From positions 1 through 63,804 of the forward strand of contig NZ_JAPZUB010000027.1 of NCBI RefSeq assembly GCF_027533505.1: a stretch of DNA of 63,804 nt. Direction: 5' to 3'. The notes below the pieces were generated by a model, which saw only the letters and a program-made list of their open reading frames with translations, did not search any database and was not told where the DNA came from. The position numbers and the translations under genes are program-made. Of the stretch, positions 1-63,804 are shown in pieces. Source of the DNA: Flavobacterium sp. Its GTDB lineage: Bacteria; Bacteroidota; Bacteroidia; Flavobacteriales; Flavobacteriaceae. The first letter of the stretch is position 1; every line of letters starts with the position of its first letter.

Positions 1-217
1 GGTATGCGCTAAAATCAATCATAAATGAAAGTCAAAGTCCGCTAAAGAAAACCGTGTTGTTAATAGCTACATCATTCTCCGCATGGTATGAATTTAAAAA
101 CATAATAAATTTACCGTATATTAATTAGACCATAGCCAAAAAAAATAAACACCGAATTCCCTCTTCCCGGTTACATAGACATGATTATGGATCCAATGGA
201 ATGCATTTTGTCACCAT
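1..217. other. left-edge non-coding stretch
   Basis: AT-rich sequence at the window edge. I see no convincing reading frame, tRNA or terminator. It could hold the tail of an upstream gene's untranslated region. Together with the doubtful ORF that follows, no certain gene is present before position 660. Confidence 0.4.
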
Positions 218-538
218 TTGTCCCAAAAACAGAAAATATTTTTTTGGAAAAATCACTGCAGAGGAGCACTATTGTTCGTCTCTGCAGGTAACGGAAATCG
301 GAAAAATCGCCCAAAAATATTGAGCGGAAATAGCAAATCATTATTCATTTGTCACCGTAGTTACCTTAGTGGTTATGCCCAATCCTATGCATGGAATATT
401 AATTTCAATAACCCCGATAAAAAAGATTGGACACCCAATAGATTTGGCCCACAATCCAATAATTTAGGGGCGGTCATCCGAGGATTTAAATCAACAACGA
501 AACGATTTGCAAATGAAAAAAGCATCGAGTTTGAATGA
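218..538 (+). pseudogene. doubtful ORF, possible DUF1566/Fib_succ_major-like remnant
   Basis: A 106-codon frame that would need a TTG start. There is no signal peptide, and the first third looks unlike a normal protein. The stretch YAQSYAWNINFNNPDKKDW followed by a Val-Ile-Arg-Gly-Phe turn loosely recalls the C-terminal half of DUF1566 or Fibrobacter-paralogous domains, which often read 'sYAW.vnFnnG...vRaVR'. If that is right, this is the broken end of a larger secreted protein gene. The alternative is a chance frame. I rely on motif memory only, so the call is weak. Confidence 0.25.
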
Positions 539-659
539 CAAACTCCCTTTCATGATCGTATCTTACGAAATGAAAAAAGACGAAATGCTGTAAGCCATTA
601 AATCGTAAACAATTCTATTAAATGGCTAAAGGAAAGACGTGCTACTGCGCGTCTCTGGG

Positions 660-2132
660 TTATCGGGAATAATTCGGTGCCTCTTTGGTAATGGTCACGT
701 TATGCGGATGACTTTCGCCTATACCACTTGCGGTAATACGAACAAATCGGCCGGTTTCTTGTAGGGTTGGGATGTCTTTGGCGCCACAATACCCCATTCC
801 GGCACGGAGACCGCCAATGAATTGCTGCATACTTTCATTTAATTCTCCTTTGTAGGGAACGCGACCCACAATGCCTTCGGGAACTAGTTTTTTTACATCG
901 TCTTCCACGTCTTGGAAATAACGGTCTTTCGAACCTTCTTGCATGGCTTCAACCGAACCCATACCGCGGTAGGATTTGAATTTACGGCCCTCAAAAATAA
1001 TGGTTTCTCCGGGAGATTCTTTCGTTCCCGCCAATAACGAACCAAGCATCACACAATCGGCTCCTGCAGCAATCGCTTTGGGAATATCTCCAGTGTATCG
1101 CACCCCACCGTCGGCAATTACGGGAACACCTGTTCCGCGCAGGGCTGCCGCCACTTCCAATACGGCAGAAAACTGAGGAAATCCCACGCCTGCAACCACA
1201 CGGGTTGTACAAATAGAACCTGGACCGATGCCCACTTTTACCGCATCGGCGCCATTTTCAACCAAAAACAAAGCCGCTTCTGGCGTTGCTATATTACCTA
1301 CCACAACATCCAATGTGGGAAATTTACTTTTAACTTCTTTTAAAATGTGAATCACTCCTTGTGAATGACCGTGGGCGGTATCAATCACAATGGCATCCAC
1401 GCCTGCATTGACCAAAGCGGTAGCTCGTTCTAAGGCATCGCCTGTCACACCAATCGCAGCAGCTACGCGTAAACGACCTAAAGCGTCTTTATTAGCATTG
1501 GGTTTTTGAATTAATTTGGTAATATCACGAAAAGTTATCAAACCAATCAGCTTATGGTGCGCATCGACAACCGGTAATTTTTCGATTTTATTTTCTTGTA
1601 AAATGCTTTCCGCTTCCAGTAAGGTAGTTCCTTGTGCCGCCGTCACTAAGTTTTCCGACGTCATCACTTCCAAAATTGATCGGCTATTGACTTTTTCAAA
1701 ACGCAAATCACGATTGGTCACAATTCCTTTCAACAAACCTTGTTCATCGACCACGGGAATCCCACCAATACCATACTCTTTCATCGCCATTTTGGCATCA
1801 CCCACCGTAGCAGAAAGGGGCAACGTCACCGGATCAATAATCATCCCACTTTCGGCACGTTTTACTCTACGCACCTTGGCCGCTTGTTGTTCGATGGTCA
1901 TGTTTTTATGCAAAACTCCAATTCCACCCTCTTGTGCCATAGCAATCGCCATCGCACTTTCGGTAACGGTATCCATCGCCGCGGAAACTACGGGAACATT
2001 TAGGGTAATATTTCGGGTGAATTTGGATTGAATATTGACCTCACGGGGAAGCACTTCAGAGTATCCGGGTATGAGTAGAACATCGTCGTAAGTTAATCCC
2101 TCACCAACGATTTTGGTAGCGTGTGCTTTCAT
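660..2132 (-). CDS. guaB: IMP dehydrogenase
   Basis: Oxidises IMP to XMP with NAD+, the committed step of GMP synthesis in the cytoplasm. The 490 residues match the usual bacterial length. The N-terminal barrel part holds the AAMDTVTE motif (about 51-58). Two CBS domains follow at about 95-205 (regulatory, nucleotide-binding in this family). The catalytic loop GPGSICTTR places the nucleophilic Cys at 308. The flap region with YRGMGS and the C-terminal half are intact. The ATG start gives [20 protein letters not shown], the normal start of the family. It is transcribed alone on the minus strand. I see no clear intrinsic terminator after it. Confidence 0.97.
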
Positions 2133-2215
2133 GTTGCAATTTAGTTGTTGTAGTTAAATTGCATGCAAATTTAGGGCTTTTATTTGAGGAAAAAATGATT
2201 TTATGAAATAGTTTG

Positions 2216-2231
2216 CAGTCACAGTCGCAGT
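2216..2231 (+). repeat. left 16-bp inverted repeat around the four-helix-bundle gene
   Basis: CAGTCACAGTCGCAGT, itself built from a 6-bp CAGTCR unit. The exact reverse complement lies at 2740-2755. The pair encloses only the four-helix-bundle gene, giving a 540-bp unit. Confidence 0.75.
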
Positions 2232-2331
2232 TGTCAGGAATTTTAATCCATTTAGCCAATCAAAAAAATAAAATAAAATTTAGCATTGTAATTTTTTTAA
2301 TTTTATAAAATAAACGCCAATTAGAATAGAA

Positions 2332-2706
2332 ATGGATTTTACAGAATTATTTGCTTACAAAAAAGCATACCAACTTGCCATGAAACTTTTTTTAGTTTCA
2401 AAAACATTCCCTAAAGAAGAATCTTATGCCCTAACCAATCAAATGAGAAGATCCTCAAGAAGTGTATGTGCTAACCTTGCAGAAGCTTATCGAAAACGAA
2501 AGTACCCACTTCATTTTGTTAGTAAATTAACGGATTGTGATGCTGAAAATTCTGAAACCTTTGTCTGGATTACCTTTGCTTTCGAATGTGAATACATCTC
2601 TGAAAACCAATATGTAAGTTTTAAAAATGAGACTCTAGAAATTGGTAAATTAATACAATACATGATTCAACATCCAGAAAAATTTGGAAGTAAATTAATT
2701 TTATAA
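2332..2706 (+). CDS. four helix bundle protein (S23/IVP family)
   Basis: A 124-residue, all-alpha protein. The opening MDFTELFAYKKAYQLAMKLF, the core FPKEESYALTNQMRRSSRSV and ANLAEAYRKRKY are the signature of the S23/intervening-sequence family (also related to Avd of diversity-generating retroelements). The family is found inside 23S rRNA intervening sequences and scattered through Bacteroidetes genomes. Its biochemical role is not established; nucleic-acid binding is inferred from its basic surface. It stands alone between guaB and the HMG-CoA lyase gene, facing opposite to both, and is bracketed by a perfect 16-bp inverted repeat, which suggests it arrived as a small unit. Confidence 0.85.
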   Translation: MDFTELFAYKKAYQLAMKLFLVSKTFPKEESYALTNQMRRSSRSVCANLAEAYRKRKYPLHFVSKLTDCDAENSETFVWITFAFECEYISENQYVSFKNETLEIGKLIQYMIQHPEKFGSKLIL

Positions 2707-2739
2707 CTAAAAAACAAAATTCTCAAAACTTAATCTGCG

Positions 2740-2755
2740 ACTGCGACTGTGACTG
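2740..2755 (-). repeat. right 16-bp inverted repeat around the four-helix-bundle gene
   Basis: ACTGCGACTGTGACTG, exact reverse complement of 2216-2231. One more CTGCG unit precedes it at 2735-2739, so the right copy is slightly longer than the left. Confidence 0.75.
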
Positions 2756-2765
2756 AAGACTACGA

Positions 2766-3629
2766 TTAATGAAACTCCCCAAACAAACGTGAAGCCACAT
2801 TATACGCGCTTTCAAAGCTCATCGGACTCAATCCGGTAGGGGCTTTTACGGAGGTGAAATAAGAAAGCATTTTCTCGGTAGGCATATTACCCGTAAGGTC
2901 GTCTTTGGCCATGGGGCATCCGCCAAAACCTTGAATGGCGCCATCAAAACGACGGCATCCCGCTTTGTAAGCAGCATCCACTTTTTCAAACCACTTATCG
3001 GGTGTGGTATGTAAGTGGGCTCCAAATTCTACATTGGGGTATTTTGGAATAAGATTTCCAAATAAGTAGTCGATGACTTCAGGGGTCGAACTCCCAATGG
3101 TATCCGACAAAGACAAAATCGTCACGCCCATTTGCGCCAAGCGTTCGGTCCACTCCCCTACAATCTCCACATTCCATGGGTCGCCATAGGGATTCCCGAA
3201 GCCCATCGATAAATAAGCGACGACTTCTTTATGGGAGCCCTGTGCAATTTCCAAGATTTCTTGCAACGTGACTAAACTTTCCGCAATCGTTTTGTGGGTA
3301 TTGCGCATTTGAAAATTTTCCGAAATCGAAAAAGGGAATCCGAGGTACTGAATTTCTTGATGCGCCGCCGCATTCAGGGCCCCTTGTGTATTGGCGATAA
3401 TGGCGAGAAGTTTACTACGCGTCTGACTCAAATCCAATCGGGCCAAAACCTCAGCCGTATCTTGCATTTGGGGTATGGCTTTGGGAGAAACGAAACTACC
3501 AAAGTCCAACGTATCGAATCCCACACGAAGCAAAGCTTGTAAATAATTGACCTTCAATTCAGTAGGAATAAACGTTTTGATACCTTGCATGGCATCCCTT
3601 GGACATTCGATAAGTTTTACTGTTTCCAT
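2766..3629 (-). CDS. hydroxymethylglutaryl-CoA lyase
   Basis: Splits HMG-CoA into acetyl-CoA and acetoacetate at the end of leucine breakdown. The 287 residues form a DRE-TIM metallolyase barrel. IECPRDAMQG at 7-16 carries the Arg-Asp pair that binds substrate and metal. HLH at 205-207 supplies metal ligands. The loop GFGGCPMAKDDLTGN holds the catalytic Cys at 238 and Asn at 248. It lies 42 bp downstream of pyrD on the same strand and may be cotranscribed with it, although no shared pathway is evident. HMG-CoA lyase is preferred over citramalate or isopropylmalate synthases because of the GGCP loop and the short length. Confidence 0.93.
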   Translation of the reverse strand: METVKLIECPRDAMQGIKTFIPTELKVNYLQALLRVGFDTLDFGSFVSPKAIPQMQDTAEVLARLDLSQTRSKLLAIIANTQGALNAAAHQEIQYLGFPFSISENFQMRNTHKTIAESLVTLQEILEIAQGSHKEVVAYLSMGFGNPYGDPWNVEIVGEWTERLAQMGVTILSLSDTIGSSTPEVIDYLFGNLIPKYPNVEFGAHLHTTPDKWFEKVDAAYKAGCRRFDGAIQGFGGCPMAKDDLTGNMPTEKMLSYFTSVKAPTGLSPMSFESAYNVASRLFGEFH

Positions 3630-3671
3630 CCGAGGCCAAATATAGTAAAGAAAACGTTTTCGTACAGGAAA

Positions 3672-4694
3672 TTAACGCATCCGAGCTAACAAGGCTTGAT
3701 TGATCGCCTTAACAAGAGCTGGTCCTTCGTAAATAAAACCCGTGTACAATTGAACCAAACGTGCTCCCGCATCCAATTTGTCCAAGGCATCTTGAGCCGA
3801 ATGAATTCCTCCAACCCCTATAATCGGGAAGGATCCATTGCTATTTTCATGTAAAAAACGAATCACTTCAGTAGTGCGTTGGGTTAAGGGTTTGCCTGAA
3901 AGTCCGCCCATTTCCGACTTATTCGGCGAATACAAACCCTCACGAGACAAAGTCGTATTGGTAGCAATCACCCCAGCAATATGGGTATCTTGAACAATTT
4001 CGATAATATCCAACAACTGCTCATTGGTCAAATCGGGTGCAATTTTTAAAAGAATCGGTTTAGGCAACGAACGTTTATGATTTTCCGCTTGTAAGGTTGC
4101 TAGAAGTTCGGTCAACGGCTTTTTATCTTGAAGTTCGCGCAGGTTGGGTGTATTGGGTGAACTCACATTTACCACAAAGTAATCCACGTAAGGAAACAAG
4201 GCCTCGAAACAAATTTTATAATCGGAAACCGCCTCTTCATTAGGGGTCACTTTATTTTTGCCAATATTGCCTCCGATGAGCACCCCTTTATTTTTTTTCA
4301 AACGTGTTACGGCTTCCTGCACTCCGCCGTTATTGAATCCCATACGATTGATAATGGCTTCATCTTCCTTTAAGCGAAACAATCGTTTTTTGGGATTTCC
4401 CTCTTGTCCCACAGGCGTCAATGTTCCAATTTCGATAAACCCAAAACCAAAGTCGGACAATTCATTAAACAACTTTGCATCTTTATCAAAACCCGCTGCG
4501 AGTCCGACAGGATTTTTAAACTTCAGCCCAAACACTTCGCGTTCAAGGCGGGGATCATTAACTTGATAAAACGCTCGGCAAAGTCGGGAAAAACCGGGGA
4601 GCGTCGCGAGTATTTTTATCCATTTAAAGGTAAAATGGTGAACGTTTTCGGGGTCGAAACGGAAAAGAATCGGACGAATAAGAATGCGGTACAT
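3672..4694 (-). CDS. pyrD: quinone-dependent dihydroorotate dehydrogenase (class 2)
   Basis: Oxidises dihydroorotate to orotate using FMN and passes electrons to membrane quinone in pyrimidine synthesis. I chose the ATG at 4694 ([20 protein letters not shown]), giving 340 residues. An upstream in-frame ATG at 4748 would add 18 residues of unlikely sequence. The amphipathic N-terminus ([11 protein letters not shown], about 19-29) is the membrane-associating helix typical of class 2. [12 protein letters not shown] (61-72), NRMGFNN (116-122), [12 protein letters not shown] (about 175-186, catalytic Ser) and the FMN-phosphate motif IGVGGI near the C-terminus are all present. The HMG-CoA lyase gene follows. 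Confidence 0.96.
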
Positions 4695-4763
4695 GGTGGT
4701 AGTGTTGTGTGGCACAAAGATACAATTCGATTTGAACTTTTCAGGCACCCTTAGAATTTTCCC

Positions 4764-4771
4764 TATTTTTG
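4764..4771 (+). promoter_or_regulatory. -7 promoter element of rlmH
   Basis: TATTTTTG matches the Bacteroidetes TAnnTTTG -7 element and lies 18 bp before the rlmH start. No well-spaced -33 TTG is visible. Confidence 0.4.
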
Positions 4772-4789
4772 TATTGAAAAATAAAGGGG

Positions 4790-5263
4790 ATGAACATCAA
4801 ACTTTTGGCCGTAGGAAAAACCGACAACAAGCAATTGCTGCAATTGATGGAGGACTATCAAAAGCGGTTATCGTTTTGCATTAAGTTTGAATTGGAAATT
4901 CTACCCGATATCAAAAATGCCAAAAGCCTATCCGAAGCCCAACAAAAAGAGAAAGAAGGCGAATTGATTTTGTCTAAAGTTGGACCCGGTGAAGCCTTAA
5001 TCCTTTTGGATGAAAATGGCAAAACGTATAGCAGTGTCGGTTTTTCAGATTTTTTACAAAAGAAAATGAATGCCGGACTCAAAACACTCGTTTTTGTAAT
5101 TGGCGGACCGTATGGTTTTAGTGAAACAGTCTACCAAAAAGCCCAGGGCAAAGTGTCGCTTTCATCCATGACGTTTTCCCATCAAATGGTGCGCTTGTTC
5201 TTTATTGAGCAATTGTATCGTGGCTTTACGATTTTGAAAGGAGAGCCGTATCATCATCAGTAA
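4790..5263 (+). CDS. rlmH: 23S rRNA (pseudouridine1915-N3)-methyltransferase RlmH
   Basis: Methylates pseudouridine 1915 in helix 69 of 23S rRNA using S-adenosylmethionine. The 157 residues are full length for this SPOUT-class enzyme. The start [12 protein letters not shown] is typical. The C-terminal knot carries the cofactor loop [11 protein letters not shown] (about 102-112) and the signature [23 protein letters not shown] with the final GEPYHH. It is divergent from pyrD and convergent with the lipoprotein gene behind it, leaving only 11 bp to that gene's stop. Confidence 0.96.
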
Positions 5264-5274
5264 TTTTTTAAATC

Positions 5275-5907
5275 CTATTCAAACCAATCCTCTGAAAACC
5301 AATGCACTCCCATGGAAGGAATCGCCCACTGCTGTACCGCAATGCGAAACTTCATATAAGCGCCATACGTCATATCGCCATCAAATTGAAACTGCGGTTG
5401 AATTGGTTTATCCGAAGGAAGTTGCGCTAAGAAAGTTGGAACATCTTCCATTGCTACCGATTGCTCAAGGATGCGAACGCTGCCCGCTTTAGAGACATTA
5501 ACGACCAGACCCTTGGGACATTTCCCCTTTACAAATTTTACCCGTTGTACATTTAAAAAAGCCAACCGACGGGCTGTAGTATCAGAATAGGAAAAGTAAT
5601 TCTGGGCCACTTCACTTTTGTGCGGACTCGCTTCTTTCTTTTGCAAAACCAAAGTAACTTCAGGCACTACCAAACGCATCGGTAAACGTTTGTCAATATT
5701 GAAAATGTAATTGGTGGAGGTGATCGTGTTCTTCCGGTTTAAATCGGCTAGGGTATCTTTCCCTTTTTGAACAAAAAAAAGGTAAACAGGCGACCAATTA
5801 TCAACTTTCTCTACTACTGTAACATTGGCTTCAGGCAAAAGAACTTCTTTATTTGCGCAGGCGGTTAAAAAGACCAAAAGTCCCCAAAGGATAATCGTTT
5901 TTTTCAT
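5275..5907 (-). CDS. lipoprotein of unknown function
   Basis: A 210-residue protein starting at the ATG at 5907 (MKKTIILWGLLVFLTACANK). The signal peptide ends in a lipobox LTAC, so the mature protein should be lipid-anchored at Cys19. I do not recognise the rest as a named family. It is mostly beta-strand-like, with no enzymatic motif, and ends in VHWFSEDWFE. The start codon overlaps the folP stop by 4 bp (ATGA), so the two are translationally coupled. Despite this, no folate-related role can be read from the sequence. An upstream frame extension to 5934 inside folP is unlikely to be used. Confidence 0.8.
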   Translation of the reverse strand: MKKTIILWGLLVFLTACANKEVLLPEANVTVVEKVDNWSPVYLFFVQKGKDTLADLNRKNTITSTNYIFNIDKRLPMRLVVPEVTLVLQKKEASPHKSEVAQNYFSYSDTTARRLAFLNVQRVKFVKGKCPKGLVVNVSKAGSVRILEQSVAMEDVPTFLAQLPSDKPIQPQFQFDGDMTYGAYMKFRIAVQQWAIPSMGVHWFSEDWFE

Positions 5908-6725
5908 TGAAATTGTTGTAAAAGTTGAACGCATTCCACCGCTTCCTTCACATCATGAACCCGTAATAGCTGGGCTCCTTTTTGCAAGGCAATGGTATTC
6001 AACACGGTGGTGCCGTTGAGTGCCTCTTGCGGCGTGGTTTTTAAGACGTTATAAATCATGGATTTTCGGGAAACACCCACGAGTACAGGAACCTTATGAA
6101 ACTGAAATAATTCTAACCGTTGCAATACCGTATAATTCTGTTCCAACGTTTTGGCAAATCCGAAACCGGGATCGATGATCACATCATTAATACCCAAAGC
6201 GCGCGCTACGGCTATACGCTCTGAAAAATAATACTGTATTTCTTTGACAATGTCTTGGTAATCGGTCAAAGTGGTCATGGTTTGCGGGGTTCCGCGCATA
6301 TGCATCATAATGTAAGGCACTTGCAAACGCGCTACAGTAGGTAACATTTGATCGTCCAACATCCCGGCAGAAATATCATTAATCATGCACGCGCCGGCCT
6401 GGACAGCTGCTTCGGCTACACTGCTGCGAAAGGTATCGATGGAAATGAGAATATCGGGAAAATGGTGCACCAAGTTTTCAATAATGGGTAGGACCCGCTG
6501 GCATTCCTCTTCTTCGGTTACAGGTGAAGCATTAGGGCGACTGGAATATCCTCCAACATCGATAAAGGTAGCGCCTTCCGCCAGCATTTGTTGTACTTGC
6601 GCCACCACTTGGTCAGGGTGTTGCAACTTTCCACCGTCGTAAAACGAATCGGGAGTAAGATTGACAATTCCCATAACTTTGGGCGTTGATAGATCAAGCA
6701 ATTGGCCTCGGCATTGTAGCATCAT
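5904..6725 (-). CDS. folP: dihydropteroate synthase
   Basis: Condenses p-aminobenzoate with 6-hydroxymethyl-dihydropterin pyrophosphate in folate synthesis; the target of sulfonamides. The 273 residues form a TIM barrel. Visible motifs: MGIVNLTPDSFYDGG (18-32), DVGGYSSRPNA with the flexible-loop residues, ISIDTFRSSVAEAA, NDISAG, and IDPGFGFAKTLEQN. The C-terminal LLRVHDVKEAVEC carries the conserved RVHDV. A second ATG one codon downstream (MLQCRG) is an equally possible start. It is coupled to the lipoprotein gene by a 4-bp overlap. Confidence 0.96.
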   Translation of the reverse strand: MMLQCRGQLLDLSTPKVMGIVNLTPDSFYDGGKLQHPDQVVAQVQQMLAEGATFIDVGGYSSRPNASPVTEEEECQRVLPIIENLVHHFPDILISIDTFRSSVAEAAVQAGACMINDISAGMLDDQMLPTVARLQVPYIMMHMRGTPQTMTTLTDYQDIVKEIQYYFSERIAVARALGINDVIIDPGFGFAKTLEQNYTVLQRLELFQFHKVPVLVGVSRKSMIYNVLKTTPQEALNGTTVLNTIALQKGAQLLRVHDVKEAVECVQLLQQFQ

Positions 6726-6771
6726 ACGTGGTAAAATAGGAAAACGATTTCGGTGAAAAACAAAGTGTACC

Positions 6772-6803
6772 TTGGGTTGTTTTGGTCGAATTCGTTACAT
6801 TTG
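6772..6803 (+). promoter_or_regulatory. promoter of the DUF1599 gene
   Basis: TTG at 6772-6774 and TACATTTG at 6796-6803 are 21 bp apart. This fits the flavobacterial TTG-N17-23-TAnnTTTG pattern. The start codon is 28 bp further on. Confidence 0.5.
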
Positions 6804-6831
6804 AAAAAATTTCAAACAAAGATACGAGTTA

Positions 6832-7374
6832 ATGCGAAATACAGCTCAAGAATACGATAAGGTCATCGGCATCTGCCGTGATTTGTTTGTCAAAAAAATG
6901 ACCGATTATGGCAGTGCCTGGCGTATTTTACGATTGCCCTCACTCACCGATCAAATCTTTATCAAAGCGCAACGCATTCGAAGTTTACAAGAAAATGACG
7001 TGCGTAAAGTCGATGAAGACGAAACTGGAGAATTTATCGGTATCATCAATTACTGTTTGATGGCCTTGATTCAGTTGGAATTGGGCGTAGTCGACCAACC
7101 CGATATGGATACGGCTACCGCGGCACGCTACTACGATGAAAAAGTGGCCCTCACCAAAGCCTTAATGGAAGCCAAAAACCATGACTACGGCGAGGCGTGG
7201 CGCGACATGCGCGTAAGCAGTTTGACGGATTTGATTTTGCAAAAGTTATTGCGTGTCAAACAAATCGAAGACAATCAAGGAAAAACACTGGTTTCAGAAG
7301 GCATTGATGCCAATTACCAAGACATGATCAACTACTCGGTTTTTGCCCTGATATTGATGGGATTCGGGCAATAA
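6832..7374 (+). CDS. DUF1599 domain-containing protein
   Basis: A 180-residue cytosolic protein of a family confined mostly to Bacteroidetes, with no established activity. The sequence is an internal duplication. The first half has VKKMTDYGSAWRILRLPSLTDQIFIKAQRIRSLQEN. The second repeats it as EAKNHDYGEAWRDMRVSSLTDLILQKLLRVKQIEDN. Each half then ends in an alpha-helical YQDMINYSVFAL-type segment. The acidic/helical pattern resembles all-alpha NTP pyrophosphohydrolases, but I see no clear ExxE metal motif, so that is speculation. It lies divergent from folP, and a DoxX/thioredoxin-fold gene follows after 59 bp. Confidence 0.88.
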   Translation: MRNTAQEYDKVIGICRDLFVKKMTDYGSAWRILRLPSLTDQIFIKAQRIRSLQENDVRKVDEDETGEFIGIINYCLMALIQLELGVVDQPDMDTATAARYYDEKVALTKALMEAKNHDYGEAWRDMRVSSLTDLILQKLLRVKQIEDNQGKTLVSEGIDANYQDMINYSVFALILMGFGQ

Positions 7375-7408
7375 CAAATCGTTAACATCCCCTATACGTT
7401 TGGGGTAT

Positions 7409-7416
7409 TACCTTTG
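7409..7416 (+). promoter_or_regulatory. -7 promoter element upstream of the DoxX/thioredoxin gene
   Basis: TACCTTTG fits TAnnTTTG and ends 17 bp before the start codon. The -33 partner is unclear. Confidence 0.35.
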
Positions 7417-7433
7417 TCAAAAAAGTAATTTGT

Positions 7434-8534
7434 ATGAAAAATAACACTACCACCCTCGCGTGGGGCTTGCGCATTGTTGTCGCCGTATTGTTTATCGTTT
7501 CGGCCATTGCCAAATTATACCCTTCCCCCTATTTTGCAATTTCAACTTTTGAGGTAAAACAATTGTATCCTATGGGCTTTAGTGACGGTGTAGCTCCCTT
7601 CTTTTCCCGTATTTTAATCGGAATTGAAATGGCATTGGGCATTTTGTTATTGCAAAACCATTGGTTAAAACGCTTTATTATTCCAGCTACGATAGCCCTC
7701 TTGGTGGTATTCATTGGTCATTTGAGTTATGAAACCTTTATCAGTGGAAATTCGGGCAACTGTGGTTGTTTTGGCGAATTGATTCCGATGACCCCTGTAG
7801 AGGCGATTATAAAAAACATTATTGCTGTTGGACTGCTATTCTACCTCAACCGATTGCTTCCGAAAGGGTCGGATGCGCCTAACTTTTGGGTGTTAACAAC
7901 GATGCTATTTGCCTCCATTCTCGGTATTTTTATGATGGCTCCCATACAACCGCCAGCCCCTGAAATCACGGTGAGTCAGCCCACTGCACTACCACAAGAC
8001 ACCACCGCACTGCCTGTGGATACCCCCGATACGATTACTACCAAAGTTGCCGAACCTCAAAAAGATACGCTAAATGTAAAAACAAAAGCAGTCGAAGCGC
8101 CTAAAGAACCTAAAAAAATAAGCTCTGGGTATGCCACTTTGTTTCCTACCATCGATCAGGGAAAAAAAATACTCTGCTATTTTGTTCCGGGCTGCGATCA
8201 TTGTCGGGATGCCGCCAAAGAATTAACCCAAATGCGGAAAACGAATCCGAACATGCCCCCAATATCGATTGTCTTTATGAATGAAGAAGCCGATTTGATT
8301 CCGAAGTTTTTTGAAGAAACAGGCGCTACCTATCCCTATCAAATCATCGAGGTTATTCCGTTTTGGAATCAATTGGGCCGTGGCAAAGATACGCCTGGAG
8401 TGAAATACCTTTGGAATGGGAACGAAGTGAAATATTGGTGGGGCATTGACAGTCAACAATTTAAACCGGCCGAATTGCAAACCGTGTTGAAAAAAAGCTA
8501 TGAAGAATTAAAAAAATCGAATCCTAAATTATAA
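7434..8534 (+). CDS. BT_3928-family DoxX membrane protein with thioredoxin-like domain
   Basis: 366 residues. The N-terminal half has four predicted membrane helices of DoxX/MauE type (about 7-25, 50-70, 76-95, 118-160), with the GNSGNCGCFGELIPMTPVEAIIKN loop typical of MauE-like proteins. A Pro/Thr-rich linker (about 175-230) leads to a periplasmic thioredoxin-like domain with a CDHC active site at 254-257. The family is conserved in Bacteroidetes. A role in redox handling in the periplasm is inferred from the CXXC and from the TlpA-like gene that starts 3 bp after the stop. Confidence 0.85.
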   Translation: MKNNTTTLAWGLRIVVAVLFIVSAIAKLYPSPYFAISTFEVKQLYPMGFSDGVAPFFSRILIGIEMALGILLLQNHWLKRFIIPATIALLVVFIGHLSYETFISGNSGNCGCFGELIPMTPVEAIIKNIIAVGLLFYLNRLLPKGSDAPNFWVLTTMLFASILGIFMMAPIQPPAPEITVSQPTALPQDTTALPVDTPDTITTKVAEPQKDTLNVKTKAVEAPKEPKKISSGYATLFPTIDQGKKILCYFVPGCDHCRDAAKELTQMRKTNPNMPPISIVFMNEEADLIPKFFEETGATYPYQIIEVIPFWNQLGRGKDTPGVKYLWNGNEVKYWWGIDSQQFKPAELQTVLKKSYEELKKSNPKL

Positions 8535-8537
8535 CGT

Positions 8538-9044
8538 ATGAAAAAAATAATCCCGCTCACGGTGCTATTACTCTCCCTCGTCTCGTGTGCACAAAGCACC
8601 CCTCCTACCCAATTTTCGGAGGCTACAAAACAAGAAAAAGTAACCGATTTACAAGGTCAAGAATTATCGTTTGGGGACTTACTCAAACGTCACCGTGGCA
8701 AAGTTACGGTCATTGAAATTTGGGCGTCTTGGTGCGGCGACTGTGTTAAAGCCATGCCCAAAGTCAAAGAAATGCAAGCAGCACATCCGGAGGTAGATTA
8801 TGTGTTTATCTCGATGGATAAAGGGTTTGACAAATGGAAAGCCGGTATTGAAAAACACCAACTCACGGGCGATCAGTATTGGGTGAACGATGAAAAAGGC
8901 ATGAAAGGAAGTTTTGGAAAATCCATTGATTTGGACTGGATTCCGCGCTACATTGTTTTGGATGCGCAAGGAAATATTGTGACCTATCGGGCGATTGAAA
9001 CCGACTTTGAACAACTTAATGCTACTTTAAAAACGTTGAAATAA
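8538..9044 (+). CDS. TlpA-like thioredoxin-fold lipoprotein
   Basis: 168 residues. The signal peptide ends in LVSCAQ, a lipobox, so a lipid-anchored periplasmic protein is expected. The redox site WCGDC lies at 65-69 within EIWASWCGDCVKAMP. The cis-Pro region reads IPRYIVLD, as in TlpA/ResA thiol-disulfide oxidoreductases. The last base of the stop TAA region overlaps the tpiA start (ATAATGAG), so the DoxX, TlpA and tpiA genes form one run. Coupling to tpiA is positional only. Confidence 0.92.
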   Translation: MKKIIPLTVLLLSLVSCAQSTPPTQFSEATKQEKVTDLQGQELSFGDLLKRHRGKVTVIEIWASWCGDCVKAMPKVKEMQAAHPEVDYVFISMDKGFDKWKAGIEKHQLTGDQYWVNDEKGMKGSFGKSIDLDWIPRYIVLDAQGNIVTYRAIETDFEQLNATLKTLK

Positions 9045-9793
9045 TGAGAAGAAAAATTGTTGCCGGTAACTGGAAAATGCACAAAAATGCCGAAGAAACA
9101 GAAGATTTCCTAAATGAATTAATTGCCGCGCTTCCCGACGATATTGAGGCCGAAGTAATTGTGGCGCCTCCCTTTGTGAATTTAGCTTCGGCGGCCGATC
9201 ATGTTGAATTTACACCGATTACAGTAGCTGCACAAAATATGCACCAAGCGGAAAGCGGCGCCTTTACCGGAGAAATTTCGGCAGGAATGTTAAAAAGCAT
9301 TGGGGTAAATACAGTGATTCTAGGGCACTCTGAGCGTCGTGCCTACTTTAACGAAACCGATGCCGCTTTGGCCAACAAAGTAGATACGGCTTTGAAACAC
9401 GATATGACCGTGATTTTTTGTTTTGGAGAAGAATTGAAAGACCGTCAAAACGGACAGCATTTTAACGTCGTTGAAAATCAGTTACGCGATGGATTGTTCC
9501 ATATTGAGGATAAAGACTGGGCACAGATTGTTTTGGCTTACGAACCCGTTTGGGCGATTGGCACAGGAGAAACGGCTACCCCAGACCAAGCACAAGAAAT
9601 GCATGCATTCATTCGCAACACCCTACGTTCACGCTATCCCCAAGTGGCCGAAGACGTTTCGATTTTGTATGGCGGCAGTGTAAAACCCGACAATGCCCGT
9701 GAAATTTTCTCCAAACCCGATGTGGATGGAGGTTTGATTGGTGGAGCGGCTTTGAAAGTAGCCGATTTTGTAGCGATTGCGGAGGCGATTTAG
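9044..9793 (+). CDS. tpiA: triosephosphate isomerase
   Basis: Interconverts dihydroxyacetone phosphate and glyceraldehyde 3-phosphate in glycolysis. The 249 residues are full length. Motifs: GNWKMHKN (Asn-Lys at the substrate), LGHSERR with the electrophilic His, AYEPVWAIGTG with the catalytic Glu, and YGGSVKPDN at the phosphate. It is the last core gene before the accessory island. A GC-rich CCCCCTAACCCCCGAAGGGGG hairpin-like sequence directly follows the stop. Confidence 0.97.
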   Translation: MRRKIVAGNWKMHKNAEETEDFLNELIAALPDDIEAEVIVAPPFVNLASAADHVEFTPITVAAQNMHQAESGAFTGEISAGMLKSIGVNTVILGHSERRAYFNETDAALANKVDTALKHDMTVIFCFGEELKDRQNGQHFNVVENQLRDGLFHIEDKDWAQIVLAYEPVWAIGTGETATPDQAQEMHAFIRNTLRSRYPQVAEDVSILYGGSVKPDNAREIFSKPDVDGGLIGGAALKVADFVAIAEAI

Positions 9794-9818
9794 CCCCCTA
9801 ACCCCCGAAGGGGGAAAG

Positions 9819-9884
9819 AGCTGCTGAGACGCTGAGAGGCTGAGAGGCTAAGCTTCTGAGATGCTGAGCCTCTGAGTTCCTGAG
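9819..9884. repeat. octamer array 1 (AGnnnCTG x8)
   Basis: Eight consecutive 8-bp units of form AGnnnCTG (for example AGAGGCTG, AGCTTCTG, AGATGCTG). Two adjacent units form a near-palindrome (AGCTTCTGAGAGGCT). There are no unique spacers, so it is not a CRISPR. Confidence 0.85.
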
Positions 9885-9904
9885 CAATCGTTTCGTGAAG
9901 ATAG

Positions 9905-9934
9905 GGATGGGATTTCTCCTTGCATCGAAAGGAC
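9905..9934 (-). repeat. ATTTCGAC-type interspersed repeat, inverted copy
   Basis: ATGGGATTTCTCCT followed by a diverged GCATCGAAAGGAC. This is the imperfect reverse complement of 10172-10201. Interspersed repeats of the kind 'GTCATTTCGAC..GGAGAAATC' are, from memory, common in Bacteroidetes genomes. Confidence 0.6.
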
Positions 9935-9940
9935 GTTTAA

Positions 9941-10030
9941 AGCTCCTGAGAGGCTGAGTTTTTGAGCCGCTAAGAGGCTGAGCTTCTGAGAGGCTGAACT
10001 TCTGAGAGGCTGAGCCGCTAAGCTCCTGAG
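9941..10030. repeat. octamer array 2 (AGnnnCTG x11)
   Basis: Eleven 8-bp units in phase, dominated by AGAGGCTG alternating with AGCTTCTG or AGCCGCTA. It is the same unit as array 1 and as the array on the far side of the island. Confidence 0.85.
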
Positions 10031-10171
10031 AAAACACCTCCTAAACATCTTAAATCTGCTACTGTTTACGGATTATTTTTCTGGGTTTGAAGGAAAGATA
10101 TAATCGCTCCTTAGTTTGGATGCTAACGGAATATGGTTTCGTTTCATGAGCACATTACCTCTCAGATACCA

Positions 10172-10201
10172 ATTGTCATTTCGACGTTAGGAGAAATCCC
10201 A
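10172..10201 (+). repeat. ATTTCGAC-type interspersed repeat
   Basis: TGTCATTTCGACGTTAGGAG and then AAATCCCATA. It is a direct-sense copy paired with the inverted copy at 9905-9934, about 240 bp away, with octamer array 2 between them. Confidence 0.6.
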
Positions 10202-10347
10202 TAACGTTGGGCTCGAGTTTGCTAAAAAAGTATAGCTTGTTTCTTGAGGCTTGCTACCCGAAACGGGGGGATTCCTTTTTTATCCTTTTCGCTGGTTTTC
10301 GTTGGTTTTCGACTATGATTTTGGGTTATCGATTTCATGGCTTTTTC

Positions 10348-10391
10348 ATGGACTATCTATGGAGTATCTATGGAGTATCTATGGAGTATCT
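10348..10391. repeat. 11-bp tandem repeat x4
   Basis: ATGGAGTATCT repeated four times with one substitution in the first unit. The period is close to one turn of B-DNA. Confidence 0.85.
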
Positions 10392-10925
10392 AAGGCGTAC
10401 ACCTATTCCACCCCTTACTTTGGGGTAAAACTAGGGTGCATGTTCGGAATTTGGTATACATGAAAACTACCGCAACGCTGTTTTATGTACACTCCCGCTG
10501 ACCGAAACACCCCCCTACGTTGCTTTTTTTGAAAAGCACTATACCTCCCCAAAAAAAACTCCTTTTTATGCCCCTTTACGGAAAACCGTACCGTCCCCAC
10601 TTTTTTTTGCTGTAATTTTATGACTTGGGGAAAAATACCGACTACTCTCCGGAAAAATACCTGTTCCTGCGGGGAAAAATCCTGAGGAGAATTGGGAGAG
10701 AATGTTTAATTTACTGGGATAAATTTTGATGAGGCTTATTCAGGTATTACCAGTAACCCTAAAAGACGACAATGCTTAATACGAACAGACAGAAAAACGA
10801 CATAAAAGCCAACCGCAAATCTATTACATTTGGTTTTGCCCTACCCACAAGCCGACCCATCGGCAAAAGTAAAAGAGTCGTTTCTGCCAACGCATTGCTT
10901 ATAAATGATGTTTTATATCTATTTT

Positions 10926-10942
10926 GTCAGGTTTGTCCTGAC
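10926..10942. promoter_or_regulatory. palindrome 1, candidate AbiEi operator
   Basis: GTCAGG-TTTGT-CCTGAC, a perfect 6+6 inverted repeat with a 5-bp spacer. The same arms and near-identical spacer recur at 11014-11030, 88 bp downstream. AbiEi antitoxins are known to repress their own operon by binding paired inverted repeats. Confidence 0.6.
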
Positions 10943-11013
10943 TGTTTCACTATAAACAATAATTATTTTGACAGATTGAGACAATTTACTCGATTATCTT
11001 TCGTATCATTGCT

Positions 11014-11030
11014 GTCAGGTTTATCCTGAC
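11014..11030. promoter_or_regulatory. palindrome 2, candidate AbiEi operator
   Basis: GTCAGG-TTTAT-CCTGAC, 9 bp before the abiEi start codon, so a bound protein or the RNA hairpin would cover the translation start region. It shares the 18-base core TGTCAGGTTTRTCCTGAC with palindrome 1. Confidence 0.6.
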
Positions 11031-11039
11031 ATTGCTACT

Positions 11040-11861
11040 ATGAAGAATAAATACATTTCAACGCAATCAAACGAGCTTCTGTCCTATTTCAACGGACAGA
11101 ACAGGAATTGCTTTGACTATCCTTTGGCATACAAAGCCCTGCCTGACTCTAAAGCAAGTGCAGTCCGAGAGCTACTAAGCGACATGACAAAGAGAGGTTT
11201 GTTGATGCGTTTGAAAGAAGGTGTTTATTACATTATACCCTATGAACAAAATGCAGAAACCTTTATGCCCGACTGGCATTTGATTGGAGAACATTTGGTG
11301 AATGATGCTAAACATTACATCGGGTATTATTCTGCATTGCAGATACATAACCTCATCACGCAACCATCACTTAAAGAACAAATCGTTGTATCAAAACAAA
11401 TACGACCATCGGAAATTAAAATCAAAGAAGTTCCTTTTCAATTCATCTATCACAACGACAAACATTTTTTCGGAGCTAAGAAAATGTGGATTGATAGCTT
11501 TCACAAAGTGCTGTGTTCCGACTTGGAAAAAACTTTTATTGATTGCCTTTTCAAACCCGATTATGCTGGTGGCATTGTAGAAGTGGCAAGAGCAATCTAC
11601 ACTTCTAAAGACAAGATAAAATACGATACACTTCTTGAATACACCAAGAAATTTGATTCACAAGCGGTAATCAAACGATTGGGTTTTCTTTTAGAAATAT
11701 TGGACATCAACACACATGTTATTCAGGAACTGCAACAAATGAAAACCGCTTCGTATGTAGTGCTTGATACCGAATTGCCTAAAGTGGGAAAACGAATTAG
11801 TCGTTGGAGTATTCAGCAAAATTTGGAGACCGAAACTATTAAATCCGCTATTTACACATGA
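11040..11861 (+). CDS. abiEi: AbiEi-family antitoxin/transcriptional repressor
   Basis: 273 residues. The N-terminal winged-helix part (about 5-70) contains ELLSYFNGQNRNCFDYPLAYKAL and VRELLSDMTKRGLLMRLKEGVYYIIP, the usual 'ALSRLVKRGLL.RL..G.Y' wing. The middle domain, HYIGYYSALQIHNLITQP, SLKEQIVVSKQIRP and DLEKTFIDCLFKPDYAGGIVEVARAI, is typical of the AbiEi family. The family neutralises AbiEii without direct contact (type IV toxin-antitoxin) and represses its own promoter. The stop overlaps the abiEii start by 4 bp (ATGA). Two identical palindromes precede it. Base composition is visibly more AT-rich than tpiA or the ABC genes on either side. Confidence 0.9.
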   Translation: MKNKYISTQSNELLSYFNGQNRNCFDYPLAYKALPDSKASAVRELLSDMTKRGLLMRLKEGVYYIIPYEQNAETFMPDWHLIGEHLVNDAKHYIGYYSALQIHNLITQPSLKEQIVVSKQIRPSEIKIKEVPFQFIYHNDKHFFGAKKMWIDSFHKVLCSDLEKTFIDCLFKPDYAGGIVEVARAIYTSKDKIKYDTLLEYTKKFDSQAVIKRLGFLLEILDINTHVIQELQQMKTASYVVLDTELPKVGKRISRWSIQQNLETETIKSAIYT

Positions 11862-12661
11862 TTAAGCCGGGAGAAATACAGCAAAAAGCAAATGCAGTTG
11901 GCGTTCGTGACCAGCAGCTTGAAAAGGATTACATTCTTTCATGGATTCTGTTTGGCATTGCTAGCCATGAGCACCTTTCAAAGACAATCGTTTTTAAAGG
12001 TGGAACAGTTTTAAAGAAAGTCTATTTCGAAGATTACCGTTTTTCAGAGGACTTGGATTTTACATTGCTGAATGCAGAAATATCGAATGAGCAAATTTTC
12101 GCATGGTTTAAAGAAGTATTTGAATTCATTAAAGATGAAGCCAATATTCCTCTAGACATCATTGACAACAACGAGCATGAAGATGGCGGTATCAATTTTT
12201 ATATCAGCTATATTGGTCCACTTGGCGGACAAGGGACCAACAAACGAGTAAAAGTTGATATTTCACGCAGTGAACAACTGGTTTTTGAACCAGTAATGAA
12301 TGATGTATTAATCGGCTATTCCGATTTGGAAGAGCACCAATTGTTGTGTTATCCATTAGAAGAGGTTTTAGTTGAAAAAATGCGTTCGGTAATGCAGCGA
12401 ATGCAAGCAAGAGATTTTTACGATATCTGGTATTTGTTGGAAGAACATGAAATGGATGCAGATTTTTATCTAAGTGAATTTGAAACCAAATGCAAAAGCA
12501 AAGATTTACGACACACCGATTTCCTGAAAAAATTAGATGAAAGATTACCACAATACAAAGGCAGATGGAAAAGCTCTATGAGCGAACAAATAAAAGACCT
12601 GCCCGACTTTGACCAAGTAGAACGTGAAGTGCAACGACACCTTAAAAAATTGAAATTCTAG
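11858..12661 (+). CDS. abiEii: AbiEii/AbiGii-family nucleotidyltransferase toxin
   Basis: 267 residues with the nucleotidyltransferase core of AbiEii/MenT toxins: IVFKGGTVLKKVY (45-56), RFSEDLDFTLL (61-71, metal-binding Asp pair), VKVDIS (131-136), and LVEKMRSVMQRMQARDFYDIWYLL (171-194) with Lys174 and the Arg-Asp of ARDFYD. All catalytic positions I can recognise are present, so it looks active. Related toxins modify tRNA or otherwise block growth; the target here is unknown. It is coupled to abiEi (4-bp overlap). The methyltransferase gene starts 2 bp after its stop, so this toxin-antitoxin pair heads a longer operon. Confidence 0.93.
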   Translation: MIKPGEIQQKANAVGVRDQQLEKDYILSWILFGIASHEHLSKTIVFKGGTVLKKVYFEDYRFSEDLDFTLLNAEISNEQIFAWFKEVFEFIKDEANIPLDIIDNNEHEDGGINFYISYIGPLGGQGTNKRVKVDISRSEQLVFEPVMNDVLIGYSDLEEHQLLCYPLEEVLVEKMRSVMQRMQARDFYDIWYLLEEHEMDADFYLSEFETKCKSKDLRHTDFLKKLDERLPQYKGRWKSSMSEQIKDLPDFDQVEREVQRHLKKLKF

Positions 12662-12663
12662 CA

Positions 12664-15381
12664 ATGAACAGTCACGAAATAGAACAGAACGTAAAACGAA
12701 TGATAGAGAATTTCTCGGAAGAGAATTTTCTCTATGACTTGTTGCTGTCTTATGGCATTTCTAAAACTTCCATTACAAGATTGAAAAGTGGAGATTTTAA
12801 TCTTTCTAAAGTTGATAGCGAAATACTTTACAAAAAGAAAATCTTCTTCAAGCAACTTCCAACCGATAAGTTGTTGAGTTCCATTGAAAGCCTTGCAAAA
12901 GAAGAAAGAATTTTAAAACACTCGCCACGCTTTGCAGTAGTTACCGATTACAAAAATTTGGTGGCAAAGGATTTGAAACTGGGTAAAAACCTGGACATAG
13001 CAATTAAAGATTTGCCCAATCATTATGCATTCTTTTTGCCGCTTGCTGGAAGCGAAGTATATCATTCCACAAATGACAATGAAGCCGACCGTAATGCAGC
13101 CTACAAAATGGCACAGCTTTATGACTTGCTCATAACTCAAAACCCTAATGTTTACAATTCAAAAGAGAGCATTCACAACCTGAATATATTTCTATCTCGT
13201 TTGTTGTTTTGCTTTTTTGCGGAAGACACAGAAATTTTTGATGGTGACAGCATTTTCACGAATACGCTTTATCAGCACACCAACGAGAACGGCAGCGATA
13301 CGCACTTGTTTCTCGACCGTTTATTTGACCGACTGAATACAGAAAATGCAAAAGGTTATCCTGCTCATCTAGCTCAATTTCCTTACGTAAATGGAGGATT
13401 GTTTAGAGATAAAATCGCTTCACCAGTATTTACTCCCAAAGCCCGAAAAATATTGGTGGAGTTGGGTGAATTGAATTGGCGGGACATCAACCCCGATATT
13501 TTTGGCTCCATGATTCAGGCGGTGGTTATTCCTGAATACAGAAGTGATTTAGGTATGCACTACACTAGCGTGCCCAACATTCAGAAACTTATTAAACCTT
13601 TGTTTTTAGATGCGTTATATGAGGAGTTTGAAAACTGCAAAACCATTCCGCAACTGCGTAAACTGATTAACCGCATTGCCAAAATCAAATTCTTTGACCC
13701 GGCTTGCGGAAGCGGGAATTTTTTGATTATCACATACAAGGAAATTCGTTTGTTGGAAATAAAAATCTTGCAACGCATTATTGACCTAAGCCCAGCGCCT
13801 GCTATGGAATTTACTTCCATCCAGCTTTCACAGTTTTATGGCATTGAGTTAGATGATTTTGCCCACGAAATGGCAATTCTTTCTTTGTGGTTGGCTGAAC
13901 ACCAAATGAACAAAGTATTTGAAGAAATGCTGTTTGATTATGGACGTTCCAAACCAATACTGCCACTAAAACAGGCGGGGAAAATTGTTCAAGCAAATGC
14001 CACAAGGAAAGATTGGAAAACAGTATGCCCGATTGGAAAAGATGATGAAATCTATATTATTGGGAATCCGCCTTATTTAGGATATGCAAGGCAAGATGCA
14101 GAACAGAAAATAGATATGGATTTAACTTTTGTAGGTGTAAGAGACTACAAAAAGTTAGACTACATTGCCTGTTGGTTTTATATTGCCTCATCTTACATTC
14201 AAAATACTTCTGCTAAATACGCTTTTGTTACAACAAATTCTATAACTCAAGGCGAACAAGTATCACTATTGTGGCCGCTCATTTTCGGTAAGAATCAAGA
14301 AATTTCATTTGCACATCTATCATTCAAATGGACTAATAATGCCAAAGGAAACGCAGGAGTTGCTGTTGTAATTATTGGAATCAGAAATGTTAGCGAGGCA
14401 GACAAATTTATTTACGAAAAGAATGTAAAGAAGTCTGTAAAAAACATAAATCCTTATCTGATAAACTATAGTAATGTTATTATTCAATCACGTAGTAAAT
14501 CAATTTCAGGTTTCCCGGAAATGATAATTGGTAGCAAAATAAGCGATAATGGAAATTTATTGTTAGAAGCTAACGAGAAAGAAAAATTGATTACTCAATT
14601 TCCTACATCTGAAAAATTTATTAAAAAGTTTATTGGAGCACAAGAATTCATGAGCAATACTTACAGGTATTGTATTCATGTAGAAGATGAAAAACAGGTT
14701 CATGAAGCATCTAATATAAGAGCATTGAAAGAACGTTTCGAGAAAGTAAAAGTCTTCAGATTAAAAAGTAAAAAAGATGCAACCATAAAGAAGGCGGGAA
14801 CACCATATTTCTTTGATGAAGACAAATATCAAAAAAAGGAATTCCTTCTAGTTCCACAAACTGGATCAGAAAAACGAGAGTATGTTCCAATAGGTTACTT
14901 TGATAGTTCTTATGTTCCATCAAACGGAACAAGAGTTATTTACAACGTTCAACCTTGGTTGTTTGGAATCATTTCTTCAAAAATGCATATCGTTTGGGTT
15001 AAAGCAGTTGCTGGTAGATTGAAAACGGACATGCAATATTCAAATACATTATGCTACAACACTTTTCCTTTTCCTGACATTACTCTCAAGCAAAAGGAAA
15101 ATCTGAACTTGTATGTATTTGCCATATTGGATGAACGGGCCAAGCATCCCGAAAAAACAATGGCACAACTTTACGACCCCGAGAAAATGCCAAAGGGTTT
15201 AAGGCAAGCCCACGAAGAACTGGACCGTGCCGTAGAACAATGTTACCGCTTGCAGCCGTTTACTTCCGATACAGAACGATTGGAGTATTTGTTTAAACTA
15301 TATGAAGAAATGACCAAAAGCGGAACTTTGTTTGAGAAGCAGAAGAAAACAAGAAAATCAACAGCAAAAGCGAAAAAGTAA
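12664..15381 (+). CDS. MmeI-like class I SAM-dependent DNA adenine methyltransferase
   Basis: 905 residues. The MTase core has motif I FFDPACGSGNFLI (343-355), the YGIELDDFAHEMA region (392-404) and motif IV GNPPYLG (467-473; NPPY marks N6-adenine methylation). The C-terminal third follows the MmeI/type IIL pattern: VPQTGSEKREYVPIGYF (about 730-746), SNGTRVI, FGIISSKMHIVWVKAVAGRL and SNTLCYNTFPFPD, which is target recognition. MmeI itself carries a PD-(D/E)xK nuclease in its first ~150 residues. The corresponding part here (about 85-130, LDIAIKDLPNHYAFFLPLAG) shows no ExK, so it probably only modifies or recognises DNA. A helicase and a GIY-YIG-like gene follow at once, and could supply motor and nuclease. 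Confidence 0.9.
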   Translation: MNSHEIEQNVKRMIENFSEENFLYDLLLSYGISKTSITRLKSGDFNLSKVDSEILYKKKIFFKQLPTDKLLSSIESLAKEERILKHSPRFAVVTDYKNLVAKDLKLGKNLDIAIKDLPNHYAFFLPLAGSEVYHSTNDNEADRNAAYKMAQLYDLLITQNPNVYNSKESIHNLNIFLSRLLFCFFAEDTEIFDGDSIFTNTLYQHTNENGSDTHLFLDRLFDRLNTENAKGYPAHLAQFPYVNGGLFRDKIASPVFTPKARKILVELGELNWRDINPDIFGSMIQAVVIPEYRSDLGMHYTSVPNIQKLIKPLFLDALYEEFENCKTIPQLRKLINRIAKIKFFDPACGSGNFLIITYKEIRLLEIKILQRIIDLSPAPAMEFTSIQLSQFYGIELDDFAHEMAILSLWLAEHQMNKVFEEMLFDYGRSKPILPLKQAGKIVQANATRKDWKTVCPIGKDDEIYIIGNPPYLGYARQDAEQKIDMDLTFVGVRDYKKLDYIACWFYIASSYIQNTSAKYAFVTTNSITQGEQVSLLWPLIFGKNQEISFAHLSFKWTNNAKGNAGVAVVIIGIRNVSEADKFIYEKNVKKSVKNINPYLINYSNVIIQSRSKSISGFPEMIIGSKISDNGNLLLEANEKEKLITQFPTSEKFIKKFIGAQEFMSNTYRYCIHVEDEKQVHEASNIRALKERFEKVKVFRLKSKKDATIKKAGTPYFFDEDKYQKKEFLLVPQTGSEKREYVPIGYFDSSYVPSNGTRVIYNVQPWLFGIISSKMHIVWVKAVAGRLKTDMQYSNTLCYNTFPFPDITLKQKENLNLYVFAILDERAKHPEKTMAQLYDPEKMPKGLRQAHEELDRAVEQCYRLQPFTSDTERLEYLFKLYEEMTKSGTLFEKQKKTRKSTAKAKK

Positions 15382-15383
15382 GT

Positions 15384-17348
15384 ATGCCAGATTTAATAAA
15401 AGTAGAATACGGACAAACAGGCAAAAGCAAAAAGACCAATGCTTTGGGAATGCGTGAAATGCAGGAACGGGCATACAATGCCCGAACGGCTCAATATCTT
15501 TTGATAAAAGCACCGCCAGCATCTGGCAAGTCAAGGGCTTTGATGTTTATTGCATTAGATAAACTCAAAAATCAGGGCATTAAAAAAGCCATTGTAGCCG
15601 TTCCTGAAAAATCAATTGGTGCATCGTTCAGTTCAACCAAATTGACCGAACAGGGCTTTTTTGCCGATTGGACAGTGAATCCAAAATACAACCTTTGCAC
15701 AGCAGGTTCAGATAAAAGTAAGGTAAAATCATTCTTAGAGTTTTTGGAAAGTGACGAACAAATATTGATTTGCACACATGCCACATTACGATTTGCCTTT
15801 GATGGTTTGGATGAAAAGAAACTGAACGATACTTTGATTGCTATTGATGAATTTCACCACGTTTCAGCAGATGGTGACAATCGTTTGGGTGAAGTAATGA
15901 AAAACATCATGGCAAAATCAAATGCTCATGTTGTAGCCATGACAGGTTCGTATTTCAGAGGCGACAATGTTCCGGTATTACTTCCAGAAGATGAAGCCAA
16001 GTTCACAAAAGTTACTTACAACTATTACGAGCAATTGAATGGCTATGAGTATTTAAAATCATTGGGAATCGGCTATCATTTTTACACAGGTCGTTATTTT
16101 AAAAAACAACCCGACAAACCTATGTCGGCACTCGAAGAAATTTTAGATGAAAGCAAAAAGACCATTATCCATATACCAAGTGTAAACTCTGCCGAATCTT
16201 CAAGAGAAAAATATGAGGAAGTAGGACATATCATTGATGCGTTGGGTGATTTAGAATCGCAAGATGAAAATACGGGAGTGTTGTATGTAAAAAGCAAGCG
16301 TTCGGGCAAAGTGCTGAAAGTAGCCGATTTGGTAAACGACAATCAAAAAGAACGGGATAAAATTTCCGCTTATTTGCGAGATTCAAATACTGCTGACGCC
16401 ATAGACATCATTATTGCATTAGGCATGGCAAAAGAAGGTTTTGATTGGCCGAATTGCGAACATGCTTTAACCATAGGTTACAGAGGTTCATTAACAGAAA
16501 TTATTCAAATCATCGGTCGGGCAACAAGAGACAGCAACAACAAAACACATGCTCAATTTACCAACCTAATTGCACAACCCGAAGCAGAAACAGACGAAGT
16601 GAAAGTGGCGGTTAACAATATGTTGAAAGCCATTACCGCTTCTTTATTGATGGAACAAGTGTTGGCTCCCAACTTCAAATTCAAATTGAAAGAAGATGAC
16701 AACGAAGAAGAGGAAAAAAATGATGATCAAAACACCATAAGAATCAGAGGGTTCAAGCTGCCCACGTCACAGCGTGCCAAAGACATTATTGAAAGCGATT
16801 TGAACGATTTAAAAGCAAGGATTCTGCAAGACGACCAAATGCTGAAAGCTATGCCTGGCAATGTAGAGCCCGAAATAATCAACACGGTCTTAATCCCAAA
16901 AATTATTCGTGAAGTTTATCCTGATTTGAGTGAAGAAGATGTAGAAGCCGTTCGTCAACATGTTGTAGTAGATTCAGTGATAAAGAACAGCGTTATTGAA
17001 GAACAAGGCGGAAAGAAATTTGTGCGAATGGCAAACAGCTTTGTAAACATAGACGACATTCACATTGATTTGATTGACCAAGTAAATCCATTTCAAAAAG
17101 CATTTGAAATTTTATCGAAATCGGTAACAACCCAAGTTTTGAAACTGATTGATGAACATATTCAATCCATCAAAATTGAAATGACCGAAGAAGAAGCTAT
17201 CATGCTATGGCCTAAAATAAAAGAATGGATTGGACGCACAGGAGAAGCCCCTAATCTTCAATCGTATGACCCGAAAGAGAAAAGAATGGCAGAGGCAGTT
17301 ATTTTTTTACGAGAACTAAAAAGACAAAGAGCATTGAATGAGCAATAA
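15384..17348 (+). CDS. DEAD/DEAH-box SF2 helicase
   Basis: 654 residues. Walker A is APPASGKSRA (43-52), motif II is DEFHH (155-159), motif III is TGSYF (187-191), motif V is ALGMAKEGFDWP (about 345-356) and motif VI is QIIGRATRD (375-383), so the motor looks intact. The last ~230 residues, after an acidic stretch (KEDDNEEEEKNDDQ, about 428-441), match nothing I recognise. It starts 2 bp after the methyltransferase stop and overlaps the next gene by 11 bp. By analogy with type I and III restriction enzymes it could translocate DNA for a partner nuclease; that is inference. It lacks a visible nuclease domain. Confidence 0.92.
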   Translation: MPDLIKVEYGQTGKSKKTNALGMREMQERAYNARTAQYLLIKAPPASGKSRALMFIALDKLKNQGIKKAIVAVPEKSIGASFSSTKLTEQGFFADWTVNPKYNLCTAGSDKSKVKSFLEFLESDEQILICTHATLRFAFDGLDEKKLNDTLIAIDEFHHVSADGDNRLGEVMKNIMAKSNAHVVAMTGSYFRGDNVPVLLPEDEAKFTKVTYNYYEQLNGYEYLKSLGIGYHFYTGRYFKKQPDKPMSALEEILDESKKTIIHIPSVNSAESSREKYEEVGHIIDALGDLESQDENTGVLYVKSKRSGKVLKVADLVNDNQKERDKISAYLRDSNTADAIDIIIALGMAKEGFDWPNCEHALTIGYRGSLTEIIQIIGRATRDSNNKTHAQFTNLIAQPEAETDEVKVAVNNMLKAITASLLMEQVLAPNFKFKLKEDDNEEEEKNDDQNTIRIRGFKLPTSQRAKDIIESDLNDLKARILQDDQMLKAMPGNVEPEIINTVLIPKIIREVYPDLSEEDVEAVRQHVVVDSVIKNSVIEEQGGKKFVRMANSFVNIDDIHIDLIDQVNPFQKAFEILSKSVTTQVLKLIDEHIQSIKIEMTEEEAIMLWPKIKEWIGRTGEAPNLQSYDPKEKRMAEAVIFLRELKRQRALNEQ

Positions 17349-18549
17349 GAAAAAAATATCATTAGACGACATCTTCAATGATGATGAGTTTGGCTTGTTG
17401 GATTCAACTGCAAAAGCTTCAAACGTAAAAACAGCAGACCAAAGGCTGATTGATTCGTTTGAAGAAATAAATGCATTCGTTGATAAAAATGGCAGAGAGC
17501 CAAATACATCAAGCATGTCGGAATACGGATTGTTAGCCCGTTTGAAAAACATAAGAGAAAATGAACAGCAAAAAATATCATTAAAGCCATTCGACAGACA
17601 TAATCTTTTAGGCGAAGTAGAAATTCCAAAAGCTTCGATTGATGATATTTTAAATGATGATGAATTTGGTTTATTGGAAACAGACAGCGATTTGTCCATC
17701 TTCAAATACAAGCATATTTCCAAAGATGATGAGAGAGAAAAAGCAGACTTTGTTGCACAGAGAAAACCGTTAAAAGAAGAAGAATTTAAACCTTTTGAAG
17801 CTATGTTTCAAAAGGTGCATCAGGAAATCAAAGAAGGAAAACGGCAAATCAAACCGTTTCACAACATTGAAAAAAACCTGCACGTTGGCAACTTCTATTT
17901 AATTGATGGCGTAATGCTCTACCTGAAAGAAGCCAAACTGGAGAAGGCAGTTCGAGAGTTAAAATCGGGTGACCGTGAACGCATTGAAGGGCGAACGTTC
18001 ACCATTTTTGAAAACGGAACTTACAGCAACATGCTTTATCGTTCACTTGGGAAACAAATTCAAAAAAATGGGAAATTAATTACAAATGCACATGAAGGAA
18101 TCAACAATGAACTGTATGTAAATACAGGAATGGTAATGGAAGAGGATATAAAGACGGGTTGGATTTATGTACTAAAATCTAAGTCAAATCATCCTTCAAT
18201 ATCAGGCATTAAGAATTTATTCAAAATTGGATTTTCGTCCACACCTTTAGACGATCGAATTAAGAACGCTAAAAATGAAGCTACTTACCTATATGCAGAT
18301 GTAACAAAAGTTTCAAGCTATGCTTGCTATAACCGTAATGCAGACAAACTTGAACAACTGCTTCACAGATTTTTTGCGGAAGCATGTCTGAATGTTGACA
18401 TAGAAATAATTCAAGGAAAAAGAATTACTCCAAGAGAATGGTTTGTAGTTCCTTTTGAAGAAATAGAAAGGGCAATTGAATTAATACTAAATGAACAAAT
18501 CGTAAACTATAAATATGAAAGAGAAATTGAGAAAATCATACTCAAATAG
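17338..18549 (+). CDS. GIY-YIG/T5orf172-domain nuclease-like protein
   Basis: 403 residues. The C-terminal domain (about 274-395) fits T5orf172/Mug113 of the GIY-YIG superfamily: GWIYVLKS (274-281), LFKIGFSS (294-301), DDRIKNA with the conserved Arg, DKLEQLLHRFF with the conserved Glu, and REWFVVPFEEIERAI. The N-terminus carries the acidic motif SLDDIFNDDEFGLLD (8-22) and a second copy SIDDILNDDEFGLLE (100-114), possible docking peptides. The start ATG lies 11 bp inside the helicase gene. As the only nuclease-like domain in the operon, it is the likely effector. A second small helical segment (TADQRLIDSFEEINAFVDKNGREPN) recalls DNA-binding helicase-associated repeats. Confidence 0.85.
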   Translation: MSNKKKISLDDIFNDDEFGLLDSTAKASNVKTADQRLIDSFEEINAFVDKNGREPNTSSMSEYGLLARLKNIRENEQQKISLKPFDRHNLLGEVEIPKASIDDILNDDEFGLLETDSDLSIFKYKHISKDDEREKADFVAQRKPLKEEEFKPFEAMFQKVHQEIKEGKRQIKPFHNIEKNLHVGNFYLIDGVMLYLKEAKLEKAVRELKSGDRERIEGRTFTIFENGTYSNMLYRSLGKQIQKNGKLITNAHEGINNELYVNTGMVMEEDIKTGWIYVLKSKSNHPSISGIKNLFKIGFSSTPLDDRIKNAKNEATYLYADVTKVSSYACYNRNADKLEQLLHRFFAEACLNVDIEIIQGKRITPREWFVVPFEEIERAIELILNEQIVNYKYEREIEKIILK

Positions 18550-18720
18550 CCATCGCAAAGGTGTAAGCACATTTGAAAGCCGCTACAAGCTCTACTCGGC
18601 GTGAAATAAAATTCGACCACGTCAATCCTATCGCGTGGAAAAAAATAAAGCCCGCCTCCGCAACAGCCTCCTGACGTTGCAGTTTTCTCAGGTTTAAGGT
18701 TTCAGCTTCTGGGTGATTAA

Positions 18721-18752
18721 AGCTTCTGAGAGGCTGAGCTTCTGAGCTTCTG
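18721..18752. repeat. octamer array 3 (AGnnnCTG x4)
   Basis: AGCTTCTG, AGAGGCTG, AGCTTCTG, AGCTTCTG in phase, with an isolated AGCTTCTG at 18704-18711. This is the same unit as arrays 1 and 2, which lie 8.7 kb away on the other side of the defence operon. Confidence 0.85.
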
Positions 18753-18777
18753 AACTAAGCAATTAAAATACGAACGA

Positions 18778-18811
18778 AACTCCCGATTTTTTTAATCGGG
18801 AGTTTTTTTTT
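18778..18811 (+). terminator. rho-independent terminator after the island
   Basis: AACTCCCGAT / ATCGGGAGTT stem of 10 bp with a T-rich loop and a run of nine T. It is oriented to stop transcription from the defence operon. The preceding A run is short, so it acts mainly in the plus direction. Confidence 0.85.
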
Positions 18812-18824
18812 GCACTACGGATAG

Positions 18825-18940
18825 AGGCCTTGGGGAGCTCGGCCGGGGCGTGAGCCTAAGGCCAGCGACGGCCGAAAGCCGGACCCCGACCGGAAAGGTC
18901 CTTTTGAAAAAGGGACTGGATTCGGGGGAGTGCCCAAAAA
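18825..18940. other. GC-rich multi-hairpin block
   Basis: A markedly GC-rich stretch in an AT-rich surrounding. Complementary segments include GGCCGGGG (18841) with CCCCGACC (18884), CGGCcgaaaGCCG, the palindrome GCCTAAGGC, and GTCCTTTT with AAAAGGGAC (18898-18916). It does not code for a recognisable protein. It could be a structured RNA or a dispersed repeat. Confidence 0.45.
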
Positions 18941-19007
18941 AATAAAAATCCTCGGTAACAAACCGTTTGTTGTGTCGTCTAAAACATAAACCTAACTTTT
19001 TATACGC

Positions 19008-19907
19008 TTGGAAACAATACTATCGATTCGGAATTTAAACAAACGGTATGGCCGCGTGCATGCGGTAAACGATTTGTCGTTGGACATTCAAAAGGGCAAC
19101 GTATACGGAATACTTGGGCCAAACGGCTCTGGAAAATCAACCACGTTGGGTATCGTGTTGAATGTAGTGAACCGCACCTCGGGTGACTATGCTTGGTTTG
19201 ATGGAAAATTGCCTACGCACGACGCTTTAAAGAAAGTGGGCGCCATCATTGAGCGTCCCAATTTTTATCCCTACATGTCGGCACAGCAAAACTTGGAATT
19301 GGTGTGTAAAATCAAAGGCATCGGGTACCACAAGGTACAAGAGAAATTGGAACTAGTGGGCTTGTGGGAGCGCAAAGACAGTAAATTTCGCACTTTTTCG
19401 TTGGGAATGAAACAACGGTTGGCGATTGCTTCGGCCTTGTTGAATGATCCTGAAATTTTGATTTTGGACGAACCGACGAATGGTTTGGACCCGCAGGGCA
19501 TTCGTCAGATTCGCGAAATTATTCAGTTGATCGCTTCGCAAGGAACCACGATATTATTGGCTTCCCACTTGTTGGATGAAGTAGAAAAAGTGTGTTCGCA
19601 CGTTTTGGTTTTGCAATATGGAAAAGTGTTGTATTCGGGTACTGTTGCGGGCATGGGATCGCAACAGAGTTACTGGGAATTACGATCAGGATCGCTGGAG
19701 GCCTTGCAAACGGCCTTGGCACAGTATCCCGATTTGAGTTCGATTACCCTAGAACAAGACACCGTAGTGGTTCAGGCAAAAAGTGGCTTGGATGCAGGTT
19801 TGTTGAATAAATTTTTGAGTGAGCGCGGGATTTATGTGCATCACTTGATGGAACGCAAACGCTCGTTGGAACAGCAATTTTTAACCCTAACCGAAACAAA
19901 ATCCTAA
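19008..19907 (+). CDS. ABC transporter ATP-binding protein
   Basis: 299 residues; the ATPase of an ABC-2-type exporter or membrane-remodelling pair. Walker A GPNGSGKST at 37-45, signature FSLGMKQRLAIA at about 130-141, Walker B ILILDEPTNGLDP at about 153-165, and the switch His in LASHLLDEVEKV. The C-terminal ~80 residues are the usual CcmA-like extension. The frame requires a TTG start at 19008 (METILSIRNLNKRYG). No upstream ATG is in frame, and the protein aligns well from there. The permease starts 3 bp after the stop. Confidence 0.93.
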   Translation: METILSIRNLNKRYGRVHAVNDLSLDIQKGNVYGILGPNGSGKSTTLGIVLNVVNRTSGDYAWFDGKLPTHDALKKVGAIIERPNFYPYMSAQQNLELVCKIKGIGYHKVQEKLELVGLWERKDSKFRTFSLGMKQRLAIASALLNDPEILILDEPTNGLDPQGIRQIREIIQLIASQGTTILLASHLLDEVEKVCSHVLVLQYGKVLYSGTVAGMGSQQSYWELRSGSLEALQTALAQYPDLSSITLEQDTVVVQAKSGLDAGLLNKFLSERGIYVHHLMERKRSLEQQFLTLTETKS

Positions 19908-19910
19908 GAC

Positions 19911-20747
19911 ATGAAACGTTTATTAGCCATAGAATTACAGAAAATTTGGTTGAATCGCGCGAGTCGCATCTTGACCCTGACCTATTTTGGAATTTTGAGT
20001 TTGATTGCTCTGATTGCCTCGATTGAGTTTGATTTGGGGCCGTTTCACTTTGATGCAGCCGAGCAAGGCATTTTTAACTTCCCGTACATTTGGCATTTGA
20101 ACAGCTACATTGGGGCTTTACCAAAGATTTTTTTGGCTTTGGTGATTGTTTCGATGATGGCCAATGAATATACTTACGGCACCTTAAAACAGAACTTGAT
20201 TGACGGGATGAGTAAGAAAGAATTTGTATTGTCAAAGTTCTTGACGGTCTTGGTGTTTTCAGGCCTTTCGACGCTGTTTATTTTTGTGATTTCCTTGCTT
20301 TTGGGATTGATGTATTCGACCTATGATGAGGTAGGCATTATTTTCTCGGAAATGGATTACTTGCTGGCCTTTTTTGTCAAGTTAACAGGGTTCTTTAGTT
20401 TCTGTTTGTTCTTGGGCGTATTGATCAAACGGTCGGCTTTTGCGATTGGGTTTTTGTTTGTTTGGTATTTGATTGAAAATATTGGTTTCTTGATTTTTGG
20501 AAAATTGATAGTCAATGACTTTGAATTGGCGCGTAGTATTTTCCGATACATGCCTTTGGAAGCCATGTCGGGGGTATTGATTGAACCGTTCACCAAATTG
20601 GACATGATTCAAGCCGTTGGTAATCAGGTAGGTGTGCTTGAAGCCAAAGACTACGCAGTAGATTACGGTTTGGTAGCGGTTGTACTGGTATGGACGGCAC
20701 TTTTCGTGTGGGGTTCGTATGCCTTAATTCAAAAAAGAGATTTATAA
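19911..20747 (+). CDS. ABC transporter permease (ABC-2 type)
   Basis: 278 residues with about six hydrophobic segments (roughly 18-38, 60-80, 100-125, 145-170, 175-200, 245-268), as in ABC-2 permeases. NEYTYGTLKQNLIDGMSKKEFVLSKFLTV (about 85-113) is the characteristic loop of this class ('.E...GT.......s...f..sK'). It forms an exporter with the preceding ATPase, in the same operon with 3 bp spacing. The substrate cannot be read from sequence. The T9SS protein gene behind it has its own -7 element. Confidence 0.92.
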   Translation: MKRLLAIELQKIWLNRASRILTLTYFGILSLIALIASIEFDLGPFHFDAAEQGIFNFPYIWHLNSYIGALPKIFLALVIVSMMANEYTYGTLKQNLIDGMSKKEFVLSKFLTVLVFSGLSTLFIFVISLLLGLMYSTYDEVGIIFSEMDYLLAFFVKLTGFFSFCLFLGVLIKRSAFAIGFLFVWYLIENIGFLIFGKLIVNDFELARSIFRYMPLEAMSGVLIEPFTKLDMIQAVGNQVGVLEAKDYAVDYGLVAVVLVWTALFVWGSYALIQKRDL

Positions 20748-20809
20748 CCAACGTGTGTTAAAATCGTCAAAAAATAAATAGTATGCACACCTAATAGCGG
20801 GGTATTGTT

Positions 20810-20817
20810 TATTTTTG
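20810..20817 (+). promoter_or_regulatory. -7-like element before the T9SS type B gene
   Basis: TATTTTTG, only 4 bp before the ATG. If used, the transcript would be leaderless or nearly so; otherwise it is chance in AT-rich DNA. Confidence 0.25.
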
Positions 20818-20821
20818 GGCT

Positions 20822-23800
20822 ATGAATGCAAAATTTTTATCGAACCTATTAACCCTATTATTTTCAGCGATTTGTTTCGCTCAATTTAGTAAAACGCATT
20901 ACATCCCTCCAATCTCCAATTCGCAAAACATGCCTATTGGATCAAAGTTTTTATATATTTCAACCCCGAGTATCACGCCCATTCAATTCACCATCAAACA
21001 ATTGGGGGGAGCTAATATAAGCGGAATAGTTTCTCGTGATATTCCTTATGTCTTTGATATGGATAGTAGTGGGAGTCCATCTCAGTTTGTTGTGGATCAG
21101 TCGGGGGCATATACCATTTTACAAGATGCGGGTTATGTTATCGAAGCCGAGGATTTAATTTCGGTTTCGGGTCGTATTGTCGATGTCTCCGGTAACCAAG
21201 CAGGTTGTGTGGTTTCGAAAGGGATGGCGGCATTGGGCACGCAATTTCGCATTGGTGGGATGACCAATTTGTTGGTGAATAACTACTTTGAATTGCATTA
21301 CACTTTTGTGAGTGTGATGGCCACCGAGAATAATACTACCGTTACTTTTAGCGACATAGGCCCCGGTGCTCAACTTGTCAATACCACGGGAAATACACCG
21401 CCTCCTGTTTTACTCAACAGTGGCGAAACCTTTATTATTGCCGTTCAAGGCCCGTTGGCGGCCAATCGCGATGCCCTCATTGGGTCACTGGTAACGGCTG
21501 ATAAACCCATCGCGGTGAATTGTGGATCGGTGGGTGGAACCAATGGCCAATTGTCGAATATCGATACGGGGTTTGACCAAATTGTATCGGTAGAGCGAAC
21601 CGGAAAAGACTATATTTTTATCAAAAGTACGGGGATGGACAATGTGGAGCGTGTTTTGTTGATTGCGCACGAAAACAACACGTCCATTTTTCTCAATGGG
21701 AATACAACGCCCAGCTATCAATTGAATGCTGGGGACTATGTGCAACTTACCGGAGCCGATTACAATGTGAATGGCAATTTATATGTTCGTTCAGATAAAA
21801 ATATTTTTGCCTACCAAGCGGTAGGTGACGGTTCTCAGAACAACCAAGCGAATCAAGAAATGTTTTTTGTTCCGCCTTTGAGTTGTCAAACTCCGAAATC
21901 TTTAGACAACATTCCTTTCATTGAAAAAGTTGGCAATCGAAATTTTAACGGACGTGTAACCATTACCACCAAAACGGGATCAACGCTCAATTTTATCATT
22001 GATGGAGTTCCTTACACGCTTGCGGGATTGGCAGCTATCTATGGCGTAAGTGGTCCTCTGGCGGTTGTAGGAAATCCAGACTATGAATGTTACATTATAA
22101 CAGGATTAACGGGGAATGTATCTGTTTTTTCAACTACTGAATTGTATTTAGCAGCTTATGGAAACAATGGAGCCGCTACCTTTGGAGGTTATTATTCGGG
22201 ATTTGTGTTCAAACCTGAGGTAGTTTTTCAAGAACTTGATGTTAATCTTACCAACTGTATTCCCAATGTGTCGTTGAATGTCAATGCACAGAGTGGATTT
22301 GATACCTACCAATGGTATTTCAACAATGTGCCCATTCCCGGCGCAACGACCAATAGTTATACACCGACACAACCCGGATATTACAAAGTGAATGCTGCTT
22401 TGGCTGCTTGTGGAATTGAAATTTTCTCGGATGAATTTCCTGTCAGCACCTGTCCCAATGATTTGGATGGGGATTTGGTCAATGACAACATTGATGTGGA
22501 CATGGACAACGACGGGATTGCCAATTGTACAGAATCATATGGGAACCAATATTTGAATTTACAAAATCCAAGCACAGGAACGCTGACTGTAGGCGCTTTT
22601 AGCCGACCCTTTACCGGAACTGTAAGTACTTCTACCACGGCCAGTACGCTTCCGTTTGCATCGACCAATGATGGAACGATTGTAACGGATGTTCCGCCTG
22701 GAAAAACGAATTGGGTGAAATATCAAGTCAACTTCTCACAACCCATCAGTTTGGGATTGGAATACGCTGCCGTTGCCAATACTGCCGATTTAATCAATGA
22801 CAAAGGAGAGTATATTATCACCTGTCCCATCAACCAGACCGTCACAGTAGACAATCCTGATGATCAGCTGTTGATTGATACCAATTACGACGGTTTTTTT
22901 GAAAGCGGCGTGACCCGATTTTCTTCTTTTGAAATTCGTTTCCGATTGAATAGCGCTGTTCCTTTGGCCGCTGGCAGTGGTACGTTTAAGTTTCAAACCT
23001 ATTTGACGACTTCATTGGCCATCCAACATAAAAATTTGGTTGATGATGCGCCCAATCGCGCCACATTTCGCTTTTATGCCGTATGCGTCCCCAAAGACAG
23101 TGATGCCGATGGGGTTGCTGATGCATTAGACATCGATTCGGATAATGATGGAATTTTAGATGTCGTGGAGTCGCAAGGGCCCACATTTGTGGCACTTTCT
23201 GGAAATGACGCCAACGATGACGGTTTGGATGACATTTTCGGTCCCGCTTATGTCCCCAACGACTTTGACGGGGATGGCGTTCCCAATTATTTGGATTTGG
23301 ATTCGGATAATGATGGAATTTACGATATCACGGAAGCGCAAAGTGGGGCTTTGGACACCAATTTGGATGGAATTATCGATGCAATTCAAGCGGGTACCAA
23401 CGGGTTGCATAACGGTTTAGAAAATCCTCTTGATTCAGGAACATTGAATTACACCTTAGCCGATTCGGATGGTGATGGCATTTTTAACTATGTTGCTTTG
23501 GATGCGGATAACGATTTGTGCGCCGATGTGATTGAAGCAGGTTTTACGGATCCAGATGCCAATGGTGTTTTGGGAGCAGGCAGTGTCCCCGTGAATGCCA
23601 ATGGAGTGGTTACAGGCGCGGGAGGATATACGCCCCCGAATCCGAATTACAGTATTAGTGCGCCAATCAGTATCACTACCGCACCCCAAGATGTTACGGT
23701 GTGTGAATTGCAAAACGCCGTCTTTACTGTGGTTCCCGCGACACCCGTCGATAGTTATCAATGGCAAGTTTCAACAAATAACGGCACTACATGGACAGCG

Positions 23801-25921
23801 TTAACCAACGGTCCGAATTACACGGGAGTGACTACTAATTCGCTGACCGCTCTTGCTGTAACGCCGGCAATGGTGGGCTATCGCTATCGTGTGGTGCTCA
23901 ACCGAAATGGCAACAGCTGTGGCCTTAATTCGCCAAGTGCGGTGTTGACAACCTATGCACTGCCTGTGGTTACCACACCGCTAACGCTGGTTCAATGTGA
24001 CAACGACACGGACGGTATTTCGAGTTTCAATTTAACGCAGAAAAACAATCAAATTTCGGCCAATGCTGCCAACGAGACGTTTACCTATTTCACCTCGCAA
24101 ATTGGAGCCGAAACCAACAATGTATTGCAACAAATTTCAAACGTTACCGCTTATACAACGACCAATACTTCGGTTTGGGTTCGCGTCGAAAATGTCAACC
24201 AATGTTTCCGCATCGCCCGTTTGAATCTCATTGTTTCGGCCACCCAAATTCCTGCAGGCACGCGTTGGGAATTTACCCAATGTGATTTTTATGTAAGTCC
24301 CCAAGATACCGACACCGATGGTATTGCAACTTTCAATTTTAGTAGTGTTACTGGACAGATTCAAGCATTATTACCCAATACGGCAACATATACGATTTCG
24401 TATTACAAAAACGAAGCCGACGCTTTGGCCGAAAATGATAGCAATGGGAATTCCTTAGCGATAGCAAATCCTGCCAACTATGCCAATGTTGGGTATCCCA
24501 ACACACAACAGATTTGGGTTCGCGTCGACAGTAACGTAGACAATGCTTGTTTTGGATTGGGTCCTTACATCACGCTAACGGTACAAGCGTTACCGTCCAT
24601 TTTCCCCTTGGGCAATGGCAATGTAATTCGCTCCTGTGATGATGACCAAGATGGTAGTTTTACTTTCAATACCGCTACCTTAGAAAGTAGCCTTTTACAA
24701 GGGCAAACAGGTGTTGTTATTGAATATATTGCTGGAAATGGATCGCCAATTCCTGCTCCGTTCCCACCGACGTATACGGTAACCGGTACCGAAACGATTC
24801 AAATTAAGGTTTCCAATGCCAATAGTATTCCTGTTGATGGGCCTTGTTTCCGAACTGCTACGGTAACCTTTATTGTGGATGATTTGCCTGAATTGTTTGC
24901 GGTGGCTCCCAATCGTTTTGAGGTTTGTGATGATGAAACCGATCCCGCGCTTCAAAACGGTACAGTAGCGTTTGACACTACTTCGCTCACGCAAGATTTA
25001 ATTCAGGGGCAAACCGGATTTACATTAACCTATACCTTGGCCAATGGTACGGTATACGCTAATCAACTACCAAATCCGTTTGTAAGCGGGACACAGACTG
25101 TTTTGGTTACCTTAACCAATCCGATTAACACAAGCTGTTCGGCAACCTATCCCCTATCGTTTGTGGTGCATCCAAGACCTTTAATCGATATCAATGCCCA
25201 AGGATGGGATGACACGTTGATTTGTTCCAATTTGCCTTTTTTCACAGCGACACTTACAGCCGATGTCGCGCAAAGCAATTTGATTCCTACATACACGTAT
25301 CAGTGGTATATTGAAGGAACTTTAATTCCGGGTGCCACCCAATATAGCCTTACTGTGAATCAGGAGGGCACTTACAGTGTAGAGGTGACCAATCCACAAG
25401 GGTGTACTGCTATTCGTGTAGTTGAAGTAAACACCTCTGTTATTGCAACTATAGATTCGGTAACCGTGGTAGATTTGGTAGATAACAATACCATCACTGT
25501 TAATGTCTCTGGCAATGGCGATTATGTGTACAGTATTGATGAATCGTATGGCCCGTATCAAACTTCAAATGTTTTTACACAAGTCCCCATGGGCGTACAT
25601 ACGGTATATGTAAAAGACTTAAATGGATGTGGAATAGCTTCCTATTTGGTGACGGTATTGGGGATTCCAGCGTATTTCACCCCGAATGGTGATGGATTTA
25701 ATGATACGTGGAATATTCGTGGCGTGACGAACACTTTCTATCCTAATACTCAAATTTTCATTTACGACCGTTATGGAAAACTATTGAAACAAATTGGCGC
25801 CTTGGGTGCAGGTTGGGACGGAACGTATAATGGAGCGGCAATGCCAGGAGATGATTACTGGTATGTGATTCAACTTGAAGATGGACGCCTTTTTAAAGGG
25901 AATTTTTCATTAAAACGTTAA
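20822..25921 (+). CDS. large T9SS type B surface protein with IgGFc-binding-like region and TSP3-like repeats
   Basis: 1699 residues with an N-terminal signal peptide (MNAKFLSNLLTLLFSAICFA). Residues about 20-470 resemble the IgGFc-binding-like N-terminus of Bacteroidetes adhesins (THYIPPISNSQNMPIGSKFLYISTP). An Ig-like stretch (FDTYQWYFNNVPIPGATTNSYTP) follows at about 490-530. Calcium-binding thrombospondin-3-type repeats (NDLDGDLVNDNIDVDMDNDG; DSDADGVADALDIDSDNDG and others) lie at about 540-910. Further Ig/PKD-like repeats with periodic CDDDxDG motifs run to about 1600. The end PAYFTPNGDGFNDTWNIRG ... YDRYGKLLKQI is the T9SS type B (gliding-associated CHU_C) sorting domain. Predicted to be exported and anchored at the cell surface, perhaps for adhesion. 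Confidence 0.92.
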   Translation: MNAKFLSNLLTLLFSAICFAQFSKTHYIPPISNSQNMPIGSKFLYISTPSITPIQFTIKQLGGANISGIVSRDIPYVFDMDSSGSPSQFVVDQSGAYTILQDAGYVIEAEDLISVSGRIVDVSGNQAGCVVSKGMAALGTQFRIGGMTNLLVNNYFELHYTFVSVMATENNTTVTFSDIGPGAQLVNTTGNTPPPVLLNSGETFIIAVQGPLAANRDALIGSLVTADKPIAVNCGSVGGTNGQLSNIDTGFDQIVSVERTGKDYIFIKSTGMDNVERVLLIAHENNTSIFLNGNTTPSYQLNAGDYVQLTGADYNVNGNLYVRSDKNIFAYQAVGDGSQNNQANQEMFFVPPLSCQTPKSLDNIPFIEKVGNRNFNGRVTITTKTGSTLNFIIDGVPYTLAGLAAIYGVSGPLAVVGNPDYECYIITGLTGNVSVFSTTELYLAAYGNNGAATFGGYYSGFVFKPEVVFQELDVNLTNCIPNVSLNVNAQSGFDTYQWYFNNVPIPGATTNSYTPTQPGYYKVNAALAACGIEIFSDEFPVSTCPNDLDGDLVNDNIDVDMDNDGIANCTESYGNQYLNLQNPSTGTLTVGAFSRPFTGTVSTSTTASTLPFASTNDGTIVTDVPPGKTNWVKYQVNFSQPISLGLEYAAVANTADLINDKGEYIITCPINQTVTVDNPDDQLLIDTNYDGFFESGVTRFSSFEIRFRLNSAVPLAAGSGTFKFQTYLTTSLAIQHKNLVDDAPNRATFRFYAVCVPKDSDADGVADALDIDSDNDGILDVVESQGPTFVALSGNDANDDGLDDIFGPAYVPNDFDGDGVPNYLDLDSDNDGIYDITEAQSGALDTNLDGIIDAIQAGTNGLHNGLENPLDSGTLNYTLADSDGDGIFNYVALDADNDLCADVIEAGFTDPDANGVLGAGSVPVNANGVVTGAGGYTPPNPNYSISAPISITTAPQDVTVCELQNAVFTVVPATPVDSYQWQVSTNNGTTWTALTNGPNYTGVTTNSLTALAVTPAMVGYRYRVVLNRNGNSCGLNSPSAVLTTYALPVVTTPLTLVQCDNDTDGISSFNLTQKNNQISANAANETFTYFTSQIGAETNNVLQQISNVTAYTTTNTSVWVRVENVNQCFRIARLNLIVSATQIPAGTRWEFTQCDFYVSPQDTDTDGIATFNFSSVTGQIQALLPNTATYTISYYKNEADALAENDSNGNSLAIANPANYANVGYPNTQQIWVRVDSNVDNACFGLGPYITLTVQALPSIFPLGNGNVIRSCDDDQDGSFTFNTATLESSLLQGQTGVVIEYIAGNGSPIPAPFPPTYTVTGTETIQIKVSNANSIPVDGPCFRTATVTFIVDDLPELFAVAPNRFEVCDDETDPALQNGTVAFDTTSLTQDLIQGQTGFTLTYTLANGTVYANQLPNPFVSGTQTVLVTLTNPINTSCSATYPLSFVVHPRPLIDINAQGWDDTLICSNLPFFTATLTADVAQSNLIPTYTYQWYIEGTLIPGATQYSLTVNQEGTYSVEVTNPQGCTAIRVVEVNTSVIATIDSVTVVDLVDNNTITVNVSGNGDYVYSIDESYGPYQTSNVFTQVPMGVHTVYVKDLNGCGIASYLVTVLGIPAYFTPNGDGFNDTWNIRGVTNTFYPNTQIFIYDRYGKLLKQIGALGAGWDGTYNGAAMPGDDYWYVIQLEDGRLFKGNFSLKR

Positions 25922-25939
25922 TCGTATTACGCTAAAATA

Positions 25940-25977
25940 AAAAAGCCATCAACTAAACAATTGATGGCTTTTTTTAT
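25940..25977. terminator. bidirectional terminator between the T9SS gene and typA
   Basis: GCCATCAA (25945-25952) pairs with TTGATGGC (25961-25968). It is flanked by an A run on the left and a T run on the right, so it serves both convergent genes. Confidence 0.9.
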
Positions 25978-25991
25978 GAGAGTTAAAAATA

Positions 25992-27797
25992 TTATACCAT
26001 TGCATTTTTAAAACGCTTACGGTCGTTTTCACTCAATAATATTTTTCGCAAACGAATAGACTTTGGTGTTACTTCTACATATTCATCTTTTTGAATGTAT
26101 TCCAATGCTTCTTCAAGGGTAAACTTAATAGCGGGAACGATACGCGTTTTATCATCAGCACCTGCGGAACGGAAGTTAGTTAACTGTTTGGTTTTGGTAA
26201 TATTAATGACCAAATCATCCGCACGTGAGTTTTCACCTACTACTTGTCCTTCGTAAATATCTTCGTTGGGATCGACAAAAAACTTACCCCGGTCTTGCAA
26301 TTTATTGATCGAATACGGGATGGCTTTACCATTTTCCATAGAAATCAAGGAACCGTTGATACGACCCGAAATATCACCTTTCAAAGGCTCATACCCAATA
26401 AAGCGGTGCGCCATAATTGCTTCTCCCGCGGTTGCCGTCAATAATTGATTACGCAACCCGATGATGCCGCGCGAGGGAATATTAAATTTGATAATCATAC
26501 GTTCGCCACGGGGTTCCATACTCAGCATTTCGCCTTTACGAACGGTTACAAATTCAACTGCTTTCCCAGACACATGCTCGGGTAAGTCGATGGTTAATTC
26601 TTCAATAGGCTCACATTTTTGCCCATCAATTTCTTTAATAATGACTTGGGGTTGACCGATTTGCAATTCATAACCTTCGCGACGCATGGTTTCAATTAAA
26701 ACGGACAAGTGCAATACCCCACGTCCAAAAACCATAAATTTATCGGCCGAATCGGTTTCGCTAACGCGCAAGGCCAAGTTTTTCTCTAATTCTTTGGTCA
26801 AACGATCTTTGATATGGCGCGAGGTGACGAATTTGCCTTCTTTTCCAAAGAAAGGAGAATCATTGATGGTAAACAACATACTCATGGTAGGCTCGTCAAT
26901 CGCAATACTTTTTAAGGCTTCTGGATTTTCAAAATCAGCAATAGTATCCCCGATTTCAAACCCTTCAATACCCACTAAAGCACAAATATCACCCGCGTGT
27001 ACTTCGGCTACTTTTTTACGGCCTAACCCTTCAAAGGTGTGTAGTTCTTTGATTTTGGATTTGGTAATAGAACCGTCTCTTTTTACCAAAGAAACAGGCA
27101 TATTTTCACGCAAAGTTCCGCGTTCCAATCGTCCGATGGCAATACGCCCTGTAAACGAAGAAAAATCCAACGAAGTAACCAACATTTGAGGTGTTCCTTC
27201 TGAAACTTTGGGAGCTGGAACATGATTCACCACCATATCCAATAAAGGTTCGATAGACGTCGTAACGTTTTGCCAGTCTTCGGACATCCAATTGTTTTTG
27301 GCCGAACCATAAACGGTAGGGAAGTCCAACTGCCACTCTTCGGCACCCAATTCAAACATTAAGTCGAAAACTTTTTCATGCACTTCTTCAGGAGTACAAT
27401 TTTCCTTATCCACTTTGTTAATCACCACACAAGGTTTCAACCCTAAGTCGATGGCTTTTTGCAATACGAATCGTGTTTGGGGCATCGGTCCTTCAAAGGC
27501 ATCAACTAACAAACAAACACCATCTGCCATATTCAATACCCGTTCAACTTCCCCACCAAAATCGGCGTGGCCTGGAGTATCGATAATATTAATTTTGGTT
27601 CCTTTGTATACCACCGAAACGTTTTTGGAAGTAATGGTAATGCCGCGTTCGCGTTCTAAATCATTATTATCCAAAATCAAATCGCCGGTATTTTCGTTTT
27701 CGCGAAACAACTGGCAATGGTACATAATCTTGTCAACCAAGGTTGTTTTTCCGTGGTCAACGTGGGCAATAATGGCAATATTTCGTATTGATTCCAT
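25992..27797 (-). CDS. typA: translational GTPase TypA/BipA
   Basis: Ribosome-associated GTPase needed for stress adaptation and 50S assembly in other bacteria. I chose the ATG at 27797 (MESIRNIAIIAHVDHGKTT), giving 601 residues. A 7-residue in-frame extension upstream is not part of the family. G1 AHVDHGKTT (11-19), ERERGITI, DTPGHADFGGEVER (G3) and NKVDKE (G4) are visible, followed by EF-Tu domain 2, the EF-G-like domain and the BipA-specific C-terminus with HRFIGYEPLKGDISGRINGSLIS. Convergent with the T9SS gene, with a shared terminator. Confidence 0.97.
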   Translation of the reverse strand: MESIRNIAIIAHVDHGKTTLVDKIMYHCQLFRENENTGDLILDNNDLERERGITITSKNVSVVYKGTKINIIDTPGHADFGGEVERVLNMADGVCLLVDAFEGPMPQTRFVLQKAIDLGLKPCVVINKVDKENCTPEEVHEKVFDLMFELGAEEWQLDFPTVYGSAKNNWMSEDWQNVTTSIEPLLDMVVNHVPAPKVSEGTPQMLVTSLDFSSFTGRIAIGRLERGTLRENMPVSLVKRDGSITKSKIKELHTFEGLGRKKVAEVHAGDICALVGIEGFEIGDTIADFENPEALKSIAIDEPTMSMLFTINDSPFFGKEGKFVTSRHIKDRLTKELEKNLALRVSETDSADKFMVFGRGVLHLSVLIETMRREGYELQIGQPQVIIKEIDGQKCEPIEELTIDLPEHVSGKAVEFVTVRKGEMLSMEPRGERMIIKFNIPSRGIIGLRNQLLTATAGEAIMAHRFIGYEPLKGDISGRINGSLISMENGKAIPYSINKLQDRGKFFVDPNEDIYEGQVVGENSRADDLVINITKTKQLTNFRSAGADDKTRIVPAIKFTLEEALEYIQKDEYVEVTPKSIRLRKILLSENDRKRFKNAMV

Positions 27798-27922
27798 GTG
27801 ATTTTTTTGAAGGCGCAAAGGTAGCTTTTATTTTCTGAAATCAGGCATCTTCAACGCAATAGTTTTACGATATCGAAAAGTGAATTAATACTACAAGATG
27901 TTTTTTATCCTGTTTTTTTTGT

Positions 27923-27930
27923 TATTTTTG
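27923..27930 (+). promoter_or_regulatory. -7-like element before the PAS histidine kinase gene
   Basis: TATTTTTG ends 5 bp before the annotated ATG. It would imply a leaderless message or a later translation start. Confidence 0.3.
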
Positions 27931-27935
27931 AAATA

Positions 27936-29636
27936 ATGAAACACACAAACCTTCGTTTTTTTCTTCCGGTATTCCTCACCCTATTTGCCTTGATATTTGC
28001 TGGCATGGTCGTGGTCTCCCAATGGGACAATCCAACATGGCAACTGGGAATCGGATTGGGTTTGGCGTTGGGAATTGCTCTTTTTACGACCTATTTTTTA
28101 GCGCAAAAGATTGGAACTACAGAGCGCTACATGGCCCAATTTGAATCGGAATTTTCAGAATTATCGGTTTCCAACGAACGATTTGAAATTGTTTCCAAAG
28201 CTACGAGCGATACGATTTGGGACTGGGATGTTAAAACCAATAGTTTTATATGGAACAAAGGGATTCAAGGTGTTTTTGGTTATAAAAAAGATCAGGTTGG
28301 TGATAATTTACAGTGGTGGTTTGATAAAATTCATCCCGAAGACAGTTTGAAGATTTCTGTAAAATTATATTCATACATCGCTCAACGTTCAGATAAATGG
28401 CAAGATGAATACCGATTTATGGATGCCAATGGACAATACCGCTATGTATATGATCGTGGTTTTTTAGTAAAAGATGAAGAAGGCAATGTAGTCCGAATGA
28501 TTGGTGCCATGCAGGACGTCACCCGACAAAAAGAGGAGGAACAACGGTTGCGTTTATTGGAAACTGTGATTATCCAAAACCGAGATACTGTATTAATTAC
28601 TGCTGTTGGAGCTTCTGAAAATGCCGAAGATCAAATCGTATATGTCAATCCAGCTTTTGAGAAAATGACAGGATACGACCAGGCGGAAGTTTTACACCAA
28701 TCCGCTACCTTCTTTTTCAAGCGGATTCAAAACAAAAGGGATGTCAAAAAAATTGCCGATGCCCTAAAAAAGAAAGAAGCCTTTACCTTGGAAACCCTCA
28801 CCAAACGCAAAGACAACACCAACTATTGGGTGAATTTAAGTTTGATTCCCATTACCAATCATGAAAATCAACACACGCATTGGATTTCCATTCAGCGTGA
28901 CATCACCGAGGAAAAAGAGCAAGAAAAAGAACGCGAACAGTTGATTAAAGAATTAACACAAAACAACTCCGACTTAAAACAATTCTCTTATATCACTTCA
29001 CACAACTTACGAGCACCACTTTCCAATTTGACGGGGCTATTGAATTTGTTGGAGGATATTGAAATTGAGGATTATGAATTAAAAGAAATCCTACAAGGAT
29101 TTAGCAAATCAACCCAACAATTGAACGATACCGTCAATGATTTGGTGAATATCATCATCATCAAAGATAGTTTAGCCATTGATAAAGAGCCGATTGTGAT
29201 ACGAGATGTATTTGAGAACATCTTTAATCAACTTAGTTTTTTAATCAGTAACTTAAATCCAATTATAAAATTGGATGTCGATAAAGTAAACACCTTATTC
29301 TTAAATCGTTCGTATTTTGAAAGTATTTTATTAAATTTGACAACGAATGCACTCCGCTACAGCGATCCTTCCCGTCAATTGAAAATTTTAGTTGCTGCTA
29401 AAAATTTAGGCACTGAAACACAAATCACCTTCAAAGACAACGGTTTGGGGATTGACCTCAAACGCCATCGCGACAAAGTATTTGGACTATACCAACGTTT
29501 TCATGACAATCCAGACAGCAAAGGTTTGGGCTTATATTTGGTCAAATCACAAGTAGAGTCCATGGGGGGAAGCATCACAATTGATAGCGAGGTAGGCGTA
29601 GGAACAACATTCACGATTACCTTTAAAAATAGTTAA
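27936..29636 (+). CDS. PAS-domain sensor histidine kinase
   Basis: 566 residues. Two membrane helices at about 8-27 and 34-54 are separated by a very short loop, so sensing is probably cytoplasmic. Two PAS domains follow: about 75-210 (FEIVSKATSDTIWDWDVKTNSF, with PAC end MQDVTRQKEEE) and about 215-335. The kinase core has the phosphorylated His356 in SHNLRAPLSNLTGLLNLL, an N box LNLTTNALRYSDP, and G boxes DNGLGIDLKR and GLGLYLVKSQVESMGG. The single-domain response regulator starts 1 bp after the stop, and is its probable partner. Signal unknown. Confidence 0.93.
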   Translation: MKHTNLRFFLPVFLTLFALIFAGMVVVSQWDNPTWQLGIGLGLALGIALFTTYFLAQKIGTTERYMAQFESEFSELSVSNERFEIVSKATSDTIWDWDVKTNSFIWNKGIQGVFGYKKDQVGDNLQWWFDKIHPEDSLKISVKLYSYIAQRSDKWQDEYRFMDANGQYRYVYDRGFLVKDEEGNVVRMIGAMQDVTRQKEEEQRLRLLETVIIQNRDTVLITAVGASENAEDQIVYVNPAFEKMTGYDQAEVLHQSATFFFKRIQNKRDVKKIADALKKKEAFTLETLTKRKDNTNYWVNLSLIPITNHENQHTHWISIQRDITEEKEQEKEREQLIKELTQNNSDLKQFSYITSHNLRAPLSNLTGLLNLLEDIEIEDYELKEILQGFSKSTQQLNDTVNDLVNIIIIKDSLAIDKEPIVIRDVFENIFNQLSFLISNLNPIIKLDVDKVNTLFLNRSYFESILLNLTTNALRYSDPSRQLKILVAAKNLGTETQITFKDNGLGIDLKRHRDKVFGLYQRFHDNPDSKGLGLYLVKSQVESMGGSITIDSEVGVGTTFTITFKNS

Positions 29637-29637
29637 A

Positions 29638-30039
29638 ATGTACAAAAAAATACTCTGTGTAGACGATGACCCCATCACATTAATGCTATGTAAAAAAGTC
29701 ATTCAAAAGTGTGAGTTTTCCGAAACCATTGAGATTGCCAACAATGGGGAAGATACGTTAGCCTATTTAGAGTCGTTTTCTCAAGAAGGAATTACTCCAA
29801 CAACCGATTTACCCGAACTTCTTTTTTTGGATTTGAATATGCCTGTAATGGGAGGTTGGGAATTTTTGGACATCATTACCGAACGACGCTATGACGAAAT
29901 ATTCCCAGAGCTAAAAGTGATTGTACTCTCTTCGACCATTGATCCGAAAGATATTGAAAAATCAAAATCATACCCTATGGTTTTGGACTTTTTATCGAAA
30001 CCTATTACCCGCGAAATGCTTGAAGAATTAAAAAAATAA
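29638..30039 (+). CDS. single-domain response regulator (CheY-like)
   Basis: 133 residues, receiver domain only. The acidic pocket is VDDD (8-11), the phosphoryl-accepting Asp65 is in LLFLDLNMPVMGG, the Thr/Ser switch is in VIVLSSTI, and Lys is in FLSKPI. With no output domain, it must act by protein contact. It is cotranscribed with the PAS kinase (1 bp gap). An orphan Hpt protein is encoded at 60.5-60.8 kb, but no link to this pair can be shown. Confidence 0.93.
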   Translation: MYKKILCVDDDPITLMLCKKVIQKCEFSETIEIANNGEDTLAYLESFSQEGITPTTDLPELLFLDLNMPVMGGWEFLDIITERRYDEIFPELKVIVLSSTIDPKDIEKSKSYPMVLDFLSKPITREMLEELKK

Positions 30040-30046
30040 AGCTTAA

Positions 30047-30078
30047 CAAAAAAGCCTCCTAAGTCGGAGGCTTTTTTC
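30047..30078. terminator. bidirectional terminator between response regulator and rpsT
   Basis: GCCTCC (30054-30059) pairs with GGAGGC (30066-30071). It has flanking A and T runs and sits between convergent genes. Confidence 0.9.
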
Positions 30079-30097
30079 ATACTATACTATAAATAGA

Positions 30098-30349
30098 TTA
30101 CAGTTTGTTGACGTGTTTCGTTAACTTCGACTTCAAGTTGGAAGCTTTGTTATCGTGAATGATGTTCTTTTTTGCTAACTTATCTATCATAGAAATAACA
30201 CTTGCCAATTTGGCTGCTGCATCTGCTTTGTCCGTTGACATACGTAACGCTTTTACTGCATTACGTGTTGTTTTGTGTTGATAACGGTTTAAAACTCTTC
30301 GTTTCTCGTTACTTCTAATTCTTTTTAGCGCTGACTTGTGATTTGCCAT
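30098..30349 (-). CDS. rpsT: 30S ribosomal protein S20
   Basis: 83 residues, basic and all-helical. [35 protein letters not shown] is the classic S20 start, and the C-terminal [24 protein letters not shown] fits too. It binds 16S rRNA helices 9 and 44. Monocistronic on the minus strand, ending at a shared terminator. Confidence 0.97.
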
Positions 30350-30504
30350 TGTTTTGTAATTTAATTGTAATAATTATTTATAACTATTAGTTAAAAAAGA
30401 AAAACCTCCCACAATTACTCGGTAATCACTTTGGTTTTAACTAATAAAACAACGATTTGAGACACAAAACCTTTGTTTTACAAAACTAATTTACAACTAA
30501 TTTG

Positions 30505-30576
30505 TAGCCCGTAGGGGAATCGAACCCCTCTTGCAAGAATGAAAATCTTGAGTCCTAACCGATAGACGAACGGGCC
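30505..30576 (-). tRNA. tRNA-Glu (UUC)
   Basis: A 72-nt cloverleaf on the minus strand. Acceptor GGCCCGT pairs with ACGGGCT (first pair G-U), with T arm GGGG-TTCGATT-CCCC and anticodon loop TTTTCAT on the CAAGA/TCTTG stem. CCA is not encoded (ACA follows). Identical to the copy 121 bp away. Confidence 0.95.
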
Positions 30577-30625
30577 ATTTGAGTGGTAGTCACAAAAATG
30601 TTACTACGAATTTGATGTTTTTTTG

Positions 30626-30697
30626 TAGCCCGTAGGGGAATCGAACCCCTCTTGCAAGAATGAAAATCTTGAGTCCTAACCGATAGACGAACGGGCC
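30626..30697 (-). tRNA. tRNA-Glu (UUC), second copy
   Basis: Base-for-base the same 72-nt tRNA as at 30505-30576. It is the upstream copy of a tandem pair on the minus strand and is probably processed from one transcript. The spacer is 49 bp. Confidence 0.95.
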
Positions 30698-30773
30698 TAC
30701 TGCTCAAATGCGGATGCAAAAATACAACTATTTTTTACACGTGCAAGTCCGCTTTTAAACTTTTTTATTTTTT

Positions 30774-32252
30774 TTAATAGGCCTTTGCAAACAAGACACG
30801 ACCACGGGATGGCGCTCCAGAAAACACGCATTTTCCCTCCTCTTTTTCTTGGTCTAAAGGAATGCAACGTATGGTTGCTTTGGTCAATTCTTTAATCTTT
30901 TCTTCGGTTTCTGGTGTTCCATCCCAATGGGCAGCCAAAAAACCTCCTTTCATTTCCAAAAGTGTTTTGAATTCGTCAAAATTATCTACCTTAGTAATAT
31001 GACTATCGCGATACGTAAATGCTTTTTGATACATGCTTTGCTGGATTGTTTCCATTAAATCAACAAGATAGGCTTCTACCCCATCGCGACGAACCACCTC
31101 TTTGGTTAACGTATCTCTACGGGCCAATTCCACAGTTCCTTGCTCTAAATCTTTGGGACCAATCGCCATGCGTACAGGGACTCCTTTGAGTTCCCATTCG
31201 GCAAATTTAAAACCTGGTTTTTGAGTCGTGCGATCGTCAAACTTGACCGAAATGCGTAACTTACGTAAAGCCGCTGTGATTTCATGAGCCACCGCACTGA
31301 TCGCCGCCAACTCTTCTTCACTCTTATAGATAGGTACAATTACCACTTGAATTGGAGCTAAATTGGGTGGTAAAACCAACCCATTATCATCAGAATGCGT
31401 CATGACTAACGCACCCATCAAGCGCGTTGAAACCCCCCAAGAAGTTCCCCATACATACTCTTGCTTCCCTTCTTTATTGGCAAACTTCACATCAAAGGCC
31501 TGCGCAAAATTTTGCCCTAAAAAGTGGGATGTTCCAGCCTGTAACGCTTTCCCATCTTGCATTAAGGCTTCAATACAATAGGTTTCTTCTGCTCCTGCAA
31601 ATCGTTCATTGGCTGTTTTTACTCCTTTGATAACAGGAATAGCCATGAAATTTTCGACAAAATCAGCATATACTTGCATCATTTGTTCAGTCTCCGCTAT
31701 CGCTTCCTCACGGGTAGCATGAGCCGTATGGCCTTCCTGCCATAAAAACTCAGCCGTGCGTAAAAACAAACGGGTACGCATTTCCCAACGCACTACATTG
31801 GCCCATTGGTTAATAAGCAAGGGTAAATCGCGGTACGATTGAATCCAATTCTTGTACGTAGACCAAATAATAGCCTCACTCGTAGGTCGAACGACTAATT
31901 CTTCCTCCAGTTTGGCTTGTGGATCAACGATAAGTTTTCCTTTTTGGGTTTCATCCGCTTTCAGGCGGTAATGCGTGACTACAGCGCATTCTTTCGCAAA
32001 TCCTTCTGCATTTTTTTCTTCGGCTTCGAACATACTTTTAGGAACAAACAAAGGAAAATACGCATTGCTGTGACCGGTTTCTTTGAACATCCGATCCAAC
32101 TCGGCCTGCATTTTTTCCCAAATGGCATATCCATAAGGTTTGATGACCATACAGCCACGCACCCCCGAATTTTCAGCCAAATCGGCTTTTACCACCAGCT
32201 CGTTATACCACTTGGAATAATCCTCTTCTCGCTTTGTTAAGTTCTTACTCAT
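30774..32252 (-). CDS. proS: prolyl-tRNA synthetase (archaeal/eukaryal-like type)
   Basis: Charges tRNA-Pro. The 492 residues fit the short ProS type that lacks the bacterial editing insertion. Class II motifs: motif 2 [27 protein letters not shown] and motif 3 [21 protein letters not shown]. The anticodon-binding domain follows (VVIVPIYKS), then the ProS-specific C-terminal domain with [18 protein letters not shown]. The tRNA-Glu pair lies directly downstream on the same strand. Confidence 0.97.
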
Positions 32253-32316
32253 AATGAACAGTTTGGCACAAAAATTGTTTAATCAAATTTTAACTAATTA
32301 GTTTGGCAAAACTAAC

Positions 32317-32324
32317 TATTTTTG
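32317..32324 (+). promoter_or_regulatory. -7 promoter element of the Trp/Gly-rich lipoprotein gene
   Basis: TATTTTTG, 29 bp before the ATG at 32354, in the divergent space from proS. A TTTG at 32302 is too close to be a normal -33 element. Confidence 0.4.
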
Positions 32325-32353
32325 TATTGACCAACAATAAAAATGCTATAGTT

Positions 32354-33385
32354 ATGAAAACAAATTTCCTTTCCCAAATCCGTAATTTCCGTTGGCTCCC
32401 TGTAGTCACTTTGGGAATTTTGGTCACTTCTTGCGGCTCCTATCAAAATTCTTCCTATTACGATAATGATGGCGTATATGGCAGCACTGGAACCTCTCGA
32501 GCTAGTGCTCCTAGACAGGACAATAGCAACAGCGAATATTACCGCAATTACTTTAGCTCTTTAAATGAGGAGAGCCAAGAGTTAATTACAGATGTTGAAA
32601 ATTATACTACACCACAAGACAGCACCCAAACCACTGCGGCACGCACGGCTTCTTCCAACTATAATGGTTGGGGAAATAATGCTAGCAATGTCACCGTCAA
32701 CTACTATGATTCTTGGAATGATGGCTGGGGCTGGAACGGCGGCTGGGGCGGCTGGGGTCTGGGCTGGAATGCTGGCTGGGGCGGCTGGGGCTGGAACAAC
32801 TGGGGTTGGAACGGCGGCTGGGGTCTTGGTTGGAATGCCGGCTGGGGCTGGGGCGGCTGGGGCGGCTGGGGTTGGAACTCTTGGTACGGACCCGGTTGGG
32901 GCTGGGGTTGGAATTCTTGGTACGGACCCGGATGGGGCTGGGGTGGCGGTTGGAATAACAACTTTGCCTACAATGGAGGACGTCGTAACACGATTTACCG
33001 AAATCCTACAGCGCTAAACGGACGTAATAGCGGTATCGGACGTACTAACAATGGCTTCACTAGAGGAAATAATTTCACGCGCGGCAACACTGTTCGCAGT
33101 GGACGTGCAGATTACACCAATGGGGTGCGACCCGTAAATATCACGCGAGGCAATAGTGGCGTACGCCAAAATTACTCAACCAACAACACGCGACCCAACA
33201 GTGCTTCTAACACGGGAACAGTTCGTAATAACAGTATTCAAAACAGTACACCTACACGCAGTGAATCCAACACGCGTAGCTATACACCATCCCGTTCAAG
33301 CTACGGTGGAGGTGGAAGCTATGGCGGCGGTGGCGGCTTTGGCGGTGGCGGTCGTTCTGGAGGCGGTGGCGGTGGTCGTCGTTAA
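32354..33385 (+). CDS. Trp/Gly-rich lipoprotein with RGG-like C-terminus
   Basis: 343 residues from the ATG at 32354. The N-terminus MKTNFLSQIRNFRWLPVVTL ends in the lipobox VTSCGSY, so lipid anchoring at Cys28 is likely. Residues about 30-115 are polar. About 117-200 is a low-complexity block of WGWNGGWGGWG-type repeats, unusually rich in Trp. About 215-300 is rich in Asn, Thr and Arg (TRGNNFTRGNTVR). The last ~35 residues are Gly-rich with Arg (GGGGSYGGGG ... GGRR). No enzymatic domain is visible; a structural or cell-envelope role is a guess. In-frame extension to 32303 would destroy the signal peptide, so I reject it. Confidence 0.8.
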   Translation: MKTNFLSQIRNFRWLPVVTLGILVTSCGSYQNSSYYDNDGVYGSTGTSRASAPRQDNSNSEYYRNYFSSLNEESQELITDVENYTTPQDSTQTTAARTASSNYNGWGNNASNVTVNYYDSWNDGWGWNGGWGGWGLGWNAGWGGWGWNNWGWNGGWGLGWNAGWGWGGWGGWGWNSWYGPGWGWGWNSWYGPGWGWGGGWNNNFAYNGGRRNTIYRNPTALNGRNSGIGRTNNGFTRGNNFTRGNTVRSGRADYTNGVRPVNITRGNSGVRQNYSTNNTRPNSASNTGTVRNNSIQNSTPTRSESNTRSYTPSRSSYGGGGSYGGGGGFGGGGRSGGGGGGRR

Positions 33386-33418
33386 TTTGTACCATTTACT
33401 CACAAAGACTAGTTTACT

Positions 33419-34951
33419 ATGAAAAAGATATTTGCCTTATACTTCACGGGATTGGTGATGACCACCGGTTGGAGTCAAGACATACAGGATGCCTTACGAT
33501 ATTCGGTACAAGACCTTAATGGTACGGCCCGATTTCGTGCTATGGGAGGTGCTTTTGGTGCTGTAGGGGGTGATTTAAGTGCTATTTCCGTTAATCCAGC
33601 AGGTTCTGTGATTTTCAGTAATAATCAAGCTGGAGCCACACTCACTAATTTCAATACCACCAATCGTACTAATTATTTTGGCACCCAACAACGCGAGAAC
33701 AACAACCATTTTGACATCAATCAAGCAGGAGGTGTGTTGGTTTTTGTAGACCCTTTAAAAAAATCCGATTGGAATAAATTTGCGGTAGCTTTAAATTATG
33801 AGAATACGCAAAATTTGAACAATTCTGTTTTTCTAAGCGGGGTAAATCCCAATAACTCCATTGACCAATACTTCCTTAGTTATGCCAACGGTAGAAATCC
33901 CTCGGAGGCAGTTCCTTTTGGAGTGCTAAACGATTTCTTTTACGACGAATTGTTTTTTAACGAACAACAAGCCTATTTAGGATACAACGCATATATTATT
34001 GATCCAGTTAGTAACAATCCGAATAATACTTCCTATTTTACCAATATTGCTCCCGGAGGAAATTATGCGCAAAGCTTTTTGTTGAACTCCTCGGGTTATT
34101 CAAGCAAATTATCGGTAAATGGATCAGCACAATACCAGGATTGGTTGATGCTCGGAATCAATTTGAACTTTCATTTTGTTGATTATCGTCAAAGCACATC
34201 GTTTTTTGAAGCCAATTCGAATCCCCGTTACACTATCGGCTCTACGGTAGACCGGGTACGTTTTAACAATGATTTATACACTTACGGGAATGGATTCTCA
34301 GTACAATTGGGTGCCATTTTTAAAGTACACAAAAATGCTCGTTTGGGACTTGCCTATCAATCCCCTACTTGGTTTCGCTTGAATGATGAATTACGTCAGT
34401 ACATCGCTACCTCTGGCTTTGGTCTCAATGCAGATGCCAACAACTCACAGTATAATTCGGTTGTTGTAGATCCCAATGTAACCATGATTTTCGAACCCTA
34501 TCGTTTGCGAACCGCCGATCGAGTTACAGCATCGGGTGTCTTTTTGTTTGGCAAACGCGGGCTAATCAGTGCAGATATCTCGCAACAGTTTTACCAAGGC
34601 AACACCTTTACGCCGCAACGCGATTTTAGTGCCGAGAATGCAACCATCGATAATCAATTACAGGCGGCCACAGAAATTCGCTTAGGAACGGAATACAAAT
34701 ACAAACAATGGAGCCTTCGCGGCGGGTACCGTTGGTCTGAAAGTCCCTATAAAAACCACTATACAATGGGCAACTTAACAACCTATTCGGGTGGATTAGG
34801 GTACAATTTTGGCGATACACGCTTGGATGTTTCTTACAGTCACGGATGGCGTAATTTTAACCAGCAAATGTTTAACCGCGGATTGACCGATACAGCGCGT
34901 AGTCGTGCCGTGTTTGACAACATTTCTGTAACCCTTCTTTTTGAATTGTAA
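33419..34951 (+). CDS. OmpP1/FadL-family outer-membrane porin
   Basis: 510 residues with signal peptide MKKIFALYFTGLVMTTGWSQ. The N-terminus DIQDALRYSVQDLNGTARFRAMGGAFGAVGGDLSAISVNPAGS is diagnostic for the FadL/OmpP1 group ('NPAG' hatch motif), which Bacteroidetes genomes often label hemin receptor. The rest is beta-barrel with alternating aromatic strands and a terminal Phe-Glu-Leu. It probably transports hydrophobic compounds; the substrate is unknown. It follows the Trp/Gly-rich lipoprotein gene by 33 bp, perhaps in one operon. Confidence 0.9.
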   Translation: MKKIFALYFTGLVMTTGWSQDIQDALRYSVQDLNGTARFRAMGGAFGAVGGDLSAISVNPAGSVIFSNNQAGATLTNFNTTNRTNYFGTQQRENNNHFDINQAGGVLVFVDPLKKSDWNKFAVALNYENTQNLNNSVFLSGVNPNNSIDQYFLSYANGRNPSEAVPFGVLNDFFYDELFFNEQQAYLGYNAYIIDPVSNNPNNTSYFTNIAPGGNYAQSFLLNSSGYSSKLSVNGSAQYQDWLMLGINLNFHFVDYRQSTSFFEANSNPRYTIGSTVDRVRFNNDLYTYGNGFSVQLGAIFKVHKNARLGLAYQSPTWFRLNDELRQYIATSGFGLNADANNSQYNSVVVDPNVTMIFEPYRLRTADRVTASGVFLFGKRGLISADISQQFYQGNTFTPQRDFSAENATIDNQLQAATEIRLGTEYKYKQWSLRGGYRWSESPYKNHYTMGNLTTYSGGLGYNFGDTRLDVSYSHGWRNFNQQMFNRGLTDTARSRAVFDNISVTLLFEL

Positions 34952-34966
34952 TTCCACTATACCTCA

Positions 34967-34998
34967 CAAAAGCCGTCGGTTATCGATGGCTTTTTTTA
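34967..34998 (+). terminator. terminator after the FadL-like porin gene
   Basis: AGCCGTCG (34971) pairs with CGATGGCT (34984-34991), with one G-U pair, then seven T. Confidence 0.85.
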
Positions 34999-35010
34999 TG
35001 CGGTTTCCTT

Positions 35011-35040
35011 TTTGAGACTGAAATAAATAGCCTAATTTTG
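35011..35040 (+). promoter_or_regulatory. rimO promoter
   Basis: TTTG (35011-35014), an 18-bp spacer, and TAATTTTG (35033-35040). This is a near-ideal flavobacterial promoter, 19 bp before the start codon. Confidence 0.65.
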
Positions 35041-35059
35041 CAGTCCATTTTCAAAAACT

Positions 35060-36361
35060 ATGAGAACCAAATCGGTCAAAAAAAATAAGATCAACGTAAT
35101 CACCTTAGGGTGTTCGAAAAACACGTATGATAGTGAAGTCTTAATGGGACAATTGCGTGCCAACGGTAAAGAAGTGGTCCATGAGCAAGAAGGCAATATT
35201 GTGGTTATCAACACTTGCGGATTTATTGATAATGCTAAAGAAGAATCGGTAAATACTATATTGGAATACGCTGACAAAAAAGAACGCGGCGTGGTTGATA
35301 AAGTTTTTGTCACAGGCTGCCTTTCTGAAAGATACCGACCCGATTTGGAAAAAGAAATTCCAAACATTGACCAATACTTTGGTACCACGGAGTTGCCTCT
35401 TTTATTAAAAGCTTTGGGTGCCGATTATAAACACGAACTTTTGGGAGAACGACTCACCACGACTCCTAAAAATTATGCCTATTTAAAAATCGCCGAAGGT
35501 TGTGACCGGCCTTGTAGTTTTTGTGCCATTCCATTAATGCGCGGAAAACATGTGTCACAACCGATTGAAAAATTGGTAAAAGAGGCTGAAGGATTGGCTA
35601 AAAATGGCGTGAAAGAATTGATTTTAATTGCCCAAGACCTCACCTATTACGGATTGGATTTATACAAGAAAAGAAACTTAGCCGAACTTTTGGAAGCCTT
35701 AGTGAATGTTGAAGGTATTGAATGGATTCGCTTGCATTATGCCTTTCCCTCAGGATTTCCCATGGATGTATTGGAAGTCATGCGTCGGGAACCAAAAATT
35801 TGCAATTACATCGATATTCCTTTGCAACATATTTCCGACGCCATCTTAAAGTCGATGAAACGCGGGACTACGCAAGAAAAAACGACAAAATTATTAAAAG
35901 AATTTCGGAAGGCCGTTCCCGGTATCGCTATTCGTACCACTTTGATTGTGGGTTATCCCGGTGAAACGGAGGATGATTTTCAAATATTGAAAGATTGGGT
36001 TCGCGAAATGCGCTTTGAGCGTTTGGGTTGTTTTACCTATTCCCACGAAGAAAATACAGGAGCGTATGCGCTTGAGGATGATGTTCCTGAAGCTATTAAA
36101 TTAGCGCGGCAACAAGAAATCATGGATATTCAATCGCAAGTATCTTTTGAGTTAAATCAAGAAAAAATCGGTCAAACATTTCGTTGTGTTATCGATCGAA
36201 AAGAAGGCAACTATTTCGTTGGACGCACAGAATTTGATAGTCCCGATGTAGACAATGAAGTATTAATAGACGCCTCACAACACTATTTAAAAACAGGTGA
36301 ATTTGCTATGGTACGTATTTTTGATGCCAGTGAATTTGACCTTTACGGAGAACCGATATAA
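35060..36361 (+). CDS. rimO: ribosomal protein S12 methylthiotransferase RimO
   Basis: Radical SAM enzyme that adds a methylthio group to Asp88 of ribosomal protein S12. 433 residues. The N-terminal UPF0004 domain has VITLGCSKNTYDSEVLMGQL with cysteines for the auxiliary cluster. The radical SAM site is CDRPCSFC at 148-155 (Cys148, 152, 155). The C-terminal TRAM domain covers the last ~65 residues (GQTFRCVIDRKEGNYFVGRTEFDSPDVDNEVLI). The exact GRTEFDSPDVDNE segment fits RimO rather than MiaB. A promoter with near-ideal spacing precedes it. Confidence 0.96.
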   Translation: MRTKSVKKNKINVITLGCSKNTYDSEVLMGQLRANGKEVVHEQEGNIVVINTCGFIDNAKEESVNTILEYADKKERGVVDKVFVTGCLSERYRPDLEKEIPNIDQYFGTTELPLLLKALGADYKHELLGERLTTTPKNYAYLKIAEGCDRPCSFCAIPLMRGKHVSQPIEKLVKEAEGLAKNGVKELILIAQDLTYYGLDLYKKRNLAELLEALVNVEGIEWIRLHYAFPSGFPMDVLEVMRREPKICNYIDIPLQHISDAILKSMKRGTTQEKTTKLLKEFRKAVPGIAIRTTLIVGYPGETEDDFQILKDWVREMRFERLGCFTYSHEENTGAYALEDDVPEAIKLARQQEIMDIQSQVSFELNQEKIGQTFRCVIDRKEGNYFVGRTEFDSPDVDNEVLIDASQHYLKTGEFAMVRIFDASEFDLYGEPI

Positions 36362-36389
36362 TTTGTATCTTTACGAAAACGAAGTTATT

Positions 36390-36839
36390 ATGAAAAAAAT
36401 CGCTTTGCTATTTTGCTGCACCTTGTCGCTTACGGGTTGGGCACAAATGGGTATGATGAATAACGGTATGGGCGGCATGGGGCGTTCTGGTATGGGAATG
36501 CAACCACCTATGGCCCGTGAAAAGACGCCGGAACAACTTGAAAAAGAACGGTTAGAATCGGTACAAAAAACAGTAGATAAATTGAAAACTGATTTAAAAC
36601 TGGACGAATTACAAGTGATTATTGTTCAAAAAGAATTTGATGCCAGCTCCAAAAAAATCAATGCCATCATGAAAAAAGAAAACATGGCACAGGATGAAAA
36701 GCTGAGCGAAATTAGCGCTATTAATGAAACGGCTGAACGTAATGTGATGAACTTTCTGAATGAAGAACAAAAGAAAAAGTTTAAAGAAATCATAGCAGAC
36801 CGTCAGAAAAGGATGGAAGCTATGAAAACCCGCTCTTAA
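36390..36839 (+). CDS. Spy/LTXXQ-like periplasmic protein
   Basis: 149 residues from the ATG at 36390, with signal peptide MKKIALLFCCTLSLTGWAQ. A Met/Gly-rich stretch follows (MGMMNNGMGGMGRSGMGMQ, about 20-38), then a helical domain (LEKERLESVQKTVDKLKTDLKLDELQVIIVQKEF ... FLNEEQKKKFKEIIADRQKRME) with the spacing of Spy/CpxP-like proteins. The Met-rich part might bind copper or another soft metal; this is inference. Upstream in-frame codons inside rimO are not used. Confidence 0.75.
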   Translation: MKKIALLFCCTLSLTGWAQMGMMNNGMGGMGRSGMGMQPPMAREKTPEQLEKERLESVQKTVDKLKTDLKLDELQVIIVQKEFDASSKKINAIMKKENMAQDEKLSEISAINETAERNVMNFLNEEQKKKFKEIIADRQKRMEAMKTRS

Positions 36840-36841
36840 AA

Positions 36842-36874
36842 TAAAAAACTCCTGAGTCCCCTCAGGAGTTTTTC
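36842..36874. terminator. terminator after the Spy-like gene
   Basis: ACTCCTGAG / CTCAGGAGT stem (36848-36856 with 36861-36869), A run before, T run after; usable from both sides. A convergent gene ends at 36905. Confidence 0.88.
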
Positions 36875-36904
36875 GTTCTTCTTAATCACCTTTATATCGA
36901 AAAC

Positions 36905-37321
36905 TTATGATTTTGCAACCACAGTTCCTTTAAAAGTCAACACTTTTGGCGTTTCTTCAGCATTGGTAGTTACCGTGATGGTTTTCGCAAATGCTCCTGC
37001 TGCTGCAGCATTGTAAGTCGCTTTTACATACCCTGTTTTCCCAGGTGCTACGGCCTCTTTAGTATAATCGGCTGCTGTACATCCACAAGAAGGTTTTACA
37101 TTGGTAATCAACACCGACTTTGTCCCCGTATTTTTAAATGAGAACTCGATAGTCTTGGGAGTTCCTTGAGGTATCTCACCTACATCAACAGTTTCTGATT
37201 TCCATACAACTGGAGAAGCCTCTTTGGCCGAAACGGTAGTGGGTTGATCAATTACGGTTGCTGTCGTGAATGACATCAATCCGAAGGCTAAAGCCGCTAA
37301 AGTAATTTTTACTGTTTTCAT
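36905..37321 (-). CDS. DUF1573 domain-containing exported protein
   Basis: 138 residues with signal peptide MKTVKITLAALAFGLMSFTTA. The rest is one Ig-like DUF1573 domain: VDVGEIPQGTPKTIEFSFKNTGTKSVLITNVKPSCGCTAADYTKEAVAPGKTGYVKATYN. The paired-Cys SCGC motif is invariant in the family. Function unknown; many Bacteroidetes carry several copies. Transcribed alone on the minus strand, divergent from the two-component operon. Confidence 0.92.
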   Translation of the reverse strand: MKTVKITLAALAFGLMSFTTATVIDQPTTVSAKEASPVVWKSETVDVGEIPQGTPKTIEFSFKNTGTKSVLITNVKPSCGCTAADYTKEAVAPGKTGYVKATYNAAAAGAFAKTITVTTNAEETPKVLTFKGTVVAKS

Positions 37322-37473
37322 ACGAAATGAATTTTTGGTTTTATAATTAAAGTAAGTTTTCTAATTTCTATGCTACAAATGTAAATCCAATTCCGATTGT
37401 GGGTTGTTAACCGCTATCGAATCTTTGTTAATGACTTGTTAACAGTCGCTATCCACCCATTTTTTAAGTAATT

Positions 37474-38760
37474 TTGAGATTCAATATTTCGCTTTTGAAG
37501 ACCAAAAAACTCAATATCGTCATTGTTCTAGGCATGATTGCTACCTTAGGCATTCTGATTGCTCAGTTGCTTTGGACACGGGAAGCCTTTAGCTTGGAGG
37601 AAAAAAAATTCACCCAAAAAACCCACATTGCGCTATTGGAAGTAGTCAAAAAACTCTATGAAGGTAAAGACAGCGAATTACCGCCCAACAATCCCGTAGA
37701 GAAAGTAGCCAATGACTACTACATAGTGAATGTTGAAAATGATTTTCAGCCCGATATTTTGGAATATTATCTGAAAACAGAGTTCGCCAAAATGAACATC
37801 ACAACCGACTTTGAATATGCCATGTACAACTGCAATAGCGATGAAATGGTGTATGGCAATTACGTAGCGATGAGCGATAAAAAACCGAGTACCCATAATG
37901 TGTATTTTCCAAAACACAAAAATCTCGTTTATTATTTTGCCGTGCGGTTTCCCAACGAAACGTCGTATTTATTAAGCTCGCTACGGTTTTGGTTTGTATT
38001 ATCCTTCGCCTTAATGATTGTACTCTTGGTCTATGTGTACTCCATTTACACCATTATCCAACAAAAAAAATATTCCGAATTGCAACGGGACTTCATCAAC
38101 AACATGACCCACGAATTCAAAACCCCCCTCTCCTCTATCCTATTAGCTTCCAGTTACCTCAATAAACAAGAGGTGATTCGCGAGCAAAAAAAATTACACG
38201 ACTACACCGAAATCATCATCAATCAAAGTAAAAAACTAAATCACCATATCGAAAAGGTGTTGAATATTGCCAAAAGCGATGAATCCCCTCTAGCCCTCCA
38301 ACCCGAGAAATTGGCCTTACTCCCATTGTTACAAGAAGCCGCTGAAACCATTAAATTAAAAAACGAAAAGGTCACTGTGACAATTGAAGCCGAACATGAT
38401 TACACGCTTGAAGCTGATCGGTTTCATTTTTCCAACATCATTTATAATTTGTTGGATAATTCTGTTAAATACTGCAACTTACACCCGACAATACAAATTC
38501 AAGTTGACGAAAACCGTCACGGATTACGTTTGCAATTTAGGGATAATGGCATTGGTGTAGCGCCCAAAAATTTAAATTTAATCTTTGATAAATTTTATCG
38601 CGTTGCAGACCAAAAAAGCAATGAAGTAAATGGATTTGGTTTGGGATTGTTTTATGTAAAAAAAATTTGCATCCAACACCAATGGAAGATTAGCGCTCAA
38701 AACAACAAAGAACACGGACTGACGATAACGATTCAAATTCCAAAAAAACACTATGCATAA
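37474..38760 (+). CDS. two-component sensor histidine kinase (RprX-like)
   Basis: 428 residues. Membrane helices at about 12-30 and 168-195 enclose a periplasmic sensor region of ~135 residues. The kinase has His213 in NNMTHEFKTPLSSI, an N box NIIYNLLDNSVKYC, and G boxes DNGIGVAPKN and GFGLGLFYVKKI. The frame starts with TTG at 37474; a second TTG at 37495 (LKTKKLNIVIV) is an equal candidate and no ATG is available before the first helix. The last bases overlap the regulator's ATG (ATGCATAA), so the pair is coupled. Confidence 0.92.
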   Translation: MRFNISLLKTKKLNIVIVLGMIATLGILIAQLLWTREAFSLEEKKFTQKTHIALLEVVKKLYEGKDSELPPNNPVEKVANDYYIVNVENDFQPDILEYYLKTEFAKMNITTDFEYAMYNCNSDEMVYGNYVAMSDKKPSTHNVYFPKHKNLVYYFAVRFPNETSYLLSSLRFWFVLSFALMIVLLVYVYSIYTIIQQKKYSELQRDFINNMTHEFKTPLSSILLASSYLNKQEVIREQKKLHDYTEIIINQSKKLNHHIEKVLNIAKSDESPLALQPEKLALLPLLQEAAETIKLKNEKVTVTIEAEHDYTLEADRFHFSNIIYNLLDNSVKYCNLHPTIQIQVDENRHGLRLQFRDNGIGVAPKNLNLIFDKFYRVADQKSNEVNGFGLGLFYVKKICIQHQWKISAQNNKEHGLTITIQIPKKHYA

Positions 38761-39442
38761 CTTCAAAATTCTCTATGCGGAAGATGATGAAACCATTGCG
38801 TTTCTAACAAAAGATCATCTTGAAAATTTCTATGCTGTAGACCATTTTGCCGACGGGACTTCAGCATTAGAGGGTTTTTATTCGAACGAATACGATTTGT
38901 GCATCTTAGACATCATGATGCCCAAAATGGATGGTTTTGAATTGGCAGCGGCCATTCGAAAAAAGAATCAAGAAATTCCCATTATTTTTCTTTCTGCCAA
39001 AACGTTAAAGGAAGATCGCATTCGGGGACTTAAAATTGGTGCCGATGACTATTTGGTAAAACCCTTTAGTATTGAGGAATTAATGTTGAAAATCGATATT
39101 TTTTTACGTCGTTCTCATAAAAAAGTGGCACCCCCTCCGAGTCCATTTTACACCGTAGGAACCTATCAATTTGATGCCGCCAATTATCGCATATTTAATG
39201 ATACAGAAACCATCTCACTGACGCAACGGGAATCGGATTTGCTCAAACTTTTTTTAGACCATAAAAATCAAGTCCTTAAACGTGAAGAAATCCTAAAAGC
39301 CTTGTGGGGCGAAGACGATTACTTTATGGGACGGAGTTTAGATGTTTTCATTTCCCGCTTACGCAAAATCTTTGCGCGACAAGAGGGAATTACAATTGAA
39401 AACTTACATGGTATCGGATTTAAATTTAACTATACTTCATAA
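38753..39442 (+). CDS. OmpR-family response regulator (RprY-like)
   Basis: 229 residues. Receiver domain with AEDDE (10-14), phosphorylated Asp53 in LCILDIMMPKMDGF, and Lys in YLVKPFS. A winged-helix DNA-binding domain follows, with LTQRESDLLKLFLDHKNQVLKREEIL, DDYFMGRSLDVFISRLRKIF and IENLHGIGFKF. It starts 8 bp inside the kinase gene and is its cognate regulator. The RDD pseudogene begins 2 bp after the stop, so it shares the operon. Confidence 0.95.
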   Translation: MHNFKILYAEDDETIAFLTKDHLENFYAVDHFADGTSALEGFYSNEYDLCILDIMMPKMDGFELAAAIRKKNQEIPIIFLSAKTLKEDRIRGLKIGADDYLVKPFSIEELMLKIDIFLRRSHKKVAPPPSPFYTVGTYQFDAANYRIFNDTETISLTQRESDLLKLFLDHKNQVLKREEILKALWGEDDYFMGRSLDVFISRLRKIFARQEGITIENLHGIGFKFNYTS

Positions 39443-39444
39443 CC

Positions 39445-39833
39445 ATGTATCCGCAATCACAAGAACGCACTAAAGCAGCCATGATCGATGGAGTAATCCT
39501 TATTAGTTTACTTATTATTACTGGTGACTTACTTCAATTGCTTCCGAATCCAAGTTCCGAACTGAAAGCTTGTTTATTTATTGTATACTTTATGAGCCAA
39601 TTTTTGTCAGTATACGCGGCGGAACTATCGGACAAGCACTTGTTGGGATATCCATTCTTGGATTCGATTATACCACCGAAAAAATCAACTTTTTAACGGC
39701 ACTTTGTCGTTTTACACTTAAAGTAATTTTGGGTTGGATTTCTGTTATCACAAATTTTACCAATAAAGAGGGTCGTATGATCCATGATAAATTAGCTGGA
39801 GCAATTATGGTTTACGCCAAAGATGTAAAATAA
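39445..39833 (+). pseudogene. RDD-family membrane protein, frameshifted
   Basis: The reading frame begins MYPQSQERTKAAMIDGVILISLLIITG (RDD start with helix 1) and breaks at a T run at 39589-39591. The rest of the protein, YEPIFVSIRGGTIGQALVGISILGF ... RMIHDKLAGAIMV, continues in another frame to 39833. Adding one T would restore TAC-TTT-TAT-GAG and a 129-residue RDD protein of normal size. Either the gene is inactivated or the base was lost in sequencing. It lies 2 bp behind the response regulator gene. Confidence 0.85.
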
Positions 39834-39836
39834 AAA

Positions 39837-39876
39837 AAGAGCACAGTCTGTTAATTTGAACTTTGCTCTTTTCTTT
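39837..39876. terminator. terminator after the two-component operon
   Basis: AAAGAGCA (39837-39844) pairs with TGCTCTTT (39864-39871), a longer loop of 19 nt, T-rich on the right and A-rich on the left. Confidence 0.65.
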
Positions 39877-39914
39877 TTATACTGCTTTTTCTATATGCTT
39901 CTTCACACTTTTTC

Positions 39915-42545
39915 CTACCATTTTATCACTTTTTTCATCAAACTACCCGCTGCCGATTGAATGCGAATAAAATAGACTCCCTTGGCCAAGGATTGTATAG
40001 GAAGTGCCATTTGGGCACCCTCCATATTGGTCTGATAGACCACTTTTCCGAGGGAATCACACAATTCAACTTTTGCCTTAATAGCGGCTCCAGAAGGTAC
40101 TTCTATGTAAAGTACATCACTTGTTGGATTCGGGTAAAGCACCAGGGAAGCCATAGAAAACGTATTTGTATTTAACGCATTTACAAACAAGGTTTGAAAA
40201 ACATTGGTATAAATGGGTGGATTAAAATCAAAATATATAGCCGCTCCATTGGGAATTTGAGTGCCCACTTGATAACCTGGCTGTGGTTTTACCTTAAAAA
40301 CGACATACCCTTTACTAGCCTCTTCATTGACTGATTTAGCTTGTAAAAATATCTGATTGAATTCAAATTCTAACCGTGAACCATTACGTTTCAATTGACA
40401 AGGGTGGCTCGATTGAAGAAATTGAACGGATTGAGCATTTAACAACGGACTCAACTCGTCGACAACGCGAACATTTTCGGCATAAAAGTTCCCCTCATTC
40501 TGAAAATGAAGGGTATATTCTAGATAATCATCTGGGGCAAATGAGCTATAGAGGATTTCTGGACCATGATGCTCTACCACATAATTAGGATCGTAAGCTC
40601 CTACCAATGAAGTACTAAATTCAGCTGTGTTGTTTTGCAAAACATCATCAACCCCATTAACATTTAAAGTAGTAAAACTCGATACGATTTGTCCCAGTGT
40701 GACATTGGGTAAAACATCCATGATCATAGTTATCTCAATTTCCATTTGTGAATTAGGAGCGAGATTCGTAAACGACTCTGTAAAACCTTGCGAAGTTATC
40801 CAAGAAGTTAAGCTGTTCGTAGAGAGCGACACAACACCCGATGGCTTGGTAAAAACCAGCATTCCTGAAAGAGGATTGAGCCCATGATTAGTGAGGGTGA
40901 GCATGAGCTTGTACGCAAATCCGGGCCTCGGAAGGGTTATTGGATGTAAAGTTACGCTGACATCACTGAAAGGCTGTGTAATTGTTATCGGAAAAAATAA
41001 GGTATTGGTGGGAGTACTTGCTGTTTGATTGGTGTACGTTGTAGTAGAACTCAAAAATGAAGCGTATTCTGGATTAACCTGATGGCTAAACGAATAGGTA
41101 TTGGCAGTATTAAAATCATAAAAATTGAAATTACCATAATTAAAAATCACGGGTAATGGACTGCCATTGTTGCGTGAATACATAAAATTCCCACTTTCAA
41201 AATTAATTTCAGAAGCGTTTTTGATCCCATCGGCATTGGTATCTACGAAGGGAACCAACTTAAAACTTGCTCCTTGTGCACAAAGTAACGTGATAACATA
41301 ACCTTCGCTATTCACAATTCCATTGGATTGAAAGCGAATGGTCAAACATCCCGAAATATCGGTTGAAAAAATGGTGGGAGGTAACGTGTTTCCAGAGAAT
41401 TGGCCGATTAAAGGGGACGTTATGCCAAGACCGTTAAAAACAGAAAAAATATCTTGCCCCGCTTCTGTATTAAACTGGGAAAATGATATACCGACTATCT
41501 GACCCCCTACGGGAGGACAAATGGTAAATGTTTGATCGGTATTGTTAGCATAATTTCCATTTACACCGCCATTATCCGTAAACAAACTTCCACAAAACGA
41601 AATGCCTGGAGTTAGGGGTGTCACAATACTAGGCAACCCTACCCATGCGGTTGTACCCCCGTTGGGACAAAGCGAACGAACATAGACATCATAACAAGCT
41701 GAAGGTGTTAAACCTGATAAAACATAAGATTGTGAATTAGTGACTACTCCTGCTGTACTTGCGGCAGGAGGAGGTGTACCACAAGGTGCCGCATGAATTT
41801 CCCACTGCATCGCATTGCCAATTTCAGACCAATTAACCATCATTGTGTTACCCGTAATTTGTGAAAAATACATCAATGTAGGCTCTTGGCACGTATTGGT
41901 TGTAATGCGAACATCATCAAGGCAATATCCATTTCCTGTTGTGGTGGGGGAAGACTGGGTAAATTCACGTACGAAAGCAATACTAATCGACTGTCCCGCA
42001 TACATGCTTAAATCGACTTGAAAATCATAAAAATTCATAGCTCCCATAGCTTGTAATGTACTATCATCATAGGTAGCTAATGTAGTTGTATAGGCGGTAG
42101 GATCAGAGGTAGATCCACCATTGGGGGCACTCGTTAGGCTAATTTTCACCTTAATTGATGACGCATGGGTTCCCAATAATTTGGCGCCCAACTTAAACTG
42201 CAACTGCGCATTATTGGGAATAAGAGCATACGGCGTGATTAAATAGGAAGCCTCTGAGAACCCGACTGTCAAAGGATGGGAATCTATTGATGCACACCGA
42301 CTGCCCAGACTCATAACACCAAATGTAGAAGGTATACCCGATACTGTCCAATCGGCTGTAGTGGATTGATTGGTATTAAAACTTAACCAAGGATTAGTTA
42401 ACGAACCCGTCATCAAGGTCCACTGACTCGCCAATCCCGCAGGGGATATTGAGAACGACTCAAAACTCTCTCGACCAGGATTTGGAAACTGACCCCATAG
42501 CAGTGAATTAAAAATGAGGCTAAAAAAACAAGCAAAAGTTTTCAT
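39915..42545 (-). CDS. T9SS type A secreted protein with MAM-like, Fn3 and CUB-like domains
   Basis: 876 residues; signal peptide MKTFACFFSLIFNSLLWG. Residues about 20-215 look like a jelly-roll 'choice-of-anchor'/MAM-like domain (SFESFSISPAGLASQWTLMTG ... GNGYCLDDVRITT). An Fn3 domain lies at about 220-310 and a CUB-like domain at about 315-425 (CGSLFTDNGGVNGNYANNTDQTFTICPP). About 430-775 are repeats of the DUF11/DUF7619 kind (SFAPDDYLEYTLHFQNEGNFYAENVRVVDELSP). The C-terminal ~75 residues, LYPNPTSDVLYIEVPSG to SLMKKVIKW, form a type A T9SS sorting signal. Probably cell-surface attached or released. It stands alone. Confidence 0.88.
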   Translation of the reverse strand: MKTFACFFSLIFNSLLWGQFPNPGRESFESFSISPAGLASQWTLMTGSLTNPWLSFNTNQSTTADWTVSGIPSTFGVMSLGSRCASIDSHPLTVGFSEASYLITPYALIPNNAQLQFKLGAKLLGTHASSIKVKISLTSAPNGGSTSDPTAYTTTLATYDDSTLQAMGAMNFYDFQVDLSMYAGQSISIAFVREFTQSSPTTTGNGYCLDDVRITTNTCQEPTLMYFSQITGNTMMVNWSEIGNAMQWEIHAAPCGTPPPAASTAGVVTNSQSYVLSGLTPSACYDVYVRSLCPNGGTTAWVGLPSIVTPLTPGISFCGSLFTDNGGVNGNYANNTDQTFTICPPVGGQIVGISFSQFNTEAGQDIFSVFNGLGITSPLIGQFSGNTLPPTIFSTDISGCLTIRFQSNGIVNSEGYVITLLCAQGASFKLVPFVDTNADGIKNASEINFESGNFMYSRNNGSPLPVIFNYGNFNFYDFNTANTYSFSHQVNPEYASFLSSTTTYTNQTASTPTNTLFFPITITQPFSDVSVTLHPITLPRPGFAYKLMLTLTNHGLNPLSGMLVFTKPSGVVSLSTNSLTSWITSQGFTESFTNLAPNSQMEIEITMIMDVLPNVTLGQIVSSFTTLNVNGVDDVLQNNTAEFSTSLVGAYDPNYVVEHHGPEILYSSFAPDDYLEYTLHFQNEGNFYAENVRVVDELSPLLNAQSVQFLQSSHPCQLKRNGSRLEFEFNQIFLQAKSVNEEASKGYVVFKVKPQPGYQVGTQIPNGAAIYFDFNPPIYTNVFQTLFVNALNTNTFSMASLVLYPNPTSDVLYIEVPSGAAIKAKVELCDSLGKVVYQTNMEGAQMALPIQSLAKGVYFIRIQSAAGSLMKKVIKW

Positions 42546-42756
42546 GGTTACTATTTTTCACTAAATTACAAAAAGTAATAGTAACTAATTGAGTAAATGA
42601 GTAAAGATAAGTTTATCAAAAGTATTGCGTGATTCTTAATTGATTTTTGGATGAGAGAGTTAAAAAAGAAATAAGGAATCAATGATAACCTTTAATTCAC
42701 ACCTATAACATGGAATTTATATTATCGATTTCACTTTATTATCAATAACCATTGCA

Positions 42757-42787
42757 AAAAAAACCTGCGCTACGGGCAGGTTTTTCT
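42757..42787 (-). terminator. terminator of the acyl-CoA carboxylase operon
   Basis: AACCTGC (42762-42768) pairs with GCAGGTT (42776-42782). Read on the minus strand it is followed by a T run, and it begins a few bases after the carboxylase beta stop. Confidence 0.85.
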
Positions 42788-42788
42788 T

Positions 42789-44330
42789 TTATAACGGGAT
42801 GTTTCCATGTTTTCGGTTCGGAACTGGAACTTCTTTGTTTTCCAGCATCGCAAACGCTTTGATCAGTTTTCGGCGGGTGTCGCGGGGCAGAATCACCTCA
42901 TCCACAAAGCCGCGTTGCGCAGCCGTATAAGGGTTGGCAAACAATTCGGCATATTCCGCTTCTTTTTCCAACAACTTTGCTGCGGGATCGGCGGCTTCAC
43001 TAATTTCTTTTTTGAAAATAATTTCCGACGCTCCTTTGGCACCCATAACCGCAATTTCTGCGCCCGGCCATGCAAAATTCATATCGGCACCAATGTGTTT
43101 GGAGTTCATCACATCATAAGCACCTCCATAGGCTTTTCGAGTAATGACAGTCACTTTGGGTACCGTCGCCTCACTCAAAGCATACAATAATTTAGCGCCA
43201 TGGACAATGATCCCATTCCACTCTTGGTCCGTTCCAGGTAAGAATCCGGGAACATCAACCAACACCAATAAAGGTATGTTGAAACAATCGCAAAAACGGG
43301 TGAAACGAGCCGCTTTGATCGAACTCTTCACGTCCAAACAACCGGCTAAATACATGGGGTTATTGGCCACAATTCCGATACTACGTCCTGCCAAACGCGC
43401 AAATCCGACCACGATATTCTCTGCATAGTCTTTGTGGATTTCAAAAAAGGAATCCTCATCAATAAGTCCATCGATTACCTCATGCATATCATACGGTTTG
43501 TTGGCATTTTCAGGAACAATAGTATCCAATTTTTCGCGCAACTCCTCGCCCAATGTATAGGGCAACTTTGGTGTTTTCTCCTTATTATTCTGGGGAATAT
43601 AACTCAAAAGACGTTTAATATCTTCCAAACATTCCACCCCATTGGGAGAGGTTAAATGCGCTACCCCTGATTTGGTGGAATGCGTACTTGCTCCCCCCAA
43701 CTCTTCTGAAGTTACTTCTTCATTGGTTACCGTTTTCACCACATTCGGACCCGTCACAAACATATAACTGTTGTTTTCGACCATAATGGTAAAATCGGTA
43801 ATCGCTGGTGAATATACGGCACCGCCTGCACAAGGTCCCATAATCGCAGAGATTTGTGGAATCACCCCACTGGCTTGTACATTACGGTGAAAAATATCGG
43901 CATAACCCCCTAAGGAGCGTACACCTTCTTGAATACGGGCACCCCCAGAATCATTTAGTCCAATCATGGGAGCACCGTTACGCATGGCTAAATCCATGAC
44001 TTTACAGATTTTTTCTGCATGGGTCTCAGAAAGTGATCCCCCGAAAACAGTGAAATCTTGAGCAAACACATATACCAACCGGCCGTTGATGGTTCCATAA
44101 CCGGTAACTACACCATCGCCATAATAGACCTCTTTGTCCATACCAAATTCGGTGGTACGGTGAGTCACCAACATTCCGATTTCTTCAAACGAACCTTCGT
44201 CCAACAAATACTCCACGCGCTCACGAGCGGTTAACCGTTTCTTTTCGTGTTGTTTGGCAATTCGATTTGCACCTCCACCCAGTTTGGCCAAGGCGATTTT
44301 CTCATTTAATAGTTGTATTTTATCTTCCAT
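42789..44330 (-). CDS. acyl-CoA carboxylase carboxyltransferase subunit (propionyl-CoA carboxylase beta-like)
   Basis: Transfers CO2 from carboxybiotin to an acyl-CoA. The 513 residues fit the PccB type, where both transferase halves sit in one chain. Visible: [25 protein letters not shown] (N-terminus), [31 protein letters not shown] (first oxyanion hole), [27 protein letters not shown] and AYGGAYDVM (second). Propionyl-CoA is the likeliest substrate by overall similarity; acetyl- or methylcrotonyl-CoA cannot be excluded. It is the last gene of a three-gene operon, 10 bp after the biotin carboxylase. Confidence 0.93.
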
Positions 44331-44340
44331 GATTTCGTTG

Positions 44341-45792
44341 CTAAGCGTTGGGTACGCGTAGGATTTTTTTATCGTTTAAATAATTTTGCAAGGCCAAAGA
44401 AGCTGCAATTTCGGCTTCGGTATCCAATTGCGCTTTCAACTTTTCAGCATCGTAATACTTTTTCACAAAGCCCGTATCAAACTCACCCGAACGGAACGCT
44501 TCGTGTTGCATTACAAATTTTCCAAAAGGCAAAGTTGTGGCTACTCCTTTTACGATATAATTATCAATCGCTTCGATCATTTTTTCAATGGATTCCTCAC
44601 GGGTTTTACCATAAGTTACCAACTTGGACAACATCGGATCGTAATAAATGGGCACATCCATTCCTTCGGCTATACCGTTATCTACACGAATTCCTTCGCC
44701 TTCGGGTAAGCGATACACCTCGAGATTCCCCACATTAGGTAAGAAATCATTCATCGGATCTTCGGCATAGACACGCAATTCCATCGCATGTCCGTGAATT
44801 TGCAAGTCTTCTTGCTTCATGGGTAAAGCTTCACCGCGCGCCACACGAATTTGCCATTCGACCAAATCCAATCCCGAAATCATCTCCGTGACGGGATGCT
44901 CCACTTGCAAGCGGGTATTCATTTCCAAGAAATAGAAATTCAGATGTTCGTCCATCAAAAACTCAACGGTTCCCGCTCCTAAATAGTCACAGGCTTTGGC
45001 CACTTTTACAGCGGCCTCTCCCATCTCTTTGCGTTTTTCGGGAGTGAGTATGGCGGATGGTGCTTCTTCTACCACTTTTTGATGGCGGCGTTGCACCGAG
45101 CATTCCCGTTCGAACACATACACCACATTACCGTGGCTATCGGCCATCACTTGGATTTCGATATGACGGGGTTTGGACACATATTTTTCAATAAAAACGG
45201 ATCCGTCACCAAAGGCTGAAGTGGCCTCACTGATGGCGCGTTCCATTTGGGACTCAAAATCCTCCTCGCGTTCTACAATACGCATTCCTTTACCTCCACC
45301 ACCGGCAGAGGCTTTTATTAAAATCGGAAAGCCCACTTCCTTAGCGGTTTTTTTTGCTTCTTCCACATCGATAATAGCATGGTCGACGCCAGGAACCATC
45401 GGAATATCATAGTGCATTACCGCTTCTTTGGCGGCCAACTTACTTCCCATCATTTCGATAGCTTTGGGTTCAGGACCAATGAAAATAATTCCGTGTTTTG
45501 CACATAAGGATGAAAACGAAGCATTTTCACTCAAAAATCCGTAACCCGGGTGAATCGCATCTACACCCAAGGATTGCGCTACTTCTATAATTTTATCGCC
45601 TTTCAAATACGATTGTGCAGAGGGTGCGGGTCCGATACAGACCGCTTCATCCGCAAACTTTACATGGAGGGCATTGCGATCGGCTTCAGAAAACACAGCT
45701 ACTGTTTTTATCCCCATTTTTTTGGCCGTTTTCATGACCCGAATGGCAATTTCTCCTCGGTTAGCTACTAAGAGTTTGGTTATTTTTTTCAT
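44341..45792 (-). CDS. accC: biotin carboxylase subunit
   Basis: Carboxylates protein-bound biotin using bicarbonate and ATP. 483 residues, ATP-grasp fold. [38 protein letters not shown] is the N-terminal domain. [14 protein letters not shown] is the flexible Gly loop (about 160-173). [19 protein letters not shown], the metal-site [16 protein letters not shown] and the C-terminal LRVYAEDP are present. Its ATG overlaps the carrier-protein stop by 4 bp (45789-45792). Together with the carrier and transferase it forms a complete acyl-CoA carboxylase. Confidence 0.96.
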
Positions 45793-46277
45793 GATTCAAA
45801 TTCAATTAAAAGTTGCCCTTTATCCACCGCTTGTCCTTTGACCACCGCAATAGATTTAATTTTACCCTCTCGTGGGGATAGAAAGCTGTTTTCCATTTTC
45901 ATGGCTTCCAAAATCAACAACGGGTCGTTTTCTTGAACTTCATCGCCAACCGCTACATTGATTTCCAAAATCAAACCGGGCATCGGGGCTTTGATGGCAT
46001 TGACCACTTTATGGCGTCCCCGCTCAATCCCCATGCGGCTAATCAATTGATCTAATCCATCGGCAATGGATACTTCATAGGTATTGTTATTGACCTTAAT
46101 CGTATATTTTTTGGCGACAAAATCGGCTGCTATGATTTCAGCCTTGTAGGATTGATTGTCTTTTAAAACATGAAACGAGTGGGGTCCTGTAGCCACGGCA
46201 TCGAGGTGCTGCAACGCATTTTCGTCAAAGTCAAATGTTGCCCCAGTGTGCACAGAAAGGGTATAGGATTTTTGCAT
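45789..46277 (-). CDS. biotin carboxyl carrier protein (acyl-CoA carboxylase)
   Basis: 162 residues. The N-terminal ~85 residues resemble the BT-type linker domain of acyl-CoA carboxylases (YKAEIIAADFVAKKYTIKVNNNTYEVSI). The C-terminal lipoyl/biotinyl domain begins KAPMPGLILEINVAVGDEVQENDPLLIL, with the biotin attachment site EAMKMEN (Lys127). First gene of the carboxylase operon, overlapping accC by 4 bp. Confidence 0.93.
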   Translation of the reverse strand: MQKSYTLSVHTGATFDFDENALQHLDAVATGPHSFHVLKDNQSYKAEIIAADFVAKKYTIKVNNNTYEVSIADGLDQLISRMGIERGRHKVVNAIKAPMPGLILEINVAVGDEVQENDPLLILEAMKMENSFLSPREGKIKSIAVVKGQAVDKGQLLIEFES

Positions 46278-46365
46278 AGCGCTGTTGTTTTAGGATTGTA
46301 AATTTAGGGAATCGAAATCGATTGCGCCATGACAAAAATCAATTAATTTGGTAATTACATATAGG

Positions 46366-46398
46366 TCAAAAAAAAAGACGAACCGAAGTTCGTCTCAC
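46366..46398 (-). terminator. terminator of the YceI-containing operon
   Basis: AGACGAAC (46376-46383) with GTTCGTCT (46388-46395), loop CGAA. On the minus strand a T run follows, placing it ~20 bp after the YceI stop. Confidence 0.88.
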
Positions 46399-46416
46399 TA
46401 CTGTAATTTAGCTTTA

Positions 46417-46950
46417 TTAAGCTTTGTTTTCTAGGGTTAAATCAACGGTAAGTTTGGCCGTTTCTGCCAAGGTTTTCTTGGCCAAAGCGGGAACCGTTAA
46501 ATCGTAATCCTTGAGCTTTACCATAAACGTACCGTCCAAATGAATTTTTCCACCTTCGACTTTCAATGTCATTTTGGTTTTCACTTTCTGTGTCACCCCA
46601 TGAATGGTTAAATCACCTTCTACATCATAGGTGCCGTTTTGAGGTTGAAAACCTACGATTTTTCCTTTAAAAGTGGCTTTGGGCAACTTATCGCTGTCCA
46701 TATAATTCTCGTTGAAATGTTCTTCCATCAACGGAATTTTAAAACGAAAAGACTTAATCATCACTTGAATCGCTAAATCACCGCTATTTTTATCCAAGAG
46801 CGCCGATACGGCATTGTTGGTAGCCGCCACTTGATCGGTAGCGCCTGGTACGGTGGCATCAAACTTAACAACCCCCGTTCGTGTGATCATTTTTTGGGCG
46901 TGAAGCATCCCGCTGAGCATGAATATCAAACACAATAAATTCTTTTTCAT
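46417..46950 (-). CDS. YceI-family periplasmic protein
   Basis: 177 residues from the ATG at 46950 (MKKNLLCLIFMLSGMLHAQ, a signal peptide); a second ATG two codons upstream is possible. The mature part is a lipocalin-like YceI barrel: GVVKFDATVPG, FRFKIPLMEEHFNENYMDSDKLPKATFKGKI, GDLTIHGVTQKVKTKMTLK and KLTVDLTLENKA. YceI proteins bind isoprenoid quinones or similar lipids. Last gene of the five-gene operon; the CXXCH lipoprotein gene ends about 11 bp before it, which fits an electron-transfer theme. Confidence 0.9.
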   Translation of the reverse strand: MKKNLLCLIFMLSGMLHAQKMITRTGVVKFDATVPGATDQVAATNNAVSALLDKNSGDLAIQVMIKSFRFKIPLMEEHFNENYMDSDKLPKATFKGKIVGFQPQNGTYDVEGDLTIHGVTQKVKTKMTLKVEGGKIHLDGTFMVKLKDYDLTVPALAKKTLAETAKLTVDLTLENKA

Positions 46951-46961
46951 ATCCATTTATA

Positions 46962-47321
46962 TTAATCCAACGGGTAGTTGTTGGCCGCCCAGTTTTCGAT
47001 AATTGCGATTCGTGTGGTATTCATTTTTCCCGTAGGAGGCATGATTTCGCCACAAGCTGTACCTTTAATTCGGCACAATAATGTACCATTTTGGGTATTG
47101 TCCTTAACTTCTTCATAGGTCAACAACGAAAACTCGTCTACTCCGTTATGGCAACCCGTACAATTATTTTCCATAATTGGTTTGACATTTTTGTTGTAAG
47201 AAGGGTTGGCAACGATACCTGAGGCCTCCTCAAATGTAGACGATTCGCAAGCATATTGTAACCCTATCAGTCCCAGAAACAACAATCCGATTAGGGACAA
47301 TTTAAAATAATTCGTTTTCAT
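46962..47321 (-). CDS. small CXXCH (c-type cytochrome-like) lipoprotein
   Basis: 119 residues. The signal peptide MKTNYFKLSLIGLLFLGLIGLQYACES has a lipobox-like YAC at Cys25. CTGCH, about 30 residues after, is a haem c attachment motif; the downstream MPPTGKM offers a Met axial ligand, as in small cytochromes and planctomycete-type cytochrome domains. Two extra Cys (LLCRIKGTACGEI) could form a disulfide. Probably a membrane-anchored periplasmic electron carrier. Lies 11 bp before the YceI gene in the operon. Confidence 0.82.
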   Translation of the reverse strand: MKTNYFKLSLIGLLFLGLIGLQYACESSTFEEASGIVANPSYNKNVKPIMENNCTGCHNGVDEFSLLTYEEVKDNTQNGTLLCRIKGTACGEIMPPTGKMNTTRIAIIENWAANNYPLD

Positions 47322-47332
47322 AGCAAATGCAA

Positions 47333-48190
47333 TTAAAATACACGGTATAAGTTGAATCCGAAGAAAATTCCTCGATTAAAATCTCCAGTCGCTGTGGTAA
47401 AATAGCTCACATCATTCATCGCTTGGCTGTTGGAAAGCACCAGCTGAAATACGTGTCCACCCGTTTCGATATCAACGCCTACGGTAAGCGGATTTTGATA
47501 TGGGTCATTGGAAACGGTATTGAAACGTTGGGCATATTCCCAGTTAAAGCTACAGCGTTTTGAAAACTTGTAACGTCCGCCCAAAGCCATTAAAAACTGA
47601 CTTTTTTCTTCCAATAGCGGGTCGTATAAGTTTTTATGAATGTACATTGGAGTAAGTTGTAAGGAAAAATTCTCTGAAAACTTGCGAGAAATCAATAGCT
47701 GATTGGAAAAAGCAAAACGATCCGTTCCTGTTAATTCAGGATACTCTTCCTTTTCCAACTGCGAATTAATATCCATGGTATGGTATCCAACTATAGTCAC
47801 TGGAAAACCATCTACCTCTTGGGCCATGAGTCGGTATTTGCCCGACAGTTCATAGGTTTTTCCAAGGGTATGACGCGAAAAACCTAAGGTAAGCCACTCC
47901 GTTGCACCATACAAACCACCTAATTTTGTAAGGGCGTTATCCAATCCAAAAAAGTTATCAAAACCATTGGTCAAATCCCCAAACCGGTGGGCTACCAAAA
48001 AATACCATTCCCCTTTTGCCGCCATTTTGGTCGACTGCATGGTACAAATTTGTTGCCCCTTAAATGCTGCGCTAACGGTTTCTTTCTTATTTTGATCTTG
48101 ATTGAGTTCGTTTAGTAAATCGTCTTGCGCCTGCACCGTTGTCGTGTAACAACCCATTGCAATCCACGCTAAGGCTACTATTTTTTTCAT
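47333..48190 (-). CDS. DUF5777-family beta-barrel protein
   Basis: 285 residues from the ATG at 48190 (signal peptide MKKIVALAWIAMGCYTTTVQAQ). The rest alternates hydrophobic strands and turns (MAAKGEWYFLVAHRFGDLTNGFDNFFGLDNA, GATEWLTLGFSRHTLGKTYELSGKYRL, FFGFNLYRVF at the end), as in outer-membrane DUF5777 proteins of Bacteroidetes. No function is established. Such proteins often occur near YceI and cytochrome genes, as here. It starts 3 bp after the OB-fold gene. Confidence 0.82.
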   Translation of the reverse strand: MKKIVALAWIAMGCYTTTVQAQDDLLNELNQDQNKKETVSAAFKGQQICTMQSTKMAAKGEWYFLVAHRFGDLTNGFDNFFGLDNALTKLGGLYGATEWLTLGFSRHTLGKTYELSGKYRLMAQEVDGFPVTIVGYHTMDINSQLEKEEYPELTGTDRFAFSNQLLISRKFSENFSLQLTPMYIHKNLYDPLLEEKSQFLMALGGRYKFSKRCSFNWEYAQRFNTVSNDPYQNPLTVGVDIETGGHVFQLVLSNSQAMNDVSYFTTATGDFNRGIFFGFNLYRVF

Positions 48191-48192
48191 AG

Positions 48193-48582
48193 TTAAGGAA
48201 TTAAAGTACATTGATCCATTTTTATTTCATCGAGAAAATCATCATATCCGATGACACGTCCTTTTACGGTAATTATGGCCCCCACTTGGACTGATAATGG
48301 CGCTTGACTAATACAAACTACCTTTTTATCCAATAAAAGTTGAGTACCCTCTACTGCAGTTACAGTCCCCGAAACTTCAGTGGCTTTTTCCAAATAGGTG
48401 GCATTCGCTTTTTCGGTATTAGCCACAAAAGCTTGATGCAAGTCTAGCGCTTTTAGTGTAAATACAGCGGTTTCTTTTTGAACATCCCTTCGTTCAGAGT
48501 GATAAACATAACGATATCCGAAGTAACCCGCGACACCTACTAAAAGTAAGCCTATTAGTCCTATTTTTAGGGATTTTTTCAT
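48193..48582 (-). CDS. tRNA_anti-like OB-fold exported protein
   Basis: 129 residues. A single N-terminal hydrophobic segment (KIGLIGLLLVGVAGYFGYRYVY, about 6-27) anchors or exports it. The C-terminal part, YLEKATEVSGTVTAVEGTQLLLDKKVVCIS and VGAIITVKGRVIGYDDFLDEIKMDQC, is an OB-fold of the tRNA_anti-like family. No role is known; nucleic-acid binding is not implied in the periplasm. It begins right at the end of the interrupted DOMON gene and is part of the same operon. Confidence 0.8.
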   Translation of the reverse strand: MKKSLKIGLIGLLLVGVAGYFGYRYVYHSERRDVQKETAVFTLKALDLHQAFVANTEKANATYLEKATEVSGTVTAVEGTQLLLDKKVVCISQAPLSVQVGAIITVKGRVIGYDDFLDEIKMDQCTLIP

Positions 48583-48660
48583 TTACTCGACAATAATTTT
48601 TTTCCAAGCTTTTTGGCCTTCCCCTTGGATTTCCAAGAGATAGGAACCAACAGCTAGTCA
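48583..48660 (-). pseudogene. severed tail of the T9SS sorting domain
   Basis: In the frame of the DOMON gene, past its TGA (48658-48660), 24 codons follow that read LAVGSYLLEIQGEGQKAWKK and IIVE and then TAA at 48583. This is exactly the missing end of a type A sorting domain ('L..G.Y.l.i.g......kkiiv'). It shows that the TGA is internal to the ancestral gene. Confidence 0.85.
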
Positions 48661-49371
48661 CTCTACCTTGACTTCTTTTGCATTTTCAGCATTGGAATAC
48701 GAAAGCGTACGAATTAACTGCCCTGAAAGCGCGTATACACTTACCGTTTCAATTCCCCAAGTAGCACTAACAGTTACCATTCCGCGTGATGGGTTAGGAT
48801 ATACACTCACGGCCACTGGAGCGATTTCTTGTGTACTTAAGTTGGTAAATGGGGTGTCGATCGCATACCCGCGGTTGGCTCCACCATGATTATTCATTGT
48901 ATAGTTGGCAGTACTGCTTCTAGCCCAAGCGATGTCAAGGGTTGTATCGTTAAAATTAAAGGTAAAGTCACTGCTATCCCCTGTGCTCAAGGGACGGGTA
49001 CATACAATGGTACGTAAACCTGCAGCGGGTGTATTGTTGGTATTCGAAACCAAAGTCCAATTGTTGGTAATATCTGTTATGGGCGAAAAACCTTCCCCAT
49101 TGAATCGCGCGTCAACCACATTTGAAGTATTGTTCCAGTACACCAAATCTTGTCCCACGGCCATTCCTTGAGTGCTGGTAAAGGATCCAAATTGCAATCC
49201 AAACCAACGATCGTTAGGCCCAATCATTGTTAACGTTACTGTGGATGTGTTATTGTCCAATAAAAAATTGGCGCGCACATTGGTCGAGAGATTCACTACA
49301 CCGGTAGCTTTTTGTTGCCCAAAGGCATGAAAAGCGCCAAGGCAAAACAGTAAAAGAGTAATTTTTTTCAT
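48658..49371 (-). CDS. DOMON-like T9SS type A protein, prematurely stopped
   Basis: 237 residues; signal peptide MKKITLLLFCLGAFHAFGQQ. Residues about 20-170 look like a DOMON domain (NVRANFLLDNNTSTVTLTMIGPNDRWFGLQFGS ... DIAWARSST), a haem- or sugar-binding fold of redox proteins. From about 185, VAVSVYPNPSRGMVTVSATWGIETVSVYALSGQL starts a type A T9SS domain, but a TGA stops it before the last ~25 residues. Without that end the protein would probably not be secreted or attached by T9SS. First gene of the DOMON - OB - DUF5777 - CXXCH - YceI operon. Confidence 0.8.
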   Translation of the reverse strand: MKKITLLLFCLGAFHAFGQQKATGVVNLSTNVRANFLLDNNTSTVTLTMIGPNDRWFGLQFGSFTSTQGMAVGQDLVYWNNTSNVVDARFNGEGFSPITDITNNWTLVSNTNNTPAAGLRTIVCTRPLSTGDSSDFTFNFNDTTLDIAWARSSTANYTMNNHGGANRGYAIDTPFTNLSTQEIAPVAVSVYPNPSRGMVTVSATWGIETVSVYALSGQLIRTLSYSNAENAKEVKVE

Positions 49372-49403
49372 AGTTTTATTTTTTGTTTAAAGATAAGTAA
49401 AAA

Positions 49404-49427
49404 TGTTCGAACAAAACAAATGTTCGA
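49404..49427. promoter_or_regulatory. candidate operator of the DOMON-YceI operon
   Basis: TGTTCGAACA (49404-49413) is a perfect palindrome and TGTTCGA recurs at 49421-49427. It lies 33-56 bp upstream of the DOMON start on the minus strand, where a promoter should be. TetR-type regulators often use such sites; no regulator gene is adjacent. Confidence 0.45.
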
Positions 49428-49491
49428 CTACTACTATTTACGTAAAACATGTGAAAAGGTTTTTTCCCTACTGTAAATAACGGTAAAAATT

Positions 49492-51672
49492 CTACAATAC
49501 CCACAACATTTCTCGTAAGGGTAAAACTGCTTTGGAAGTCCAAAACAGGGCAAAATCTTCAAATTCCATTTCAAACGATTCTTTCAATACTCCCCAGGTT
49601 TGTTGCGGATGGCTTGGTGTTAGTCGTGTGATTTGGTCGATCAACCACCGCCCTTCTGCTTCGGGCAAGACGGTTTCGACAACTCCATGAAGTGCGTGAA
49701 CACGAACATGCATCATGGACCACGTTTTTCCTTTTTTTTGTTTTTGAAAAAATGAACATTCCGGTTGAAGTCCCCCCCAAATTATTTTAGCCGATGCTTT
49801 AGGTAAGAGAATTCGCTCGTCATCAAGCGCCGATACAATAAAATCGGGGGCCACTTTGGGGTGTGGAATTTTAAAATCAAACCAATTTTGCAACGGATCG
49901 TCGAGACAAAGTCCGTGCATATAGTTGAACAACGATTTTCGCAATCCATAGCTAAAACGATCGTGTTTTATACCCGTTTGATCGGTAAATTCGATATCGT
50001 TGTGCGCAAAAGATATGGGTTGCTTTTCAGGAATGATACCATAAGCCTCGGGGTCTAATCCAATGGGACTATGAGCTGTTAGTGCAAATTGATGCCAAAA
50101 CCCCGATTGTACAATCCCTAAAGAAAATAATTGACGTACCATTTCGAGACTATCAATAGTTTCTTGCACCGTTTGCGTCGGATATCCATACATCAAATAC
50201 GCATGAACCATGATGCCACTTTCGGTAAAATTTCGGGTCACTCGTGCCACTTGCGCTACCGTGACGCCTTTTTGAATGAGCGCCAACAACCGATCGGAGG
50301 CGACTTCGAGACCCCCAGAAACCGCAATACAGCCTGATGCTTTAAGCAACAAACAGAGGTCGCGGGTAAAACTCTTTTCAAACCGAATATTGGTCCACCA
50401 GGTCACCACCAAATTGCGGCGTAAAATCTCAAGTGCCACTTCGCGCATCAACGCAGGAGGCGCGGCTTCGTCTACAAAATGAAACCCCGATTCGCCCGTT
50501 TGTGCAATTAACGTTTCCATTCGATCGACCAACATTCGGGCATGAATGGGTTCGTAGACTTTGATATAATCGAGTGAAATATCGCAAAAAGTACATTTGC
50601 CCCAATAGCAACCGTGCGCCATGGTTAGTTTATTCCATCGTCCATCACTCCACAAACTATGCATAGGATTGGCAATTTCAATCACCGAAAGATACTCCGT
50701 CAACAATAGATCGGAATAGTCAGGAGTTCCCACTGCTGTTTGTCTGTAGTCCGGAATTTTTGCCTCATTTTTATACACCACTTCACCAGCTTCACGAAGG
50801 TAGGTTCGTTTCCACACTTGTTGTGCCTCGGGAAGCTGAAGATTAGCGTATAAAAGTTCAATCGGACGCTCACCATCGTCGAGGGTAATGAAATCAAAAA
50901 AATCGAAAACACGCGAATCGGTCAGTTGGCGTAACTCCGTGTTGGGAAAGCCACCCCCCATAGCAACTTTCGTGTTGGGGAAATTGGACTTTATCCATTG
51001 GGCACAGCGAAAGGCACTATACAAATTGCCAGGAAATGGTACCGAAAAACAGACCAATGCAGGTTGCTCTCGGTGCATGGCCGCAGCTAAGCGTTGTAAC
51101 GTAAATTGATCAACAAAGGTTGGTGCTTGTTGCAGCGCTTGGTAGAGTAAATCAAAACTGTTGGCACTACGCCCCAAACGTTCTGCATAACGTGAAAAAC
51201 CAAAATTGGAATCGACGCATTCCACAATAAAATCGGATAAATCTTCCAGATATAGGGTCGCCAAATGTTTGGCCTTATCCTGCAATCCCATGGCACCAAA
51301 GGCCCATTCTAAATCGTCTAATTGCGAAAAACGGGAAGCTTCGGGCAAAAAATTTCCGGAACAAATCTGGCGTGCTAAATTGGGTTGCTTGCCTTGCAAA
51401 AAACCAACTACAGCGGCGATGGTTTGTACATACACTGAGCGCATCTGGAAAATCCGTTGCGCATTTTCAGACTTTGTTTCTTGCCCCTTTGAGGCTTCAA
51501 AAATGGCTTCTAATCCCTTGGGGGAAAACAAATCCAACACCACTTCAAGTCCCAAATCCATTTGAAACGAGGGAATCGAACGGGTATTCAAAAACCCTTT
51601 CAAGTACGCCGTCGCAGGATAGGGCGTATTGAGTTGTGTGAAGGGAGGAGTGATTAAAAGCAGTGTAGCCAA
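49492..51672 (-). CDS. B12-binding-domain radical SAM protein
   Basis: 726 residues if begun at the TTG at 51672 (L-ATLLLITPPFTQLNTPYPA); an ATG 39 bp upstream would prefix an unlikely Cys/Lys-rich peptide. The N-terminal part contains the Rossmann-like B12-binding fold (VCFSVPFPGNLYSAFRCAQWIKSNFPNTKVAMGGGFPNTELR, about 220-260). The radical SAM cluster is CYWGKCTFC (about 355-363, CxxxxCxxC spacing as CYWGKC then FC), followed by FVDEAAPP and MYGYPTQT. It resembles the BchE/HpnP-type group, in which cobalamin assists C-C or C-methyl chemistry. Substrate unknown. Divergent from bshC with a 98-bp shared upstream region. Confidence 0.85.
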   Translation of the reverse strand: MATLLLITPPFTQLNTPYPATAYLKGFLNTRSIPSFQMDLGLEVVLDLFSPKGLEAIFEASKGQETKSENAQRIFQMRSVYVQTIAAVVGFLQGKQPNLARQICSGNFLPEASRFSQLDDLEWAFGAMGLQDKAKHLATLYLEDLSDFIVECVDSNFGFSRYAERLGRSANSFDLLYQALQQAPTFVDQFTLQRLAAAMHREQPALVCFSVPFPGNLYSAFRCAQWIKSNFPNTKVAMGGGFPNTELRQLTDSRVFDFFDFITLDDGERPIELLYANLQLPEAQQVWKRTYLREAGEVVYKNEAKIPDYRQTAVGTPDYSDLLLTEYLSVIEIANPMHSLWSDGRWNKLTMAHGCYWGKCTFCDISLDYIKVYEPIHARMLVDRMETLIAQTGESGFHFVDEAAPPALMREVALEILRRNLVVTWWTNIRFEKSFTRDLCLLLKASGCIAVSGGLEVASDRLLALIQKGVTVAQVARVTRNFTESGIMVHAYLMYGYPTQTVQETIDSLEMVRQLFSLGIVQSGFWHQFALTAHSPIGLDPEAYGIIPEKQPISFAHNDIEFTDQTGIKHDRFSYGLRKSLFNYMHGLCLDDPLQNWFDFKIPHPKVAPDFIVSALDDERILLPKASAKIIWGGLQPECSFFQKQKKGKTWSMMHVRVHALHGVVETVLPEAEGRWLIDQITRLTPSHPQQTWGVLKESFEMEFEDFALFWTSKAVLPLREMLWVL

Positions 51673-51748
51673 GGATTCGGATTTTCTACAAAAATAGAAT
51701 TTAACGCACAATTAGGAATTTGAAAAGAAGGCTATTTTTAAAATTCTT

Positions 51749-51756
51749 TACATTTG
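51749..51756 (+). promoter_or_regulatory. -7 promoter element of bshC
   Basis: TACATTTG, 14 bp before the bshC ATG. TTTG at 51719-51722 is a possible but widely spaced -33 partner (26 bp). Confidence 0.45.
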
Positions 51757-51770
51757 ACAAAAATTAACTC

Positions 51771-53366
51771 ATGCCCACCGATTGTATCGACTACCGTGAA
51801 TTGCCCCAATTTTCTGAACTTATTCGGGATTATTTGGATCAAAAGGCATCGGTACAACCGTTATACCATCGCTTTCCAAGCCTTTCGCATTTTGAAGCAC
51901 AATGCCAAGAAAAAGCCGCACATTACAGTACAGCGCAGCGTGAAGGTTTAGTCACCGAATGGCGTCGGCAATACAAAGGATTTAAACTTTCGGAAGCTTC
52001 AGAAGCGCATTTGAATGCCCTGCATGAACCGACAACATTTACCATTACCACAGGACACCAATTGAACTTGTTTACAGGTCCCGTATTCTTTTGGTATAAA
52101 ATCATTTCCGTCATTAATCTTTGTAAAAGCTTACAAAAAACATATCCCCACTATCGGTTTGTGCCTGTCTATTGGATGGCTACTGAAGACCATGATTTTG
52201 AGGAAATTCAATCGTTTCGATGGGGCGATGAAAAAATAACTTGGAATTCTACGCAACAAGGCGCCGTGGGGCGTTTTGTACTTGACGCCTCTTTTGAAGA
52301 GGTTCGAAATAGAATTAACACCTCCTTTCCCGAGGGTGAGCGTGGACAATTTTTGAAAACACTATTTCATACCTCGTATGCTGAGGGTCGCACTTTGGCT
52401 GAAGCGACACGTTATTTGGTTCATCAACTCTTTGATCAGGAGGGATTGCTCATTTTTGATGGCGATCAAACCTGGGGGAAAACAGCCTTTTTACCCTTTG
52501 CTTTGCGTGAAATCCAAGAACAAATCACGCATCAAGCCACCCAGGAAACACGCGAGCAAATGTCCTCATACAAAGCACAAGTAAATCCGAGGGAACTCAA
52601 TTTGTTTTATTTAGAAACGGGCATTCGAGAGCGACTTACGCGTGAGGGAGATTGGATTGTTCGTCACGACAGCGGTATTCGGTATGCACTCGACGATTTC
52701 AAACGTCACTGCCAAGAGCAACCCGATTGTTTGAGTCCGAATGTATTGCTCCGTCCGCTTTATCAAGAAATTGTATTGCCTAATTTGGCGTATATAGGCG
52801 GCGGGGGTGAAATTGCGTATTGGTTGCAATTAAAAAAGCAATTCCAGCAATTTGAGGTTCCCTTTCCCATGTTGATTTTACGTAATTCCGTGCTTCATGC
52901 CACGGCGAAACAAGCCAAAAAAGCAGCGAAACTGGATGTTGCTTTTGCCGATTTGTTTCTCAGCGCTTCGGATCTCCGCACCCGTATGGTCCAAAAAATT
53001 CAAACCGTACATTACGACTTTACGGCACAAAAAAACGTGTTGCAGGAACAGTTTGCGGCATTAGAGAAACTGGCCGTTCAAACCGACCCTTCCTTTTTGG
53101 GCGCAGTAAAAGCACAAACCCACAAGCAACTCAAAGGCTTGGAACATCTTGAAAAAAAATTATTACGCGCCGAAAAAAAGAAACATGAAGTTCACCTCAA
53201 TGCTGTTGAGGCTTTGCAATTGGAATTGTTCCCCCATCGAGGATTGCAAGAACGCACCGTCAATTTTAGTTCCTTCTATCTATCGTTCGGTCCCGAATGG
53301 ATGACTCGGTTATATGCAGAACTCGATCCACTCCATCCCTACTTTAGTGTGATGGTTTGGGATTAA
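51771..53366 (+). CDS. bshC: bacillithiol biosynthesis cysteine-adding enzyme BshC
   Basis: Adds cysteine to glucosaminyl-malate in the last step of bacillithiol synthesis. 531 residues, near the usual length. Characteristic stretches: TITTGHQLNLFTGPVFFWYKIISVINLCKSL, FVPVYWMATEDHDFEEI, LSPNVLLRPLYQEIVLPNLAYIGGGGEIAYWLQLK, a long coiled-coil (about 410-480) and the end PLHPYFSVMVWD. It indicates that this organism uses bacillithiol as a low-molecular-weight thiol. Transcribed alone. Confidence 0.95.
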   Translation: MPTDCIDYRELPQFSELIRDYLDQKASVQPLYHRFPSLSHFEAQCQEKAAHYSTAQREGLVTEWRRQYKGFKLSEASEAHLNALHEPTTFTITTGHQLNLFTGPVFFWYKIISVINLCKSLQKTYPHYRFVPVYWMATEDHDFEEIQSFRWGDEKITWNSTQQGAVGRFVLDASFEEVRNRINTSFPEGERGQFLKTLFHTSYAEGRTLAEATRYLVHQLFDQEGLLIFDGDQTWGKTAFLPFALREIQEQITHQATQETREQMSSYKAQVNPRELNLFYLETGIRERLTREGDWIVRHDSGIRYALDDFKRHCQEQPDCLSPNVLLRPLYQEIVLPNLAYIGGGGEIAYWLQLKKQFQQFEVPFPMLILRNSVLHATAKQAKKAAKLDVAFADLFLSASDLRTRMVQKIQTVHYDFTAQKNVLQEQFAALEKLAVQTDPSFLGAVKAQTHKQLKGLEHLEKKLLRAEKKKHEVHLNAVEALQLELFPHRGLQERTVNFSSFYLSFGPEWMTRLYAELDPLHPYFSVMVWD

Positions 53367-53413
53367 TTTATAAACACTACAACGTTATCGTTGGTAAAGT
53401 CCAACTTTTAGAT

Positions 53414-53443
53414 TTTGTAAATCAGCATTTTACTTTAGTTTTG
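53414..53443 (+). promoter_or_regulatory. promoter of the SusE/F-like gene
   Basis: TTTG (53414-53417), an 18-bp spacer, TAGTTTTG (53436-53443). The layout is identical to the rimO promoter; 23 bp to the ATG. Confidence 0.65.
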
Positions 53444-53466
53444 TTAAAAATTTTAACAAAACCTAG

Positions 53467-54624
53467 ATGAAACTAAAACTACTTTTTTCAACGTTGCTTT
53501 TAACTGCAATGAGTGCTTCTGCACAAACCATTTCAATAGTGGGAACGGGAGTCAACGGATGGCCTCCAACCAATGGACCCGAAATTACGTTGTCAAGTAC
53601 CGACAATATTATTTATACGATCAATGATTTGGTGGTTAGCACGGGAGCGGTCAAGTTTCGTCAAGATTTTAGCTGGGCTAATAACTGGGGTGGTTCAACT
53701 TTTCCGAATGGAAACGGGGCGCCCAACGGACAAGATATTCCTACCCTAGCAGGAACGTATAATGTTACCTTCAACCGATTAACTGGAGCTTATTCGTTTG
53801 CAGGCAATACAACGGCTCCTTTGGTGGAGTTGTGGGGACCGGCTGTTGATGCGCAATTGGGCTTTGGAGGTCCGGGAGTTGCTATGGCTACAAATGACGA
53901 AGTGAACTATACCTTATCTAACTTTGTCTTTACCTCGGGTAATGCCTATTTCCGTTTGAATGGCAATAACAACCTAACCTTCGGTAGCACTGCTTTTCCT
54001 TCGGGGGTGGCGGTAGCTTCGGGACCAACTATTCCGGTAACGGGAAGAGAATGGTATGTTACATTTAACCGCACCACGGGGCAATACAATTTCGAATTTC
54101 CTCTAATTGGAATTTTGGGTTCGGCCCTGAACGGATGGACAACGGATGTTGCTATGAATACTACCGATGGATTTAATTATTCCTTGCAAGTGGCCTTAAC
54201 GACTGGCGCAGTAAAATTCCGTAAAAATAATACTTGGGATGTCAATTGGGGAGGTAATGATTTCCCAATTGGTACCGCGACCAATAATGGAAACGACATC
54301 AATATTTCGACAGCTAGTACGTATTTGGTTCAGTTTGAACCGTTGACGGGAGCCTATAGTTTTACCGACCTATTGAGTCAACCGACGTTTGCAACGCCTC
54401 GTTTTCTATTATCGTCCAATCCTACTGCAACGGCTTGGCATGTGGAAGGCAATACAGTAGTGGACGTAGTGGAAATACTGGATTTAAGCGGTAAACAAGT
54501 GGGGCAATACCGTCCGAATGCTCCCTCTTTTTCGGTGGAAGCCGCTCATTTGGCTCCGGGAATGTATGTACTTAAAATGGTAAGCGCACAAGGAACACAA
54601 ACATTGAAAGCAATCAAAAATTAA
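53467..54624 (+). CDS. SusE/SusF-like T9SS type A protein
   Basis: 385 residues; signal peptide MKLKLLFSTLLLTAMSASAQ. Three repeats of about 100 residues follow, each with 'GNGW..D..M...dg..y....l..G.vKFR....W..NWGg..FP.G' and ending 'Y.V.FN..TGAYSF', the pattern of SusE/SusF outer-membrane starch-binding domains. The C-terminal ~75 residues (TAWHVEGNTVVDVVEILDLSGKQVGQY ... MYVLKMVSAQGTQTLKAIKN) form a type A sorting domain. Glycan binding is inferred. No SusCD pair or glycoside hydrolase is nearby, which is unusual for this family. Confidence 0.85.
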   Translation: MKLKLLFSTLLLTAMSASAQTISIVGTGVNGWPPTNGPEITLSSTDNIIYTINDLVVSTGAVKFRQDFSWANNWGGSTFPNGNGAPNGQDIPTLAGTYNVTFNRLTGAYSFAGNTTAPLVELWGPAVDAQLGFGGPGVAMATNDEVNYTLSNFVFTSGNAYFRLNGNNNLTFGSTAFPSGVAVASGPTIPVTGREWYVTFNRTTGQYNFEFPLIGILGSALNGWTTDVAMNTTDGFNYSLQVALTTGAVKFRKNNTWDVNWGGNDFPIGTATNNGNDINISTASTYLVQFEPLTGAYSFTDLLSQPTFATPRFLLSSNPTATAWHVEGNTVVDVVEILDLSGKQVGQYRPNAPSFSVEAAHLAPGMYVLKMVSAQGTQTLKAIKN

Positions 54625-54642
54625 ATAGTGAGTTACGTTAGA

Positions 54643-54682
54643 AAAATCTCCAATGGGCAACTGTTGGGGATTTTTTATTTTA
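54643..54682 (+). terminator. terminator after the SusE/F-like gene
   Basis: AATCTCCAA pairs with TTGGGGATT (with G-U pairs), followed by six T; about 25 bp after the stop. Confidence 0.75.
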
Positions 54683-54717
54683 TGGTGAAATGATTTCCGA
54701 TTTCTGAATCAAAACAC

Positions 54718-54725
54718 TACTTTTG
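54718..54725 (+). promoter_or_regulatory. -7 promoter element of ndk
   Basis: TACTTTTG, 24 bp before the ndk ATG; no good -33 TTG at normal distance. Confidence 0.45.
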
Positions 54726-54749
54726 CACCCGAAAATTAATACTTACACA

Positions 54750-55169
54750 ATGGCAGGTACGAGAACATTTACCATGATTAAGCCGGATGCGGTTGAAAAA
54801 GGCCACATCGGTGGGATTTTAAATATGATTACTGAAGGTGGATTCAGAATCGTAGCGATGAAGTTAACGCAATTGACGGTAGCCGATGCGCAACAATTCT
54901 ATGCCATTCACAAAGAGCGTCCGTTCTTTGGGGAATTGGTAGAATTCATGACACGCGGTCCGATTGTGGCAGCAATTTTAGAAAAAGACAATGCGGTGGA
55001 AGATTTCCGAACTTTGATTGGAGCAACCAATCCAGCGGAGGCTGCTGAGGGAACGATCCGTAAAAAATATGCTACCTCTATCGGGGAGAACGCCGTTCAC
55101 GGTTCGGACTCGGATGAGAATGCAGCTATTGAAGGGGCTTTCCACTTCGCAGGAAGAGAGCAGTTTTAA
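54750..55169 (+). CDS. ndk: nucleoside-diphosphate kinase
   Basis: Balances (d)NTP pools by phosphate transfer through a phospho-His. 139 residues from the ATG at 54750 ([18 protein letters not shown]). An in-frame upstream ATG would place the -7 element inside the gene. Active-site His117 lies in [24 protein letters not shown] and [17 protein letters not shown] are family motifs. Monocistronic, with its own -7 element and terminator. Confidence 0.97.
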
Positions 55170-55187
55170 TTCAAAATACCTTACAAA

Positions 55188-55219
55188 ACAAAGCCGATGA
55201 ACAATCATCGGCTTTTTTG
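55188..55219 (+). terminator. ndk terminator
   Basis: AGCCGATGA (55192-55200) pairs with TCATCGGCT (55205-55213), followed by six T. Confidence 0.9.
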
Positions 55220-55234
55220 TTTTAAAATACTTGG

Positions 55235-55335
55235 GTTCGTTTTAGCCCAGAACTACCTATTGGCGGTCAGGTAACACGGCATCCTCCCGACCTTACGGGA
55301 GATAAAGCGGATAGCAGGAAAGGGGTTGATATGTC
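55235..55335. repeat. structured intergenic element (flavobacterial repeat-like)
   Basis: Between ndk and the DUF721 gene. It has a perfect hairpin CTCCCG/CGGGAG (55284-55289 with 55296-55301), surrounded by GGCATC before and AGCGGATAGCAGGAAA after. From memory, 'GCGGCATCC ... AGCGGATAGCAGGAA' intergenic elements occur many times in Flavobacterium genomes. I cannot check copy number here. Non-coding in all frames. Confidence 0.5.
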
Positions 55336-55357
55336 GATGCGGTTGATGCTCCTTATC

Positions 55358-55651
55358 TTAGCGAAGCACCAATTCTTTGATACATTCTTTGCCTAAGGCT
55401 TCGTTGAGCATGGTGATAATTTTTTGCTTGCCGTGGCTTAATTCTTCGCGTAATACGGCGGAGGAAAGTGTAACATAGAGCGTACTGCCTTTGAGAACGA
55501 CCTCGCGAGTGTAGCTATTCACTCCGTTGCCCAAAAGGGTGCGCCATACATGCTCGGCATCGACGCGATCGAGTCCCGCCTCCAGCTTATGCGTTTGTAC
55601 GAAGGCTTTTAACACTTCGGCAAGTGAATTTTCATTACTTTGACGTTTCAT
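55358..55651 (-). CDS. DUF721 (DciA-like) protein
   Basis: 97 residues. MKRQSNENSLAEVLKAFVQTHKLEAGLDRVDAEHVWRTLLGNGVNSYTREVVLKGSTLYVTLSSAVLREELSHGKQKIITMLNEAL is a typical DUF721 fold, an alpha/beta KH-like nucleic-acid-binding domain. The family includes DciA, the helicase loader used by bacteria without DnaC, so this small protein may act in replication initiation; that is inference. It is 2 bp downstream of the lipocalin-like gene on the minus strand. Confidence 0.85.
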   Translation of the reverse strand: MKRQSNENSLAEVLKAFVQTHKLEAGLDRVDAEHVWRTLLGNGVNSYTREVVLKGSTLYVTLSSAVLREELSHGKQKIITMLNEALGKECIKELVLR

Positions 55652-55653
55652 GG

Positions 55654-56073
55654 TTACTTTCGCGAAAAGGGTTTGAATTTTTTGTAACGGTATTCGATAT
55701 TTTCGTCGTTTTTAAGCACAAGCACCGAGTCGGTGAGTTTGACTAAGGCCTCTTTCCAACGCCCATAATCGGTTTGATAATGCAGGTACCAAGTGGCATT
55801 GGAGTCCTTAAGTGTAATTTTTTCTTGCAACGTATTGGTGCGAAATGTTCCGTCGAGTTGCGGCATCACTTTTTGACGAAAACCCGATTTGCCTTTGATT
55901 TGAAGGTAATCGACTGTGGTGCTCGCTTTGTAGTCAATCGGTTCTCCTTCGGGATGTTCGGCTTTGGTAATTTCCCAATAGCCATTTAATTTAACCAAAT
56001 CTTTTTCGGGAATGGGAGCGGAACATGCAGCCATAAACACGCCAATAATCCCTAATAGTAAGCTTTTTTTCAT
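55654..56073 (-). CDS. lipocalin-like lipoprotein
   Basis: 139 residues. The signal peptide MKKSLLLGIIGVFMAACSAP ends in lipobox MAAC. The remainder reads LNGYWEITKAEHPEGEPIDYKASTTVDYLQIKGKSGFRQKVMPQLDGTFRTN and then beta strands, as in lipocalin-like proteins of Bacteroidetes ('G.W.i........'). No ligand is known. Followed 2 bp later by the DUF721 gene. Confidence 0.78.
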   Translation of the reverse strand: MKKSLLLGIIGVFMAACSAPIPEKDLVKLNGYWEITKAEHPEGEPIDYKASTTVDYLQIKGKSGFRQKVMPQLDGTFRTNTLQEKITLKDSNATWYLHYQTDYGRWKEALVKLTDSVLVLKNDENIEYRYKKFKPFSRK

Positions 56074-56175
56074 AGTTATTCTAAAAATCTAAAGGTATCG
56101 ATTTTATACCATTTTCTAATACCTTTGATTAAACCTTTTTCGCCAAAAATACTCTAACCTAAAAAATCGTTGATC

Positions 56176-57258
56176 ATGACAAAAATAGCCTACATTTCGT
56201 TGCTTTTAAGCAGTTTGTTATTTACCGTTTCGTGCTCGGATTCGGACAATCCCACGCAAACGCCACCCGAGGAAACCATGTATTTTCCCCCAAGCGATGG
56301 AAGTACTACCTGGGAAACGCAATCGGTAGCTGCTTTGGGTTGGAATCAAGCCGCAGTACAACCTTTGGTCGATTATTTGACGTTAAAAAACACCAAATCG
56401 TTTATGATTTTGGTCAATGGTCGCATTGTCATGGAGTACTATTTGAACGGACATAGTGCTACAACACCTTGGTATTGGGCGAGTGCGGGAAAAACATTGA
56501 CGGCAGCCGTAACTGGAATTGCGCAGCAAGAGGGGCTGATCAACATTAATAATAAAGTATCTGATTATTTGGGAACCGGTTGGACGAGCGCTCCTTTGGC
56601 CAAAGAGAACTTGATTACGTGCAAAAACTTGTTGTCGATGAATTCGGGCTTGGATGACAGCATGGGCGACAGTGTAAATCCGTCTAATTTGGTGTATGTT
56701 GCCGATGCAGGAACGCGTTGGGCCTATCACAATGTGTATGTAAAATTGCAAGATGTGGTTGCTGCTGCGAGTGGTCAATCGTGGAGTACGTATTTTAACA
56801 CCAAACTTCGGGATCGTATTGGAATGACCGGTGGCGCTTGGATAGCCAGTGGTGATGATTTAAGTGTGTATTGGAGTACGACGCGAAATATGGCTCGGTT
56901 TGGACTTTTGGCTTTGAATAAAGGAAAATGGAATGGCGTACAGGTTATCAATGAGGCATTTTTTAATGAGGCCGTCAATACGTCCCAAAATTTAAACCAA
57001 GCCTATGGGTATATGTGGTGGTTAAATGGAAAATCGACCTATCGATTGCCGCAAACTCAATTTCAATTTAACGGTCCAATCATTCCCAACGGCCCTGCAG
57101 ATATGTATTGTGCTTTGGGGAAAAACGATCAAAAGATCTATGTGGTTCCGAGTAAGAAGATGGTGGTGATACGAATGGGAGAGGCTGCAGATGCGGTGAA
57201 TATGGCTTTATCGGATTTTGATGATACGTTATGGACAAAAATAAATGCGCTTTTTTAG
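56176..57258 (+). CDS. serine hydrolase (beta-lactamase/PBP4* family) lipoprotein
   Basis: 360 residues from the ATG at 56176; a TTG two codons upstream is possible. Signal peptide with lipobox VSCSD (Cys20). The class C beta-lactamase-like fold has Ser103-A-G-Lys106 (SxxK) in WYWASAGKTLTAAVTG, and WAYHNVYVKLQDVV holds the YxN motif. The C-terminus has a hydrophobic MVVIRMGEAAD strand. Substrate unknown (esterase or peptidase); a resistance role is not implied. The TAG stop lies in the loop of the terminator hairpin. Confidence 0.88.
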   Translation: MTKIAYISLLLSSLLFTVSCSDSDNPTQTPPEETMYFPPSDGSTTWETQSVAALGWNQAAVQPLVDYLTLKNTKSFMILVNGRIVMEYYLNGHSATTPWYWASAGKTLTAAVTGIAQQEGLININNKVSDYLGTGWTSAPLAKENLITCKNLLSMNSGLDDSMGDSVNPSNLVYVADAGTRWAYHNVYVKLQDVVAAASGQSWSTYFNTKLRDRIGMTGGAWIASGDDLSVYWSTTRNMARFGLLALNKGKWNGVQVINEAFFNEAVNTSQNLNQAYGYMWWLNGKSTYRLPQTQFQFNGPIIPNGPADMYCALGKNDQKIYVVPSKKMVVIRMGEAADAVNMALSDFDDTLWTKINALF

Positions 57259-57271
57259 GCGCATTTTTTAT
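57243..57271 (+). terminator. terminator overlapping the serine hydrolase stop codon
   Basis: AAATGCGC (57243-57250) pairs with GCGCATTT (57259-57266), then T-rich. The stop codon at 57256-57258 is in the loop. Confidence 0.85.
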
Positions 57272-57465
57272 TTGGTTTTAAAGAGAACGCGATCGAAAAA
57301 ACGAATCAAACCGGATAGCAGGAAAAAGAAAGCGATAAGCTGCATGCCCATAGCAATATCGGTAAAATGTCCTTCCACGAGTTTGGACATGAGTCCAATA
57401 CCAAAGCTCAAGAGGATCAGAATTAGAAAAGGTACATTACGATACCAATAAATGACTTTCTTCAT
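57268..57465 (-). CDS. small two-helix membrane protein, unknown
   Basis: 65 residues with two hydrophobic helices (VPFLILILLSFGIGLMSKL at 11-29, and MGMQLIAFFFLLSGLIRFF at 39-57) and charged ends. I do not recognise a family. It follows ftsY by 1 bp on the same strand, so it is probably cotranscribed with it. A supportive role at the membrane cannot be shown. The reading frame overlaps the terminator of the convergent gene. Confidence 0.7.
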   Translation of the reverse strand: MKKVIYWYRNVPFLILILLSFGIGLMSKLVEGHFTDIAMGMQLIAFFFLLSGLIRFFDRVLFKTK

Positions 57466-57466
57466 A

Positions 57467-58420
57467 TTACGCGAAAAAACTATCTACAAATTCGTATTTA
57501 TTGAACACTTGTAAATCATTGATTCCCTCACCTACTCCGATATACTTAACCGGAATTTGAAACTGATCGGAGATCCCAATAACAACGCCTCCTTTGGCAG
57601 TTCCGTCCAATTTGGTGACTGCTAGACAACTCACTTCTGTAGCCGCGGTAAACTGTTTGGCTTGTTCAAAAGCGTTCTGTCCTGTAGAGCCATCCAATAC
57701 TAAAAGTACATCGTGTGGAGCATCGGGGACCACTTTTTGCATTACTTTTTTGACTTTGGACAATTCGTTCATTAAACCTACTTTGTTGTGCAAACGTCCC
57801 GCCGTATCGATAATCACTACATCTGCTTTTTGAGCTACAGCCGATTGTAAGGTATCAAATGCTACAGAAGCCGGGTCAGACCCCATTTGTTGTTTAACAA
57901 TAGGGACACCCACGCGATCGGCCCAGATTTGCAATTGATCGATCGCTGCAGCGCGAAACGTATCGGCAGCACCGAGTACGACTTGGTGACCGGCTTTTTT
58001 GAACTGATGGGCCAATTTACCGATGGTAGTTGTTTTTCCAACACCGTTGACCCCTACGACCATAATCACATAGGGAGGCGAGGATGTGGGTATCACAAAC
58101 TCGGTTTCTTCACCTGATTGGGTTTCGGAAAGTAAGCCTGCGATTTCTTCGCGTAAAATTTGATTCAATTCATCAGTTCCAAGGTATTTGTCTTGGGCCA
58201 CACGTTCTTCAATACGCTCGATAATTTTAAGGGTTGTATTGACGCCAACATCGGAGGAAACGAGAATTTCTTCCAAATTATCCAATACCTCATCATCGAC
58301 TTTAGACTTTCCCGCAACGGCTTTGGTGAGTTTAGAAAAAAAACTTGTTTTCGTTTTTTCTAAACCTTTGTCTAAGGTTTCTTTTTTCTCGGATGAAAAT
58401 ATGCGTTTAAAAAAGCTCAT
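57467..58420 (-). CDS. ftsY: signal recognition particle receptor FtsY
   Basis: SRP receptor GTPase that docks ribosome-SRP complexes at the membrane. 317 residues, a short form without a long acidic A domain. N domain at about 25-110. G domain: GVNGVGKTTT (123-132), DTFRAAAIDQL, DTAGRLHNK, TKLDGTAKGG, and IKYIGVGEGINDLQVF at the end. First gene after the ribosomal-protein cluster, separated from it by a terminator, with a small membrane-protein gene behind it. Confidence 0.97.
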   Translation of the reverse strand: MSFFKRIFSSEKKETLDKGLEKTKTSFFSKLTKAVAGKSKVDDEVLDNLEEILVSSDVGVNTTLKIIERIEERVAQDKYLGTDELNQILREEIAGLLSETQSGEETEFVIPTSSPPYVIMVVGVNGVGKTTTIGKLAHQFKKAGHQVVLGAADTFRAAAIDQLQIWADRVGVPIVKQQMGSDPASVAFDTLQSAVAQKADVVIIDTAGRLHNKVGLMNELSKVKKVMQKVVPDAPHDVLLVLDGSTGQNAFEQAKQFTAATEVSCLAVTKLDGTAKGGVVIGISDQFQIPVKYIGVGEGINDLQVFNKYEFVDSFFA

Positions 58421-58463
58421 AAGGAACTACAACTACGTTGAATTTTGTTCGACAAATATAAAT

Positions 58464-58495
58464 AAAAAAGCTACTTTCAAGAGAAAGTAGCTTTA
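58464..58495 (-). terminator. terminator of the L28-L33-DUF4295 operon
   Basis: GCTACTTTC (58470-58478) with GAAAGTAGC (58483-58491), loop AAGA, followed on the minus strand by six T. Confidence 0.9.
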
Positions 58496-58517
58496 ATATA
58501 TTCGGGTTTGCTTCTGA

Positions 58518-58670
58518 TTATTTCTTTTTCAAATACTCATCAACTTCTTCAGGAGACATGATCGCCTCTACGAAAGTGTAAGCACCTGTTTTAGGAGATT
58601 TTACCATTTTAATGGCTTTTGTTAATCTCTTTGAAGCGGTTTGTAACGTTGCTACGGTTTTCTTTGCCAT
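58518..58670 (-). CDS. DUF4295 family small protein
   Basis: 50 residues: it begins MAKKTVATLQTASKRLTKAI and ends in SPEEVDEYLKKK. A small basic protein found next to rpmB and rpmG in Bacteroidetes, so it is probably ribosome-associated (inference from position and charge). It stands 47 bp after the L33 gene on the same strand, and a terminator follows. Confidence 0.88.
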   Translation of the reverse strand: MAKKTVATLQTASKRLTKAIKMVKSPKTGAYTFVEAIMSPEEVDEYLKKK

Positions 58671-58717
58671 GATTCAAAAGGGTATTTGAAATTTTTAAAA
58701 CAATAAAAATCTCGTAA

Positions 58718-58900
58718 TTATTTAATTTCTTTGTGTACAGTCATACGCTTCAAAATGGGATTGAATTTTTTCAATTCCATACGATCAGGCGTATTTTTTT
58801 TGTTCTTTTTCGTGATATAACGAGACGTACCAGGCATCCCTGATTCTTTGTGCTCAGTACATTCTAAGATTACTTGGATTCTATTACCTTTCTTTGCCAT
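58718..58900 (-). CDS. rpmG: 50S ribosomal protein L33
   Basis: 60 residues: [60 protein letters not shown]. The zinc-binding cysteines of the C+ form are absent (only one Cys), so this is the zinc-free C- type with the family's usual GTSRY and KKN..D.LELKKF signatures. In an operon with L28 upstream (25 bp) and DUF4295 downstream. Confidence 0.96.
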
Positions 58901-58925
58901 TATCTTTAATATTAAGGATTACCGA

Positions 58926-59159
58926 TTAAATAAAGCCTTTTGCTTTTGCATCTTTCAACACAGCTGCAATGCCTTTTTTGTTGATTGTTTTAATCGTTGA
59001 TGCAGCTACACGTAAGGTAACCCATCTATCTTCTTCAGCAAGGTAGAAACGTTTTTTAACTAAGTTCACAGAAAACTTGCGTTTCGTTTTGTTCATCGCG
59101 TGAGAAACGTTGTTTCCAACCATCGCTCTCTTACCTGTAAGGTCACAAACTCTTGACAT
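58926..59159 (-). CDS. rpmB: 50S ribosomal protein L28
   Basis: 77 residues beginning [29 protein letters not shown], the standard L28 N-terminus, and [27 protein letters not shown]. First gene of the L28-L33-DUF4295 operon. The CinA gene ends 75 bp upstream on the same strand. Confidence 0.97.
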
Positions 59160-59233
59160 TATGCTTTTCTTTTATCGTTATTCAAAATCAGGGTGCAAAG
59201 AAACAAAAAAGAAACCTTACACACAAAAAAATA

Positions 59234-60484
59234 TTATAGATTTTTTAAAATTTCTTTTTGAAGCATTTCCAGGGCTTTTACAGAGGCTCGGTCCACTACT
59301 TTTTCACGGGGCTGACCAAAATTAAAGCGCTCAACAACAACTTCTTGCGGGGTAGCCAACGCAATAAATACGGTGCCTACTTCGGCATCCGATTCTCCCT
59401 TTTGGGGTCCCGCATTTCCCGTGGTAGCCAAAGCATAATCCGATTGCATTTGAGCTTGCACTCCCAACGCCATCGCTTTCGCCACTTCGGCACTCACTAC
59501 AGTGTGGGCAGCTATTAATTGGGGATCGACACCCAAAAGCGTTGTTTTTATTTCGGTGGCATAACTAACGACACTCCCTTTGAAATACGCAGAAGCCCCA
59601 GAAACTGACGTAAGCAGTTGGGCTATTTTTCCTCCTGTACAACTTTCGGCGGTGGCCAACGTTTGTCTTTTTTGCCCTAACAATCGACCCACAACTACCT
59701 CTATTGTTTCCTCTTCTTCAAATCCAACCAAAATATCACTAATCAATGGGGTTACAGCTGCTACTGCTTGAGCAACTGCCTCTTCCAATAGTTTTAAATC
59801 GGTTCCGCGGGCAGTAAGACGAAGGCGTACGCGCCCAGGAGCGGGTAGATAAGCTAGTTTGATGAATTCGGGCAATTGATTTTCCCAGTCCTCAATGCGC
59901 TCTGCAACGACACTTTCGCCCAAACCATAGGTTAATAAGGTTTTGTGAAGAATAAATGGACGTTGGTATTCGGCGGCAATCTTGGGAATCACTTGTTGTT
60001 CCATCAAATGTTTCATCTCATAAGGCACGCCGGGCATCGAGATGAATACGGTTTGCTCTTTTTGAATCCACATGCCTGGAGCTGTACCTACAGCATTGAA
60101 AAGCACTTGAGCTTGGGAAGGCACCATTGCTTGATCTTTGTTCAACTGTGAAGCAGGTCGTTGCAGCACTTTCTCGATGAGTGCAACTACATGCTGTTCA
60201 ACGTCGGTGTTGCGCACCAACGTGTCTTCAAAATAGTCGGCCAAGGTTTTTTTGGTGATGTCATCTTTGGTAGGACCCAAACCTCCGGTCATTACTACAA
60301 AATCGACTTGATTCTGATAGGCTGAAAAAGTGTGCAGTAACGCATCCCGTTGATCGCTTATTGAACGCATTTCCACGGTTTGCACCCCAATTCGATCCAA
60401 AGCCTTAGCGATAAATGTTGAATTGGTATCGGCGATTTGCCCAATAAGGATTTCATCTCCAATGGTGACAATGGCAGCTTTCAT
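59234..60484 (-). CDS. cinA: CinA-family protein (nicotinamide mononucleotide deamidase-related)
   Basis: 416 residues in two domains. The N-terminal MoCF/MoeA-like domain (about 1-165: [49 protein letters not shown]) has the ADP-ribose pyrophosphatase-like fold. The C-terminal PncC-like domain (about 255-410: [45 protein letters not shown]) deamidates NMN in NAD recycling. Both are complete. Same strand as L28 but with no clear operon link. Confidence 0.93.
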
Positions 60485-60502
60485 AAGGAACTCAATTTTC
60501 GA

Positions 60503-60847
60503 TCAAATTTCGAAATCTTTTTTTATCTCTTTAACTGCTTTTTCAACTTGATCCTGAATGCTTTCGAAAGTAGCTTCAATTTCTTTGCGTTTTCCTTCTG
60601 CTTTGGTCCAAGCTTCTACTTGTAGAATTTCTTCATGTGCCATGGTCATTCCCAACAAATCGAGAGTGGGCTTGATTTTGTGAGCATACGCATAGGCCAA
60701 CTTGTGGTCTTTGGTTTTGATGCCCAATTCAATTTGTTGCAAGTCTTGTGGGACTTCAGTAACAAACAAGGTGATAATTTGCATGACAAACTCCGGATCA
60801 TTGTCCGATAGTGCATATACTTTTGCGAGGTTATAATTAATTGCCAT
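60503..60847 (-). CDS. Hpt (histidine phosphotransfer) domain protein
   Basis: 114 residues, all-helical. LAYAYAHKIKPTLDLLGM (about 50-67) carries the phosphorylatable His in the 'AHkLKp' motif of Hpt domains. An acidic/basic C-terminal helix follows (ESIQDQVEKAVKEIKKDFEI). A stand-alone phosphorelay carrier; its kinase and regulator are not adjacent. It could serve the hybrid kinases of the cell, or the CheY-like pair at 28-30 kb (speculation). Lies 18 bp upstream of the CinA gene on the same strand. Confidence 0.85.
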   Translation of the reverse strand: MAINYNLAKVYALSDNDPEFVMQIITLFVTEVPQDLQQIELGIKTKDHKLAYAYAHKIKPTLDLLGMTMAHEEILQVEAWTKAEGKRKEIEATFESIQDQVEKAVKEIKKDFEI

Positions 60848-60871
60848 TCGTAGATATTCGATTTTTTGCCT

Positions 60872-61483
60872 TTATTTAATGTGTATTCGAAATGCTTTTT
60901 TTCCTTCTATAAATCCTTCCAATTTATCATTGGGATGAACTTTGGCGACACCTTCGGGAGTCCCCGTAAATAAAATGTCTCCTTTTTTTAGCGTAAAATA
61001 CTGTGAAACATAAGCAATTTGCTCGTCTATTTTCCACAACATTTGCGCTGTATTTCCTTTTTGAACAACCTTTCCGTTGGAATGTAACTCAAAATTAATA
61101 TTTTCAACCGATTCAAAATCAGATTTCGGATAAAATTCACCAATAACCGCTGAACCGTCAAATCCCTTTGCTTTTTCCCAAGGCAACCCCTTTTTTTTGA
61201 GTTGTTCTTGAAGATCGCGGGCTGTAAAATCGATGCCTAATCCAATTTCGTCATAATACTGATGCGCCATTTTTACATCGATATACTTTCCAACTTTATT
61301 GATTTTGACCAAAACCTCTACCTCATGATGTACGTCGTTGGAAAACTCAGGGATCACAAAAGGATGTTGCTTCAATAAAATCGCAGAATCCGGTTTTAAA
61401 AACACCACCGGAGCCTCAGGACGCTCATTTTGAAGTTCGGCAATGTGTTGCACATAATTTCTTCCGATACAAATGATTTTCAT
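60872..61483 (-). CDS. fumarylacetoacetate hydrolase family protein
   Basis: 203 residues, the short bacterial FAH form. MKIICIGRNYVQHIAELQNERPEAPVVFLKPDSAIL, HHEVEVLVKIN (metal Glu residues), GLGIDFTARDLQEQLKKKGLPWEKAKGFDGSAVIG and KGDILFTGTPEGVAKVHPNDKL are typical. FAH-fold enzymes act on C-C bonds of acylpyruvates; oxaloacetate decarboxylase or fumarylpyruvate hydrolase are the usual activities at this size. Substrate not determinable. In line with the Hpt gene (24 bp) and after the exonuclease gene (46 bp). Confidence 0.92.
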   Translation of the reverse strand: MKIICIGRNYVQHIAELQNERPEAPVVFLKPDSAILLKQHPFVIPEFSNDVHHEVEVLVKINKVGKYIDVKMAHQYYDEIGLGIDFTARDLQEQLKKKGLPWEKAKGFDGSAVIGEFYPKSDFESVENINFELHSNGKVVQKGNTAQMLWKIDEQIAYVSQYFTLKKGDILFTGTPEGVAKVHPNDKLEGFIEGKKAFRIHIK

Positions 61484-61529
61484 GGTAACAGTTTTAAGCG
61501 ATTTTACCCTACCTTAACTTGGATTGTGT

Positions 61530-62303
61530 CTAGGGTTTGGTATTTAACTTACGTAGTTTGATGCCAGTAAGCACCTTTTTGGTGTACAACGGGAAATCAG
61601 CCCCTTGAATCCAGCCAAAGTACCCAGGCTCTTTTTCAAAAACATCCTCTACGAGAGCGCCTTTGTGCTTCCCAAACGTAAAAATCTCTCGACCTTTATC
61701 ATCCAAAGCAATAAAACCTGCGAAATCGACCGCTTTTTTACGTGTAGTATATTCTGAGAGCGCTTTAACATCGTTGGGTAAGTCGGGATAGCGATCCAGT
61801 TGCGCTTTGAGAATTTCAAACGTCGCTTTGGTATCAGCCTCCGCACTATGGGCATTGTCAAGAGTTTGATTACAATAAAAACGATACGCTGCACTCAAAG
61901 TTCGCTCTTCTTTTTTATGAAAAATGGTTTGTACATCGACAGCTACTCGATTTTTCATGTCAAAATCCACCTCAGCACGCAACAATTCTTCTGCCAATAA
62001 AGGAATGTCAAATCGATCGGAATTGTATCCCGCCAAATCAGAATCCTTAATCATCGCATGAATTTGAGGGGCTAGTTCTTTAAATGTAGGCTCTTGGGCG
62101 ACTTTTTCATTGGAAATTCCATGCACAGCCGTAGCTTGCGGGGGGATGGGAATTGTGGGATTCACCAACCACGTACGACTTTCTTGGTTCCCATTGGGAT
62201 ATACCTTTACAATTGAAATTTCAACAATACGGTCTCGTGCCACATCAATTCCGGTTGTTTCTAAATCAAAAAAACAAAGCGGTCGGTTTAATTTTAATTC
62301 CAT
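61530..62303 (-). CDS. 3'-5' exonuclease (DEDDh, DNA polymerase III epsilon-like) with extra C-terminal domain
   Basis: 257 residues. Exo I: CFFDLETTGID with Asp13 and Glu15. Exo II: LAGYNSDRFDIPLLAEEL. Exo III: AHSAEADTKATFEIL with His and Asp. After the nuclease (about 1-175) comes a short domain reading REIFTFGKHKGALVEDVFEKEPGYFGWIQGADFPLYTKKVL, the 'FGKHKG' module also seen in DUF3820-type proteins. It may act as a proofreading or RNA/DNA repair exonuclease. First gene of a minus-strand run towards FAH, Hpt and CinA. Confidence 0.92.
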   Translation of the reverse strand: MELKLNRPLCFFDLETTGIDVARDRIVEISIVKVYPNGNQESRTWLVNPTIPIPPQATAVHGISNEKVAQEPTFKELAPQIHAMIKDSDLAGYNSDRFDIPLLAEELLRAEVDFDMKNRVAVDVQTIFHKKEERTLSAAYRFYCNQTLDNAHSAEADTKATFEILKAQLDRYPDLPNDVKALSEYTTRKKAVDFAGFIALDDKGREIFTFGKHKGALVEDVFEKEPGYFGWIQGADFPLYTKKVLTGIKLRKLNTKP

Positions 62304-62558
62304 TTTTACAAATCAAGCGGACAAATATACGGGATTGCGTTTACCGTTAATCGATATTTCAACATAATTTACCGCATGCTTTGTATGGGTGTTTTTTGAG
62401 GCATAAGTTGTCTGTATTCAATTTGTTAATAATCTTTTACAATACATGGGATGCTGAATTTTAACAAATAATACACTTTTAGTGTAAAGGTGTTTTGAAA
62501 AAAAGCGATAGTTTTACTTCAACAAAATACATCAACGAATTGAATTAAAATATAAGCC

Positions 62559-62648
62559 ATGAATAAAATGATTCTTAGTAATGACAATAAAGTCAACACA
62601 AATTTAAGTATAAAACGTACCTCCAAACCGCTCTATCCAAAAGCCTAA
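62559..62648 (+). CDS. possible 29-residue peptide ORF
   Basis: ATG to TAA, reading MNKMILSNDNKVNTNLSIKR and nine more residues ending LYPKA. Polar, Asn/Lys-rich, no Cys, no membrane segment. There is no supporting homology I know of, so it may be chance. Confidence 0.15.
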   Translation: MNKMILSNDNKVNTNLSIKRTSKPLYPKA

Positions 62649-62762
62649 GATAGTTGAGAAACTTCTTTTAAATATATAGTAAATTTAATTTTGGTTAAAT
62701 TTTGGCTAACCCCCAATTGTGACCCGTAGTGCAGTTTCCGCGCATTACTTTATAGGTAGGAA

Positions 62763-62835
62763 CCTTTGAAGAAATTAGACGATTTGTTATACTTCAAAGG
62801 ACGGAACTAACAAATCAAAACAGGTCTTCGGACCT
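62763..62835 (+). promoter_or_regulatory. two-hairpin leader upstream of the 128-residue secreted protein gene
   Basis: CCTTTGAAG (62763-62771) and CTTCAAAGG (62792-62800) form a perfect 9-bp stem with a 20-nt loop. AGGTC-TTCG-GACCT (62822-62835) forms a UUCG tetraloop hairpin followed by CATTTTT, 23 bp before the ATG. This could be an attenuator or structured 5' leader. Confidence 0.45.
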
Positions 62836-62857
62836 CATTTTTAAGCCATTCAAAATT

Positions 62858-63244
62858 ATGAAAAATCTAATCTTTGGCCTTATCGCCACCCTATTCTTCG
62901 GAATACCCTCTCAAGCACAAAACAAAGAAACATTGACCGAAAAAGCGATTTTACAATCCATTACATTAGTCAGTAGAACAAATACCGATAAGGTAGCTTA
63001 CCAATTTAAATCCTTAGCCGAGTTTGATGAAGGGCTGGAAGTTATTCTCAAAGAAGGTGCTCTTGTCAACACCGAAACGCAACGCAATGCAGATAAATGT
63101 GAAGTATCGCTTGAAGTTAGTGTCACCATGTCTGTAGGTGTGGCCAGTGTTACCGTTACCGCTTCGGCAACTGTAGGCTGCGATGAAGTTGCAGCTACGG
63201 TGAGACGATTACGAAAAATGCTCATCGCTTCCATAACGAGTTAA
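62858..63244 (+). CDS. secreted protein of unknown function
   Basis: 128 residues with signal peptide MKNLIFGLIATLFFGIPSQAQ. The mature part is mixed; the C-terminal half reads CEVSLEVSVTMSVGVASVTVTASATVGCDEVAATVRRL, an alternating Val/Ser/Thr strand region flanked by two Cys that could pair. I recognise no family. The next gene starts 9 bp after the stop and also codes for an exported small protein, so the two are probably an operon. A structured leader may control it. Confidence 0.7.
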   Translation: MKNLIFGLIATLFFGIPSQAQNKETLTEKAILQSITLVSRTNTDKVAYQFKSLAEFDEGLEVILKEGALVNTETQRNADKCEVSLEVSVTMSVGVASVTVTASATVGCDEVAATVRRLRKMLIASITS

Positions 63245-63253
63245 GCCTTTAGG

Positions 63254-63664
63254 ATGTTTCAATTTCGTACAATTGGACTTTTTTTCTGGATATTTTGTTT
63301 TTCGGGTGCCCAAGCCCAAGCTGATTTACAAACGGTGATTCGAGGAGGTGAATTGTTGTTGAACGGACTTACGATTTTTAAAATCGCAAAAGGAGATTCC
63401 AACGCGGCCAAAACGACCCTAGAGCAGGTATGTATTAAAAACAAATTAACCGAAAAAATTACGTTCCGAATAACTGGAAAAGGAGAGGATGGTGAGGAAA
63501 TCAAGAAAGAACTTGTTGTCCAAAACGACGGAAAAGAATGTTTGTTAGAACTTCCCAAAGGGATTTATACCTATGAGGTAATTCTTGCTAATAAAGAAAT
63601 ATATAAAAAAGGAGAATACCGATTTGACGAATCCATGGTGATAACCATCAAACCGAATAGTTAA
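63254..63664 (+). CDS. secreted protein of unknown function
   Basis: 136 residues with signal peptide MFQFRTIGLFFWIFCFSGAQAQ. A conserved-looking helical segment LQTVIRGGELLLNGLTIFKIAKGDSN is followed by a beta-rich domain (CIKNKLTEKITFRITGKGEDGEEIKKELVVQNDGKECLLELPKGIYTYEVILANKEIYKKGEYRF), resembling a small Ig-like or carboxypeptidase-regulatory-like sandwich. Two Cys are available. Function unknown. Second gene of a pair with the preceding secreted protein, followed by a terminator. Confidence 0.72.
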   Translation: MFQFRTIGLFFWIFCFSGAQAQADLQTVIRGGELLLNGLTIFKIAKGDSNAAKTTLEQVCIKNKLTEKITFRITGKGEDGEEIKKELVVQNDGKECLLELPKGIYTYEVILANKEIYKKGEYRFDESMVITIKPNS

Positions 63665-63670
63665 GAAAAA

Positions 63671-63703
63671 GAAGCCGTCTCACAACTTGAGACGGTTTTT
63701 TTT
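63671..63703 (+). terminator. terminator after the secreted protein pair
   Basis: AGCCGTCTC pairs with GAGACGGTT (one G-U), loop ACAACTT, followed by a run of T. Confidence 0.9.
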
Positions 63704-63769
63704 TACGTTTTTTCTTGCATAAAAGAGTTGCAATTTGTATATTTATATCTGATTTACAGATGATTAGAC

Positions 63770-63804
63770 ATGAATTTCAAACACTACAATCAACGTCAAA
63801 CCAC
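63770..63804 (+). CDS. start of a gene cut by the window edge, possibly an IS1182-like transposase
   Basis: Twelve codons from an ATG: MNFKHYNQRQTT. This recalls the opening of IS1182/IS4-type transposases ('M..F..YNqnQ..LLP'), which is the only basis for the call. The rest is outside the window. Confidence 0.3.
   Translation, partial: MNFKHYNQRQT

Follow-up and report, generated by a model that had tools for sequence, protein, structure and literature searches.

Within the window, by which we mean the whole stretch of 63,804 nucleotides of Flavobacterium sp. DNA that was analysed, five genes on the forward strand encode an AbiEi/AbiEii pair, an MmeI-related methyltransferase, a helicase and a GIY-YIG-type protein (Table 1). 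The initial annotation had described these genes as one closely packed operon with junctions of -4, +2, +2 and -11 bp, and the ORF call confirmed these coordinates exactly. All five genes recur in unchanged order in L002, a Chitinophagaceae MAG, and in L165, a genome of the same class, and because of these two further cases the arrangement exceeds chance.

Table 1. Positions of the genes, domains and sites of the locus in the window.
Feature	Position	Strand	Description	Basis or remark
abiEi	11040-11861	+	273 aa, AbiEi-family antitoxin, predicted autorepressor	ORF call, PADLOC
abiEii	11858-12661	+	267 aa, AbiEii nucleotidyltransferase-family predicted toxin	ORF call, Pfam, PADLOC, AbiGII match
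DnmA-like (MmeI-related) predicted adenine methyltransferase	12664-15381	+	905 aa, no recognisable N-terminal nuclease	
Target recognition domain of the methyltransferase	14470-15081	+	Pfam residues 603-806	differs between operons that are otherwise nearly identical
YeeB-like SF2 helicase	15384-17348	+	654 aa, predicted DNA motor	
YeeC-like T5orf172/GIY-YIG-type protein	17338-18549	+	403 aa, predicted nuclease subunit	
Inserted segment 3' of tpiA	9810-18776	.	8,967 bp	missing in two same-genus genomes (L261, L263)
Distal palindrome GTCAGG-N5-CCTGAC	10926-10942	.	predicted AbiEi operator, copy 1	
Proximal palindrome GTCAGG-N5-CCTGAC	11014-11030	.	predicted AbiEi operator, copy 2	just 5' of abiEi start

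Homology to L261 (G793) stops at 9809 and restarts at 18777, and both L261 and L263 (G796) carry ABC transporter genes directly 3' of tpiA. tpiA was found in 61 genomes of the genus, counting that of the window, and six of these (L261-L266) were fetched, the two above among them; for L262, L264, L265 and L266 the transporter was absent from the stretch fetched around tpiA. The G+C content is 37.6% for the insert vs 41.0% for the window. A hairpin followed by a T-run was seen after tpiA in the empty site of L261 (near 11780) and after the insert in the window (18780-18812), and the operon looks as if it now ends at the former tpiA terminator. Repeats of the GAGAGGCTGAG type lie close to both insert ends (9834, 9948, 10004 and 18728), with degenerate-looking traces in the empty site of L261; this repeat cluster was perhaps the landing site of the insert.

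The methyltransferase, helicase and GIY-YIG-type genes

The methyltransferase carries the methylase (5e-102), target recognition (1e-73), C-terminal (5e-26), N-terminal (2e-25) and spacer (6e-24) domains of MmeI, and thereby the methylase and recognition domain of the type IIL class. It shares the methylase, recognition and C-terminal domains with type IIL MmeI itself (PDB 5hr4, E=6e-176), but unlike MmeI it has no alignable N-terminal nuclease region, the alignment beginning at residue 86 (residue 106 of MmeI), although the Pfam MmeI_N profile nonetheless covers residues 1-158; nuclease and motor would thus be separate proteins. In MmeI the nuclease sits in the N-terminal part and has the motif D-x9-ExK. 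No such fused nuclease was found in the N-terminal ~190 residues of the window protein, where the single D-x(6-20)-[EDQ]xK string starts at residue 95. A loose D-x8-12-[EQ]xK string occurs within the first 115 residues of 16 of 63 methylase relatives, and the eight strings inspected were rejected as a nuclease motif, having differing sequence contexts and being read as chance. The two methylase motifs are present in all 63 full-length relatives. The enzyme is predicted to methylate adenine (m6A) at one motif.

The helicase belongs to SF2 (DEAD 1e-9, ResIII 1e-8, Helicase_C 5e-7), and its four motifs are present in 78 of 78 relatives. The last protein matches the GIY-YIG relatives MUG113 (4e-15) and T5orf172 (4e-12); the four GIY motifs were found in 71, 75, 71 and 73 of 75 relatives, and Y277, K296, G298, R307, E339, H343 and E367-W-F are invariant across 48 aligned proteins. 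Its predicted structure (pLDDT 75.7, pTM 0.38) gave no PDB match at E<=0.001. The domain matches of these three genes support the earlier proposal that methylation and recognition, motor and nuclease functions are held by separate proteins. On a Proteus (L289, 8936-10141) and an Acinetobacter (L291, 9930-11136) plasmid, the YeeC position is taken by two adjacent genes of 288 bp and 915 bp, of which the longer carries a GIY-YIG annotation, as if the two parts of YeeC were split.

DISARM and BREX are recognised by drmA/drmB or pglZ/brxC beside a methylase. Neither gene pair is among the five genes, and the methylase fits the type IIG model far better (4e-296 vs 7e-33 for DrmMI and 1e-5 for PglX), so that both systems were rejected. 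By domains and gene order alone, the trio is assigned to the DnmA-YeeB-YeeC type, having on one strand a nuclease-less MmeI-type methylase, an SF2 helicase and a T5orf172 protein. The initial annotation had named the operon the best candidate for an undescribed defence system, which does not hold for the trio, since its make-up and order are already those of the B. subtilis genes dnmA-yeeB-yeeC, reported as an MmeI-type methylase without nuclease motif, an SF2 helicase and a T5orf172 protein in conserved order and predicted there as defence (PMC9973331; the genes are also treated in PMC7261158). The B. subtilis genes differ from the window in that no AbiE leader is described for them, and in the reported tests they gave no restriction: deleting them altered neither the response to the phages used nor transformation under the conditions of that study (PMC9973331). 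Deletions in Vibrio crassostreae are reported to raise sensitivity to some phages, as relayed by the same paper.

Scanning the contigs of GTDB genomes by pattern yielded at least 589 stretches, at least 572 of which were confirmed as helicase relatives, and the titles among the matches listed range from Bacteroidetes to Planctomycetes, proteobacteria, Ureibacillus (L039, a Bacillota relative with 66% helicase identity) and a Methanosarcinaceae MAG. Among 395 genomes of the window's phylum, 10 carry the helicase, a count that includes the genome of the window and one fragment; it was also found in 263 of 72,556 plasmid records, in 2 of the 50,697 phage records (each partial) and in 41 IMG/VR contigs. 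AbiEii matched 31 of the same 72,556 plasmid records, always below 60% identity, and 5 IMG/VR stretches, none of which was confirmed in a search for close relatives only. A phage- or plasmid-borne unit was rejected, with no close AbiEii relative confirmed in IMG/VR and the helicase in 41 contigs there.

The census of the trio rests on the best 80 of the at least 572 helicase relatives. The GIY gene lies 3' of the helicase in 80/80 (cut by the contig end in 3 and in two pieces in 2), and the methylase lies upstream in 70/80 and downstream in one (L053); in the other nine, the contig extends no more than 2.4 kb ahead of the helicase. The distance from methylase to helicase is below 100 bp in 33 of 70 loci (34 of 71 with the window itself, L001, counted) and at least 400 bp in 37 of 70. 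By single-linkage clustering, one family of gap genes occurs in 19 of the 70 loci and another in 11, L040 having both (29 loci). Selected members were scanned, so that the families named cover part of the gap genes: the first cluster gave RhuM or Bro-N and the second Schlafen AlbA_2 and/or HATPase_c_4, and other gap genes gave Fic, PrrC-like AAA_13, PDDEXK_3, 23S_rRNA_IVP, DUF1828, KAP or UvrD ATPases, IrrE-like or no family. The gap between methylase and helicase is a common accessory slot in loci of this type.

This slot bears on the least probable of the readings considered, in which AbiEii would be a second-line weapon that the restriction complex keeps back, in the way that PrrI keeps PrrC, and frees when a phage blocks the trio. 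It draws on the wide gaps in more than half of the loci and on the RhuM, Bro-N, Schlafen AlbA_2, Fic and PrrC-like genes in them, and on restriction-modification operons with embedded PrrC, RhuM, Fic/Doc and HEPN toxins, of which the first three are described as multi-pronged defence (PMC3710099). The window resembles the PrrC/PrrI, RhuM and Fic/Doc operons in having an added toxin gene in a restriction operon; unlike in those, its toxin brings an antitoxin and a promoter with palindromes and stands at the head of the operon, outside the slot, and further scanned gap genes belong to other families or to none.

Comparison of the window with L002 showed shared DNA over 10904-18579, with no further common stretch at E<=1e-5, and protein identities of 85.7, 82.4, 75.2, 98.2 and 93.5% for the five genes in order. 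The one break in this homology (14380-14929, methylase residues ~573-755) overlaps the recognition domain. In bins of 50 residues, methylase identity is 74-100% over residues 1-450, 58-64% over 451-600, so that the divergence begins ahead of the Pfam domain, then 46, 30 and 26% over 601-750, 54% over 751-800 and 90-98% over 801-900. The dip in the recognition region was also seen against L003, and weaker dips against L004 and L015. An orphan role, proposed for B. subtilis DnmA, would make the operon epigenetic, with a working methyltransferase and a helicase and nuclease that are relics or serve another purpose. The B. subtilis deletions without phage phenotype favour such a role, but it fits poorly with the divergence of the recognition domain between the window and L002 beside a helicase and a GIY protein kept at 98% and 94%, with motifs intact in nearly all scanned relatives and the GIY gene following the helicase in every best locus, and with the phenotype reported for V. 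crassostreae; we regard it as improbable.

The AbiE pair, its palindromes and its neighbours

The AbiEi protein was identified by PADLOC (2.4e-95), with matches to Pfam AbiEi_1 (0.0098) and NCBIfam AbiEi (1e-6) that both fall short of the profile cut-offs, and the AbiEii protein by Pfam AbiEii (2.8e-37) and by its match to the AbiGII chain 9hlo_B (6.6e-10). The two genes are adjacent within one operon, as in AbiE type IV toxin-antitoxin systems. Two perfect GTCAGG-N5-CCTGAC palindromes, spaced 88 bp apart, begin 114 and 26 bp 5' of abiEi; these are the only two copies across the 2.9-Mb genome, both in the insert, and the reversed control pattern has no copy in that genome.

Of the 32 close AbiE loci, 23 have twin palindromes that outscore 95% of 60 shuffles; among the 13 distant loci the number is 4, a contrast that is weak because most inferred starts in the distant set are not ATG (10 of 13 vs 3 of 32 in the close set). 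Three loci (L173, L282 and L284), in which AbiEi is cut or missing, were left out of the scoring. The nine close loci not above shuffles include L167, which is also the one failing among the eight AbiE loci linked to restriction or defence genes, the other seven passing. The AbiEi of S. agalactiae binds promoter inverted repeats and thereby represses its own operon, and Rv2827c binds two repeat pairs (PMC7319586). The repeats described for type IV AbiE are two of 23 bp, 3 bp apart, and so differ from the two 17-bp palindromes of the window. Since the 2 bp junction between abiEii and the methylase leaves no space for an intergenic promoter, we infer that AbiEi controls the trio as well as the toxin, provided that abiEii hides no promoter.

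In 27 close AbiE loci the downstream DNA is readable and AbiEii is unbroken; 17 of these have no coupled gene. In the ten coupled loci the genes joined to AbiE are restriction genes in eight, or six of eight without the window and L002. An extra sample of nine AbiE loci held no restriction operon, one having a DUF1016 piece at +4; the set of loci omits nine distant or partial matches (G213, G075, G028, G246, G167, G392, G334, G362 and G189). In L118 (2705-9911) AbiE heads a type I system in the order AbiEi-AbiEii-HsdM-HsdS-HsdR, in which the genes overlap by 4 bp at each of the first three junctions. In L167 (7763-13595) the pair is coupled to a DruF-like gene of 662 residues, followed by three genes (465, 105 and 171 aa) without Pfam or PADLOC families. 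On the reverse strand of L224 the pair is followed at -4 bp by a methylase piece of 444 residues and then by an integrase-core ORF; that stretch was found to hold neither a helicase nor a GIY gene.

The AbiE pair of the window has as its nearest relative L116, a pair that stands alone (93% over 540 columns; AbiEii identity 91%), and that of L165 is closest to L224 and L121. In AU tests, which were run after the tree was seen and on groups picked by gene neighbours, placing the AbiE of the window, L002, L165 and L224 in one clade costs 225 log-likelihood units (p-AU 9e-53) and placing the window with L002 costs 44 (p=0.0013); both constraints being rejected, so was a single origin of the union of AbiE and trio. 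The L165 helicase is closest to relatives without AbiE (L061, 84%) and ~70% identical to that of the window. The AbiE tree and this helicase affinity therefore indicate that AbiE was put ahead of trios more than once, or swapped in place. Together with its promoter, the pair appears to behave in evolution like a cassette set before several unrelated restriction systems.

Of the best 80 loci found by helicase, no fewer than 14 of which are cut before or within the methylase, L002 alone has a close AbiE pair, so that the trio does without AbiE, which was thereby rejected as an obligate part. In L054 a Ppl-like gene separates the trio from an upstream AbiE-like pair that is distant in sequence (29 and 39 bits). 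The initial annotation had held that AbiE and the trio would be merely neighbours if they were mostly apart in relatives and split in their transcripts; they are mostly apart, which is half of that condition, but the conclusion fits badly because the two were joined repeatedly, because close AbiE relatives are coupled likewise to other restriction systems, and because the insert holds the five genes together with the only two palindromes of the genome. The same evidence weighs on the possible, though rather doubtful, alternative that AbiE is a stand-alone toxin-antitoxin module lying before the trio by chance, stabilising the insert by addiction, while the trio has its own, unseen promoter or is transcribed by read-through. 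The 17 uncoupled loci, the nearest pair L116 among them, and the single joint occurrence in the census speak for such a module, as do the toxin-antitoxin genes of other kinds adjoining the B. subtilis dnmA cluster, which may keep that region (PMC9973331). Against it, a tight junction is found again before unrelated restriction genes in most of the coupled cases, and AbiE joined trios repeatedly or was replaced in place.

Proposed mode of action and relation to known systems

The reading that we favour, with somewhat better than even confidence, is that AbiE with its twin-palindrome promoter, 2 bp ahead of a trio of the DnmA-YeeB-YeeC type, acts on the whole operon, AbiEi repressing it and the trio methylating adenine and likely cutting unmarked DNA. 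AbiEi would bind both palindromes and so set the level of the trio together with that of the toxin. The recognition domain of the methyltransferase alone may set the target for helicase and nuclease, HsdS-like as in type I systems; adenine would be methylated at one target, and on DNA without the mark, likely to be cut, the helicase would travel along and the GIY-YIG protein cut. We infer from the sequences a methylase-guided, motor-assisted cutting by separate subunits. AbiEii would be fail-safe and keeper, arresting the cell upon loss or shut-off of the operon or when the antitoxin is exhausted during infection, and predicted DNA-cutting systems would have in the AbiE pair a fail-safe and an on/off switch that can move between them.

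AbiE type IV operons are described as bicistronic (PMC3985639, PMC7319586), to which the window adds three restriction-type genes at 2 bp. The predicted AbiEi repressor resembles the WYL regulators BrxR/CapW, repressors with promoter inverted repeats that are common to diverse defence systems (PMC9122601), and is additionally an antitoxin with its toxin gene. No description of AbiE heading a restriction operon was found in the literature searched by title and start of abstract, a scope that leaves out most subscription journals. Within that scope, what appears new is the AbiE pair at the head of restriction operons of several types, the trio, embedded toxins and shared repressors being already known. 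It is usual to regard type IV toxin-antitoxin pairs as independent units, and if AbiEi governs restriction genes, AbiE would offer an answer to how such genes enter a new host without cutting unmarked DNA and how they avoid loss. The divergent recognition domain beside 98% identical helicases makes the little-understood DnmA-YeeB-YeeC family directly testable, since the methylase by itself should determine specificity. Elsewhere in the genome of the window, a further match to the AbiEii family was noted, weak at 30 bits (G000:C6:60121-60609).
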